DNA from: Planifilum fulgidum
GTDB taxonomy: Bacteria; Bacillota; Bacilli; Thermoactinomycetales; DSM-44946
Direction of reading: 5' to 3'
Length of the DNA: 48,260 nucleotides
Assembly: GCF_900113175.1 (NCBI RefSeq)
Contig: NZ_FOOK01000027.1
Location: 1 to 48,260, forward strand
Below the pieces are notes generated by a model. That model worked only from the letters and a program-made list of their open reading frames with translations, was not told where the DNA came from and ran no database searches. A program made the translations under genes and the position numbers. Position 1 is the stretch's first letter. Every line of letters starts with the position of its first letter. Below are positions 1 to 48,260 of the stretch, one piece after another.

Positions 1-72
1 TACTACAGTTGCAAATAGTAGATTTATTGCATATACTCTCGACTGAACGAGAAAGATTTGGGAGGAACTCCA

Positions 73-1445
73 TTGACCCCGCGAGATTCCCGTAAAACGC
101 TCCATCCGTCGTGCAACGAAATATCTAATTGGGCAAAGTCCTTTGAAACCTTGGCTGAACGAATCGGAGCTCACTTTGCCCGCTCCGAAGCACGGCAACG
201 TTGTAAGTCCTATCTTCGTGGGTTGTTAAGTTCCGTGGAACGGAAGAACGGGTGGCAGTTGGCCGAGTATGCCGGGGATCCCACTCCTTACGGCATTCAG
301 CACCTGTTGGGGCGGGCCCGGTGGGACGCGGATGCCGTTCGGGACGACTTACAGCAATATGTCTTGGAACACTTGGCCCACCCCGAAGGGATCGCTGTCG
401 TGGATGAAACCGGTTTTCTCAAAAAAGGGAATCAATCCGCAGGCGTGCAACGTCAGTACAGCGGAACGGCCGGACGGATTGAGAACTGCCAAATCGGTGT
501 TTTTCTCTGTTATGTCTCCCCAAAAGGTTCCACGTTGATCGATCGCCGTCTGTACTTGCCCAAAAGCTGGACGGAAGATCCTCCCCGTTGCCGGAAAGCC
601 GGGATTCCCAAGGAAACAGGCTTTGCCACCAAACCTCAGCTGGCACGGCAGATGTTGCAGCATGCTTTCCAAGCCGGCCTACCCGTGCAATGGGTAACCG
701 GGGACACGGTGTATGGCAGTGACCGCCGTTTGCGTTTGTGGTTGGAGGAACAACGGCAAGCCTATGTCCTCGCCGTCTCGGCCAAGGAATCGGTTTGTAT
801 CGGCTGGAAGACCCACCGGGTGCGGGATTTGGCTCTTGGAACCGAGGAAACCGCTTGGGTACGTCTTTCTTGTGGAAACGGCGCGAAAGGACCCCGGGAA
901 TATGAGTGGGTCCGGTATCCTCTAAACTGTCCCGATGCTCCACAGTGGCAGCGATGGCTGCTGATTCGTCGTCATCCGGATGAAAAAGAAGACTACGCGT
1001 ACTATATCGTCTATGCCCCCAAAGATACTCCGCTCACATCCTTCGTCCGGGTGGCCGGAGCCCGCTGGGCGGTGGAGCGATGTTTTCAGGAAGCCAAAGG
1101 GGAAGTGGGTCTGGATCACTATGAGGTTCGTTCATGGACGGGATGGCACCGACACATTACCTTGGCCATGGTTGCCCATGCCTTTTTAACCGTCATGCGG
1201 GCACAGGGAATCCCGTCGGACCTCCGAAAAAAGGGGAGGGGTTCCTTCCAGAGCTTGACTGCATTCAAACGCAGCCGGGGACTGCGATGCCCTTGACGGT
1301 TCCGGAAGTGCGACGGCTCCTGGAAAAAGTCCTTTGGCAACAAGTTGTTCCGTTGATTCATATTTGGGCTTGGTTTTATTGGCGAAGGCGACATCAAGCC
1401 ATGTCTCGGTTTTATCATTACAGAAAGCGATTGCTTTCTCCGTAA
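73..1445 (+). CDS. IS701-family DDE transposase, two frames joined by a -1 shift
   Basis: This is the transposase of the surrounding IS. It catalyses DNA strand transfer with a DDE triad. Visible family features are VDETGFLKKG near residue 115, WVTGDTVYGSD in the middle, and ARWAVERCFQEAKGEVGLDHYEVRSWTGWHRH near residue 335-365 (given here in parts: ARWAVERCFQEAKG, then LDHYEVRSW, then HRHI). The first frame stops at 1296 after an unrelated tail. The expected family C terminus (PLTVPEVRRLL, then WYWRRRHQ-like residues) continues in the -1 frame to 1445. An in-frame A-AAA-AAG at 1227-1233 is the natural join. The start is taken as TTG 73, behind GGGAGGAA, rather than TTG 58. Either programmed frameshifting or a disabling mutation fits. 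Confidence 0.85.
1227..1233 (+). promoter_or_regulatory. A6G slippery heptamer, candidate -1 frameshift site
   Basis: The zero frame reads CGA AAA AAG GGG, which gives the canonical A AAA AAG heptamer in the right phase. Slipping back one base opens the frame that encodes the missing conserved C terminus of the transposase and runs to TAA at 1443-1445. A G-rich stretch follows directly. No strong downstream pseudoknot was identified by eye. Confidence 0.5.
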
Positions 1446-1459
1446 GTACAACTGTAGTA

Positions 1460-1547
1460 TTATCCCTTGTTTCATTACTTGGCCCACAGCCTGCCCCTCA
1501 CCGGGAACGAAGCTGAGCAGGGAGGTGACCCCCGATACGGCCCTGCT
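1460..1547 (-). pseudogene. Fragment of a second polymorphic-toxin gene next to the IS
   Basis: This 88-bp stretch is identical to 2816-2903 of the toxin gene. On the minus strand it encodes the same linker (SRAVSGVTSLLSFVPGEGQ and following residues). The homology stops at 1547, where the upstream sequence becomes unrelated, and the IS interrupts it at 1459. The simplest reading is the shared leader of an orphan C-terminal toxin cassette whose own toxin domain would lie left of the IS, outside the window. No complete gene is present here. 1548-1632 holds nothing recognisable. Confidence 0.6.
1460..1547. repeat. 88-bp direct repeat, copy 1
   Basis: It is identical, base for base by eye, to 2816-2903 and in the same orientation. 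Copy 1 abuts the right end of the IS. Such shared segments upstream of alternative toxin tips are the usual recombination substrate in polymorphic-toxin loci. Confidence 0.9.
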
Positions 1548-1632
1548 AACGTGCGATGCCGATTGCGCCGTGCCAAGAAAGCCCGGTTCAATCGCGCAGG
1601 ATCGTACATCAACCAGCAGTTTGGTCCATTTT

Positions 1633-2163
1633 TTAATCGTGTTTGGTTATTTTTAGTAAATGTTTTTCTATCTTATCAATCTTTTTAACCTCATTACAGT
1701 AATCATTACCATTCATAATGAATAACGATGCAAGTGTCTCAAAAAAATATCTTCCTGATTTTAAAAGGGTTGATAAAAACTCGATCTTGGGCAAAATCCA
1801 TTGATCTTGATCACACCTCAACAGCATGGAATCAGAAGAACGATTCACAAACTCGATTTTGAGCGGTTGATCAGGGAACAATGTTGATGATTTTCCTGAA
1901 ATCAACAATTCATCTACCATATCAATTAAATAAGACCATAACTGATCTACTAAATCCCAATGTTTAAAGCCCAGGATCATTTCGCCGCAGTATTGAATCA
2001 ATATGGCTCCATTTATGTAGTATGGATCCAACATATCGGCAATTTTCGAAAGCTCCCCTTTATCATCCAAATCAATGAAATATTTTTTGGGATTTACGCT
2101 CGTTTCCTCCAAATCAGTTATAATCACTCCAGGTCGAACAATAAATGATTTGATAATAACCAC
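1633..2163 (-). CDS. Presumed immunity protein of the adjacent toxin
   Basis: A 176-residue soluble acidic protein with no signal peptide or membrane segment. I do not recognise its family. It is called an immunity protein from context: it lies 212 bp downstream of the toxin gene on the same strand, is of similar AT-rich composition to the toxin tip, and is followed by a toxin-gene fragment, the usual order in polymorphic-toxin loci. The start is GTG 2163 with GGGAGG eight bases upstream. It would bind and neutralise the C-terminal nuclease in the cytoplasm (inference). The 2164-2375 spacer shows no clear promoter or terminator. Confidence 0.6.
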   Translation of the reverse strand: MVIIKSFIVRPGVIITDLEETSVNPKKYFIDLDDKGELSKIADMLDPYYINGAILIQYCGEMILGFKHWDLVDQLWSYLIDMVDELLISGKSSTLFPDQPLKIEFVNRSSDSMLLRCDQDQWILPKIEFLSTLLKSGRYFFETLASLFIMNGNDYCNEVKKIDKIEKHLLKITKHD

Positions 2164-2375
2164 ATAAACGACCTCCCATCATGGAATTGCCCCATTGTTC
2201 GCGGATTTTCGTGGCAGGATAAGACTTGTTTTCCTTTGTTTGCTGTGGGCTGATGCACCAAGGCTATTCGCCGAGCTATTTTCTATTCTCCTTTTCTCCG
2301 TTCAATTTATTTTATCACTCCCGATATAACAAACCTCTTTCAAATTCCATGATGTTTGGGACGTAGTCCTGCTCC

Positions 2376-3713
2376 TTACTTCTTATAAAATTGGCCTACT
2401 CGCCCCCTGTTCAATCCGACCACGTACTGAACACCATTTACTGTTCCTTCTATTTGATAGCTACCTTTATTTCCTTTTTTAATAAGCGTATCGCGGTTTT
2501 GTTTCATGATTTCCTGAATGATTATTGTAATTTCATCTATCGTCATATCCTTATCCAGAAATGTTTGTTTCGACTTTACAGATCCATCCCAATATTTTGG
2601 ATGATGCCTTTGAAGAATATGCTTCATACCCTTTTTATCAATCATGAATGTTTGATTTCCGAAAGTCATCTTTCTACTTTTGAAATCAGATAAATCATTG
2701 ACAACTTTATGTGAGTCGACTTTAGTAATTTTGACCAATTTCCCCTTTAACCATCGGTCCGCCTGCTTAAAACCCCCTTTAACAGCCGGCTCCAGTGTAT
2801 ATTTCCCCGCTTGTTTTATCCCTTGTTTCATTACTTGGCCCACAGCCTGCCCCTCACCGGGAACGAAGCTGAGCAGGGAGGTGACCCCCGATACGGCCCT
2901 GCTGAAGGGACCCAATTTTTCGTTGGTCACATAGTTCCTTCCGTCCAAGGCTTCCTGAAGACCTTTGATCGGATTGAAATCCAGCACGATGTCAAAAACC
3001 GTCCGCTGTTTGACCTCTTGTCCGAAAAGCGTGACCGTTTCATTGGGATCCGTTTGATTGGCCGCCTCGATGCCGAAATCGTTCGCGATGATCAGAGCAG
3101 ACAAGAACCGGTCCACTTCCCCCCCGCCGAACAAGGTTCGTTGAAATGTCAAACTTCGAAAATAGTCGAAGGGGGTCTTCGGATGCATCACCCGATCCAA
3201 TGAATTTCCGAAAGCTTGCATAACCGCTGCAAGAGGGTTGGATCGATCCTTCGACAAATGGGACGGCGATCCTTCCGTCGGGTCCACCGATCCGGTCCAC
3301 GCACGTTTAAACCATGAACCGCCACCATCTTCCTCTCCTTTTCGATCACGGGCGTTGAAAGAATCCGGTTGGTTACTGCCGGTCTCCTTCGGCATCGTTC
3401 CGGACGGGGTTTCCTCGAACGCAAGGATCTGCTCAATCTTCTCCCGAAGGGCGTTTTTCACCCCGTCGTCTTCCGCGATAAACGCATACAACAATCCGGC
3501 CAGCAGAGCCCCTGCCGCAAGAACAACTACGTATTCGACGGTTTGCGATCCGCGCCGATGGGCCGGCTGAATCCGCCCATCACCTTCAATCGCTTCAGCC
3601 ACGAATTCATAGCCGAACCTCCCTTTTCTCAACAACGAAAAGGGCAAATGGGCAATCGCCAGTACACACCATTGCCTCAACTTGCCCAACAGGTAGAAGC
3701 CAAGCCCTTCCAT
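2376..3713 (-). CDS. Polymorphic toxin with Flp-prepilin-like N terminus and nuclease-like tip
   Basis: Numbering from the upstream GTG at 3791: residues 81-123 carry a Flp-type prepilin signature (G81, then SQTVE with E86 and Y87) followed by one hydrophobic segment and an amphipathic tail. Residues 124-200 are a polar linker. Residues 265-325 resemble pre-toxin linkers (DFNPIKGLQEALDGR, LLSFVPGEGQ). Residues 383-471 are a compact domain with H391, H396, H397, K406/K408 and an ending GRVGQFYKK, which recalls BECR/EndoU-type RNase toxins. The tip is AT-rich and the rest GC-rich, as expected of a swapped cassette. The start is uncertain: ATG 3713 is used here but has a poor ribosome site. The best ribosome site (GGGAGG) precedes an ATG at 3610 in another frame, so the 5' end may carry a frameshift. 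Confidence 0.6.
   Translation of the reverse strand: MEGLGFYLLGKLRQWCVLAIAHLPFSLLRKGRFGYEFVAEAIEGDGRIQPAHRRGSQTVEYVVVLAAGALLAGLLYAFIAEDDGVKNALREKIEQILAFEETPSGTMPKETGSNQPDSFNARDRKGEEDGGGSWFKRAWTGSVDPTEGSPSHLSKDRSNPLAAVMQAFGNSLDRVMHPKTPFDYFRSLTFQRTLFGGGEVDRFLSALIIANDFGIEAANQTDPNETVTLFGQEVKQRTVFDIVLDFNPIKGLQEALDGRNYVTNEKLGPFSRAVSGVTSLLSFVPGEGQAVGQVMKQGIKQAGKYTLEPAVKGGFKQADRWLKGKLVKITKVDSHKVVNDLSDFKSRKMTFGNQTFMIDKKGMKHILQRHHPKYWDGSVKSKQTFLDKDMTIDEITIIIQEIMKQNRDTLIKKGNKGSYQIEGTVNGVQYVVGLNRGRVGQFYKK
2816..2903. repeat. 88-bp direct repeat, copy 2, inside the toxin gene
   Basis: This copy lies in the toxin coding region, about residues 297-325 counted from the GTG at 3791, just before the composition turns AT-rich. 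Recombination with copy 1 would swap the toxin tip and delete the immunity gene between them. Confidence 0.9.
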
Positions 3714-3752
3714 TCGGAGGAAAAGCCCTTCAGCTAAGTGAGAATATGGGAG

Positions 3753-3781
3753 ACAATAAAAAGCGCCAAAATAAATTACAA
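3753..3781 (-). promoter_or_regulatory. Candidate promoter of the toxin gene
   Basis: On the minus strand TTGTAA (3776-3781) and TATTGT (3753-3758) are separated by 17 bases. It lies between the terminator at 3813-3844 and the toxin frame. If used, transcription begins near 3746 and the GTG at 3791 cannot be the start codon. Confidence 0.4.
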
Positions 3782-3812
3782 AAGGCGGCACACGTTCTGA
3801 AGCTGATGCCGA

Positions 3813-3844
3813 AAAGGAAAAAGGCGCCGGCTATGCCGACGCCT
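3813..3844 (-). terminator. Intrinsic terminator of the acyl-CoA operon
   Basis: On the minus strand AGGCGTCGGC, a three-base loop ATA and GCCGGCGCCT form a 10-bp stem with one G-U pair, followed by TTTTTCC and further T residues. It lies 37 bases after the ligase stop codon and separates it from the toxin gene. Confidence 0.85.
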
Positions 3845-3880
3845 GCGCCGTCTTGAGCTTTGCGCCTATAAGCCGCTCCA

Positions 3881-5455
3881 TCATGCCAGTCCCAACTTCT
3901 CGCGCAGGGCCACCTTGTGCACCTTCCCCGCGCTGGTGACGGGAAAATCCTGCACGAACACGAAGTCGTCGGGTACCCAAAACTTGGCGATCCGCCCTTC
4001 CTTCACCCGTTCTTCGAGATATCGGGTCAGCTCCTCCTTCTCCACCGGTTCCCGGACCTTTACCGCCGCGAGCGGACGCTCCCCCCAGCGCTCGTCGGGC
4101 TTGGCGACCACCGCCGCCGCTTCCACCTTGGGATGCTCCGACAAAACGCTTTCCAACACCCCGCAGGGAATCCATTCGCCGCCGCTTTTGACCGCATCCT
4201 TTTCCCGATCCACCACGTACAGGGTACCGTCCGGATGCCGGACGGCGAGATCCCCGCTCCGGAACCATCCGTCCACATAGGTTTCCTTGGACCGCTCCGG
4301 ATCCTTGTGGTAACCCGAGGGCAGCCAGGGGCTGCGCACCCAGACTTCCCCGATGGTTTGTCCGTCCCGGGGCACCGGGTTCCCGCCTTTGTCGCGCACC
4401 TCGATCTCCACCATCGGCAGGGCCCGCATGCGGGTGGCCAGAATCTGATCCGCCTCCGGGGATGCCGGGTCCATCCCCTCGGGAACCACGGCAATGCTCG
4501 CCCCCAGCTGGTCCGATCCCCCGTAGATCAGGGAGTACGACACTCCCCTGTCCCGGGCCCTCCGGGCGAGTCCCGTGGGTAGGGGACTTCCTCCAGTCAG
4601 CACCTTGAGGGAAAGCGTCTCCCCTTCCCCGAGCTCTCCGAGCAGCATCTGGAGCTGGGTGGGCACCATGTTGCTCCAGGTGACCCCTTCCCTCCGGATC
4701 AGTTCCAGCTGTTCCCGGGGTCCCGACCGACCGGGCAGCACCAGCTTCGCCCCCAGGTATGGGACGAACATCGTCGTGCCCCAACCGTGGATGTGGAAAA
4801 AGGGGATCAGCGGCATGAATACATCATCGCTCCTCACCGACGCACCGGTCCGGTGCAGGGCGAGGTGGTGGGCCATCTGCAGGGAGGCCCACAAGATATC
4901 CCGGTGGCGGTACAGAAGCCCCTTTGGCCGGCCGGTCGTGCCCGTGGTGTAAAAGAGGGAATATGGAGCGGTTTCGTCCACATCGTCCGCAGATTCAGGC
5001 TCCTTAGCCCTCCCCTCCTCCACCAGCCCCTCGTAGGCGGGCGTGCCCGGTTCGGGACCTTCGGCGTCCTCCGACAGCCACACCCAATTGGGCACCAGAC
5101 GGCGCAGCGGCTTTGCCGCCTCGGCAAATCCGTCCCACACAAAGAGCCACTCGTCTTCGGCGTGGCGGATGGTATAGGCGAGATCCTCCCCCGACAGCCG
5201 GAAATTGAGGGTATGGATCACGGCGCCGAGCATCGACAGGGCGTAGTGGAGCTCCAGATAGCGGTGGCTGTTGACATCCATCACCCCCACCACCGTTCCC
5301 CGGCCGATCCCCATGCGCCCCAGCCGGTCGGCCAACCGCAGGGTCCGCTCATACATCTTTTCATAGGTCAGACGCACCTGGCCGCTGACGATCTCCGAAT
5401 CCGGCCGGTTCACCAGGGTGTGGCGCAAAAGCTCATGCACGACGAACTTTTTCAT
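3881..5455 (-). CDS. Acyl-CoA ligase (AMP-binding, fatty-acid type)
   Basis: A member of the adenylate-forming family that activates a carboxylic acid to acyl-CoA through an acyl-AMP. Length 524 is usual for medium/long-chain ligases. Motifs include the P-loop YTTGTTGRPKGL near residue 170, an A4-like FFHIHGWG, YGGSDQLG, the hinge region WFRSGDLAVRHPDG, and the C-terminal catalytic lysine in SAGKVHK. It starts 23 bases inside the preceding dehydrogenase gene, so the two are co-transcribed and probably translationally coupled. With that dehydrogenase and a MerR regulator it suggests fatty or branched-chain acid breakdown. The substrate cannot be read from the sequence. Confidence 0.9.
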   Translation of the reverse strand: MKKFVVHELLRHTLVNRPDSEIVSGQVRLTYEKMYERTLRLADRLGRMGIGRGTVVGVMDVNSHRYLELHYALSMLGAVIHTLNFRLSGEDLAYTIRHAEDEWLFVWDGFAEAAKPLRRLVPNWVWLSEDAEGPEPGTPAYEGLVEEGRAKEPESADDVDETAPYSLFYTTGTTGRPKGLLYRHRDILWASLQMAHHLALHRTGASVRSDDVFMPLIPFFHIHGWGTTMFVPYLGAKLVLPGRSGPREQLELIRREGVTWSNMVPTQLQMLLGELGEGETLSLKVLTGGSPLPTGLARRARDRGVSYSLIYGGSDQLGASIAVVPEGMDPASPEADQILATRMRALPMVEIEVRDKGGNPVPRDGQTIGEVWVRSPWLPSGYHKDPERSKETYVDGWFRSGDLAVRHPDGTLYVVDREKDAVKSGGEWIPCGVLESVLSEHPKVEAAAVVAKPDERWGERPLAAVKVREPVEKEELTRYLEERVKEGRIAKFWVPDDFVFVQDFPVTSAGKVHKVALREKLGLA

Positions 5456-7055
5456 CGACCATTTCTCCTCCCCACACTTGAGGCTCCTGCATCGCCCAGT
5501 CGGGGTATTCCTCCCCTTTTAGAAAGCGCCGGGCATAAAGCTCAGCCAATCGAGCGTACCGCTCCCCGCCGTGATCCGCCAGATCGTAGAGCAAGGCCAC
5601 TTGGGCGGCATCGGACAGGCGAACCACCCAATGCTTCGCATACCACTGGGCCGCCTCCGGGGAAACCCCCGCGGCCTGCTCAAACACCCCTTCGATCGCC
5701 TCCTTCGCCTCCTTCGCCTCGGGGGTGCCGATCCGCTCCAGGAGGGGAATGAATTCGGCCAAAAACTTTTCGTGGGCCCGCTTTTTCTGCACCGCTTCCA
5801 ACAGATCCAGCGCCTGGATGTTGCTCGGCCCTTCCCAGATCGGCGTGATCAGGGCTTCCCGGTGCCACCGGGCCACCGCATATTCCTCCAGAAATCCGAG
5901 GCCGCCGAACAATTCCATGGCCATCCGGGTGATCTCCGCCGAGTGGTCAGCGGTCCGGTTTTTCGCCATATGGCTGAGGAACCGGGCGTAATGATAGGCC
6001 GCCGAATAGGGGGGGCGCTCGTGCCAGGAGCGGTCGAAGGCATCGATGGCGTGGAAGGCCAACGCGGTTCCCCCGGCCATCCGGACCGCCAGATCAACCA
6101 GATCCCTCCGGATCAGGGGATGATCCTTGAGGAGCCTTCCAAAGGAACTGCGCCGGCGAACCCGCTCCTCCACTTCCAGATGCGCTTTCTTGGCGACTCC
6201 CATGGCTCCGATGGCATTGGCCAGTCGGGAGACGGTGAGATTTTCCAGGGTGTAATAAATGCCTTCCTCCGCCCGCCCCACCAGATAAGCCTCGCTGTTC
6301 TCCAGCTCCGCCTCTCCCGAGGGAACCGCCCGCGTCGCGCTCTTGTCCTTCAGGCGGCGCACCCGAAAGTTCAGTTTCCCGCTACGATCAAGGCGCGGCA
6401 TGAGAAACAGCGCCAATCCCTTGGGACCCGCCTGCGCTCCTTCCGGCCGGGCCGTCACAAGGGCCAGGTCCGTCAAACCGGCTCCGCTGGCAAAATACTT
6501 GTCTCCGGTGAGGCGCCACACCTCCCCGTCAAAGCGCGCCACCGTCTGGTTGGCGCCGAGGTCGCTTCCCCCTTGGCTTTCCGTCATCCAGGTCGCCCCG
6601 AAGGCTTCCCCGGAGAGCAATTTCTCCTTCCATTCCGCGTGTTCCGGAGCATACTTGTGAATCGCATAGACCGTCTGTCCGGTGATGGTGATGACGCAGT
6701 ACAGCCCCGGATCGGCGACAAGATAGCCCAGGGCAAAATGGTGGTGCCAGCTTCCTCCCTCATAGGGCGGCCGGTTCATCGGCGCAATCCGTTTGAGCAG
6801 CCGGGATTCCACGGGGCTCAAACGGACGCGATCCACCCGGTTTCCGTCCAGATCGTGCATCACCAGCACCGGCGGCGCATCATGATCAATGTGGTACACG
6901 GCTTCGTAGATTTCGGTTCCGGCGAGCAGGCCGTAAGATTCCAGTTCCTCGGCATGTTCCCGCCAGGCGGGCCAGTAACGGGAAAGGACCACCTGTAAAT
7001 CCCGGTCCTTCCGCCAATGATTTTGACCGTAGGCGTAGGACTGAAATTGCATCAT
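5433..7055 (-). CDS. Acyl-CoA dehydrogenase, AidB-like
   Basis: A flavoprotein of the acyl-CoA dehydrogenase superfamily, 540 residues, longer than the 380-residue classic form and similar in layout to AidB. Motifs seen: GATWMTESQGGSDLGAN (flavin/substrate segment), LTGDKYFASG, a central EEGIYYTLENL linker, and GGLGFLEEYAVARWHREA followed by ITPIWEGPSNIQALDLL, the family's catalytic-loop region. FAD binding and alpha,beta-desaturation of an acyl-CoA are inferred from the family. The start ATG follows GGGAGGAAGTAC. It overlaps the merR stop by four bases and the ligase start by 23, giving a tight three-gene operon. Confidence 0.9.
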   Translation of the reverse strand: MMQFQSYAYGQNHWRKDRDLQVVLSRYWPAWREHAEELESYGLLAGTEIYEAVYHIDHDAPPVLVMHDLDGNRVDRVRLSPVESRLLKRIAPMNRPPYEGGSWHHHFALGYLVADPGLYCVITITGQTVYAIHKYAPEHAEWKEKLLSGEAFGATWMTESQGGSDLGANQTVARFDGEVWRLTGDKYFASGAGLTDLALVTARPEGAQAGPKGLALFLMPRLDRSGKLNFRVRRLKDKSATRAVPSGEAELENSEAYLVGRAEEGIYYTLENLTVSRLANAIGAMGVAKKAHLEVEERVRRRSSFGRLLKDHPLIRRDLVDLAVRMAGGTALAFHAIDAFDRSWHERPPYSAAYHYARFLSHMAKNRTADHSAEITRMAMELFGGLGFLEEYAVARWHREALITPIWEGPSNIQALDLLEAVQKKRAHEKFLAEFIPLLERIGTPEAKEAKEAIEGVFEQAAGVSPEAAQWYAKHWVVRLSDAAQVALLYDLADHGGERYARLAELYARRFLKGEEYPDWAMQEPQVWGGEMVDEKVRRA

Positions 7056-7441
7056 GTACTTCCTCCCCGGGTTTTTTCTTCAAGCAGCTGCTGCATTTGC
7101 TCGCGAAGTTCCAGGAGCTCCTCGCGGACGGCCTGCAACTCCCGTATCTGCTCCTCAATCTGCGCCAGCTTTTCGTCTCCCTTCCGGATCACCTCCCGCA
7201 ACTGGTACACTTCCGTGGGATCGAGATCATACCATTCCAACATCTCACGGATTTCGTCCAAGCGAAAACCGAGACGCCGACCCCGCAATATCAACTTCAG
7301 ACGCACCCGGTCCCGGTCCGAATAGATCCGGCGGGCGCCGATCCGCTTCGGCTGAAGGAGGCCCAACTCTTCATAGTAGCGGATCGTTCGGGTGGTGATA
7401 TCGTACATCCGAGCCAGGTCGGAAATCGTATATTCGGACAT
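7052..7441 (-). CDS. MerR-family regulator of the acyl-CoA operon
   Basis: A 129-residue MerR protein with N-terminal winged helix (YTISDLARMYDITTRTIRYY, then EELGLLQP, RRIYSDRDRVRLKLI) and a C-terminal coiled coil from about residue 80 to 120 rich in E, Q and L. It has no extra ligand domain. It resembles the small MerR proteins (LiuR type) that control branched-chain or fatty acid catabolism in Bacilli. First gene of the operon, with AGGAGG seven bases before ATG. It probably represses or activates its own promoter through the dyad at 7484-7501. Confidence 0.9.
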   Translation of the reverse strand: MSEYTISDLARMYDITTRTIRYYEELGLLQPKRIGARRIYSDRDRVRLKLILRGRRLGFRLDEIREMLEWYDLDPTEVYQLREVIRKGDEKLAQIEEQIRELQAVREELLELREQMQQLLEEKTRGGST

Positions 7442-7473
7442 CGTCCTCCTCCGAGACGAAATCTTCTTTTTTT

Positions 7474-7503
7474 ATTTTATTTTAACGTTTACGGAAACGT
7501 CAA
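7474..7503 (-). promoter_or_regulatory. Promoter and MerR operator of the acyl-CoA operon
   Basis: On the minus strand TTGACG (7498-7503) and TAAAAT (7474-7479) are 18 bases apart. An inverted repeat ACGTTT-CCGT-AAACGT (7485-7500) overlaps the -35 element and fills the spacer, the typical place for MerR-family operators. The half-site resembles the TTTACGT-type motif of LiuR regulators. Confidence 0.75.
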
Positions 7504-7668
7504 CTTTTGTGTTAATCCCTTTTTTTAGAATTTTTAACAAAAAGAGATTGGGCTTCCGCCTGAAACGACAAACATCTCGGCCACGTTCCCGCGTGAGAAC
7601 CGGCCCACACCGCGATGGGCGGCCATGCGGCAAATTCCCCGGAGAGAACCATAAGCCCAGGTGCCGGC

Positions 7669-7694
7669 GAAAAAAAGCGCCGAAACATCGGCGC
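7669..7694 (-). terminator. Terminator downstream of dapF
   Basis: On the minus strand GCGCCGA, loop TGTT, TCGGCGC, then seven T residues. It lies about 150 bases beyond the dapF stop. The rest of the 400-base gap between dapF and the merR promoter shows no gene that I can support. Confidence 0.85.
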
Positions 7695-7845
7695 AGTCAA
7701 AAAGCGGGGGACCGGCCTCACGCCTTCCCGGAAACGCTCCGGACCGCCCCGAAGAAGGGGCGGCACCCTCCGCGAAGTGCAAAACGGGCGCGATTTCCGC
7801 AAGGGCGATCTCGTCTTCGGGAAAACCACCTTCCCCCGCGTCCTG

Positions 7846-8688
7846 TCACTCGGGGCCGGGCCATTTTCCCTCAAACACAAACTCGGCCGGGCCGGTCATG
7901 AAGACATGATCGCTTTTCTCATCCCATCGGATGTGCAAATCCCCGCCCAGGAGATGGACCGTCGCCTCCCGTTCGGCCTTGCCCGCCAGGGCGGCGGCCA
8001 CCACGGCGGCGCAAGCGCCGGAACCGCAGGCCAGGGTCTGACCGACCCCCCGCTCCCAGACGCGCATGTCGATTTCCCGGGGAGAGCGGACCGTGATAAA
8101 CTCCACGTTGGTTTTCCGGGGAAAGAGCGGATGGGTTTCCAGCCGGGGCCCCCACTTCTCCACCGGAAAGGAGGGCGCATCCTCCACCCGTACGACGGCG
8201 TGGGGGTTTCCCATGGAAACGGCGGTAAACCGGAACCGGGCGCCGTCCACCTCCAGCGGCTCCTCCACCACCCTCTCCCGGTCGATGGCGGTGGGAATCT
8301 CCCGCCCCTTCAGGATCGGCCGTCCCATGTCGACGCAAACGGCGACCACCCGCCCCTTCGAAACCTCCAGCCCCACGCGCTGCAGTCCCGCCCGCGTCTC
8401 CACCGTCAGCTCCCGTTTCTCTCCCGAAATCCGTTCAAAAAAATACCTGGCCACGCAGCGAACCGCATTCCCGCACTGTTCCGCCTCCGTCCCGTCCGGA
8501 TTGAAGATGCGCATGGCCACGTCGGCCTTCTCCGAGGGCAACACGAAGACCAACCCGTCGGCGCCCACGCCGAAATGGCGGTCGCAGAGGGCGCGGGCCC
8601 TTTCCGGCGCATCCTCCGGCAGGGCGGAACGGGAAACCACGACAAAATCATTGCCCAGCCCCTGCATCTTGGTGAAGCTCCAGGTCAT
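7846..8688 (-). CDS. dapF: Diaminopimelate epimerase
   Basis: Interconverts LL- and meso-diaminopimelate without a cofactor, supplying lysine and the cross-linking residue of peptidoglycan. Length 280 is typical. The two catalytic cysteines are visible: C72 in EQCGNAVR and C221 in ACGSGAC. The substrate loops FVVV...GADGL, RIFNPDGTEAEQ and MGNPHAV are intact. The start ATG follows GAGGAG. It lies 28 bases after the P-type ATPase gene on the same strand and probably shares its transcript; the two have no obvious functional link. Confidence 0.97.
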   Translation of the reverse strand: MTWSFTKMQGLGNDFVVVSRSALPEDAPERARALCDRHFGVGADGLVFVLPSEKADVAMRIFNPDGTEAEQCGNAVRCVARYFFERISGEKRELTVETRAGLQRVGLEVSKGRVVAVCVDMGRPILKGREIPTAIDRERVVEEPLEVDGARFRFTAVSMGNPHAVVRVEDAPSFPVEKWGPRLETHPLFPRKTNVEFITVRSPREIDMRVWERGVGQTLACGSGACAAVVAAALAGKAEREATVHLLGGDLHIRWDEKSDHVFMTGPAEFVFEGKWPGPE

Positions 8689-8716
8689 CCCACAAACTCC
8701 TCACATCGTTTTTTCC

Positions 8717-11449
8717 CTATTTGCGCTCCGCACGCCTCATCCCTCTGACCACATCGACTCCCCCGGCCAGCAGGATGGGAAGGGTCGACGCGGCGATGAT
8801 CAGCATCCATTCCCGGGCACCGAGGGCCGTGGTGTGGAAGATGGGCTGCAGGGGCGCACAATAAATTATGATAAAGAGGATCAGGACGGAAGACAACACC
8901 GCCAGCACCAGGGAGCGGTTTTCCAGGGGGTTCCGGTGGAAGATGGACCGGCTGCTCCGGCAGTCGAAAACGTAGACCAGCTGCGCCAGCACCAGCGTGC
9001 TGAAGGCCACCGTCTGGGCCCGCGTCAGGTCGCCGGGCGACTCCCAGTAGGCCACCCAGAACGCCCCCAGGGTGAAAAGACCGATCAACAACCCCCGGGA
9101 TACGATCTTCCAGCCCACCCCCCGGGCGAAGATGCTCTCCCGGCTGTCCCGCGGCGGACGGCGCATCGCATCCTCCTCCGCCGGATCCACCCCCAGCGCC
9201 ATCGCCGGCAATCCGTCCGTCACCAGGTTGACCCACAAAATCTGGATCGGCACCAAAGGCAGGGGCAGACCCGCCAGCATGGCCAGAAACATCACCAGGA
9301 TCTCTCCCACGTTGCTCGCCAAAAGATAGCTGATGAACTTGCGGATGTTGTCGTAGATGCTCCGCCCCTCTTCGACCGCAGCCACGATCGTGGCGAAATT
9401 GTCGTCGGCCAAAACCAGGGAGGAGGCTTCCTTGGACACGTCGGTCCCCGTCATCCCCATGGCGATGCCGATGTCCGCCGCCTTGATCGCCGGCGCGTCG
9501 TTCACCCCGTCCCCGGTCATCGCCACCACGTGCCCCTCCTTCTGCAGGGCCTTCACGATGCGCAGCTTGTGCTCCGGGGAAACCCGAGCATACACGTCGA
9601 TGCGATTCACCTTCTCCTGCAGCTCGGACTCGCCCATGCGGTCCAGCTCCCGCCCCTCGACGGCCAGGCCCCCTTCGGTCAGGATGCCCAGCTGCCGGGC
9701 GATGGCCACCGCCGTCCCCTTGTGGTCCCCGGTGATCATCACCGGCTTGATGCCCGCCTGCCGGCAGCGGCGGATCGCCTCCTTCACCTCATCCCGCGGC
9801 GGATCGATCATCCCCGCCAAGCCAACAAACACCAGGTTCCGCTCCGCCCTCTCCTCGGGTCCGGGGTCCTTCCCCGCCGGAATTTCCCGAAAGGCGAAGG
9901 CCAGGTTCCGCAGGGCCATCGCCGCCAGCTGCGCGTTCATCCGGAGCACTTCCTCCCGCTGCTCCCGGCTGAGGGGCACCGCCTTCCCGTTCCGGAGAAT
10001 GTGGGTGCACCGCTCCAGCAGCACATCCGGCGCCCCCTTGACGAGCAGCATCCGCTCGCCCCCCGGCCCCTCCACCAGGACGGACATCCGTTTCCGCTCC
10101 GAGTCGAAGGGGTACTCCTTCACCCGCTTCCACCGGCGGTCCATCTCCTCCCGGCGGATGCCCCCCTTGGCTCCGACCACCAGCAGAGCCCCCTCCGTGG
10201 GATCCCCGTCGATGCGCCACCCTCCCTTCTTCCGGCGAAGCATGCCTCCGCCCTCCTCCCGCACCAGGGCGGCGTTGTTGCACAGCACCCCGATCTCCAG
10301 CAGCCGCCGCAAAGCCTCCGACCGGCGGGGGGACACTTCCCGCTTCTCCAGCCGGAATCCGCCTTCCGGTTCGTAGCCCGTTCCCGTCACCTCGTACAGC
10401 CGGCCGTCCGCCCACACCCGGGTGACCGTCATCTTGTTCTGGGTCAAGGTCCCCGTCTTGTCCGAGCAGATCACCGTGGCGCAGCCCAGGGTCTCCACCG
10501 ACGGCAACCGGCGCACGATCGCCTTCCGCCGGATCATCCGCTGCACCCCCAGCGCCAGCGCGATCGTCACGATCGCCGGCAGCCCCTCCGGAATGGCCGC
10601 CACCGCCAGGCTGACCCCCGCCAAAAACATCTCATAAAGCCCGTGGCCGTGAAGCACCCCGGCCACCACCACCATGCCCGTCAAAATCAGCGCCACGACG
10701 ATCAGCACTTTCCCCAGCTGCTCCAGGCGGCGCTGCAGCGGCGTCTCCATCTGCTCCGCCGTCTGGATCAGGTGGGCGATCCGCCCCATCTCCGTCTCCA
10801 TCCCCGTGTGGACGACGATGCCCGTTCCGCTCCCCCGGACCACCATCGTCCCCATGTAGCCCATGTTCTTCCGGTTCCCCAGGGGCACGTCCGCCCGGGG
10901 CAGGCGCTCCGCCGATTTGCTCACCGGAACGGATTCCCCCGTCAGCGCCGACTCCTCCACGTACAGGCTCTCCGCCCGGATCAGGCGCACATCCGCCGGG
11001 ATGCGATCCCCGCTCTCCAGGGCAACGATGTCCCCCGGCACCAGGTCGGCGGCGGGAATCCGCTCCCACACCCCTCCGCGCAGCACCCGGGCCGTCGGGG
11101 CGGACAGCTCCTTGAGCGCCGCCAGGGACCGCTCCGCCCGCACCTCCTGCACAAAGCCCAAGATGGCGTTTAAAAAGACGATGGCGATGATGGCCGCCGC
11201 ATCCAGATATTCGCCCAAAAGCCCCGAAATGAGCGTGGCGGCCAGCAAAACGAGCACCATGAAATCCTTGAACTGGTTGAGAAACACGATGAAGGGAGAG
11301 ATCTTTTTCCCTTCGCTCAGCCGGTTGGGTCCCACCGCCTTCAGCCTTCTCTCGGCTTCCCCCCTGTCCAGGCCGACGGCGGGATCCACTTCAAAGTGGG
11401 CCGCCACCCGGTCGGCTTCCCACTCCACCCAGCGACTTTTCTCCGACAC
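8717..11449 (-). CDS. Cation-transporting P-type ATPase, Ca2+ (SERCA-like) type
   Basis: About 910 residues in the usual P2A layout. Cation-ATPase N-terminal domain at residues 5-70, A-domain TGES motif (ALTGESVPV), PEGLPAIVTIALALG in M4, the phosphorylation site CSDKTGTLTQNK with D330, the KGAPD nucleotide motif, MITGDHKGTA, and MTGDGVNDAPA, then six C-terminal membrane helices. Likely exports Ca2+ at the expense of ATP (the YloB/LMCA1 type); the ion is inferred from PEGLP and overall similarity. The frame is open up to 11602, but GTG 11449, eight bases after AAAGGGGG, fits the start of the conserved domain. It precedes dapF. Confidence 0.93.
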   Translation of the reverse strand: MSEKSRWVEWEADRVAAHFEVDPAVGLDRGEAERRLKAVGPNRLSEGKKISPFIVFLNQFKDFMVLVLLAATLISGLLGEYLDAAAIIAIVFLNAILGFVQEVRAERSLAALKELSAPTARVLRGGVWERIPAADLVPGDIVALESGDRIPADVRLIRAESLYVEESALTGESVPVSKSAERLPRADVPLGNRKNMGYMGTMVVRGSGTGIVVHTGMETEMGRIAHLIQTAEQMETPLQRRLEQLGKVLIVVALILTGMVVVAGVLHGHGLYEMFLAGVSLAVAAIPEGLPAIVTIALALGVQRMIRRKAIVRRLPSVETLGCATVICSDKTGTLTQNKMTVTRVWADGRLYEVTGTGYEPEGGFRLEKREVSPRRSEALRRLLEIGVLCNNAALVREEGGGMLRRKKGGWRIDGDPTEGALLVVGAKGGIRREEMDRRWKRVKEYPFDSERKRMSVLVEGPGGERMLLVKGAPDVLLERCTHILRNGKAVPLSREQREEVLRMNAQLAAMALRNLAFAFREIPAGKDPGPEERAERNLVFVGLAGMIDPPRDEVKEAIRRCRQAGIKPVMITGDHKGTAVAIARQLGILTEGGLAVEGRELDRMGESELQEKVNRIDVYARVSPEHKLRIVKALQKEGHVVAMTGDGVNDAPAIKAADIGIAMGMTGTDVSKEASSLVLADDNFATIVAAVEEGRSIYDNIRKFISYLLASNVGEILVMFLAMLAGLPLPLVPIQILWVNLVTDGLPAMALGVDPAEEDAMRRPPRDSRESIFARGVGWKIVSRGLLIGLFTLGAFWVAYWESPGDLTRAQTVAFSTLVLAQLVYVFDCRSSRSIFHRNPLENRSLVLAVLSSVLILFIIIYCAPLQPIFHTTALGAREWMLIIAASTLPILLAGGVDVVRGMRRAERK

Positions 11450-11555
11450 ATCGACGCCCCCTTTGTCCAACCTCTCCTCTCTACTTCTATTCAGACAGGC
11501 CGTAAAAGATGAATCCCGCCGACAAGACCGGGAAAATGCGCGACAGAACAGGTAA

Positions 11556-11585
11556 GGGGCATGCGCCTTCTGTTGCGCGTGCCCC
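11556..11585. other. Hairpin in the divergent region between the ATPase and kinase genes
   Basis: GGGGCATGCGC and GCGCGTGCCCC pair over 11 bp (one G-U) with an eight-base loop. No true T-run follows on either strand, so it could be part of the ATPase 5' leader or a weak terminator. The 237-base divergent region also has a TATAAT at 11651-11656 pointing to the kinase gene, with no good -35 partner. Confidence 0.5.
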
Positions 11586-11686
11586 TCCTCGTCTTCTTTC
11601 AAAAACCTTCCGGCGGCTCGTCGCCTTCTTCCCTCCTTTTCAATTTCTCGTATAATAATATTGACAAAATCGGAAGGAGCTGACCG

Positions 11687-12880
11687 ATGGGAAGGGAAAT
11701 CGCAGGGTTCCTGATCCGGATCGGGGCGCAGGTTTTCCTCTGGATCGGCCTTTGGACCAGCGAAGCCGAAAACGCGGAAAGCCGTCCCTGGCTTTTGGCC
11801 GCGTGTGCCCTGTATTTCTCTTTTTATTTTCTCACCCCTCTATTTTCCCGGGGGAGATGGCTCCTGATCGGCTCCGCCCTGGCCGCGGCCTCCGCCCAGC
11901 GGTGGTTCACATCGGGGGAGAGCGTGATCCCTTTTCTCCTCTATTACCTTTTGCTGCTGGAATGCCTGTTTGCGGCCGATGATCGGGACAAAACCCCGGC
12001 GGCATCCGGAGTGGCCCTCGCTTCCCTTCTCCCCTACGCGGGACAGACACAGGCACTTCCGCTGACTTTTCACCTCTTTTTGCTGTGTCTCCTCGCCTTC
12101 GCCGGAATCAAGGGGAGTGAATGGCGCAGAACGGCGGAAGAGCGCCGCGAGATGTATGTCGGCCTCGCCGGCGAATACCGCCGGCTGAAACGGCGGGCCT
12201 ACGAAGGGGAACAGAACGCGCGCATCGAAGAGCGCAACCGCATCGCCCGTGACATGCATGATTCGGTCGGACATCACTTGACCGCCCTGCTGATCCAGAT
12301 CGAGGTCCTCCGGCAACAGTCCGGACGGGACGAGAACCGCTTGGCCCTGATCAAGGCGTTGGCCAAGAAGAGCCTGGAGGAAATCCGGACAGCGGTGCGG
12401 ACTCTGCATGAAAAGGAGATCCAGGGCCTTTCTTCCGTCATTCACCTGATCCGGCGGCTGGAAACCGACAGCCAAATCCGGGTCAACTTCACCGCCAAAC
12501 AAGGAGCGCTGTCCGTCCCCCTCTCCGCCGACAAATGCGTGGCCATCTACCGCGGCATTCAGGAGGGATTGACCAATGCCATGCGCCACTCCTTCGCCCG
12601 GGAAGTGGATGTCAGCCTGGACCTCCCCGGCGGAAAAAGCATCCGCTTCGAAGTCAGCAACCGCATCCGGGAAGCAAAGCCTTACCGGGAAGGGTTCGGA
12701 TTGAAAGCCCTGCGGGAGCGGGTGGAACAAGTGGGGGGAAGAGTGGAAATCGTCCCGTCCCGGGAGCGGTTCACGGTCCGGGGAATCATCCCCCTCGATG
12801 AAAAGGAGGATATCCATGCCCAACGTATTGCTGGTGGAAGATCAGCACTTGGTGCGCCAGGGATTGAAGATGATCATTGA
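11687..12880 (+). CDS. Sensor histidine kinase, NarL/DesK type
   Basis: Membrane sensor of a two-component pair, 397 residues. About five hydrophobic segments fill residues 5-140, followed by a coiled coil (150-185) and the HisKA_3 dimerisation helix with RDMHDSVGHHLTALL, phospho-accepting H191. The ATPase domain has the N box EGLTNAMRHS (N297), but the expected DNGxG G1 box is replaced by FEVSNRIREA. GFGLKALRERV is kept. The gene reads 65 bases into the response regulator gene, giving a C-terminal extension of doubtful relevance. AAGGAG precedes the ATG. The signal is unknown; a nearby ABC exporter suggests envelope stress or drug sensing (inference). Confidence 0.9.
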   Translation: MGREIAGFLIRIGAQVFLWIGLWTSEAENAESRPWLLAACALYFSFYFLTPLFSRGRWLLIGSALAAASAQRWFTSGESVIPFLLYYLLLLECLFAADDRDKTPAASGVALASLLPYAGQTQALPLTFHLFLLCLLAFAGIKGSEWRRTAEERREMYVGLAGEYRRLKRRAYEGEQNARIEERNRIARDMHDSVGHHLTALLIQIEVLRQQSGRDENRLALIKALAKKSLEEIRTAVRTLHEKEIQGLSSVIHLIRRLETDSQIRVNFTAKQGALSVPLSADKCVAIYRGIQEGLTNAMRHSFAREVDVSLDLPGGKSIRFEVSNRIREAKPYREGFGLKALRERVEQVGGRVEIVPSRERFTVRGIIPLDEKEDIHAQRIAGGRSALGAPGIEDDH

Positions 12881-13454
12881 ACAGGATCCCCGGCTGAAGG
12901 TGGCGGCGGAAGCGGAAAACGGAGAAGAGGCGGTTCGACAGTTTGAAAAACACCTGATCGACATCACCCTGATGGACATCCGCATGCCGGTCCTCTCCGG
13001 ACTGGAGGCGATCCGGCGAATCCGGTCGCGCCGTCCCGACGCCAAAATCCTGGTGCTGACCACCTTCAACGACGACGAATACGCCCTAAAAGCCCTTGAA
13101 CTCGGGGCCTGCGGCTACCTGCTGAAGGACGCGGAACCCCGAAAGCTGATCGAGGCCATCCACAGCGCGTTACGCGGCGGGATGATCCTTCACGACACGG
13201 TGGCCGCCAAAGTGATGCCCCGCCTCCTGACCCGGCCCAAAGCGGAGACCCGAACGCAGGACCTCCCGCTGACCCCCCGGGAACGAACCATCGTCCGCCT
13301 GGTGGGAGAGGGGCTGTCCAATCGGGAAATCTCCGACGAACTCGGCCTCTCGGTGGGAACGGTGAAAAATCACATCAGCCAGATTCTGCAGAAACTGGAA
13401 CTTCGCGACCGGACCCAACTGGCCATCTATGCCCTGAAAAACGACCTTGCCTGA
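12816..13454 (+). CDS. LuxR/NarL-family response regulator
   Basis: Partner of the upstream kinase, 212 residues. The receiver domain carries the acidic pair in LLVEDQH, phospho-acceptor D54 in LMDIRMPVL, the T in LVLTTF and K in YLLKDAE. The C-terminal HTH (LTPRERTIVRLVGEGLSNRE, SVGTVKNHISQIL) occupies residues 148-205. The start is ATG 12816 with AAAGGAGG seven bases upstream, within the kinase gene, so translation is coupled. A terminator follows directly. Confidence 0.95.
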   Translation: MPNVLLVEDQHLVRQGLKMIIEQDPRLKVAAEAENGEEAVRQFEKHLIDITLMDIRMPVLSGLEAIRRIRSRRPDAKILVLTTFNDDEYALKALELGACGYLLKDAEPRKLIEAIHSALRGGMILHDTVAAKVMPRLLTRPKAETRTQDLPLTPRERTIVRLVGEGLSNREISDELGLSVGTVKNHISQILQKLELRDRTQLAIYALKNDLA

Positions 13455-13475
13455 TGCCCGGGCAAGGTTTTTCCT
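13444..13475 (+). terminator. Terminator after the response regulator
   Basis: CCTTGCC and GGCAAGG pair across the stop codon, followed by TTTTTCCTTTTT. It separates the two-component genes from the ABC genes, which must then have their own promoter. Confidence 0.75.
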
Positions 13476-13496
13476 TTTTGGATGACGCCGGAACCA

Positions 13497-13508
13497 TGAC
13501 CGAAGTCA
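13497..13508. promoter_or_regulatory. Palindrome TGAC-CGAA-GTCA, candidate regulator site
   Basis: A small inverted repeat with flanking C and G also matching, just after the terminator and upstream of the ABC genes. NarL-type regulators bind such short dyads, so it is a candidate site for the adjacent regulator. A single short dyad is weak evidence. Confidence 0.3.
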
Positions 13509-13722
13509 CGGGGCGTTTCCCTGTTTGTGACCGCCGGCAGTATCTGAAAAAGGGAGGGGGAAGGTAAAATAAACGGGAAAAAACGAGAGATCATCCGATA
13601 TCCCCTTTGATGGAGACCGGAATTGCGGGAATTCGAACGCTCACGTCTTCCATCGCCTTTTTCTGCCGCCATCCGTCCCTGACCTTCTCCCGCTCGTCTT
13701 CTCCTCCCTCCGCTTTTATCAG

Positions 13723-14060
13723 ATGTGGAACCATCTGCAAACCCCGGCATGGATGGAAGTCGCCCTGCTGGCGGCCCGGCTCCTTCTGCCCCGTGCGGGA
13801 ATTTTCCCGAGGAGATTTCCGGAGGGAATTCGGCGAGCGGTGCTCCGTCCAATTCAGCAGGGATCGGCCCGGCGTGTTCATCGCCCAACTGGCGGTTTTT
13901 CAGTGGGCGACCCGCCTTCTGCTGGATCCCTTCATCCAGTGGCCGGGGCTCCAGACAAGGGACCGCATCGCGGCCCATGACGCCCTGCTGTTCTTTTTGA
14001 AAAATCATGTGCAACATTTCCTTGAGCATGGTCTATGTGCTCCACATGGCCGGCCTCCGG
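13723..14060 (+). pseudogene. Frameshifted small gene, unknown family
   Basis: Two segments with gene-like GC-rich third positions lie in different frames. The first starts at ATG 13723 (MWNHLQTPAWMEVALLAARL) and continues to about 13855. The second, one frame over, reads RPGVFIAQLAVFQWATRLLL, DPFIQWPGLQTRDRIA and FFLKNHVQHFLEHG to about 14035. Together they would give a protein of about 105 residues with two hydrophobic segments. I do not recognise the family. It may have been the first gene of the ABC unit. The rest of 13509-13722 holds no supported gene. Confidence 0.4.
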
Positions 14061-14112
14061 CCGCGGCCCGGACAAAACCGGAGTCGAAACTGCGGAAAGG
14101 AGGATGCGCCCC

Positions 14113-15045
14113 ATGCTCGAAACCCAGGATCTGACCAAGCACTTCAAGGAGGTCAAAGCGGTGGACAGCATCAATCTGTTCATCGAACGGGGAGAGATTG
14201 TCGGCCTGCTCGGTCCCAACGGCGCGGGAAAAACCACGGCCATCGCCATGATCGCCGCCCTGATACCGCCGACGCGGGGCGAGGTGCTGCTTTACGGAAA
14301 AAGCGTGATCGCCTCCCCCGCTCCCTTAAGGCAAATACTGGGCATGGTCCCCCAACAGCTGGCCCTGTACCCGGATCTGACCGCCCGGGAAAATCTGCAA
14401 TTTTTCGGCCGTCTGTACGGTCTGAAGGGGAAGAGCCTCGCGGTCCGGGTGGACGAAGTGTTGGAACTGGTCGGGCTGGAAGCGAAAGCCCACCGCCCGG
14501 TGAGCACCTTATCCGGAGGAATGCAGCGGCGGCTCAACATCGGCCTGGCTCTCCTCCATGAGCCCCGGTTTGTCATCATGGACGAACCGACGGTGGGCAT
14601 CGACCCCCAATCCAGGCACCACATCCTGGAGACGGTAAGGCGCCTCAACCGGGAAAAGGGGATGACGGTGCTCTACACCAGCCATTACATGGAGGAGGCG
14701 GAAGTGCTTTGCCACCGCATCTACATCATGGACCAAGGGCGGATCATCGCCTCGGGAACACCGGAAGAGCTGAAATCGATCCTCAGTTCGGATCATACCA
14801 TCGAACTGAAAGCGGAATCTCTTCCCCCTTCCTTTGTGGAAGCCCTGAGGCGGTTGCCGGCCGTCCGCTCGCTGTCGTCGGAGGGACAAGCCGTCACCCT
14901 GATCGCGCCGAAAACGGCCCACCTCCTGGACGACCTCTTCCGGCTCGCCCGGGAACACGGCGTCACCGTCACCTCGGTGAACATTCAATCCCCTTCCCTG
15001 GAAGATGTCTTTTTGCATCTCACCGGGAAAGCCCTGCGGGATTAA
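14113..15045 (+). CDS. ABC transporter ATP-binding protein
   Basis: ATPase of an ABC-2 type exporter (drug, antibiotic or Na+ efflux class), 310 residues. Walker A GPNGAGKTT near residue 36-44, Q loop in GMVPQQLALYPDLTARENL, signature LSGGMQRRLNIG, Walker B FVIMDEPTVGID and the switch histidine in LYTSHYMEEAE. The C-terminal 80 residues form the accessory domain seen in DrrA/NatA-like proteins. ATG 14113 is nine bases after AGGAGG and is preferred to upstream starts in the same frame. The two permease genes follow at 15 bases and with overlap, so the three form one operon. Confidence 0.95.
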   Translation: MLETQDLTKHFKEVKAVDSINLFIERGEIVGLLGPNGAGKTTAIAMIAALIPPTRGEVLLYGKSVIASPAPLRQILGMVPQQLALYPDLTARENLQFFGRLYGLKGKSLAVRVDEVLELVGLEAKAHRPVSTLSGGMQRRLNIGLALLHEPRFVIMDEPTVGIDPQSRHHILETVRRLNREKGMTVLYTSHYMEEAEVLCHRIYIMDQGRIIASGTPEELKSILSSDHTIELKAESLPPSFVEALRRLPAVRSLSSEGQAVTLIAPKTAHLLDDLFRLAREHGVTVTSVNIQSPSLEDVFLHLTGKALRD

Positions 15046-15060
15046 AAAGGGGGGGAGAGC

Positions 15061-16353
15061 ATGCTCTGGGCACTGATCAAGAAAGATTTGCTCCACTTGA
15101 TTCGGGTGAAAAGGGAACTGTCGACGCTGCTCGTGATGCCGGCCGTCTTGATCGCCATTTTGGGATACGCCCTGGGAGGGGTGATGAATCCGGAACCGAA
15201 ACCCCTGACCGCCCAGGTGGCGGTGATTCGGGAAGGGAACGTGAAAAAGGAGTTGGAACAATTCAAGAAGGACCTGGCCCGTTCGCCCCTCTCCCCGGAG
15301 GAGCGCTTATGGGTGGTGGATAAGGCGGAACATTTTGTCCCTTCGGATATTCTGGTCCGGAAGGTGCTGCAGGGAGAAAAAGGGAAAAGGGCTTTTGCGG
15401 TCCGGGAAATTTCCCCCGGGGAGCGGGATTCCGTCCTTCGGGACGAGCGTTTCGCAGGCATCCTCACCATCCCGAAGGATTTTGACCTTAGCCTGTGGCG
15501 CTCCCTTTTCCTCCGCGAGAAAAGCGCCGTCTCTCTGAAATTGGAACTGAATGAAAGCCGATTCCTTCAGGGGCAATGGCTGAAAAGCGCCGTCGAATCC
15601 TTCCGGGAGCAGATCAACCGGTCCGGCGCCATTTATCGGAGCTTGGAACTCGCCGGTTCCAAAAAGTTGGATCCGGACTTCTTTGCCCCTGATCCGACTC
15701 CCTCCATCCGGGGGGAGATCACCACCCTGGAGGGGCGGAAACCCCTTTCTTCCTTCGAATATTTTACCGTGGGCATGAGCACCATGTTTCTTCTCCACGC
15801 CGCCGCCTTCACCGCCCGTATCGCCTCCGAGGAAAGGGAAAACCGGGCCCTGGACCGGATCGCATTGGCCGGAGTTCCGGCGTGGCGCTTTTGGGCCGGA
15901 AAGTGGCTGGCCACGTTTCTGCTGGCCTTGATCCAACTTTTCACCCTGTTCGGATATGCCGCCCTGGCCTTTGATGTAACCTGGAAGAATCCCGCCTCCT
16001 TCCTGGTCGTCACCTTCCTTTTGGCCTTTGTTGCGGGAAGCCTGGCGGTGTTTCTGATGGCCCTCAGCTTCCGTTTCAACACGTCCTGGGTGGTGGAAAT
16101 CTTCTCCACCAGTATCGTCGTCATCCTCGGATTTCTCGGGGGCAGCTTCTTCAAAATGAACATCCTTTCGGAGTGGCTGGCCCGGCTGGGCGAATGGATC
16201 CCCAACGGTGCCGCGCTGACCGCCTACCTGGGCGCGATGCAAGGAGCCTCCCCGCAAGACCTGACCAATCCCCTGACGGTGCTGGCTGGATGGGCGGCCG
16301 CTCTCCTCCTGGCAGCGGCCGGCCTCAAACCGGAGAGGGGGAGGGTCCGATGA
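15061..16353 (+). CDS. ABC-2 type permease, first of a pair
   Basis: A 430-residue membrane subunit. One N-terminal helix (residues 22-45, ending in YALGGVM) is followed by an extracytoplasmic domain of about 200 residues with charged helices, then five or six membrane helices from about residue 235 (FEYFTVGMSTMFLLHAAAFT) to the C terminus (LAGWAAALLLAAAGL). This one-plus-five layout with a large loop is typical of YhaP/NatB-like ABC-2 permeases. GGGGGGAG precedes ATG. The stop codon overlaps the start of the next permease gene. The substrate is unknown. Confidence 0.9.
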   Translation: MLWALIKKDLLHLIRVKRELSTLLVMPAVLIAILGYALGGVMNPEPKPLTAQVAVIREGNVKKELEQFKKDLARSPLSPEERLWVVDKAEHFVPSDILVRKVLQGEKGKRAFAVREISPGERDSVLRDERFAGILTIPKDFDLSLWRSLFLREKSAVSLKLELNESRFLQGQWLKSAVESFREQINRSGAIYRSLELAGSKKLDPDFFAPDPTPSIRGEITTLEGRKPLSSFEYFTVGMSTMFLLHAAAFTARIASEERENRALDRIALAGVPAWRFWAGKWLATFLLALIQLFTLFGYAALAFDVTWKNPASFLVVTFLLAFVAGSLAVFLMALSFRFNTSWVVEIFSTSIVVILGFLGGSFFKMNILSEWLARLGEWIPNGAALTAYLGAMQGASPQDLTNPLTVLAGWAAALLLAAAGLKPERGRVR

Positions 16354-17453
16354 GGGCAATCCTGTGGGCCGAGTTCCGCCAGGTGCTGAGGCGGCCGACC
16401 ATGTACCTGTTGATGCTCCTTCTGACCGTGCTCTTTGCCGCCACGTTCGGCCAAAAGGTGACACAGGACTGGACGATCCCCGTCTTCAGCGAAGAAATGG
16501 ACCAGGGAGAAGTGGACCGGCTGGTGGAGCGATTGAACGGATACAAACCCGATTCCTTCGAAGCGGTGGAAGCCGACGAGGCCCTGCGGAAAATCGACGC
16601 CGGTGAATCGGTCATCGCCCTGGAACTGACCGAAGCGGGCTACCGTCTCCTGGCACCCCACCGGGCGATGGATGTGTCGGTGGTGGAACAGCTGGTGCGC
16701 GGAACGCTGGAACAGCAGAGGTGGATCAAACGCGCTGCCGAACAGCTGAATCAACCGCCGGAGAAAGTGGAAAAAGAGGTGGCGGAATATCTGAAGCAAC
16801 CTCCCCTGATGCTGTCGGTCACCACCTTCCGCACCGAAGGAGGCTTCCGCTATGATGCGCAGGCCCAAGCCGTCTTCGGCATGACACTGTTTTACGCCAT
16901 CTACACCATCACCTACACCGTCGGCCGCATTCTGCAGCGGAAAAAGGAGGGGATCTGGGACCGGATGATCATCACGCCGGTCAGCAGGGCGCGGATCTTT
17001 TTCGCCTATCTCCTCTTCGGTTTCCTGCTGGGATACGGACAGATCGCGCTCATCTTCACCCTGTTCCGGACCGCGTTTCGCATGGATTTCGGCGGATCCT
17101 TCGGCATGGTGCTCCTGCTGTGCATCCCCTACGTCTTCGTCACCATCGCCCTGGGCATCTGCCTGTGCGCCTTCATCCGTTCCCCTCAACATCTGGATGC
17201 CGCCGTCCCCCTGCTGGCGATCAGTTCCGCCATGGTGGGAGGAGCCTTCTGGCCCATCGAGATCGTCTCCAACGACGTCCTGCTGTTTCTCTCCAAGCTG
17301 GTGCCCATCACCTATGCGATGGAGATGCTGAAGGGCGTCGCCGTCTACGGCTGGGGATGGCGGGAGGTGGCGGAACCGATGACGATGCTTGTCGCCATGG
17401 GCGTGATTCTGATGGGCATCGGGATCCACGTCATGGAAAAGCGGCACGAATGA
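16350..17453 (+). CDS. ABC-2 type permease, second of a pair
   Basis: A 367-residue partner of the preceding permease with the same plan: an N-terminal helix (YLLMLLLTVLFAATFGQKV), an extracytoplasmic region to about residue 165, then six helices including FGMTLFYAIYTITYTVG and AFIRSPQHLDAAVPLLAISS near the C terminus. The motif RKKEGIWDRMIITPVSR after the second helix is the cytoplasmic coupling segment that contacts the ATPase in this family. The ATG overlaps the previous stop (ATGA), which suggests coupled translation and a heterodimeric channel. Confidence 0.9.
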   Translation: MRAILWAEFRQVLRRPTMYLLMLLLTVLFAATFGQKVTQDWTIPVFSEEMDQGEVDRLVERLNGYKPDSFEAVEADEALRKIDAGESVIALELTEAGYRLLAPHRAMDVSVVEQLVRGTLEQQRWIKRAAEQLNQPPEKVEKEVAEYLKQPPLMLSVTTFRTEGGFRYDAQAQAVFGMTLFYAIYTITYTVGRILQRKKEGIWDRMIITPVSRARIFFAYLLFGFLLGYGQIALIFTLFRTAFRMDFGGSFGMVLLLCIPYVFVTIALGICLCAFIRSPQHLDAAVPLLAISSAMVGGAFWPIEIVSNDVLLFLSKLVPITYAMEMLKGVAVYGWGWREVAEPMTMLVAMGVILMGIGIHVMEKRHE

Positions 17454-17604
17454 TCCGACCGCAGCGGCCTTCTCCCGGGTTGACCAAGCGCCCCGTTCCA
17501 TGTATCGTAGACACCAGCGGCCGCGAACCTTCTCCGACGGGCAGGAAAAGCCCCTTTCCGGAGAGGCGCCGGGGCAGGCCGCCTTCCCCAAGGAGGTGGT
17601 TCTC

Positions 17605-19326
17605 ATGTCCTTCGACGGATTGGTCACCCGCGCCGTGGTGCACGAACTGCAAGACGCCCTGGCGGGCGGCCGGGTGACGAAAATTTACCAACCCGGTGAA
17701 TATGAACTTCTCTTCCATATACGTTCCCAGGGGGAAACCCATCGGCTGATCCTGTCCGCCCATCCGGCCTACCCCCGCTTTCACCTGACCCGGGAGCGGA
17801 CAGACAATCCCAAGGAGCCGCCCATGTTCTGCATGCTTCTCCGCAAACACCTGGAGGGAGGCATCGTCCACCGGGTGAAGCAGGTGGAGATGGACCGGAT
17901 CGTCCATGTGGACATCCGCACCCGGAACGAGCTGGGGGATGAGGTGATCCGGCGTCTGGTGGTGGAAATCATGGGCCGCCACAGCAATGTGATCCTGATC
18001 GATCCCGAGACGGAAACCATCTTCGACGCCGTCCGCCGCGTCACCCCGGCCGTCAGCCAGTACCGCCAGGTGGTGCCCGGCGCCCGGTACCGGAGGCCTC
18101 CCGAACAGAACAAGCGGCATCCGCTCTCCATCGACCGTCAAACCTTTTTCAAATCCCTCGACTTTAACCGGGGCCGCATGGACAAACAGCTGGTGGAACG
18201 CTTCGCCGGCCTCGGCCCCCTCGTCGCCCGGGAAATCGTCCACCGGGCCGGGATCGGGAGCCGCGAGCGATTGTGGGAAGCCTTTTCCGAGGTCATGTCC
18301 GACATCCAAAACCACCGCTATCACCCCAACCGGGTGGTTCAAGGGGGAAAAACCCACTTTTCCGTAGTGGATCTCACTCACCTGGAGGGGCAAAGAACCT
18401 CCTTCCCCTCCGTCAGCGGGTGCCTGGAAGCGGTCTTCGCCGGAAGGGCGGAACAGGACCGGGTGCGGCAGCAGGCCCAGGATTTGATCCGCAAATTGAA
18501 AAACGAGATCGCAAAAAACGAAAAGAAATTGGAGGTCCTAAAAAGAGAGGCGCATGAAGCCGAAAAGGCGGACACCTACCGGATCTGGGGGGAACTGCTC
18601 ACCGCTTACATGCACGAGGTGAAAAGCGGGGCCGACGCGGTGACGGTCACCAATTACTACGAACCGGACGCTCCCCCGGTCACCATTCCCCTGGAACCCC
18701 ATCTGTCCCCTTCGGAGAACGCCCAGCGCTTTTTCAAGAAATACAACAAGCTGAAGGCGGCGCAAAAATGGAGCGAAGAGCAGATCGCCAAGGCCCGCTC
18801 CGACATCCAATACCTGGAGTCCGTCCTCGCTTCCCTGGAAAACGCCTCGCCTTCGGAAGTGGCGCAGATCCGGGAGGAACTGGAGGAAGAGGGATGGCTT
18901 CGCCCCTCCCCCGCCGCGCCCCGCAAAAAGAAAAAGGAGCCCCCCAAGCCGGCGGCTTTTCGCTCATCGGAGGGCATCCCCATCCTGGTCGGCAAAAACA
19001 ACAAACAAAACGATTACCTGACCCATCGGTTGGCTTCCTCCACCGACACCTGGCTTCACACCAAGGAGATTCCCGGTTCCCACGTGGTCATCCGCTCCCG
19101 CCGCTTCGGCGAGGCCACCCTCAGGGAAGCGGCCATCCTGGCGGCCTATTTCAGCAGGGCGCGTAATTCCAGTCAGGTCCCGGTGGACTACACCCTGGTC
19201 AAACATGTGCGGAAACCCGCAGGGGCCCGTCCCGGATTTGTCATCTACGACCATCAGAAAACGCTGTACGTCACTCCGGACGAAGATACCGTGCGGAAGC
19301 TGGAGGAAACGCGCGAAAGAGAATAG
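17605..19326 (+). CDS. rqcH: Ribosome quality control protein RqcH (NFACT)
   Basis: Binds obstructed 50S subunits carrying peptidyl-tRNA and recruits tRNA-Ala to add alanine tails that mark stalled nascent chains for degradation. The 573 residues follow the NFACT plan: NFACT-N (1-170; MSFDGLVTRAVVHELQ, the MDRIVHVDI segment), helix-hairpin region and long coiled coil (about 285-450, with QAQDLIRKLKNEIAKNEKKL), and NFACT-R from 455 (GIPILVGKNNKQNDYLTHRL, WLHTKEIPGSHVVIR). ATG 17605 with AGGAGG nine bases upstream is chosen over upstream in-frame starts. Also known as FbpA/YloA. Confidence 0.95.
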   Translation: MSFDGLVTRAVVHELQDALAGGRVTKIYQPGEYELLFHIRSQGETHRLILSAHPAYPRFHLTRERTDNPKEPPMFCMLLRKHLEGGIVHRVKQVEMDRIVHVDIRTRNELGDEVIRRLVVEIMGRHSNVILIDPETETIFDAVRRVTPAVSQYRQVVPGARYRRPPEQNKRHPLSIDRQTFFKSLDFNRGRMDKQLVERFAGLGPLVAREIVHRAGIGSRERLWEAFSEVMSDIQNHRYHPNRVVQGGKTHFSVVDLTHLEGQRTSFPSVSGCLEAVFAGRAEQDRVRQQAQDLIRKLKNEIAKNEKKLEVLKREAHEAEKADTYRIWGELLTAYMHEVKSGADAVTVTNYYEPDAPPVTIPLEPHLSPSENAQRFFKKYNKLKAAQKWSEEQIAKARSDIQYLESVLASLENASPSEVAQIREELEEEGWLRPSPAAPRKKKKEPPKPAAFRSSEGIPILVGKNNKQNDYLTHRLASSTDTWLHTKEIPGSHVVIRSRRFGEATLREAAILAAYFSRARNSSQVPVDYTLVKHVRKPAGARPGFVIYDHQKTLYVTPDEDTVRKLEETRERE

Positions 19327-19343
19327 GCAAGCACCAAAATTCG

Positions 19344-19375
19344 GCCGGGAGCAAGCTCCCGGCGGTTTGATTTTC
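19344..19375 (+). terminator. Terminator after rqcH
   Basis: GCCGGGAGC and GCTCCCGGC form a nine-bp stem with a tiny loop, followed by the T-rich GGTTTGATTTTC. Confidence 0.7.
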
Positions 19376-19544
19376 GATCAAAGCGGTCACGTGAAAAATC
19401 GCTTGCTTCCGGTCAAAAACCGTTGAAGCGCGGCCCCGAAACCGATGAGCCAAAAGGCGGAAGAAGGATCCCGGGGAACAGAGTGCGCGCGCTCGCCAAA
19501 TTCCCTGCTTCGGCGGACGCTTTCCGCGGGACCGTGTGCCGGTC

Positions 19545-20096
19545 CTACGCCCTCAACCGGTCCAGCGCCCCTTCATAGGCCCGGTAGGTTTCCTCGTTAA
19601 ACAGCACGAACCGGATTTCCCGAAGGGTATGCTCCTCCTCTTCCAAAAACCGCTTGACCTCCGACAAGGCGACCGGAGCCGCCTTTTCCACCGGATATCC
19701 GTAGGCGCCGGTGCTGATCGACGGAAAGGCGACGGTTTTCAGCCGCCGTTCCGCCGCCCGTTTCAGGCTGTTGCGGTATGCGCTGCGGAGCAGTTCCTCC
19801 TCCCCCTTTCCGCCGCCCTGCCACACCGGACCGACCGCATGGATGACGTAACGCGCCTTCAGTTTTCCCGCTCCGGTCACCACCGCTTCGCCGGTGGGAC
19901 ACCCCCCTTCCCGGGCGCGGATTTGCCGGCACTCCTCCATGATTTCAGGGCCGCCCGCCCGATGGATCGCTCCATCCACCCCGCCCCCTCCCAACAGCCC
20001 CGAGTTGGCGGCGTTGACGATCGCATCCACCTCTTCCTTCGTGATGTCTCCCTGCTTCAGCCGGATCTCGGCCTCACCGATTTGAATCCCTTTCAT
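19545..20096 (-). CDS. Macrodomain protein (ADP-ribose hydrolase type)
   Basis: A single macrodomain of 183 residues, the size of YmdB/MacroD-type enzymes that remove O-acetyl groups or mono-ADP-ribose. Motifs: QGDITKEEVDAIVNAANSGL with the N of VNAAN, then GGGGVDGAIHRAGG (the ADP-ribose loop), GEAVVTGAGKL, YVIHAVGP and ISTGAYGYPVEKAA. The frame extends to 20162, but ATG 20096 follows AGGAGC by nine bases and begins at the usual place. It stands alone on the minus strand between rqcH and the OPT transporter, so the context gives no clue to its target. Confidence 0.92.
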   Translation of the reverse strand: MKGIQIGEAEIRLKQGDITKEEVDAIVNAANSGLLGGGGVDGAIHRAGGPEIMEECRQIRAREGGCPTGEAVVTGAGKLKARYVIHAVGPVWQGGGKGEEELLRSAYRNSLKRAAERRLKTVAFPSISTGAYGYPVEKAAPVALSEVKRFLEEEEHTLREIRFVLFNEETYRAYEGALDRLRA

Positions 20097-20228
20097 CCCG
20101 GTACCGCTCCTTTCCCTTGACGTTTTCTTATCATTCATTCCCGGAAACCGGCGGACAAACACGACACATCCCTTTGTTCAATGTCCAGTTATTTAAATCT
20201 GTTATATAAATTATGGGAAATTATTCAT

Positions 20229-20257
20229 TTGTTCCTCCTTCGGCAGTCCTTTAGAAT
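20229..20257 (+). promoter_or_regulatory. Candidate promoter of the OPT transporter gene
   Basis: TTGTTC (20229-20234) and TAGAAT (20252-20257) are 17 bases apart. A leader of about 200 bases would follow, AT-rich at first and then with a GC-rich hairpin-forming part (GCGCC-TGAA-GGCGC at about 20396-20409). No known riboswitch motif is evident. Confidence 0.4.
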
Positions 20258-20468
20258 AGTATTATAAGATACGGAAAAACAACCAACGAAAGATTCAAAA
20301 AAATCCTTGTCCTGTTTGTGATTGCATCTAAAATATTTAAAAAGTTTTTTCTGATTATGAAAATCCTTTTTCTTGGTCGGCGGAGGTTGCCGCAGCGCCT
20401 GAAGGCGCCGCGGTCGGCCTTCCCCTTTCGTGTTGTTTTTCCGGACTCTTGAAAGAAGGGAGAAGACG

Positions 20469-22373
20469 ATGAAGAAGGAATCCGACCCTCGAAACACGGA
20501 ATTCGTCCCCTATGTATCCCCTGACAAATCATTGCCTGAACTGACCCTCTTGGCCTGCGGCCTGGGGATTCTGCTGGCGATCGTGTTCGGCGCCGCGAAT
20601 GCCTATCTCGGCCTGAAAATCGGGATGACGGTGTCGGCATCGATCCCCGCCGCGGTGATCTCGATGGGAATCCTGCGGGGGCTTTTCCGCCGGAATTCCA
20701 TCCTGGAAAACAACATCGTGCAGACCATGACCACCGCCGGGGAGGCGATCGGAGCGGGAGCCGTGTTCACCCTGCCCGCCCTTTTCCTCTGGGACCTTTC
20801 CCCCAGTCAGGCGATGATCGTCTTCATCGTCCTGACGGGCGGATTTCTGGGCGTGTTCATGATGGTGCCCCTCCGCCGCCTGTTGATCGTGAACGAACAT
20901 CACACCCTGCCTTATCCCGAGGGAACGGCCTGCGCCGAAGTGCTGAAAACCGGGGATACGGGAGGAAGGAATGCCCGCCTGGTGGCCGGCGGCTTCCTGG
21001 CGGGAGGGCTGGTGAAGGCCCTGGGCGACGGGTTCAAGCTGTTCAAAACGGAAGTGGAAACCCAGATCGCCAACTTTAAAAACGCCGTGATCGGGATCGA
21101 CATCTATCCGGCCCTCTTGGGAGTCGGTTACATCATCGGTCCCCGCATCGCGGGACAGATGCTGGCGGGCGGATTGCTCGGCTGGCTGGTTCTCATCCCG
21201 ATGATCAGCTTTTTCGGCGCCGGGTCGAAAGAGACGATTTTCCCCGCTGAAGCCCCCATCGCCGAATTGGATGCCTGGGGCATCTGGCAGGGATACATCA
21301 CCTACATCGGAGCCGGTGCCGTGGCGATGGCGGGCCTGATCACCATGGTGAAAACGCTGCCCACCCTGATCCGCTCCATCCGGGACACCGCCCGGAGCGC
21401 CCGGGAATACCGTCTGAGCGGACAAGCCCTGGCTCGGACCGATCAGGATATCCCCCTGAAGTGGGTGGGACTGGGCACATTGGTCGTCGTCATCGTTTTG
21501 GCCTTCGCCCCCGTCACCAACGTGGGCATCCTCGGCGCCCTGTCCATCGCCGTTTTCGGTTTCCTGTTCGTGGCCGTCGCCTCCCGCATCGTCGGGATCG
21601 TCGGAAGTTCCTCCTCGCCGGTTTCGGGCATGACGATCGCCACCATCCTGATCGTCACCTTCCTGTTTAAGATCTCCGGCATGAGCGGGGTCGAAGGCAT
21701 GGTGGCCGCCCTGACGGTGGGGGCCGTGGTTTGCACCGCCCTGGCCGTGGCCGGGGACATCTCCCAGGATCTGAAGACGGGATATCTCGTCGGCGGAACG
21801 CCCTGGAAACAGCAGCTGGCCATGATGATCGGCGTCGTCGCCTCCGGCCTCGTGATCGGTGCGGTCCTGGTCATCCTGGATCAGGCCTACGAAATGGGTT
21901 CCAAGGAGCTTCTCGCACCGAAGGCGGTCCTGATGAAAACCATCATCGAGGGCATGATGCAGGGCAGCATGGCCTGGGATCTGATCTTCCTCGGCGCGGC
22001 CATCGCCGTCGTCATCGAATTTTTGGGGCTCAATTCCCTGGTGGTGGCCGTCGGCGTCTACCTGCCGGTCCACGTGAGCACCCCGATCATCATCGGCGGT
22101 GCGGTCCGCTGGCTGATCGATTTCTTCACCAAGGACGAGGGGCTCAGGCGGCTCCGCAAAGACGCGGGCGTCCTCTTCGCCTCCGGGCTGATCGCCGGCG
22201 AATCCCTGATCGGCGTGGTGATCGCCATCCTGATCGTCGCCGGCGTGCCGATTCCGGAAAGTCCCGCCAGCGAAAAGGGATGGATCTCCTGTGCCATGTT
22301 CCTGGCCGTCACCTTGCTCCTGTGGTACATCGCCCGCCGGGCATCCTCCGACAAGGCGTCAAGCCGAAGCTGA
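20469..22373 (+). CDS. OPT-family oligopeptide transporter
   Basis: A 634-residue integral membrane protein with about 15-16 hydrophobic segments. Conserved features of prokaryotic OPT proteins are visible: NAYLGLKIGMTVSASIPAAV near residue 37-60, NNIVQTMTTAGEAIGAGAVF (85-110), LPYPEGTACAEVLK near 150 and a VVIEFLGLNSLVVAVGVYLP segment close to the C terminus. The family imports small peptides or metal-chelate complexes with protons; the substrate cannot be read here. ATG 20469 follows GAAGGGAG. The next gene begins 91 bases later on the same strand. Confidence 0.93.
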   Translation: MKKESDPRNTEFVPYVSPDKSLPELTLLACGLGILLAIVFGAANAYLGLKIGMTVSASIPAAVISMGILRGLFRRNSILENNIVQTMTTAGEAIGAGAVFTLPALFLWDLSPSQAMIVFIVLTGGFLGVFMMVPLRRLLIVNEHHTLPYPEGTACAEVLKTGDTGGRNARLVAGGFLAGGLVKALGDGFKLFKTEVETQIANFKNAVIGIDIYPALLGVGYIIGPRIAGQMLAGGLLGWLVLIPMISFFGAGSKETIFPAEAPIAELDAWGIWQGYITYIGAGAVAMAGLITMVKTLPTLIRSIRDTARSAREYRLSGQALARTDQDIPLKWVGLGTLVVVIVLAFAPVTNVGILGALSIAVFGFLFVAVASRIVGIVGSSSSPVSGMTIATILIVTFLFKISGMSGVEGMVAALTVGAVVCTALAVAGDISQDLKTGYLVGGTPWKQQLAMMIGVVASGLVIGAVLVILDQAYEMGSKELLAPKAVLMKTIIEGMMQGSMAWDLIFLGAAIAVVIEFLGLNSLVVAVGVYLPVHVSTPIIIGGAVRWLIDFFTKDEGLRRLRKDAGVLFASGLIAGESLIGVVIAILIVAGVPIPESPASEKGWISCAMFLAVTLLLWYIARRASSDKASSRS

Positions 22374-22464
22374 TTTCCGCCTTCGAATCGGGGAAAAACA
22401 AGGGAGAGGAGTTCCACGGACGGCTCCCCTCCCCTGCCCTTCACACAAACCCTTGATGGGGTGT

Positions 22465-22845
22465 ATGCCGGTGTTCAGCAGGAAAAAGCGAAAAAACATG
22501 CTCGTCCTGAAACCGATCCTCAGGGAGGGCTGTCTCCTGGAGCCGTCCCCCGGCGAGGAGGAGCGCCTCACCCTGGTGGTTCCTCGAACCGGATGGCTGG
22601 AACGCCTCTCCATCCGGTGGCTCGGCCAGCCGGAGGCGATCCGGGTCCGGTTGGATGAACTGGGCAGCTTCGTCCTGTCCCGTTGCGACGGAACCCGCAC
22701 CGTACAGGACCTGGCGGACGCCTTGGAGCAGGCTTTCGGCTCCGAGGCGGAACCGGTGCTGCCGAGACTGGTGCAGTTCCTCAAGATACTGGACGCCAAC
22801 GGGTGGATCAGGATGGTCCCTCCCGGGGGTGGCGGTTCCACATAG
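22465..22845 (+). CDS. PqqD-like peptide-binding protein
   Basis: A 126-residue protein whose C-terminal 75 residues match the PqqD/RRE fold: RVRLDELGSFVLSRCDGTRT, VQDLADALEQAFG and LVQFLKILDANGWI. PqqD domains bind leader peptides and present them to radical SAM or other modifying enzymes. The N-terminal half begins with a basic stretch (SRKKRKNM). No precursor peptide or modifying enzyme is adjacent, so it is either a stand-alone homologue, as found in several Bacilli, or works with distant partners. ATG 22465 is chosen; ATG 22456 and 22498 are alternatives with no better ribosome site. Confidence 0.75.
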   Translation: MPVFSRKKRKNMLVLKPILREGCLLEPSPGEEERLTLVVPRTGWLERLSIRWLGQPEAIRVRLDELGSFVLSRCDGTRTVQDLADALEQAFGSEAEPVLPRLVQFLKILDANGWIRMVPPGGGGST

Positions 22846-22858
22846 CGGCTATCTCTTG

Positions 22859-22889
22859 CCCCGGTGTTCCGGTTCACCGGGGTATTTTT
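22859..22889 (+). terminator. Terminator after the PqqD-like gene
   Basis: CCCCGGTG and CACCGGGG form an eight-bp stem with an eight-base loop, followed by TATTTTTG. Confidence 0.85.
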
Positions 22890-23669
22890 GCGGATTCCGC
22901 CATTTCCCCCGCGCTCCCTGTCGCCTGCGGCAAAAAGCTTGATGTGCCGTGTCGGTGAACATGGCGTGGAGCTCACAGCGGATCATCAAATAAAGCCATT
23001 TGCGCCGCACCGTTCCAGCCCGGAAAGCCCGACAGTTCCCTTTGCCCCGCTGCCGCTACACCCGGCGGAGGAATGCTTCGGCGCATCCTCCGCGCCGAAT
23101 GAGGCTTTCGGCTTTCGCCGGTTCCCTGACGCTTTCTGGGGTGATGAAGCAAACACATTTCATCCCACCCGCTTTCCTCCGAAAGCGATCACCTCAGAAA
23201 GGAGCCCAACGGCGCACTGGACAATCACAAACCCGTTGTCTTTCTCCCACAAGAAATACAGGCGATCCCGGGAACCAACACTTGGGCAAATCCGGAAGCA
23301 ATTCTCTCCACCGTCCGCGTTCCCCTGCAGATAAGAGCCATTTTCCCCACAAATGCCGGCCACCCAAAAAAACCCGCCGCCAGCAGGGCGCCGTAAATCA
23401 GTTGGCCTTCCGTCCCCGCAGGCCGTGAATCAAAAAGTAACCGAAAATCGACAGCAAGCCAAAAGAGAAGAAAGTTCCACGCTCACTTCCGAAAGCCCCT
23501 CCAAGGAGTTTTCAGGGGCATGAAACACCACCCACAAAAAGTTCCTCCATGCAGGCGTTCGACGCCCATCGGCTTTGCGAATCTCTCCCATGAAAATGTC
23601 CCCTTCGAAAAATGCCCGCGATAATCGATGCCATGAAGATCTCATCCCGCATACAGCCCCCGCCGGGAG
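22890..23669. other. Gene-free stretch
   Basis: About 780 bases with no reading frame of convincing composition or recognisable motif on either strand. If the decayed regulator to its right once had a kinase partner downstream on the minus strand, this is where its remains would be, but no kinase motif could be found. Confidence 0.6.
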
Positions 23670-24094
23670 ATGGAAGAAATCATCGAAAACAGCCCCATTC
23701 AGCCACACCTTGTGACCCGGCACACCGACTCCAGCGGCCCGCGCAGAAGGCGCTCATCTTCCGAATTCCCCTCCCCGCGACCTTTTCCGGTCCGGGTCCG
23801 CCGGAGCACCGCCCGGATCCGGGTCATCCCCTCCCAGCTCCAATCCCGGCAGCTTGTCCACTTCCTCCGACCTGGCCGTCAAAAAGAGGATCGGAACTTG
23901 GAGAAGCGGATCCGCCGGCACACATCGAGGCGCTCAATCCCCGGCAGCATCCAGTCGAGAAAGCCGCATCGATCCCGCCGAAGGGCTTCAATCCCTGGCG
24001 GAACTGAATTTCCGCGGGCCGCTTCCCCTTCCAGGCAGTTTGCCCATTCATCATCGACCACAAAAACGGGTCAAGCTTTCTTGTCCGCCTCCAT
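23670..24094 (-). pseudogene. Decayed OmpR-family response regulator
   Basis: Fragments of a receiver and winged-helix regulator lie in successive minus-strand frames. From ATG 24094: MEADKKA, an in-frame stop (24071-24073), then PVFVVDDEW with the acidic pair, then FLDWMLPGIERLDVCRRIR containing the phospho-acceptor D. After a frame change comes ILFLTARSEEVDKLPGLELG, then GGDD. A deletion removes the expected lysine region (YVTKPF), and RIRAVLRRTR follows. Near 23720 PGHKVWLNGAVFD matches the start of the DNA-binding domain, after which homology ends. Several frameshifts, one stop and a deletion make it non-functional. Confidence 0.75.
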
Positions 24095-24346
24095 CCCCTC
24101 TCCGCTTTGAGCCCTCCATCAAAAATATCCGGGAACAGGGCGAGGATCCTCCCCGTTTCTTCCAAAGAGGCAGGAAAATGGCGCACAAACCAAGAATCTT
24201 GATCCCAAACGCGCATCTCCTCCACACATCCCTTTGGAATCGGTTCCATCGCCGAAAGGGGACCGCGACACGCCGGTTGCATCATCCGGACAGGATAAAA
24301 GCGGCGCAGCCTTTCGGCGCACACTCCTCCGGGTAGGTGAACCCTG

Positions 24347-25156
24347 TTGTACGCCTTTGATCATCTTGTCCATCTCGTGCGCGACCCGAAAAAAGCGATG
24401 CAAACCGCCCGGAAGTGCGGGATCCATGCGGTGGAAGGCGGCAGCCACCCCGATTGGGGAACCGCCAACACCCTCTGCTACTTCGACCTGAGCTACATTG
24501 AATATCTGGGCGTGGAAAATCCCGCGGTCGCCGAAAAAGCGAAGGGCAATTCCCTGGTGCGGCAAGCCCTGGAAGACTTGTCCCACGGGGAAGGGCCGGC
24601 GCGGATCGCCCTGCGGACGGACGATCTGGCGGAAGCAGCCCGCCTTCTTGAGAAACAGGGCTGGAAAACCTCCGGCCCCTTCCCCGGCAGCCGCACCCGT
24701 CCCGACGGCACCCTTCTCCGCTGGTCCCTGCTGTTTCCCGAAGGCCCGGACGATGAACTGCCTCCCCCTTTCCTGATCCGGTGGGAGCAATCCGACGAAG
24801 AGCGGCGAGAGGATCTCAGCCGGCGCAGCGCCATCGCGCCCCATCCGGCGGGAAATCTGCGGCTGAAGCACGTCGCCGTCGCCGTCCGGGACCTCGGCCG
24901 CGCGGCAAAATGGGAAAAGGGCTTCGATCTGAATCCCAAAAGGGAATATGTGGACAAAATCTTGAACGCGGTTTGCCGGGAACTGCAGCTTTCAGGGGGC
25001 AATCTGCTGTTCTGCGCCCCGATCGGGGAAGGGCCCGTGGCCAGGATCCTGGGATCCCGGGGAGAAAGGCCCTTTCTCGTTTCCCTTTCCGGGGCGGAAC
25101 GGGATGAGGATTGGAGCATCTTCGGGGGGATATACCGGTTTTCAAGGGAAAGCTGA
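24347..25156 (+). CDS. VOC-family (glyoxalase-like) protein
   Basis: A 269-residue protein of the vicinal-oxygen-chelate fold, glyoxalase-like subtype with two repeats. The first begins AFDHLVHLVRDPKKAMQTAR and includes GGSHPDWGTANTLCYFDLSYIEYL. The second begins LKHVAVAVRDLGRAAKWEKG near residue 176. Members bind a metal through His and Glu and act as lyases, dioxygenases or resistance proteins; the reaction here is unknown. The start is TTG 24347, six bases after AGGTGA. The flavoenzyme gene follows 104 bases downstream on the same strand and may be co-transcribed. Confidence 0.85.
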   Translation: MYAFDHLVHLVRDPKKAMQTARKCGIHAVEGGSHPDWGTANTLCYFDLSYIEYLGVENPAVAEKAKGNSLVRQALEDLSHGEGPARIALRTDDLAEAARLLEKQGWKTSGPFPGSRTRPDGTLLRWSLLFPEGPDDELPPPFLIRWEQSDEERREDLSRRSAIAPHPAGNLRLKHVAVAVRDLGRAAKWEKGFDLNPKREYVDKILNAVCRELQLSGGNLLFCAPIGEGPVARILGSRGERPFLVSLSGAERDEDWSIFGGIYRFSRES

Positions 25157-25260
25157 AGACCGGACTCCCCTTCCCTTCGTCCGGACCAACGTCTTTCCGC
25201 GGCACAGGGCCCGAGGTTTCAGCCCTTCGCCGGATTTTTCACGCGAAAGGATGATCCGAC

Positions 25261-26415
25261 ATGGGAAAACGCTATGACGTGATCGTCGTCGGTGCCGGAT
25301 CCGTCGGGATGGCGGCAGGCTATTTTCTCGCCAAAAGGGGGATTCGGGTCCTGATGGTCGATGCTCACAACCCGCCCCACGCCGACGGCAGCCACCACGG
25401 GGAGACGCGGATCATCCGCCACGCTTACGGTGAGGGGCGGGAGTACATCCCCCTGGCCCTCAGGGCGCAACAGCTGTGGTATGAACTGGAGGAGGAAGCG
25501 GGGGAAAAGCTGTTTGCCAAGACGGGCGTCCTGGGGGTCGGCTTTCCCGGCTCTTCCTTCATCCAGGAAGTGATCGCCGGTGCAAAGGCCCATTCCCTCC
25601 CCCTCGAGCGGCTGTCTTCGGCAGAGATCATGCGGCGCTGGCCGGGGATCGCGATACCGGAAAGCTTTATCGGATGCCTGGAACCCGATGCGGGAGTGCT
25701 GTTCAGCGAAGCCTGCCTCCGCGCTTTCCGGCGGCGCGCCCTCGACCTGGGCGCCGAACTCCTGACAAGCTCCCCCGTCCTGACCATCGAAGGGGAAGCC
25801 GGCGGCATCACCGTGCGGACCCGGGAAGGCGTCTTCCACGGGGAGCGGGCGATCGTCTCCGCCGGGGCCTGGGCGGGCAAACTGTTGTCCGATCTCTCCC
25901 TGCCCCTCACGCCCGTGCGGAAAACGGTCGGCTGGTTTCGGTGCGATGAACGGCTGTACGACTCCCGCCGCTTTCCCGCTTTCTTCTTCGATTTTCCGGA
26001 GGAACAGTATTACGGTTTTCCCAGCTTCGAAGGAAGCGGGGTCAAGGTGGGGCGTCACGACGGCGGGCCTCCCATCGATCCGGACCGGTTCGACCGCACC
26101 TTCGGCGGCGCACCGGAAGACGAGGGGGATTTGCGCCGATTCCTGGAGCGAACGCTGCCGCAGGCCGCCGGCAAACGTCTGCGCGGCTCGGTTTGCATCT
26201 ATACCCGGACGCCGGATGAACACTTCATCATCGATCGCCATCCGGAAGACAAACGGATCCTCATCGCCGCCGGTTTGACGGGCCACGGCTTCAAATTCTC
26301 CAGCGCCCTCGGCGAGGCGCTGTGTCAATGGATCACCGCCGGAAAACCCGGGCTGGACCTGTCCCTCTTCTCCCTGGACCGTCCCGCCCTGCGAAAAGGG
26401 GGTAAAAACCTTTAA
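25261..26415 (+). CDS. Monomeric sarcosine oxidase / N-methyl amino acid oxidase
   Basis: A 384-residue FAD enzyme of the MSOX/MTOX family that oxidatively demethylates sarcosine or other N-methyl amino acids, giving formaldehyde and H2O2. The N-terminal Rossmann motif is VIVVGAGSVGMAAGYFLAKRG, written in two parts as VIVVGAGSVGM and AAGYFLAKRG. GSHHGETRIIRHAYGEGREY follows, as in MSOX. Near residue 315, SVCIYTRTPDEHFIID holds the cysteine that in this family links covalently to FAD. GLTGHGFKFSSALGEAL is the C-terminal flavin-binding segment. Sarcosine is the likeliest substrate, but the family also takes pipecolate and N-methyltryptophan. Confidence 0.92.
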   Translation: MGKRYDVIVVGAGSVGMAAGYFLAKRGIRVLMVDAHNPPHADGSHHGETRIIRHAYGEGREYIPLALRAQQLWYELEEEAGEKLFAKTGVLGVGFPGSSFIQEVIAGAKAHSLPLERLSSAEIMRRWPGIAIPESFIGCLEPDAGVLFSEACLRAFRRRALDLGAELLTSSPVLTIEGEAGGITVRTREGVFHGERAIVSAGAWAGKLLSDLSLPLTPVRKTVGWFRCDERLYDSRRFPAFFFDFPEEQYYGFPSFEGSGVKVGRHDGGPPIDPDRFDRTFGGAPEDEGDLRRFLERTLPQAAGKRLRGSVCIYTRTPDEHFIIDRHPEDKRILIAAGLTGHGFKFSSALGEALCQWITAGKPGLDLSLFSLDRPALRKGGKNL

Positions 26416-26501
26416 GGCGAAGAAGGACACCCCCCCGGACGGGGTCGCAGAAAGGGGAAACGATAAATCCGCGCCCGAAGACCACGCTGTCCATGTTTGC
26501 T

Positions 26502-26529
26502 GAACGGCCCTTCGAACGAAGGGCCGTTC
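26502..26529. terminator. Bidirectional terminator between convergent genes
   Basis: GAACGGCCCTTCG and CGAAGGGCCGTTC form a 13-bp perfect stem with a two-base loop, between the convergent oxidase and radical SAM genes. The flanking T-runs are weak. Confidence 0.6.
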
Positions 26530-26579
26530 GGCTTTGCGGGGGGATCGTCGCCCGAAAACCGGGCTGTCGCAGCCCTGTG

Positions 26580-28355
26580 TCACGTAGCCGTTGAGGAACC
26601 GGCCAGGCCGAGCCGGGCCAGGGGGGCGGTAAAGGCTTTTCCCTTCCCCTTCTCCGAATCATAATGGACGATCAAACAGCACGGCTCCCGGCGAATGACG
26701 CCCGTCGCCCGGTAGTGCGCAAGATCGAAGGGCAGCACCTCCAGCCGGCAATGTTTGACCAGTTTCTGTTCCGTAAGGCGCAGGGCGGCAAAGTCCGCCG
26801 AGACGGCCTCGGGTTCCGCGGCCAGGCGGCGAAGCAGGGCCTGTCGCTCCCCCTTGTCCATCCCCTCCCACCACACGGAGCGCGGACGATGTTTGAAATG
26901 GGTCAGGTAATCGTATTTCATGAACCCCTCGATCACGGGCAGGTTGGGGGTTCCCCGGTCCCGCAGAAATTGGCGCAGGCGGAGAAAGAGATCCTCCAAC
27001 TGATGACCGATGCGCATCCACCCCCGCTTCTCCCAGTAATCCCCGAAGGACTGGAAAAAGTCGAAGGGCGTCTCAAACTCGTTTCGGGTCAAAAATTTGA
27101 CCGTCTCGTCGAGGTGATGGGAGTTCCAGTACTTTTCCAGAATGTCCTCGGCCCGCTTGATGCGGATCATGTCGTCAAAGGAGAGCACCTTGCTGGAAAG
27201 CACTTCGTAGGGGGCGCGGTCGATGTAGACATAGCCGTGTTTTTCCGCCTCGCGCCGCAGACCCGTGCCGCGGAGAAGCTTCAGAAAGCCCAGCTGCAGC
27301 TCCTCCGGTTCCAGGGCGAACACGTCGTTGAACGTCTTTTTGAAGGAAGTGTAATCCTCCTCCGGCAATCCGGCGATCAAGTCCAGATGCTGGATGATCT
27401 TCCCGCCCTCCCGGAGGGCGCGCACGGTGCGGGCCAATTTTTCAAAGTTCTGCCGCCGCTGGATCAGTTCGTTGGTGAGGGGATTGGTCGACTGAACGCC
27501 GATCTCGAAGCGGAAAATGCCCGGCGGCGCGTTTTCGTTCAGAAAACGGACGATCTCCGGCCGAAGGATATCGGCGGTGATCTCGAACTGAAACACGCAT
27601 CCGCCATGGTTGTCGATCAAAAAGCGGAACAACTCCAGGGCGAAGGTGCGGTGAATGTTGAAGGTTCGGTCGACGAACTTGATCGTTTTGGCCCCGTTTT
27701 GAATCAGGTACAGGATGTCTTCCTTGATCCGGTCGATATCGAAATAACGCACCCCGCTCTCAATGGAAGAAAGGCAGAACTGGCAGCGAAAGGGACAGCC
27801 GCGACTGGTCTCCATGTACACGATGCGCTTGGAGAGGTGCGGCCGATCCTCAGGGAAGCGGTACGGCGTGGGAATCCGGTGCAAATCCAGCTTGGGGCGC
27901 GGCGGATTGATGATGACGCCACCGTCCCCGCCGCGGCGGGCAAGACCCAAAACGTCCCGGAAGTTTCCCCCTCCGGCCAGTTCCTCCAGCAGCTCTTTGA
28001 AGGTTTCCTCTCCCTCCCCGTAAACGATGAAGTCCGCCTCGGGGATGCGCCGGAACCAGTGCTCGATGTCGTAGGAGACCTCCGGTCCGCCGAGAACGAT
28101 TTTCACGTCGGGCCTCACCTTCTTCAGGATGCTTAGGACCGGAATCGTCTCCTCGATGTTCCAGATGTAGCAGCTGAAGCCCACCACGTCGGGGGCCTCC
28201 CGGTACAGGTCCATGGCGATGTTCATCGCCGGATCCTTGATGGTGTATTCCTTGATGGTCACCGGAAACTCCGGTTCGGCGAAGCTTTTCAAATAGCGCA
28301 GCGCCAAACAGGTGTGAATGTATTTGGCATTCAGCGTGGCCACGACGACTTTCAT
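26580..28355 (-). CDS. B12-binding radical SAM protein (DUF4080-like)
   Basis: A 591-residue class B radical SAM enzyme. Residues 1-135 form a cobalamin-binding Rossmann domain (VVVATLNAKYIHTCLALRYL, GFSCYIWNIEE, VLGGPEVSYD). The Fe-S site CPFRCQFC (C-x3-C-x2-C) lies near residue 205 after YMETSRG, with the TIM-barrel strands to about 400. A C-terminal domain of about 190 residues follows, as in DUF4080 proteins. Relatives methylate unactivated carbons or remodel tRNA and peptides; no substrate is known for this subgroup. ATG 28355 follows AAAGGTGAT. It is monocistronic by context. Confidence 0.9.
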   Translation of the reverse strand: MKVVVATLNAKYIHTCLALRYLKSFAEPEFPVTIKEYTIKDPAMNIAMDLYREAPDVVGFSCYIWNIEETIPVLSILKKVRPDVKIVLGGPEVSYDIEHWFRRIPEADFIVYGEGEETFKELLEELAGGGNFRDVLGLARRGGDGGVIINPPRPKLDLHRIPTPYRFPEDRPHLSKRIVYMETSRGCPFRCQFCLSSIESGVRYFDIDRIKEDILYLIQNGAKTIKFVDRTFNIHRTFALELFRFLIDNHGGCVFQFEITADILRPEIVRFLNENAPPGIFRFEIGVQSTNPLTNELIQRRQNFEKLARTVRALREGGKIIQHLDLIAGLPEEDYTSFKKTFNDVFALEPEELQLGFLKLLRGTGLRREAEKHGYVYIDRAPYEVLSSKVLSFDDMIRIKRAEDILEKYWNSHHLDETVKFLTRNEFETPFDFFQSFGDYWEKRGWMRIGHQLEDLFLRLRQFLRDRGTPNLPVIEGFMKYDYLTHFKHRPRSVWWEGMDKGERQALLRRLAAEPEAVSADFAALRLTEQKLVKHCRLEVLPFDLAHYRATGVIRREPCCLIVHYDSEKGKGKAFTAPLARLGLAGSSTAT

Positions 28356-28568
28356 GGATATCACCTTTAACCATAAAAGATGTTAGATCATCCCCGCGAA
28401 AACACCGACAAGCGGACGCCAAAAAGCGCTTGCAAGGCATGCGGCTTCTCATTGCAAAGGGTGCAGATCGCAATGCTTTTCATTCGCAAGAGCTCGAAAT
28501 CGTCCATTCGAATCCGAAAGGATAACCAGCGCAGGTGGCCATCCCCCCGCGAGCGGGTATATATCCCC

Positions 28569-28862
28569 TCATCGCTTCTTCAAATGTCTCCGCAAATACT
28601 TCTCCTTCGCTTCCTGAACTCGCCTGATAAATTCTTCCGCCCGCCTCATCGGAGGAATTTCCGACAACAAAGAAGAGACCGCTGCCGTCGAGGCATTGAA
28701 AGCCGATTCACCTGCGGCGGGACTTACAAAATAAAAACCACAGCCGGGATAAAAGTAAAACACGGGATGATTGTCCCCGGCAAGCGCCGAAACACGCTCC
28801 AGCCAAAACCATGCCTGTTTTATTTCTCGGCGATATGGATGACGATGGTGGAATCGTCTCAT
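28569..28862 (-). pseudogene. Possible remnant of a small gene
   Basis: A minus-strand frame of 97 residues whose second half looks coding: YPGCGFYFVSPAAGESAFN and SEIPPMRRAEEFIRRVQEAK, then a basic end. The upstream part seems to continue in another frame (DDSTIVIHIAEK-like reading near 28830-28880), so it may be a frameshifted gene. I recognise no family. The surrounding 28365-28970 region holds nothing else I can support. Confidence 0.3.
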
Positions 28863-28970
28863 CCTTGACGGGAAACACCTTCCGGCCGAACCGTTTTTTA
28901 CTCCACCCTGACGGCTTTCGCGGGCTCAAACGTCAACGTAACGGATTTGCTCCTTTGTTTCAACATTTTT

Positions 28971-28999
28971 TTGCACAACTCCCGTGTCTTAAGTATAAT
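28971..28999 (+). promoter_or_regulatory. Strong orphan promoter with a structured leader
   Basis: TTGCAC (28971-28976) and TATAAT (28994-28999) with a 17-base spacer form a near-ideal vegetative promoter. No gene follows for 320 bases. The transcript would contain a GCCGCTT/AAGCGGC hairpin (from about 29025) and a GCGGGGA/TCCCC hairpin near 29140, before reaching the merR promoter at 29253. It could serve a small RNA, a long leader of the efflux operon, or a lost gene. Confidence 0.5.
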
Positions 29000-29252
29000 C
29001 ATGAAGTTTTCCGGGCACTAGTCGGCCGCTTCGGATGATCCCGGTCCCGCAAGCGGCTGGATCCTCCAACGGTTGGGGAAGGCTAAGGGACAACATGGTG
29101 CCTCCTATCATCTCTTCAAGCAGCCCTTCAAGCGGGGAGCCGCTCCCCCCGCATCGCCAAAGACGAATGCATCGGACAGAATCCAGCGATCATGAAGTAT
29201 GCCTGAAGCTACCCCAAGGGCGGCAGTCAAGACCGGCTTTCACCGCACCCCC

Positions 29253-29283
29253 TTGACCCTCACCTTGGCGTAAGGGTTTATCA
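29253..29283 (+). promoter_or_regulatory. MerR-type promoter and operator of the efflux operon
   Basis: TTGACC (29253-29258) and TTATCA (29278-29283) are 19 bases apart, the lengthened spacer typical of MerR-activated promoters. ACCCTCAC and GTAAGGGT (29256-29277) form an inverted repeat (7 of 8 matching) that occupies the spacer. This fits control by the MerR protein encoded 37 bases downstream. Confidence 0.75.
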
Positions 29284-29319
29284 TACGATTGCGGAATCCC
29301 TTCGAAGGGAGAGAAACCG

Positions 29320-30105
29320 ATGTACCGGGTCGGAGAGCTTTCCCGGATCACCAACGTGAGCATACGGACCCTCCATTATTACGATGAAATCGGCCTGTTG
29401 AAACCGTCAAGGATATCGGAAGCGGGCTACCGATACTACACCAAGGATGACCTCGTCAAACTGCAGCAAATCATCGTCCTCAAAAAGTTGGGATTCAAAC
29501 TTTGCCAAATAAAAGAAATGACGCAGGTGACCGCGGACAAGGCCGAGAAAGCGCAGCGGTGGATGGAAATCTTCGATATGGAAATCGAGAAAATCCGGGA
29601 AGAAAAGCGAAGGCTGGAACTTCTGGAACGAAGCCTCCACGTCATCCGCCATTCCCTTGAACTGACGGGAGATGTTTCCAACGACGAGATCCTGGCCATT
29701 ATTCAGTCGATCCAGCTGAATGACGCGGATAGCTTTCTATCCCGCCACTTTACGGAAGAAGAACAGGAAATCCTGCTTCGGCAATTGCCGGATCTGACAG
29801 CTCGCGATGAAAAGACGGAAAAATGGATCAAGCTGCTGAAAAAAATCCGCCAAACCAAGAGTGAACCGATCGACTCCCCCGTTTCGCAACGGCTGGCGGA
29901 GGAAATCATGCGTTTCATCCGCGAGCATCTGCAAATGGAAGATTCACTGATCGACAAATATTGGGAAAAGATCAAGCCGGAGGACGGACAGCCGGAAAAG
30001 GTGATCGGCCTGGATAAGGAAACCATGGAGTACATCGAGCAAATTCTCGACTGGTATCAGAAACACGAAGAGGGGAGCAAAGGCCATGGGAAAGAAATCC
30101 GTTAG
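29320..30105 (+). CDS. MerR-family regulator with a long C-terminal domain
   Basis: Likely ligand-responsive activator of the following efflux genes. The DNA-binding domain is at residues 1-70 (YRVGELSRITNVSIRTLHYY, EIGLLKPSRI, GYRYYTKDDL), then a dimerisation coiled coil to about 115. A helical domain from 125 to 255, acidic and rich in aromatic residues, resembles the drug-binding domains of TipA/Mta-like regulators. At 261 residues it is as long as those proteins. GGGAGAG precedes ATG. Its gene overlaps the first SMR gene by 20 bases, so the three are one operon. The inducer is unknown. Confidence 0.9.
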   Translation: MYRVGELSRITNVSIRTLHYYDEIGLLKPSRISEAGYRYYTKDDLVKLQQIIVLKKLGFKLCQIKEMTQVTADKAEKAQRWMEIFDMEIEKIREEKRRLELLERSLHVIRHSLELTGDVSNDEILAIIQSIQLNDADSFLSRHFTEEEQEILLRQLPDLTARDEKTEKWIKLLKKIRQTKSEPIDSPVSQRLAEEIMRFIREHLQMEDSLIDKYWEKIKPEDGQPEKVIGLDKETMEYIEQILDWYQKHEEGSKGHGKEIR

Positions 30106-30787
30106 GGCGTCGGCAAGATGGGACCTTTTCCTCTACCATCTGGTCCTCTTTGTCACCATGCACTGTGTGTTTGCCGCATTTTTCGGCGTCCAGCCGCTGT
30201 CGCAGATCGGCAGTGAATCCTATTTGGACCACATTCAAGAGAACTTTTTGAATCACGGCGTCAATATCTACCGGAACCCATCGGCCAATGAGATCAGCAA
30301 CATCTGGAAGTCCATTCTCCTCATTCACCTCATTTTGGACATCATCGAAACCATCTTTCCCCGGAAGAAAAAAACACCCGACCGACATCTTCAAAAAGAC
30401 GAGGGAATTGTTGAAAAGGCCGGCGAGAAGGCGGCGACGGACAAAAAACCGGATAAAAATCCGGGGGCGGCATGGGTTTATCTCCTGCTCGCCGGCTTGC
30501 TGGAAATCATCTGGGCCACTGCTCTGAAGATGGATATGCTGGGGGGACCGCTGATCCTTGCGCTGATCCTCAGCTTTGACTTGCTGATAAAAGCCGTAAG
30601 GCGGTTGGGGGTCGGCACCGCCTATGCCGTGTTCACGGGAATCGGAACCGCGGGACTTGTCCTGGTGGATATCGCATTTTTCAGGGAGACATGGGACTTT
30701 CTGAAGGTGTTTTTCATCTCGCTGCTCGTCCTTTTTATCATCGGATTGAAATGGACGTCCGACAGTCGGGGAGGTTCTCACCCATGA
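30086..30787 (+). CDS. SMR-family efflux protein with an extra N-terminal membrane domain
   Basis: Residues 128-230 form a four-helix SMR transporter (WVYLLLAGLLEIIWATALK with the essential E140, then GVGTAYAVFTGIGTAGLVLV). Ahead of it lies an unusual 125-residue extension: two hydrophobic segments (about 15-34 and 75-91) around a polar loop, then a lysine-rich linker. Ordinary SMR proteins have only about 105-110 residues. SMR proteins exchange cationic drugs or guanidinium for protons. This one is paired with the next gene, as in EbrAB or YkkCD. The tryptophan three residues after E140 is also found in guanidinium exporters; specificity is not proven. Confidence 0.85.
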   Translation: MGKKSVRASARWDLFLYHLVLFVTMHCVFAAFFGVQPLSQIGSESYLDHIQENFLNHGVNIYRNPSANEISNIWKSILLIHLILDIIETIFPRKKKTPDRHLQKDEGIVEKAGEKAATDKKPDKNPGAAWVYLLLAGLLEIIWATALKMDMLGGPLILALILSFDLLIKAVRRLGVGTAYAVFTGIGTAGLVLVDIAFFRETWDFLKVFFISLLVLFIIGLKWTSDSRGGSHP

Positions 30788-31098
30788 GCTGGATCTGTTT
30801 GGTGCTGGCCGGCTTGACCGAAGTGGCCGGTGTCGTCGGCCTCAAAAAAGTATCTGAAAAAGGAAGTTGGTTCACGTATCTGCTGATGATCGGCGGTTTT
30901 CTCGTCAGCCTCACATTGCTGCGCGTATCCCTGGAAGCGATCCCGTTGTCCATCGCTTATGCCGTCTGGACGGGAATCGGAACGACGGTAGCGGCGGTGG
31001 TCGGCATCCTGTTCTTCCATGAATCGAAAAGCCCGGGACGCATCCTGTGCATGCTGGGGATCATCGCCTGCATCATCGGCCTGAGATGGATCGCGTAA
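30784..31098 (+). CDS. SMR-family efflux protein, second subunit
   Basis: A 104-residue four-helix SMR protein with essential E13 (LAGLTEVAGVVGLKKV) and the central SIAYAVWTGIGTTVAAVVGI. Its start overlaps the previous stop (ATGA), so the two subunits are made together and probably form a heterodimer. Normal length, with no extension. It ends the operon; a terminator follows at 31251. Confidence 0.92.
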   Translation: MSWICLVLAGLTEVAGVVGLKKVSEKGSWFTYLLMIGGFLVSLTLLRVSLEAIPLSIAYAVWTGIGTTVAAVVGILFFHESKSPGRILCMLGIIACIIGLRWIA

Positions 31099-31250
31099 CC
31101 ATCCTTTCTTTGCTATTGTTCCAGGCACTCGGATCTTTTGTAAAAGTCCAGGACGCGCCGTCGACGAATCGGTGACCTTTTTTTGAAATCCGCAGGGCGA
31201 AGATACCGGACGCCGGCGGACTCTTCCCCTCCGTCCTTGCCCATCATTGC

Positions 31251-31283
31251 GGAGGCGCTTTTGGTGCGCCTCCCCCCTTCTTT
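31251..31283 (+). terminator. Terminator of the SMR operon
   Basis: GGAGGCGC and GCGCCTCC form an eight-bp stem with loop TTTTGGT, followed by CCCCTTCTTT. The 31099-31434 gap has no supported gene. Confidence 0.65.
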
Positions 31284-31434
31284 GCCGCTCAACTTTCGCC
31301 ATTTAGGCATTCGGGGGAACACCGCCCAAAAAAATTCCCTCGCCCATCCGGCCGACGAGGGTTACTGGCCCAATATCCGTCCGCTTTCTCCCGTATATGT
31401 GCCTGCATCCAACCACATGCTCAAACCGGGGCCT

Positions 31435-32714
31435 TCACCCGGATTTCACCTCCGTCACTCCTGCGGCAATATCCTGCGGAACTTCCACTTTCAGATTCCG
31501 GATGGACCGGGACAAAAGCCCCAGCAGGGACATCGCAGCCACGACGATACCTCCGGCGATGAACGTCCAAGCCGGGCCAAAAGCGGCCACCGCCGTTCCG
31601 GCCAAAGCGAGACCGACGGGGATGGCGGAAAAGGATCCCAGGGAATCGACGCTGCTCACCCGTCCGAGAAGGTGCGAAGGCACGCGCTCCTGGAGCAGAG
31701 TGATCCAGACCACCCCGAAGCATTCCATCAGAAATCCGAGCAGGAAGGCCATGGCGATCAACACGGCAACGGTGGGAATCGCTCCAATGACCAGGGTGGC
31801 GACCCCCATCGCGAACAGCAACAGATACAGGGTGACGCCCGGCCGGGAAATCCTCTGGAAGCGGATGCTCCCCATGAACAGACCGCCCAACACCGCTCCC
31901 GCGCCATAGAGGGTCAACACCAGCCCCAGGATTCCCGCTCCGCCGTCCAACGTTTCCTTCACCAAAAAAAGGGCAGGGCCACATTGAACACCCCGGTCGT
32001 CGCCGCATTGACCAGCGCCGCCACCATGATGGTGATCCACAGCCAGGAAACGGAAAAGGTGTGCTGCAGCCCTTCGCGAATTTCCGACAGGTAGCTCCGG
32101 GAACCTTTCCCCGCCTCCTCTTTTCCCGCTTTCGGACGGTACCGGATCATCGCGATGGCCAACAGGGAGCCGGTCAGACAAAGGGCGTCGATGAGAAAAG
32201 TCATCGCCGCGCCGACCGTCTCCACCAGCACCGCCCCCAGCGCCGGACCCAGGATGACACCGATTTGCCGGCCGATTCCGTTCATCGAGTTGGCGGAAGC
32301 CCGCTTGTCGCGATCGACCAGCTCATGGATGATCACGGTGTAGGCCGGCTGGAAAAAGGCGTCCGCGATCCCGAAGAAGACATAAATGCACAGAACGGAC
32401 CAAAGCTCCACCTTACCAAGGAGCACCAAAGCGGCCAAGAGAACGTTCATCAACGCCCTCACGCCGTCCGACGCAAGGATCACCCCTTTGCGCGAAAACC
32501 GGTCCACCGTGGCGCCGGCAAACAAAGACACCAGAATATTGGGAATAAAAAAGGCCATAAACACAAGAGCCGTCGCCTGGGCGGAGTTGGTTTCGGTGAC
32601 GATCAACCAGACCAGGGCGACCCGGAAAATGTTGTCACCCAGGTGGGAAAGGGTGTGTCCAGTCCACAATAACGAAAAGTTTCGGTTCTTCAGCACCCTG
32701 ACCAGGCGGGGCAT
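31435..32714 (-). pseudogene. MFS efflux transporter split by a one-base frameshift
   Basis: Two minus-strand frames give one 12-helix major facilitator of the DHA3 (macrolide-efflux) type. From ATG 32714 the first half has GDNIFRVALVWLIV, ATVDRFSRKGVILASDGVRA (the loop 2-3 motif) and FFQPAYTVIIHELV, and stops at 31959 after ALPFFW. The second half resumes in another frame with FLVKETLDGGAGILGLVLTL and runs to 31435. The break is a run of seven T residues (31964-31970); eight would restore the frame. The gene is either disrupted, phase-variable or affected by a sequencing error. AGAGGTG lies eight bases before ATG. Confidence 0.8.
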
Positions 32715-32842
32715 ATACAACACACCTCTTTAACGAAAAAATAATGTTTTATGTAAGACAATTTTATTGTACGATGGTTTCAATTTTCTGTCAATCCCAA
32801 CCCTCCGCCCAAGCAAAACGAAGTGGAAAGCAAACACAGAAA

Positions 32843-32874
32843 GGCCTCGCAATCCGGTTGCGCATTGCGAGGCC
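32843..32874 (-). terminator. Terminator of the DASS transporter gene
   Basis: On the minus strand GGCCTCGCAAT and ATTGCGAGGCC form an 11-bp stem with a 10-base loop, followed by TTTCTGTGTTTGCTTT. It lies 110 bases after the transporter stop. Confidence 0.75.
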
Positions 32875-32984
32875 ACGCGGAAAGGAACATGTTCGGCGAT
32901 GGGTCCGTGACCTTCCTTTCCGGAACCCGGGGGATGGGATACGAAATTCGTGGGTCTCAATGGGCTTTTCGCCTTCCCCCTCCA

Positions 32985-34460
32985 TCAAATCAAACCGACC
33001 CACTTCCAATACGTTGCGGAGAACAGCAGGATGAAAAGATATCCGATGAGGGTCAGGGGAATCCCTGATTTGATGAAATCTCCGGTGGAAAAGGTTCCCG
33101 TTCCGTATGCCAGCATGTTTTGCGGAGCGTTAACCGGCAAAATAAAACCAAAACTGACAACGAACTGCTGGATCAAAACCATTCCCGCCAGGTTCATGTC
33201 AGGTCTGTCCAGCCCTTGCACCAACGCGATCACAATCGGAATCAGGGTGGCGGCCAGACTCGTGGCGCTGGCAAATCCCAAGTGAATCAGAATGTTGAAC
33301 AAGGCGATGAAAGCTACGATCAGCAAAGGGGACATGGCACTTAATCCCATTTGGCCAAACACCGCTTGAGTCAACCAGGTGGCTGCCTCGGTCTCGAGCA
33401 ATAAGGTCCCGAGAGAAATGCCTACCGCAAATAGAATAATGGTACCCCATGGAATATTTTTTTCCGCCTGTTTCCACGAAAACACTCCGATGTGCGGCAT
33501 AAGCATGGCGGCAACGGCCACCAAAGTGACAGAAGCGCTGTCAAAGGGATGGAGGACATTTTCGGTGGACCACAGCACTAACAAGGAGAGGGTGATCACC
33601 AGCAATCGCCATTCCGCCCCCGTCAACGGCCCAAGTTTTTTTAATTGCTCCCTTACCATGGCTTTCCCGTTGGGAATTTCATTCATTTCAAGGGGGAATA
33701 GCTTCAGCATCACAAAGTAAAGAACGATCGACATGATGATGGAAAAAGGTGCGGCATACAAAAACCATTGACCCCAGGAAACGCCCCGGCCAAAGGTTTC
33801 TTCTATAAATCCGATGGCGACCATGTTTTGTGCCGCCGCCGTTTTAACGCCAATATTCCAAATCGATGCCGCCTGGGCTGACGTGATCACGAGAAGGGCG
33901 GCAAACCGGCTTTCCCTTTTCATCTGGAAAGCGGCAACCATCCCGAGAATAATCGGCAAAATCGCAGCCACCCGGGCCGTGGTGCTGGGCACCAAAAAAG
34001 AAAGGATCATGGAAACCAGGATCACGCCCAATAAAATTCCACGGACACTCGAACCGACCCGCGACAAAACAAGCAGGGCGATTCGCTTGTCCAAACCGGT
34101 TTCCTGCATGGCCGCCGCCAGAAACAGCGCCCCCGCCACCAAGGCAACCGCCGAATTGCCGAATCCCGACAAGGCCATTTTCAGGGCTTCCTGGGTCCCC
34201 AAAATGGCGTTGGGATCGTCCGGATTCGGCGCGCCTCCGAGCATGATCGCCACCAAAGAGAGAATCAGCGCCGCGCTGACGGGATATGAAACGGCCTCCG
34301 TTATCCAGAGAATCACGGCAAAGGCAAGAACGGCCAAAGACCTCTGCCCGGCTTCCGACAACCCATCCGGTGCGGGAAGCAAAAGACCTGTCGCCAAAAC
34401 CGCAAAAGCCGCAATCAGCCAAATCCACCGCTTCTCCCCTAGATCTGTTTTCGGGCTCAT
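32985..34460 (-). CDS. DASS-family (SLC13-like) anion:Na+ symporter
   Basis: A 491-residue membrane protein with about 12 hydrophobic segments, in the divalent anion:sodium symporter family that imports dicarboxylates, citrate or sulfate. Conserved parts: LAFAVILWITEAVSYPVSAALI near residue 45-65 (given as LAFAVILWITEA and YPVSAALI), LSFLVPSTTARVAAILPIIL with the first substrate hairpin, and LPVNAPQNMLAYGTGTF with the second hairpin. GGGGG precedes ATG. Upstream is an AT-rich region with a TTGACA at 34549-34554 on this strand but no clear -10. The substrate is not determinable. Confidence 0.9.
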   Translation of the reverse strand: MSPKTDLGEKRWIWLIAAFAVLATGLLLPAPDGLSEAGQRSLAVLAFAVILWITEAVSYPVSAALILSLVAIMLGGAPNPDDPNAILGTQEALKMALSGFGNSAVALVAGALFLAAAMQETGLDKRIALLVLSRVGSSVRGILLGVILVSMILSFLVPSTTARVAAILPIILGMVAAFQMKRESRFAALLVITSAQAASIWNIGVKTAAAQNMVAIGFIEETFGRGVSWGQWFLYAAPFSIIMSIVLYFVMLKLFPLEMNEIPNGKAMVREQLKKLGPLTGAEWRLLVITLSLLVLWSTENVLHPFDSASVTLVAVAAMLMPHIGVFSWKQAEKNIPWGTIILFAVGISLGTLLLETEAATWLTQAVFGQMGLSAMSPLLIVAFIALFNILIHLGFASATSLAATLIPIVIALVQGLDRPDMNLAGMVLIQQFVVSFGFILPVNAPQNMLAYGTGTFSTGDFIKSGIPLTLIGYLFILLFSATYWKWVGLI

Positions 34461-34756
34461 GACAAACCCCCTTGGAATATTAAGGAAAATATTTTAATAT
34501 CCCTCCTAATACCGTAATTCCCCTTTAAAACAAGGAGACCGTGAAAAGTATGTGTCAATATTATGTAAAATTTATCATATAATACCTAATATATTAAAAT
34601 ATTTTCTTTTATGAGTCGCAACGAAATCCCGGTGTTGTCCTTTCAATCCCGGAAAGACGGCGCCAAAACTGCCGAGAACATCCAGAAACCATGCATCCAA
34701 CGGCCACAAAATCTCCCGCCGATCTTTCCGGCCGAACGGATGCCGACAACTCCAAC
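34461..34756. other. AT-rich intergenic region
   Basis: About 300 bases between the DASS gene and the pyr terminator. 34470-34615 is strikingly AT-rich, with TTAATAT and ATATTAAAATATT repeats, and is likely the promoter and upstream region of the DASS gene. 34615-34756 holds no supported gene. Confidence 0.6.
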
Positions 34757-34796
34757 AAAAAAACCCTGCCACCCGCGGAAGGTGACAGGGTTTTTC
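34757..34796. terminator. Bidirectional terminator of the pyr operon
   Basis: AACCCTGCCACC and GGTGACAGGGTT form a 12-bp stem with one G-U-type mismatch and a seven-base loop. A-runs on the left and T-runs on the right let it work in both directions. It lies 66 bases after the pyrE stop. Confidence 0.9.
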
Positions 34797-34861
34797 CTCG
34801 CCATGCACCGCCTTCAAGGGAAGCGGAAGCCGCACCGCCTGCGGTTTGCGGGGTACCCTTT

Positions 34862-35455
34862 TCATCCCCTATCGGGTCGGTTCACGACGCCCTCCCGGCT
34901 CCCCGGCTTTTCCGCGGGAATTCCCTTCCGGCACAGGGGGCATTCCTCGGGCGCGTAGCTTTCGATGTCCAGGCGGAGGAGGGAGCGGAAGGGCACCGCA
35001 AAGGGGGAAGCCCCGCCGCTCCGGTCGATGATGGAGCCCACCCCAACCACCCGGCCGCCCAAGGATTCGACGAGACCGATCACTTCCCGGACCGATCCCC
35101 CCGTGGTGACCACATCCTCTGCCACCAGGACGCGTTCGCCCGGTTCGATCGCAAATCCGCGCCGGAGCCGCATCGCCCCGTCCTTGCGCTCGGCGAACAG
35201 GCTGCGGACGCCGAGGGCACGGGCCGTCTCGTGGGCGATGATCACTCCGCCCAGGGCGGGGCCGATCACCGCCTCCACCCGCTCTTCCCGGAACAGGCCG
35301 GCAAGAGCCCGGCCCGCCTGCTCCGCCTCCCGCGGGTACTGCAGCAGCCGGGCGCACTGCATGTACTGTCCGCTGTGCCGTCCGGAGGAAAGGAGAAAAT
35401 GGCCTTCCAACAGCACCCCGGTCCGGCGGATCGCCTCCTCAACATTCCAGTCCAC
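34862..35455 (-). CDS. pyrE: Orotate phosphoribosyltransferase
   Basis: Converts orotate and PRPP to OMP, the fifth step of UMP synthesis. The PRPP loop is RVLVAEDVVTTGGSVREVIG and the N-terminal half has HFLLSSGRHSGQYMQCARLL with the usual substrate residues. GTG 35455 lies six bases after GGGAGG and gives 197 residues; an ATG-free extension to 35491 is also open. It overlaps the end of pyrF by 17 bases and is the last gene of the operon. The C-terminal 30 residues (CPLCRKGIPAEKPG) include a Cys pair, as in some Bacillus-group PyrE proteins. Confidence 0.95.
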   Translation of the reverse strand: MDWNVEEAIRRTGVLLEGHFLLSSGRHSGQYMQCARLLQYPREAEQAGRALAGLFREERVEAVIGPALGGVIIAHETARALGVRSLFAERKDGAMRLRRGFAIEPGERVLVAEDVVTTGGSVREVIGLVESLGGRVVGVGSIIDRSGGASPFAVPFRSLLRLDIESYAPEECPLCRKGIPAEKPGSREGVVNRPDRG

Positions 35456-36170
35456 ATCGATCCCTCCCCGCGTTTTGTACGGCTCGAACAATCGCCCGGT
35501 AGGCAGCCGCCGGATCGGCGGCCCGGGTGATCGGCCGGCCGACGACCAGCAGGTCGGCGCCCCGGGCCGCGGCCTCCTGCGGCGTCATGACCCGTTTCTG
35601 ATCCTGCGCCGCCTCCCCTTTCGGCCGAATGCCGGGAACCACCGCCAAAAAGTCCGGGCCACCCATCGCTTTGATTCCTTCCACTTCCCAGCCGGAACAG
35701 ACCGCCCCGTCCATCCCGGATTCCCGGGCCATCCGTGCGTAGCGGCTCACGCACGCCTCCACCGTCCCCGGAATGCCGAGCTCTTCGTTCAGCACCCGCT
35801 GATCAAGACTGGTGAGCTGCGTGACCGCCACCAGCCGAAGGGACGAGGCCCCGGACCGATCCCTCGCCTCCCTGGCGGCCTCCATCATCGCCCTTCCTCC
35901 GCAGGCGTGGAGGGTCAACAGATCCACCCCCAACCGGGCGACGGAATCCACCGCCCCGGCGACGGTGTTGGGAATGTCGTGCAGCTTCAAATCGAGAAAG
36001 ACGTCGCAACCCCGCTCCTTCAGCCGCTCCACCCAGCGGGGGCCGGCGGCGTAAAAGAGCTGCATGCCCACCTTGACGAAGGGTTTTTCCTCCGCCTCCA
36101 GCCGGGACAAAAGGGCCTCGGCCTCCTCCGCCGTCGGAAAATCCAGGGCGATGACCACACGTCCCCTCAT
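35439..36170 (-). CDS. pyrF: Orotidine-5'-phosphate decarboxylase
   Basis: Decarboxylates OMP to UMP. A 243-residue TIM-barrel protein with the catalytic array [15 protein letters not shown] (D-x-K-x-x-D), [10 protein letters not shown] at the N terminus, and VVPGIRPKG plus LVVGRPIT, which bind the phosphate. Its ATG overlaps the carB stop by four bases. In Bacillus subtilis pyrK and pyrD lie between carB and pyrF; here carB joins pyrF directly. Confidence 0.97.
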
Positions 36171-39100
36171 CCGACCACCGCCTCCTTCCGCGACCGGGCC
36201 GGCGGCGAATCAAAACCGATCGGTTCGGCGGTGAGGGTGATCGACTCCAGGGTGGAAAGAAGCGCCGACACCGTATCCAGGGAGGTGAGGCAGGCGATCC
36301 CGTGTTCCACCGCTTCCCGCCGGATGCGGAATCCGTCCCGCTCCGGCGTCCTTCCGCGGGTCCAGGTGTTCACCACCAGGTCGGCCCTCCCTTGCCGGAT
36401 GTAATCCAGAATGTGGGGTGAGCCTTCCTTCAGTTTGTTGACCCGCTCCACCGGAAGGCCCGCCTTTTCCAGCACATCCGCCGTCCCGCGGGTGGCGACG
36501 ATGCGGTAGCCCAGCTGGTGAAAGCGTCGCATCAGCGGCACGGCCTCCTCCTTGTCCTTGTCGCCGACGGTGGCGATCACCGTCCCGAATTTCGGAAGGG
36601 AAATCCCGGCGGCGAGCAGTCCCTTGTACAGAGCGCGGGCCGCGTCTCTGTCGCGCCCCATCACTTCGCCGGTCGATTTCATCTCCGGCCCGAGGGTGAC
36701 ATCAACGCTGCGCAGCTTGGCGAAGGAGAAGACGGGCACCTTCACCGCCACCTCCCCCTTTTCCGGCCACAGCCCGCCCCGATATCCCTGGGAGGGCAGG
36801 CTTTCCCCCAGCAGGATCCGGGTGGCCACCTGCGCCATGGGAATGCCCGTCACCTTGCTGAGGAAGGGAACGGTGCGGGAAGCGCGCGGATTCACCTCCA
36901 GCACGTAGATCTCTCCGCCGTAGAGGACGAACTGGATGTTGAGAAGCCCCCGAATGCGGAGGGATCGGGCGATCTGGGCGGTGATGTCCATCAGCCGCTC
37001 CTTTTGGTCGGGAGTGAGCGATTGGGTGGGATAGACGGCGATGGAATCGCCGGAATGGACCCCTGCCCGCTCGATGTGTTCCATGATGCCGGGAACCAGC
37101 ACGGTCTCCCCGTCGCAGAGGGCGTCCACCTCCAGCTCCTTTCCCCTGAGATAGCGGTCGATCAGCACCGGATGCTCCGGATTCACCTTGACCGCCTCCT
37201 CCATGTAGGAGCGGAGTTCTCCGGGGCTGTGGACGATCTCCATCGCCCGACCGCCCAGCACGTAGGAGGGGCGGACCAGCACCGGGTATCCCAGAGTCTC
37301 CGCCTTTTCCAACGCCTCCTCCACCGAAGTGACCGCCGCGCCGGGGGGCTGGGGAATGCCCGCCTCCGCCAGCAGCCGCTCGAACTTCTCCCGATCCTCC
37401 GCCCGGTCAATTGCATCCAGCGGCGTGCCCAGGATGTCAATCCCCTCCCGGGCCAGTTCCCGGGCCAGGTTGAGGGCGGTCTGGCCGCCGAACTGGACGA
37501 TGACGCCCACGGGGTTTTCCCTTTCGATCACGTGAAGCACGTCTTCGATGTACAGGGGTTCGAAATAGAGCCGGTCGGAGATGTTGAAATCCGTGGAAAC
37601 CGTCTCCGGATTGTTGTTGATGATCACCGCCTCGTATCCCGCCTCCCGGAGGGCGCGGATCGCGTGCACGGTGGCGTAGTCGAACTCGATCCCCTGGCCG
37701 ATGCGGATGGGGCCCGAACCCAGGACGACGACGGTCGGCCGGTTCCCCTTGACCCCCTCGTCCTCCCGTTCGTAGGTGGCGTAATAGTACGGGGTCGCGG
37801 CGTCAAACTCGGCGGCGCAGGTATCCACCATCTTGTAGACGGGCCGGATGGCCAGGTCCCGGCGCAGCGAGCGGACCGCCTCCTCCGTGGTCCGACACAG
37901 GCGGGCGATGGCCCGGTCGGAAAAACCCATCCGTTTCGCCTCCCGCAGAAGGTCGGGGGCGAGTTTCCCCCGCTGCGCCAAGCGTCGTTCCATCTCCACG
38001 ATTCCTTCAATCTTGTGCAGGAAAAAGGGATCGATTCCGGTGAGCCGGTGCGCCTCTTCCCCGCTTCCGCCCCGGCGGAACCACTCCGCCAGCAGGAAGA
38101 GCCGTTCATCGTCCGGCACCTTCAGACGCCGCTTCAGCTCTTCATCGCTCACTTGCTCCGCCGACTCGAGAACAAGATGATCCGCTCCGATCTCCAGGGA
38201 GCGCACGGCCTTCAGGAGGGATTCCTCCAGGGTGCGGCCGATGGCCATCACTTCTCCCGTCGCTTTCATCTGGCTTCCCAATTTGCGGTTGGCCGTGGCG
38301 AACTTGTCGAAGGGCCAGCGCGGGATCTTGCAGACCACGTAATCGACGGCCGGCTCGAAGCAGGCGCGGGTTTGGCCGGTCACCGGATTCGCCAGTTCGT
38401 CCAGGGTGTAGCCGATCGCGATTTTGGCGGCGATCCGGGCGATCGGATAACCGGTGGCCTTGGAGGCGAGGGCGCTGGACCGGCTGACCCGGGGATTCAC
38501 TTCGATGACGTAATACCGGTCGCTTTCGGGATCCAGGGCGAACTGGACATTGCAGCCGCCGCGGATGTCCAAGGCGCGGATGATGCGCAGGGCGGCGGAG
38601 CGCAAGCGCTGGTGGTCCCGATCCGACAGCGTCTGGGTGGGGGCAACCACGATGCTGTCCCCGGTGTGGACCCCCACCGGATCCACGTTTTCCATGTTGC
38701 AGACCACGATGCAGTTGTCGGCGGCATCCCGCATCACTTCGTATTCGATCTCCTTGTAGCCGGCGATGCTTTTTTCGATGAGGCACTGGCGGATCGGGCT
38801 GCTTCGCAGCCCGTTCTCGGCGATCTCCCGCAGTTCTTCCTCACTGCCGGCGATTCCCCCGCCGGTCCCGCCCAGGGTGTAGGCGGGGCGGACAATGACG
38901 GGATACCCGACGCCGTCGGCGAAGCGGACGGCCTCCTCCACCGATTGGACGATGGCGCTGTCGGGCACCGGTTCCCCCAGCTCCTCCATCAGGGACCGGA
39001 ACTGCTTTCGATCCTCCGCCCGGATGATGGCGGCGAGGTCCGTCCCCAAGAGGCGAACCCCTTCCCTTTCCAGGATGCCCCGTTTGGCCAGTTCCACCGC

Positions 39101-39394
39101 CAGGTTGAGCCCCGTCTGGCCTCCCAGGGTGGGCAGGAGGCCGTCCGGCCGCTCCTTGCGGATCACCTGGATGAGAAAGTCGGGAGTGAGGGGTTCGATG
39201 TACACCTTGTCCGCCATGTGGGTGTCGGTCATGATCGTCGCCGGATTGCTGTTGACCAGCACCACCTCCACCCCTTCTTCCCGCAGGGCCTGGCACGCCT
39301 GGGTCCCGGCGTAATCGAATTCGGCGGCTTGGCCGATCACAATCGGTCCGGAACCGATCACCAAAATTTTCTTCAACCTCGAATCCTTAGGCAT
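36167..39394 (-). CDS. carB: Carbamoyl-phosphate synthase large subunit
   Basis: Makes carbamoyl phosphate from bicarbonate, ATP and ammonia tunnelled from CarA. The full 1075 residues are present: two homologous ATP-grasp halves (each starting with a Rossmann motif: [20 protein letters not shown] and [20 protein letters not shown], with ENGLRSSP..., GGTGGGIAG and [16 protein letters not shown] in the first half, [17 protein letters not shown] in the second), an oligomerisation segment between them, and a C-terminal MGS-fold allosteric domain from about 930. GGAGGAG precedes ATG. It overlaps carA by eight bases. As part of the pyr operon it is the pyrimidine-regulated isozyme (PyrAB). Confidence 0.97.
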
Positions 39395-40481
39395 CGGTCT
39401 CCTCCTTCCGCCGGCGGCGGTCCATCAGCTCCAGAAAACGGTCGAACAGGAATCCGGAATCCCGGGGACCGGGGGCCGCCTCCGGATGGTACTGGACGGA
39501 AAAGGCGGGCAGCTCGCGGTGCCGAAGCCCCTCCACCGTCCCGTCGTTCAGGGAAATGTGGGTGATTTCAAGGGGGGTGTCCGCCACCGACTCCTTCTTC
39601 ACCGCGTATCCGTGGTTTTGCGAAGTAATCACGGTTCGGCCGCTCTCCAGGTCCTTCACCGGATGATTGCCCCCCCGATGGCCGAATTTCATTTTCTCCG
39701 TGTCGGCGCCGCAGGCCAGGGCGAGCACCTGGTGCCCCAGGCAAATGCCGAACAAGGGATATCGGCCCAACAGCTTCGCCACCGCATGGATGGTCCGCGG
39801 AACATCCTTGGGGTTTCCCGGCCCGTTGGACAGGAGCACGCCGTCGGGCCGGAGCCGGTCGATCTCCTCGGCGGAAGTGTCGTGGGGAACGACGACCACG
39901 TCGCAGCCGCGGCGGACCAGCTCCCGGAGAATGCCGTATTTGACTCCCAGATCAACGAGCACGACCCGGTTTCCGTATCCGGGCGCGGTATAGGCGCTCC
40001 GGGTGCTCACCCGGGAAACGGGATCGCGCACAAGGGGCGTCCGCTCCAACTTCTCCCGCATCCCGGACAGGGATGCCTCCCGGGTGGTCAAAAGCCCCTT
40101 CATCGTGCCCTGCCGGCGGATTTTCCGGGTCAGCATGCGGGTGTCGATTCCGGCGATGCCCACGATTCCGTGTTCCTTCAGCCACCCGGACAGGGTCTTT
40201 TCGCTCCGCCAATGGCTGGGAAATTCAGTGTAATCCCGGACGACGAAACCGCGGACAAAGGGGCGGAACGCCTCTCCCTCGTCCCGGTTCAATCCGACAT
40301 TTCCGATCAACGGGTATGTCATGGCGACAATCTGTCCGCAGTAGGAGGGGTCGGTCAGCACCTCCTGGTACCCGGTCATCCCGGTGTTGAAGACGACCTC
40401 CCCGACGACCTCTCCTTCGGCGCCGAAGGACTCTCCCTCAAACAGTGTTCCGTCCTCCAACAACAAACGGGCCCGCATCAT
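39387..40481 (-). CDS. carA: Carbamoyl-phosphate synthase small subunit
   Basis: Glutamine amidotransferase subunit that feeds ammonia to CarB. 364 residues: N-terminal CPSase domain ([37 protein letters not shown]) and a class I GATase with the nucleophile C in [21 protein letters not shown], and the His/Glu pair in YHPEAAPGP. The open frame runs well upstream, but ATG 40481 (MMRARLL), six bases after AAAGGAGG, matches the known family start. A short gap separates it from pyrC. Confidence 0.97.
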
Positions 40482-40501
40482 TGTTGCCTCCTTTTCCTCG
40501 C

Positions 40502-41797
40502 TCATGTCAGCCCCAACCCCAGACCGTCCCAAACTGCGCGGCCCGCCACCAGGGTGAGAACCGGCCATCCCTTGACCCGCCAGCCGGCGAAGGGGGTGTT
40601 CCGTCCCTTGGAGAGAAAGGCGTCCGGGTCGATCGCCCGCTCTTCCTCCAGATCGATCACCGTCAGATCGGCGTCGCCCCCCACGGTCAGCTCCCCCCAG
40701 GGAAGGCCGAACAACCGGGCCGGGCGACGGGTCAACAGATCCGCCAGACACCCCAGGGAAAGCTCACCGGTCAGCACCAGGTGCGTAAAAAGCAGGGGAA
40801 AGGCCGTTTCCAGACCGACGATGCCGAAGGGCGCCCGCTCCATTCCCTCCCCTTTTTCTTCAGGAGTGTGGGGAGCGTGATCGGTGGCGATGATATCGAT
40901 GGTTCCATCCTTCAGCCCTTTGATGAGGGCCGCCCGGTCGCGCCGGGTGCGAAGGGGCGGATTCATCTTGTAATCGGGATCCGGTCCGGGGATATCTTCG
41001 TCACACAAGAGCAGGTGGTGGGGCGTCACCTCGGCGGTCACCCGCTGTCCGCGGCGCTTCGCCTCGCGCACCAGTCGGACCGAATTGGCGTCGCTGATGT
41101 GGCAAACGTGATAGTGGACCCCGGTGGCCTCCGCGAGAAGGATGTCCCGGGCGACATGGACCGATTCCGCTTCCCCCGGAATTCCCTTCAGCCCGTGCCG
41201 GGCCGCAAATTCGCCGTCGTGAACGGAACCGCCGGCGGCCAGGGAATCGTCTTCGCAATGGGCCACCAGCGGCAAGCCGAGGGAAGCGGCCATCCGCATC
41301 GCATCCCTCATCACCCGGCTGTCCTGGATGCCCACTCCGTCATCGGAAACGGCGACGGCGCCCGCTTCCTTCAGGGCCGCCATGTCCGTCAGTTCCCGTC
41401 CGCGTTCGCCCCGGGTGATCGCCCCGATCGGAAGGACGCGCACCGCCCCTTCCCGCTCGGCCGTTTCCCGGATGCGGCGAATCACCTCCGGACTGTCCGC
41501 CACCGGACGGGTGTTGGGCATGCAGGCCACGGCGGTGAATCCGCCCCGGGCCGCTGCCCGGGTTCCCGTGGCGATCGTCTCCTTCCATTCAAACCCGGGC
41601 TCCCGCAGGTGCACGTGCAGGTCGATCAGTCCGGGCAGGACCAGCCGGCCCTTGAGATCGATCACTTCGCTCCCGGAGCGGGAAAGGTCGCTGCCCATCG
41701 CCGCAATTTTGCCGCCCTCCACCCGGATGTCCGCATCGACGAGATCTCCCGTGGCCGGATCCAGAAGGCGACCGTTTTTGAGGAGCACCGCTTTCAT
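40502..41797 (-). CDS. pyrC: Dihydroorotase, class I
   Basis: Cyclises carbamoyl-aspartate to dihydroorotate, using a two-zinc amidohydrolase barrel. 431 residues with DLHVHLREPG (first metal histidines), EWKETI with the carboxylated lysine typical of class I, HCEDDSL, YHVCHISDANSVRLV and the catalytic aspartate in ATDHAPHT. The start is ATG 41797 behind GAAAGGGG; the frame is open slightly beyond. It overlaps pyrB by four bases. Confidence 0.97.
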   Translation of the reverse strand: MKAVLLKNGRLLDPATGDLVDADIRVEGGKIAAMGSDLSRSGSEVIDLKGRLVLPGLIDLHVHLREPGFEWKETIATGTRAAARGGFTAVACMPNTRPVADSPEVIRRIRETAEREGAVRVLPIGAITRGERGRELTDMAALKEAGAVAVSDDGVGIQDSRVMRDAMRMAASLGLPLVAHCEDDSLAAGGSVHDGEFAARHGLKGIPGEAESVHVARDILLAEATGVHYHVCHISDANSVRLVREAKRRGQRVTAEVTPHHLLLCDEDIPGPDPDYKMNPPLRTRRDRAALIKGLKDGTIDIIATDHAPHTPEEKGEGMERAPFGIVGLETAFPLLFTHLVLTGELSLGCLADLLTRRPARLFGLPWGELTVGGDADLTVIDLEEERAIDPDAFLSKGRNTPFAGWRVKGWPVLTLVAGRAVWDGLGLGLT

Positions 41798-42723
41798 CCC
41801 CTTTCGCCCCCTTCCATCGCCCATTCCAGCACGGCCATCCGCACCGGCACGCCGCAGGCCATCTGGTCGAAAATTTTGGAACGGGGATGTTCCACCAGTT
41901 CATCGGCGATCTCCACTCCCCGGTTGACCGGGCCCGGATGCATGATGACCGCGTGGGGTTTCATGCGGACAAACCGCTCCATCGTCAATCCGTAGGCCCG
42001 GTGATACTCCTCCGCCGACGAAAACAGCGCCTCCCGGTGCCGCTCCAGCTGAACCCGGAGCATCATCACCGCATCCGCCTGCCGGATCGCTTCCTCCAAC
42101 GGGACGTACGGTGCGTGCTCTTCCAGGTCCGGAGCCCGCATCGACTCGGGCCCGCTCAGGATCACCCGGGCGCCGCATGTTTTCAGGGACCACAGGTTGG
42201 AGCGGACCACCCGGCTGTGCCGGAGATCGCCGATCATCGCCACGGTGATCCCCTTCACCTCGCCGAAGTGCCGCTTGAGGGTGTACAAATCGAGAAGGGC
42301 TTGCGTCGGATGGGCCGTGCACCCTTCCCCGGCGTTCACCAGGCGGATGCCCCGGACGCGAAGGGCCAGTTCCCCGAGAATGTCGGGACCGCCGCGGCGG
42401 ATCACCGCCACCTCCACGCCGAGGGCTTCCAGGGTGCGCAGGGTGTCCAAAAGGGATTCCCCTTTCACGGCGCTGGAGATTCCTTCCTCGAACCGGAGCA
42501 CCTCCATCCCGAGTCGCCTCGCCGCCACCTCAAAGGAGAACCGCGTCCGGGTGCTGGGTTCGAAGAACAGGTTGGCGGCAAACCGGCCGCGGAAGGGCCC
42601 CTCCTCCGCCCCCCTTTTCCTCTCCCAGTACCGGGCCCGCTCAAGCAGGTGATCGATCTCCTCCCGGCTCAGATCCTTCGTGTCGATCAGGTGCTTTAAA
42701 CGCCCCGTCTGTACAGACGCCAT
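41794..42723 (-). CDS. pyrB: Aspartate carbamoyltransferase catalytic subunit
   Basis: Transfers the carbamoyl group to aspartate, the committed step of UMP synthesis. 309 residues, with the carbamoyl-phosphate loop FEPSTRTRFSFE, the mobile-loop K (SSAVKGESLLDTL), CTAHPTQALLDLYTL and MHPGPVNRGVEI. No regulatory subunit (pyrI) gene is present, as in other Bacilli. GGAGGGG precedes ATG. It is the first gene after the third PyrR attenuator. Confidence 0.97.
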   Translation of the reverse strand: MASVQTGRLKHLIDTKDLSREEIDHLLERARYWERKRGAEEGPFRGRFAANLFFEPSTRTRFSFEVAARRLGMEVLRFEEGISSAVKGESLLDTLRTLEALGVEVAVIRRGGPDILGELALRVRGIRLVNAGEGCTAHPTQALLDLYTLKRHFGEVKGITVAMIGDLRHSRVVRSNLWSLKTCGARVILSGPESMRAPDLEEHAPYVPLEEAIRQADAVMMLRVQLERHREALFSSAEEYHRAYGLTMERFVRMKPHAVIMHPGPVNRGVEIADELVEHPRSKIFDQMACGVPVRMAVLEWAMEGGERG

Positions 42724-42746
42724 CCGAACCCCTCCTCCTTTTGTTC

Positions 42747-42850
42747 AAAAAAAGCTCCCTCCGCAGGCGCGGAAGGAGCGAATGCGGTGCGGTAAGCGGT
42801 CGCACCAAAAGCGTTTGCCCCTTTCCGGCCTCACGGGACCGGATTAAAGG
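42747..42850 (-). promoter_or_regulatory. PyrR attenuator before pyrB
   Basis: On the minus strand the PyrR-binding loop (42819-42850: CCTTTAATCCGG, then TCCCGTGAGG, then CCGGAAAGGG) carries the UCC, GAGG and AAAGG elements of the family. It is followed by a terminator (GCTCCTTCCGC/GCGGAGGGAGC, then seven T, 42747-42779). UMP-bound PyrR stabilises the loop, blocks the antiterminator and lets the terminator form. Confidence 0.9.
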
Positions 42851-42874
42851 ATGCATCACTTGCCTATTTGCTTT

Positions 42875-44248
42875 TTATCCCGACTTTCCGGCCGTCTGCG
42901 CAATCGCCGGAGCCTGTTCCCTTTTGGACTTGGGAAGAAGCAGGTTGAGCAGGATGCCGACGATGGTCGCCAAGGCCATCCCCTCCACCTCGAAATGAAT
43001 CCCCGCAAATTTCAGGGCGGCCCCGCCGACTCCGATCACCAGGACGACGGAGGCGATCACCAGATTGCGGCGGTCGCCGAAATCCACCTTGTCGTCCACC
43101 AGCATGCGCAATCCCGCCGAGGCGATGATCCCGAACAGGAGGATGGAAACGCCTCCCATCACGGCGGACGGAATCGTGGAGATCAGGGCCGAGAGCTTGC
43201 CGATGAAGGCGAAGCTGCAGGCGAGGAGCGCCGCGCCGCCGATCACGTAGACGCTGAAAATGCGGGTGATCGCCATCACCCCGATGTTCTCCCCGTAGGT
43301 GGTGTTGGGCGGTCCCCCGATGAGAGCGGCGATGGAGGTGGCCAGCCCGTCGCCGAGGAGGGAGCGGTGGAGTCCCGGATCCTTGGCGAGATCCCGGTTC
43401 ATGATGCCGCTGGTCACCATCAGGTGGCCGATGTGTTCCGCCAAGGTGACGAGGGCGACCGGAACGATGACCAGCGCCGCTTTCCAGGAGAGGGTCGGGG
43501 TGTCAAAGGAGGGCAGAGCAAACCAATCCGCCTCCTTCACCGGCGTGAAGTCCACCAACCCGGCCGCGGCCGCCACCCCGTATCCCCCGACGATGCCGAT
43601 CAACACCGGGATCAGGTTCCAAAATCCCCGGAAAAAGATGCTGGCGACGATGGCGATGGCCAGGGTGGCCAGGGCGACGGCAAAATGTTTCAGGGAGTAC
43701 ACCTTCAGAGTGACCGTCCCCGCCTCCGTGTCCACGTTTTCCACGGTTCCGGGCAGGGAGTGGAATCCTTCCACGGTTTTCGGCAATTCCCGCGTCACCT
43801 GTTCCGTGCTGGCCATGTCGACGGCCACCCCGGCCAATGCGAGGCCGATCACGATCACCACCGATCCGATCACCACCGGCGGCAGCAGATGGTGGAGCCA
43901 GCCCACACCGAACCGGTAGATCAAGAGCGCGACCACGCCGTATACCAGCCCGGCCAGGAAACAGCCGAACAGGGCCGCCCCCGTTCCCTCCGTCTGGGAC
44001 ACGGTGATGATCGGAACGATGAAGGCGAAGGAGGAACCCAAATAGGCGGGGATTTTCCCCCGGGTCACGATCAGATACGTCAAGGTGCCGATTCCGCTGG
44101 ATAGAAGCGCCACCGCCGGGTTGAGACCGGTCAGGACGGGGACCAGAATCGTCGCGCCGAACATCGCAAAAAGGTGCTGCAAGCTGAGCGCCAGCCACTG
44201 AAGCGGCCTCGGCCGCTCGTGGACATCCATCACAATCCGCTTGTTCAT
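42875..44248 (-). CDS. pyrP: Uracil permease (NCS2 family)
   Basis: Uracil:proton symporter that supplies the salvage route, 457 residues and about 14 helices. Motifs: LSLQHLFAMFGATILVPVLT near residue 20-40, AYLGSSFAFIVPI in the first half, and the family signature area GENIGVMAITRIFSVYVIGG near residue 300-320. ATG 44248 is eight bases after AGGAGG and is preferred to ATG 44254, three bases after it. It lies between two PyrR attenuators in the pyrR-pyrP-pyrB order of Bacillus. Confidence 0.95.
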   Translation of the reverse strand: MNKRIVMDVHERPRPLQWLALSLQHLFAMFGATILVPVLTGLNPAVALLSSGIGTLTYLIVTRGKIPAYLGSSFAFIVPIITVSQTEGTGAALFGCFLAGLVYGVVALLIYRFGVGWLHHLLPPVVIGSVVIVIGLALAGVAVDMASTEQVTRELPKTVEGFHSLPGTVENVDTEAGTVTLKVYSLKHFAVALATLAIAIVASIFFRGFWNLIPVLIGIVGGYGVAAAAGLVDFTPVKEADWFALPSFDTPTLSWKAALVIVPVALVTLAEHIGHLMVTSGIMNRDLAKDPGLHRSLLGDGLATSIAALIGGPPNTTYGENIGVMAITRIFSVYVIGGAALLACSFAFIGKLSALISTIPSAVMGGVSILLFGIIASAGLRMLVDDKVDFGDRRNLVIASVVLVIGVGGAALKFAGIHFEVEGMALATIVGILLNLLLPKSKREQAPAIAQTAGKSG

Positions 44249-44268
44249 GCACATCGCCTCCTGTCATG

Positions 44269-45018
<750 letters not shown>

Positions 45019-45035
45019 TGGTTTTCCTTCAATGG

Positions 45036-45064
45036 ATTATCTCCGACAGCGGGCCCGTTGTCAA
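45036..45064 (-). promoter_or_regulatory. Promoter of the pyr operon
   Basis: On the minus strand TTGACA (45059-45064) and GATAAT (45036-45041) with a 17-base spacer. It begins 22 bases after the rluD stop and would start transcription near 45029, just before the first PyrR loop. No terminator was seen between rluD and this promoter, so read-through from rluD is possible. Confidence 0.85.
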
Positions 45065-45085
45065 GACGGAATTTCATCCAATCCT

Positions 45086-46021
45086 TTACAGGGACTCGGC
45101 CCGCAGTTGGGAGAGAAGCCGCTCCATGTCCTCGGGCAATTCCGCCTCCAAACGGATCCACTCGCCCGTCCGCGGGTGTTCAAAACCGAGAACCCGGGCA
45201 TGAAGAGCCTGTCCCCGGATCGGGTAGCGGCTTTTTTTCGGACCGTAGACGAGATCCCCGATGAGCGGATGACCGATATATTGCATGTGCACCCGAATCT
45301 GGTGGGTTCGTCCGGTCTCAAGGCGGCATTCGATCAGGGTGGCGTCCTTGAACCGTTCCCGGACCACGAAGTGGGTCACTGCCCGCTTCCCCGTCCGGTG
45401 CACCACCGCCATGCGCTGCCGGTGGTGGGGATCCCGTCCGATCGGCGCGTCCACCGTGCCCCGATCGTGGGGAATCTCGTGGTGAACCACCGCCGTGTAG
45501 ATCCGCTCCACCCGGTGCGCCTTCAACTGGGCGGCAAGGGCCTGGTGCGCCTGATCATTTTTCGCCGCCATGATCAGGCCGGAGGTATCCTTGTCGATCC
45601 GGTGCACGATCCCCGGGCGGAACACCCCGCCAATGCCGGACAGGTCCTTGCAATGGGCCAGCAGGGCATTCACCAACGTCCCGCGGGGATTGCCCGGCGC
45701 CGGATGAACCACCATTCCGCGGGGTTTGTTAACCACGATGACGTCCTGATCCTCGTAGCGGATGTCCAGGGGAATCGCTTCCGGCTCGATATGTATCTCT
45801 TCCACCGGGGGAACGGATAAAGCCACCGTCTCCCCTTCCTTCAACCGGTAATTGACCTTGACCTCGCGTCCGTCCACCCGGACGCGGCCGGCGCGGATCC
45901 AGGCCTGGACCATCATCCGGGACCAGGTCACGCCGTCGAGGGAAACCAGCCATTTGTCGATCCGCTGGCCGTTTCCCCCTTCATCCACTGTCCAATGTCG
46001 CCATTCTTCCCCTTCCGTCAA
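45086..46021 (-). CDS. RluA-family pseudouridine synthase (RluD/YlyB type)
   Basis: Isomerises specific uridines in 23S rRNA. 311 residues: N-terminal S4 RNA-binding domain (residues 15-75, GQRIDKWLVSLDGVTWSRMM, AGRVRVDGREVK), then the catalytic domain with HRIDKDTSGLIMAAKN holding the catalytic D, VVHHEIPHDRGTVDAPIGR, and TGRTHQIRVHMQYIGHPLIG. The start is TTG 46021, overlapping the lspA stop (TTGA). The lspA-ylyB-pyrR order is the same as in Bacillus subtilis. Confidence 0.95.
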   Translation of the reverse strand: MTEGEEWRHWTVDEGGNGQRIDKWLVSLDGVTWSRMMVQAWIRAGRVRVDGREVKVNYRLKEGETVALSVPPVEEIHIEPEAIPLDIRYEDQDVIVVNKPRGMVVHPAPGNPRGTLVNALLAHCKDLSGIGGVFRPGIVHRIDKDTSGLIMAAKNDQAHQALAAQLKAHRVERIYTAVVHHEIPHDRGTVDAPIGRDPHHRQRMAVVHRTGKRAVTHFVVRERFKDATLIECRLETGRTHQIRVHMQYIGHPLIGDLVYGPKKSRYPIRGQALHARVLGFEHPRTGEWIRLEAELPEDMERLLSQLRAESL

Positions 46022-46500
46022 CGTCCGTCCCTCACTTCAGAGAATCGATTGCCGGTTTCCTTGGCCGGATTTTTGATCATGTCCAGAACAAACAGGGCCA
46101 CACCGATGACGATCGCCGAATCGGCCACGTTGAAGATCGGGTAATTGATCAGTTTAAAGTCCAGAAAATCCACCACTTCCCCCATCCGGACCCGGTCGAT
46201 CAGGTTGCCGATGGCCCCGCCGAGAATCAGGGAAAAGGACCAGGAAGCCAAGGGGCGCTCCCGGCGGAATACCCACAAATAATAGATGAGGACCGCCACC
46301 ACGATCAATGTGACGGGAATGAACAACCATTGCTGATCTTGCAGGATCCCGAACGCAGCCCCCCGATTGCGATGCGACGTAATGTAAAAAATCCCGTCCA
46401 CCACGGGAATCGATTCATAAAGATGCATCCGTTCGAGAACCAGCCATTTTGTCACCTGATCGAGCAGGAGAACCGCCAGAGCAATTCCGTAATACCTCAA
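46018..46500 (-). CDS. lspA: Lipoprotein signal peptidase (signal peptidase II)
   Basis: Aspartyl protease that cuts signal peptides from diacylated prolipoproteins in the membrane. 160 residues with four membrane helices; catalytic aspartates in the conserved blocks GGAIGNLIDRVRMGEVVDFL and FNVADSAIVIG, and the NRGAAFGIL block. TTG 46500 lies eight bases after GGGGAGG and begins at the usual place (RYYGIALAVLLLDQVTKW follows). GTG 46521 is a longer option. It overlaps the next gene by four bases. Confidence 0.95.
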   Translation of the reverse strand: MRYYGIALAVLLLDQVTKWLVLERMHLYESIPVVDGIFYITSHRNRGAAFGILQDQQWLFIPVTLIVVAVLIYYLWVFRRERPLASWSFSLILGGAIGNLIDRVRMGEVVDFLDFKLINYPIFNVADSAIVIGVALFVLDMIKNPAKETGNRFSEVRDGR

Positions 46501-46550
46501 AGCAGAATGCCTCCCCGCCACCTTTCAATAACTGCCTCGCGCTCCCTTAA

Positions 46551-46580
46551 ATTTTAGCACAGGCCTCCCCCGGGGAACAA
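46551..46580 (-). promoter_or_regulatory. Candidate promoter of lspA-rluD
   Basis: On the minus strand TTGTTC (46575-46580), an 18-base spacer and TAAAAT (46551-46556) with an upstream TG at the extended -10 position. Confidence 0.5.
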
Positions 46581-46658
46581 CAGGCGACGGGAAGACCGCC
46601 CGGAGTCGGCGCCCCCCGTTGCGTTTTGGAAGCAGGAAGGGGGGCGAATCCGGACCCG

Positions 46659-47372
46659 CTAGACCCGGTTCCAGCCTTCATCCCCCTTTTCCTCCTCGTT
46701 TTCGGCGGCCCGGTCATGGGCGCGATTGCGGGTGATTTCCGGAAGGGGCTGGTGGCTGCGGCCCGTCAGATCGGCGACGGCCACCGCCTCCAGATCGTCC
46801 ACATATCCCCTCCTTTCATCCGGATCGATGTGGAGCTGATTGTAGTCTTTCCCCTCCGGATACATGTCCGGGGGATTGGAGGTCCCGTACCTCTCCACAT
46901 CCTGCCAGGAGTCCTCGGCATCGTACATGGTGCGATCCAGTCCGTCGTAACTGTGTTCCCCGAAGGGCGGATGGATCACCTTCTCCTCCACCGGCCTCCT
47001 TTTCGAGACCGTCCGCTCCGGTTCATGCTCCACGCAGTAAGCCGTCTCCGGCACCGCCTCCAGCCGTTCCACCGGAATTTCGCGGCCGCACGCCGCACAA
47101 ATGCCGTATTCCCCTCTCTCCATCCGGTCCAGCGCCTGATTGATCCTTTTGAGCCGGGTTTCGTCTTCCTCGTTCAGGGCCAGATCCTTCCCGCGCTCGT
47201 ACAGCTCCGTTCCGATGTCCCCGGGATGGTTGTCGTAACCGGACAGTTCCCCGATGGATTCGTTCATGCCTTGTTCCAGGCCGAAATTTCGGTTTTTCTT
47301 CAGCCGCTCTTCCAGGCGCCGCTTTTCCTCGAGCAGCTGGTTTCGGAGCTTCAGCCGCTGCGCTTCCGTCAT
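46659..47372 (-). CDS. TraR/DksA-type zinc-finger protein, YteA-like
   Basis: A 237-residue protein of the YteA group. The N-terminal coiled coil (residues 3-95, TEAQRLKLRNQLLEEKRRLE to RINQALDRMERGEYG) leads into a zinc finger with C-A-A-C (GICAACGREIP) and then C-x2-H (AYCVEHEP), so the fourth ligand may be His rather than Cys. A 120-residue acidic tail with Asp, Glu and Tyr follows. DksA-like proteins bind the RNA polymerase secondary channel, but YteA's role is not known and the DksA acidic tip motif is not evident. GGAGGAG precedes ATG. It follows the DUF5665 gene by 19 bases. Confidence 0.9.
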   Translation of the reverse strand: MTEAQRLKLRNQLLEEKRRLEERLKKNRNFGLEQGMNESIGELSGYDNHPGDIGTELYERGKDLALNEEDETRLKRINQALDRMERGEYGICAACGREIPVERLEAVPETAYCVEHEPERTVSKRRPVEEKVIHPPFGEHSYDGLDRTMYDAEDSWQDVERYGTSNPPDMYPEGKDYNQLHIDPDERRGYVDDLEAVAVADLTGRSHQPLPEITRNRAHDRAAENEEEKGDEGWNRV

Positions 47373-47391
47373 CCGTCGCTCCTCCTTCTGG

Positions 47392-47715
47392 TCAGTATCG
47401 GATTCCGTCCAACTCCAGCTGGGCCTGCACGATTTTGACGATTTCCGCGATAAAATCCCCGATGATGGGCAGATTGAGCGCCCCCAGTTTCTGCAATCCG
47501 TAGATGATCGTTGCCGTAAACAGGGTGACTCCGATGGCGATTCCCACCCCCCGGGCGATGCCGGCGACGATGTTGATCAGAATCAATCGACGGGGGCGAT
47601 TCAACAACTGAATATATTCTGCGATTTCACCCATCTCCATCTGGCGGGCAATCCGCTTCAGCCGTTCATCGATCCGGCGCATCCACTCTTCCAGTTCCTT
47701 TTCATCGCCGCCCAT
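47392..47715 (-). CDS. DUF5665-type small membrane protein
   Basis: A 107-residue protein: a charged amphipathic N terminus (EKELEEWMRRIDERLKRIAR, residues 4-23), then one or two membrane segments (LILINIVAGIARGVGIAIG and LFTATIIYGL, about 44-75), then LGALNLPIIGDFIAEIVKIV. The layout matches DUF5665, of unknown function, found in many Bacilli. ATG 47715 lies eight bases after AAGGGGG; a GTG about 66 bases upstream is also possible. It probably shares a transcript with the YteA-like gene. Confidence 0.8.
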   Translation of the reverse strand: MGGDEKELEEWMRRIDERLKRIARQMEMGEIAEYIQLLNRPRRLILINIVAGIARGVGIAIGVTLFTATIIYGLQKLGALNLPIIGDFIAEIVKIVQAQLELDGIRY

Positions 47716-47934
47716 TCCGATTTCCCCCTTGAGTTCTTCCTTAGATTTCCCCGTTTTCACGGGTTTTTTCCGCGGGATGTCACCGCCAAATATCTCCGCT
47801 CCCCGGTCCGCCCGATGAAAAGGACGGATGAAAGGAGGAATCTGGTCAGAGACCTTCTTCCGAAAAACTTTGAAAATCCGCCCTCTTCCGCATCTTTCGC
47901 TTTCCCGGGCGGCCCTCTCCTCATCAAAGGAAAA
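47716..47934. other. Intergenic region left of the right-hand IS
   Basis: About 220 bases that should hold the promoter of the DUF5665 gene on the minus strand. I see no convincing promoter and no gene. Confidence 0.5.
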
Positions 47935-47959
47935 CACCCCCTTCCATGAGAAGGGGGTG
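47935..47959. other. Hairpin at the right-hand IS border
   Basis: CACCCCCTTC, loop CATGA and GAAGGGGGTG form a perfect 10-bp stem directly upstream of a second hairpin. It may belong to the host DUF5665 upstream region or to the end of the IS. Confidence 0.5.
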
Positions 47960-47960
47960 A

Positions 47961-47994
47961 GGCTGTTGACAAAGAAGGGTCAACAGCCTTTTTT
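47961..47994 (+). terminator. Terminator-like hairpin upstream of the right-hand transposase
   Basis: GGCTGTTGAC and GTCAACAGCC form a 10-bp stem with an eight-base loop, followed by six T residues. It ends 41 bases before the transposase start. Such hairpins often guard IS elements from outside transcription. Confidence 0.75.
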
Positions 47995-48035
47995 GTTGAA
48001 TTCGGAATAAAACAATTCCGAAGGAAGGTTTTTAT

Positions 48036-48260
48036 ATGTTCAGGACGAACCCATCTAGGGAATTTCAACCCGAAACAGTCAACATAGAAGACCTTGTTCC
48101 CCAAGATCACTTGCTTAGAAAAATCAATGAAACCATCGACTTTTCGTTTATCGCGGAAAAATGCCGCCCCTTGTATTGTCAAGATAATGGGCGTCCTTGC
48201 ATCGATCCGGTCATGCTGTTCAAAATGCTTTTGATCGGTTATTTGTACGGAATTCGTTCG
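48036..48260 (+). CDS. IS1182-like transposase, N-terminal part, cut by the window edge
   Basis: 75 codons are visible from ATG 48036, behind GAAGGAAGG, and the frame is still open at the end of the window. The sequence (QPETVNIEDLVPQDHLLRKI, FIAEKCRPLY, then CIDPVMLFKMLLIGYLYGIRS in part) matches the N-terminal DUF772-type domain of IS1182/IS5-like DDE transposases. AT-rich relative to the neighbouring genes. The catalytic domain lies beyond the window. Confidence 0.85.
   Translation, partial: MFRTNPSREFQPETVNIEDLVPQDHLLRKINETIDFSFIAEKCRPLYCQDNGRPCIDPVMLFKMLLIGYLYGIRS

Follow-up and report, generated by a model that had tools for sequence, protein, structure and literature searches.

Why should a subunit of an SMR exporter, a family that is the model of the smallest transporter, carry an additional membrane domain? 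The question is raised by a locus in a 48,260-nucleotide stretch of Planifilum fulgidum DNA, which was analysed as a whole and is termed the window. Coordinates are those of the window and refer to its forward strand unless otherwise indicated.

Parts of the fused gene

The fused gene (30086–30787), delimited by its open reading frame, by Pfam and by a check of start codons, encodes 233 amino acids from an ATG at 30086 to a stop codon at 30785–30787. A likely ribosome-binding site, GAGGGGAG, lies ahead of the ATG at 30070–30077. Residues 1–92 (30086–30361) form a predicted two-helix module, assigned through profile and hhalign links to a family of stand-alone membrane proteins. Residues 93–127 (30362–30466) are a K/R-rich linker recognized by charge count and alignment; it is predicted to be cytoplasmic and is poorly conserved. 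Residues 128–233 (30467–30784) constitute the SMR domain, subunit 1 of the pair, which is identified by PF00893, invariant columns and a structure match, and for which the K/R bias predicts an N-in orientation. Multi_Drug_Res (PF00893) is matched at residues 129–214 in Pfam with 69.2 bits (E 4.4e-19) against a cut-off of 23.7, and the SMR domain is complete. Residues 1–127 have no above-cut-off match in Pfam or NCBIfam.

With six hydrophobic segments, the whole protein exceeds the minimal SMR unit of four helices and ∼100 residues. The two segments of the extension are at 14–32 and 73–91 (Kyte-Doolittle). Both ends of the module are predicted to be inside, and the outer loop between the helices, of ∼40 residues, has one K/R and four D/E. 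The linker, counted over residues 92–128, has 11 K/R and seven D/E. The earlier note's description of an extra two-helix domain on the first SMR subunit is thus borne out, with about 127 residues, two hydrophobic segments and a K/R-rich linker ahead of the SMR part.

Compared with another species of the same genus (G002), amino acid identity is 84% in the two-helix part (residues 13–92), 80% in the linker and 91% in the SMR part. The corresponding dN/dS values, which rest on small numbers of changes, are 0.53, 1.28 and 0.25. The value for the two-helix part lies between those of the SMR part and the linker and, few as the changes are, would fit some constraint. Module residues H18, F22, H26, W74 and F91 are invariant in all five intact fused proteins. 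The linkers of the fused proteins are poorly conserved and very different in length.

The SMR pair and its MerR regulator

The second gene of the pair (30784–31098) encodes an SMR subunit of 104 amino acids (PF00893, 3.3e-24); its ATG and the end of the fused gene overlap, and its K/R bias predicts an N-out orientation. Over the core loops the bias is +2 in subunit 1 and −3 in subunit 2. The two are opposite, as in paired heterodimers, and in all 23 pairs compared subunit 1 is biased towards N-in and subunit 2 towards N-out. E140, Y180 and G185/G187 are invariant in five of five intact fused proteins and the landmark W143 is also present; in the alignment the partner subunit has the Glu and lacks the Trp. 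Sections of a review of the SMR family describe the roles of the central Glu, the Tyr switch and the GxG fulcrum, and state that paired SMRs occur in all four subtypes (PMC9574504).

Two forms of Gdx-Clo (E 2.3e-16 and 2.4e-16) are the sole matches among solved sequences at E up to 0.001. Over 98 residues (128–225) the model superimposes on Gdx-Clo 8vxu with a Z of 15.6 and an rmsd of 1.3; the matching rows of the structure comparison span residues 115–233, so the module is hardly covered. The best NCBIfam match is the SugE model PRK11431, which is not passed, with 56.1 bits for SMR1 and 70.7 bits for SMR2 against 126. As this best match is well below its cut-off, a Gdx subtype is likely, though not established. 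The central Glu, Tyr switch and GxG are shared with the SUG/Gdx clade, and the closest solved structure is Gdx-Clo. The window pair resembles Gdx-clade heterodimers, and guanidinium would be a candidate substrate.

The merR gene (29320–30105) encodes 261 amino acids (MerR_1, 7.2e-22, Pfam). Full-length homologues are found elsewhere, before fused and unfused SMR pairs and before genes of the stand-alone relatives of the module, here called stand-alone 2TM genes. The merR gene, the fused gene and the SMR2 gene overlap at their ends and are therefore read as one operon, merR-[2TM-SMR1]-SMR2, which is probably co-transcribed. A predicted MerR-type promoter/operator, TTGACC-N20-TATCAT with the dyad ACCCTCAC...GTAAGGGT, was located at 29253–29284 by pattern searches and comparison of related operons. 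The pattern, written after the sites had been inspected, has this sole match in the window and none in 100 window shuffles; with up to three mismatches allowed it is still the sole match in the whole genome, and the reversed control gives none. Long-spaced promoters are typical of MerR activators, and the window locus has both a regulator with the MerR DNA-binding domain and a promoter motif of the 19–20 bp spaced kind. A recognizable form of this promoter precedes merR in seven of seven merR-SMR operons, fused or not and the window included; those of genomes G333 and G079 deviate most. Ahead of the four MerR genes that accompany stand-alone 2TM genes, the promoter score gave no hit; a related core common to them, TTGAA...ACGT, can be made out only by eye.

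The window MerR is similar to regulators of the MtaN/BmrR/TipA type in its MerR DNA-binding domain, with MtaN and TipA as the best solved matches, in its long-spaced promoter with a dyad and in the adjoining efflux genes. It differs in its C-terminal part, which has no above-cut-off Pfam match. TipAS is not found in the window protein at E≤1 (Pfam) and is hinted at, below cut-off, in two relatives (E 0.001 and 0.0023).

Two adjacent SMR genes of opposite charge bias are also found in YkkC/YkkD, which the window pair presumably resembles. The window pair differs from that kind in the extra N-terminal residues of the first subunit and in its control. YkkCD has a riboswitch, whereas the window operon has a MerR-type promoter, and Rfam at gathering thresholds detects no riboswitch there, e.g. 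of the guanidine type, and no element at 11 related loci. The sole Rfam match in the whole window is a PyrR binding site (RF00515) on the reverse strand at 42746–42854, with 55 bits against a gathering score of 54. YkkC and YkkD belong to the SUG clade, as stated in part of a paper on SMR evolution (PMC2716321). A second SMR pair of the same genome, on contig C5 (L031:5479-6143), is without the module.

That the added domain is linked to the MerR regulator, as the earlier note had suggested, holds in part. A window-type MerR precedes five of six fused genes vs two of 18 unfused pairs, although these rows are partly related. Apart from the window, it is full length before the fused genes of G002, Brevibacillus borstelensis (G164) and G079, and broken in Hazenella coriacea DSM 45707 (G014). 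A full-length MerR is also found directly upstream of the stand-alone relative in four of 106 loci. Against a strict link, a window-type MerR accompanies two unfused pairs (G333 and G380), and none turns up in the 8.5 kb read around the fused G008 gene. The window MerR type has two targets outside the fusions, the stand-alone 2TM gene (four loci) and the SMR pair (two loci), and these are the two parts that are joined in the fusion. A tree of 11 MerR proteins places those of the stand-alone 2TM operons in one group (97/93). The broken Hazenella MerR branches next to this group (90/96) and the others are on the far side; MerRs of fused operons are not one group (three changes).

On the reverse strand, an MFS-like efflux gene at 31435–32723 is split over two overlapping open reading frames in different frames (31959–32723 and 31435–32181) and therefore looks interrupted. 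By eye, its G002 counterpart may be interrupted too (L030 6587–7832).

The module and its stand-alone relatives

Searched for homologues, as the earlier note had proposed, the extension has both fused and stand-alone relatives; in 61 related genomes it is matched alone and also together with SMR. Outside the fusions, matches to the module fall in the C-terminal half of a membrane protein that stands alone. A profile of 11 module copies has matches in 21 of 42 genomes of the order and in 119 of 398 of the class, fused copies included, and by the same profile the genome of P. fulgidum has no second copy. When compared by hhalign, SMR-linked modules match six short-loop stand-alone C termini, including one member passing PF13239, at 97.6% probability (E 2.9e-12), and for the wider set of 11 the profile-profile comparison gives 99.4% (E 1.1e-21). 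H, W and FPKK-like positions are common to the module and the stand-alone proteins.

The window protein is not matched by PF13239, the Pfam 2TM domain, and a search of the genome at E≤1 likewise leaves its position unmatched. Among eight scanned stand-alone proteins, one short-loop protein passes (26.7 bits, cut-off 24.8), a second short-loop protein is below the cut-off with 20.1 bits and the remaining six are without a match; no NCBIfam model is passed by any of the seven that were scanned. When 41 genomes were searched with PF13239, which gives weak matches in most genomes and controls, four proved to have an above-cut-off match, and two of these four matches are genes of the stand-alone family. 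The window module is without a PF13239 match but is tied to the stand-alone proteins profile to profile, and it is therefore called, on sequence criteria, a long-loop, divergent relative of the Pfam 2TM domain. It differs from PF13239 and the stand-alone proteins in the ∼40-residue loop between its helices, and from the latter also in lacking the three preceding helices and in being joined to an SMR subunit.

The stand-alone gene was studied at 106 loci (L021–L026, L028 and L106–L204), comprising ∼8 kb around each of 99 places, with 17 of the weakest places left out, and seven loci read earlier. Its own profile confirms the gene at all 106 loci, with open reading frames of 69–239 residues. Five membrane segments are predicted in 92 of the 100 proteins that have at least 170 residues.

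Regulatory genes are frequent neighbours. A TetR-family gene is found within 600 bases upstream in 57 of 106 loci (52 on the opposite strand and five on the same strand) and a PadR gene upstream in three; together with the four MerR loci, a regulator of one of these kinds is close upstream in 64. The TetR and PadR profiles were built from motif-picked proteins of the same 106 loci, and Pfam confirms the kind for the regulators scanned (one PadR, two TetR and one MerR). A Toastrack/DUF4097 gene is found at two loci, in L022, where it is upstream of the stand-alone gene, and in G008, where it is upstream of the fused gene. In the latter locus (L027:-2 to 5476), which has no merR, an ABC transporter pair is seen by eye downstream of SMR2, and a two-component system is seen by eye beside the stand-alone gene in L024. 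A paper on the phage-shock envelope-stress network describes, in the portion available, HAAS-PadR systems with Toastrack or with uncharacterised 6TM, 4TM and 2TM domains (PMC11237479). Judged by its neighbour genes, the stand-alone protein seems to be a regulated component of the response to drugs or to envelope stress.

SMR pairs are found within about 4 kb of the stand-alone gene in two of 106 loci. In G024 (L147:3544-4883) the pair begins 28 bases after the stand-alone 2TM gene on the same strand, and in G161 it is on the opposite strand. A rough expectation, from a few SMR genes in genomes of ∼4–5 Mb, is ∼0.5 such neighbours. Two of 106 is not clearly above this, and therefore the proximity is no proof of linkage on its own and no enrichment is claimed.

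No PDB sequence matches the module at E up to 1 (profile A1). In the AlphaFold model, for which the alignment had six rows, the module has a pLDDT near 50 and is weak, and a single-sequence model of one stand-alone relative is likewise weak (mean 54.9). As both models are weak, no docking is inferred from them.

Distribution, history and possible role of the fusion

The fused gene occurs in at least six of 398 sampled genomes of the class, i.e. those of P. fulgidum (G000), G002, G008, G014, G164 and G079. The fused-protein profile was run on all 398 genomes and the best five candidates per genome were scored; the count is therefore a lower bound. Four of the 42 genomes of the order belong to the fused set, as do one of 26 in the genus of G164 (G380 left out) and one of three in the family of G079. 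Among 299 genomes sampled evenly from the phylum, at least one has the fusion, and among the best eight candidates per genome this is the P. fulgidum genome alone. G380 had appeared to be a seventh case, with a match from position 64 or 57, but its SMR1 proved to be an unfused gene in an over-long open reading frame overlapping merR, and it is therefore left out of the count. No plasmid record covers 80% or more of the fused protein, and none matches one stand-alone relative. Intact fusions are present in four genera of four families (G000/G002, G008, G164 and G079). The order merR, fused gene, SMR2 is common to the window, G002, G164 and G079. In H. coriacea the operon is decaying (L029:3354-5094), with stops in merR, the one stop codon of its fused gene in the linker and a frame shift in SMR2.

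Trees leave the history of the fusion with two possible courses. In an SMR1 tree of 24 rows all six fused genes group, weakly (46/10; 47% of bootstraps), and one of 500 label shuffles is as low. On a tree built from all 37 module rows, three changes are required to account for the six SMR-linked copies. At least two of these are imposed by well-supported branches, although long branches meet there. With four long rows left out, five of the six group together (92/91), with G079 elsewhere on a long branch, and one clade of SMR-linked modules is not rejected (p-AU 0.184). By these trees, one fusion followed by transfer or loss and two fusions are both possible.

The operon is perhaps best explained, with moderate confidence, as a MerR-controlled SMR pair of the Gdx clade whose first subunit has gained a 2TM-related module, most likely as an accessory subunit. 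MerR would bind the long-spaced promoter and, on binding an effector that is probably a small or lipophilic cation, turn on its own gene and both pump genes. Subunit 1 (N-in) and subunit 2 (N-out) would form an antiparallel proton-coupled cation exporter. These two steps, the MerR switch and SMR export, follow from family knowledge and the anatomy of the operon; the step that involves the module is one we infer. The module would form a helical hairpin whose two ends are cytoplasmic and whose acidic loop of ∼40 residues is outside. Tethered to subunit 1 by the long charged linker, and by reason of the fusion present one-to-one with the pump, it may dock beside the pump or recruit a partner, and so tune export. 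Several observations weigh against an accessory subunit. Unfused SMR pairs are far commoner than fused ones and the same MerR type apparently drives two of them, the linker drifts and evolution is faster in the module than in the SMR part. The copy in Hazenella is in decay, the model of the module is weak and the SugE model is not passed. In addition, SMR pairs near the stand-alone gene are few and Rfam shows no element at the operon or the related loci.

A rival reading makes the module a passenger, that is, a chance fusion of two genes under the same type of regulator that was tolerated as the pump was undisturbed. The rarity of the fusion, the poorly conserved linkers of very different lengths, the module dN/dS above that of the SMR part, the decay in Hazenella and the two unfused pairs with the same MerR all point in this direction. 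This explanation is nevertheless somewhat unlikely. The fusion is intact in four genera of four families, five module residues are invariant in all intact proteins, the two-helix dN/dS is 0.53 and the reading frame is open in five of six fused genes.

A membrane sensor, by which the module would report the envelope state or a bound drug to the pump or to MerR, is quite improbable. The acidic outer loop would suit such a role, as would the TetR, PadR and MerR genes close upstream of the stand-alone relatives and the single cases of a Toastrack/DUF4097 gene or a two-component system. However, a regulator gene next to a 2TM gene suggests that the latter is controlled, and not that its protein signals. 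In addition, Pfam finds no further cytoplasmic domain in the fused protein, and MerR proteins are soluble ligand sensors.

The earlier note had also suggested a topology anchor, in which the hairpin forces subunit 1 into the N-in orientation. The even number of helices and the K/R-rich linker agree with N-in. The core loops carry the same bias in fused and unfused pairs, however, subunit 1 averaging +2.2 both in the five fused and in the 18 unfused pairs, and subunit 2 averaging −3.6 and −4.3, respectively (the broken Hazenella pair and locus L008, a repeat of L027, are not counted). The extension is therefore not needed to set the topology, and an anchor is very improbable. Finally, a start artefact, with the true gene beginning near residue 126, has a very small probability and is, on the sequence evidence, already refuted: the bulk of the SMR homologues found do start near residue 128 of the fused reading frame, but the frame has no ATG, GTG or TTG between codon 84 and codon 138, which is within the first SMR helix, the annotated start has a good ribosome-binding site, and homologous extensions occur in other genera, where homologues all starting near residue 126 were what the earlier note had named as counter-evidence.

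The pump, the 2TM domain and the MerR regulator are all of known kinds, and what is new is their combination, a rare variant of a known pump. Among the matches listed, titles and abstracts mention no SMR-2TM fusion, in a literature outside which most subscription papers lie. The SMR family review and the evolution paper, in the sections available, mention no SMR subunit with an added membrane domain (PMC9574504; PMC2716321). The locus raises the question of whether 2TM proteins are in general dedicated accessory subunits of cation exporters, the free 5-TM forms acting in trans under the control of TetR, PadR or MerR and the fusion revealing the partnership. This proposal is tentative and rather doubtful. 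If true, the window locus would encode an SMR exporter that has its auxiliary subunit built in, and this subunit would tune or relay the activity of the exporter. Gene fusions often mark working partners, and the fusion is thus a lead on the role of the widespread, unstudied 2TM membrane proteins of Bacilli. It also provides a natural covalent handle on whether an accessory domain can tune SMR pumps.
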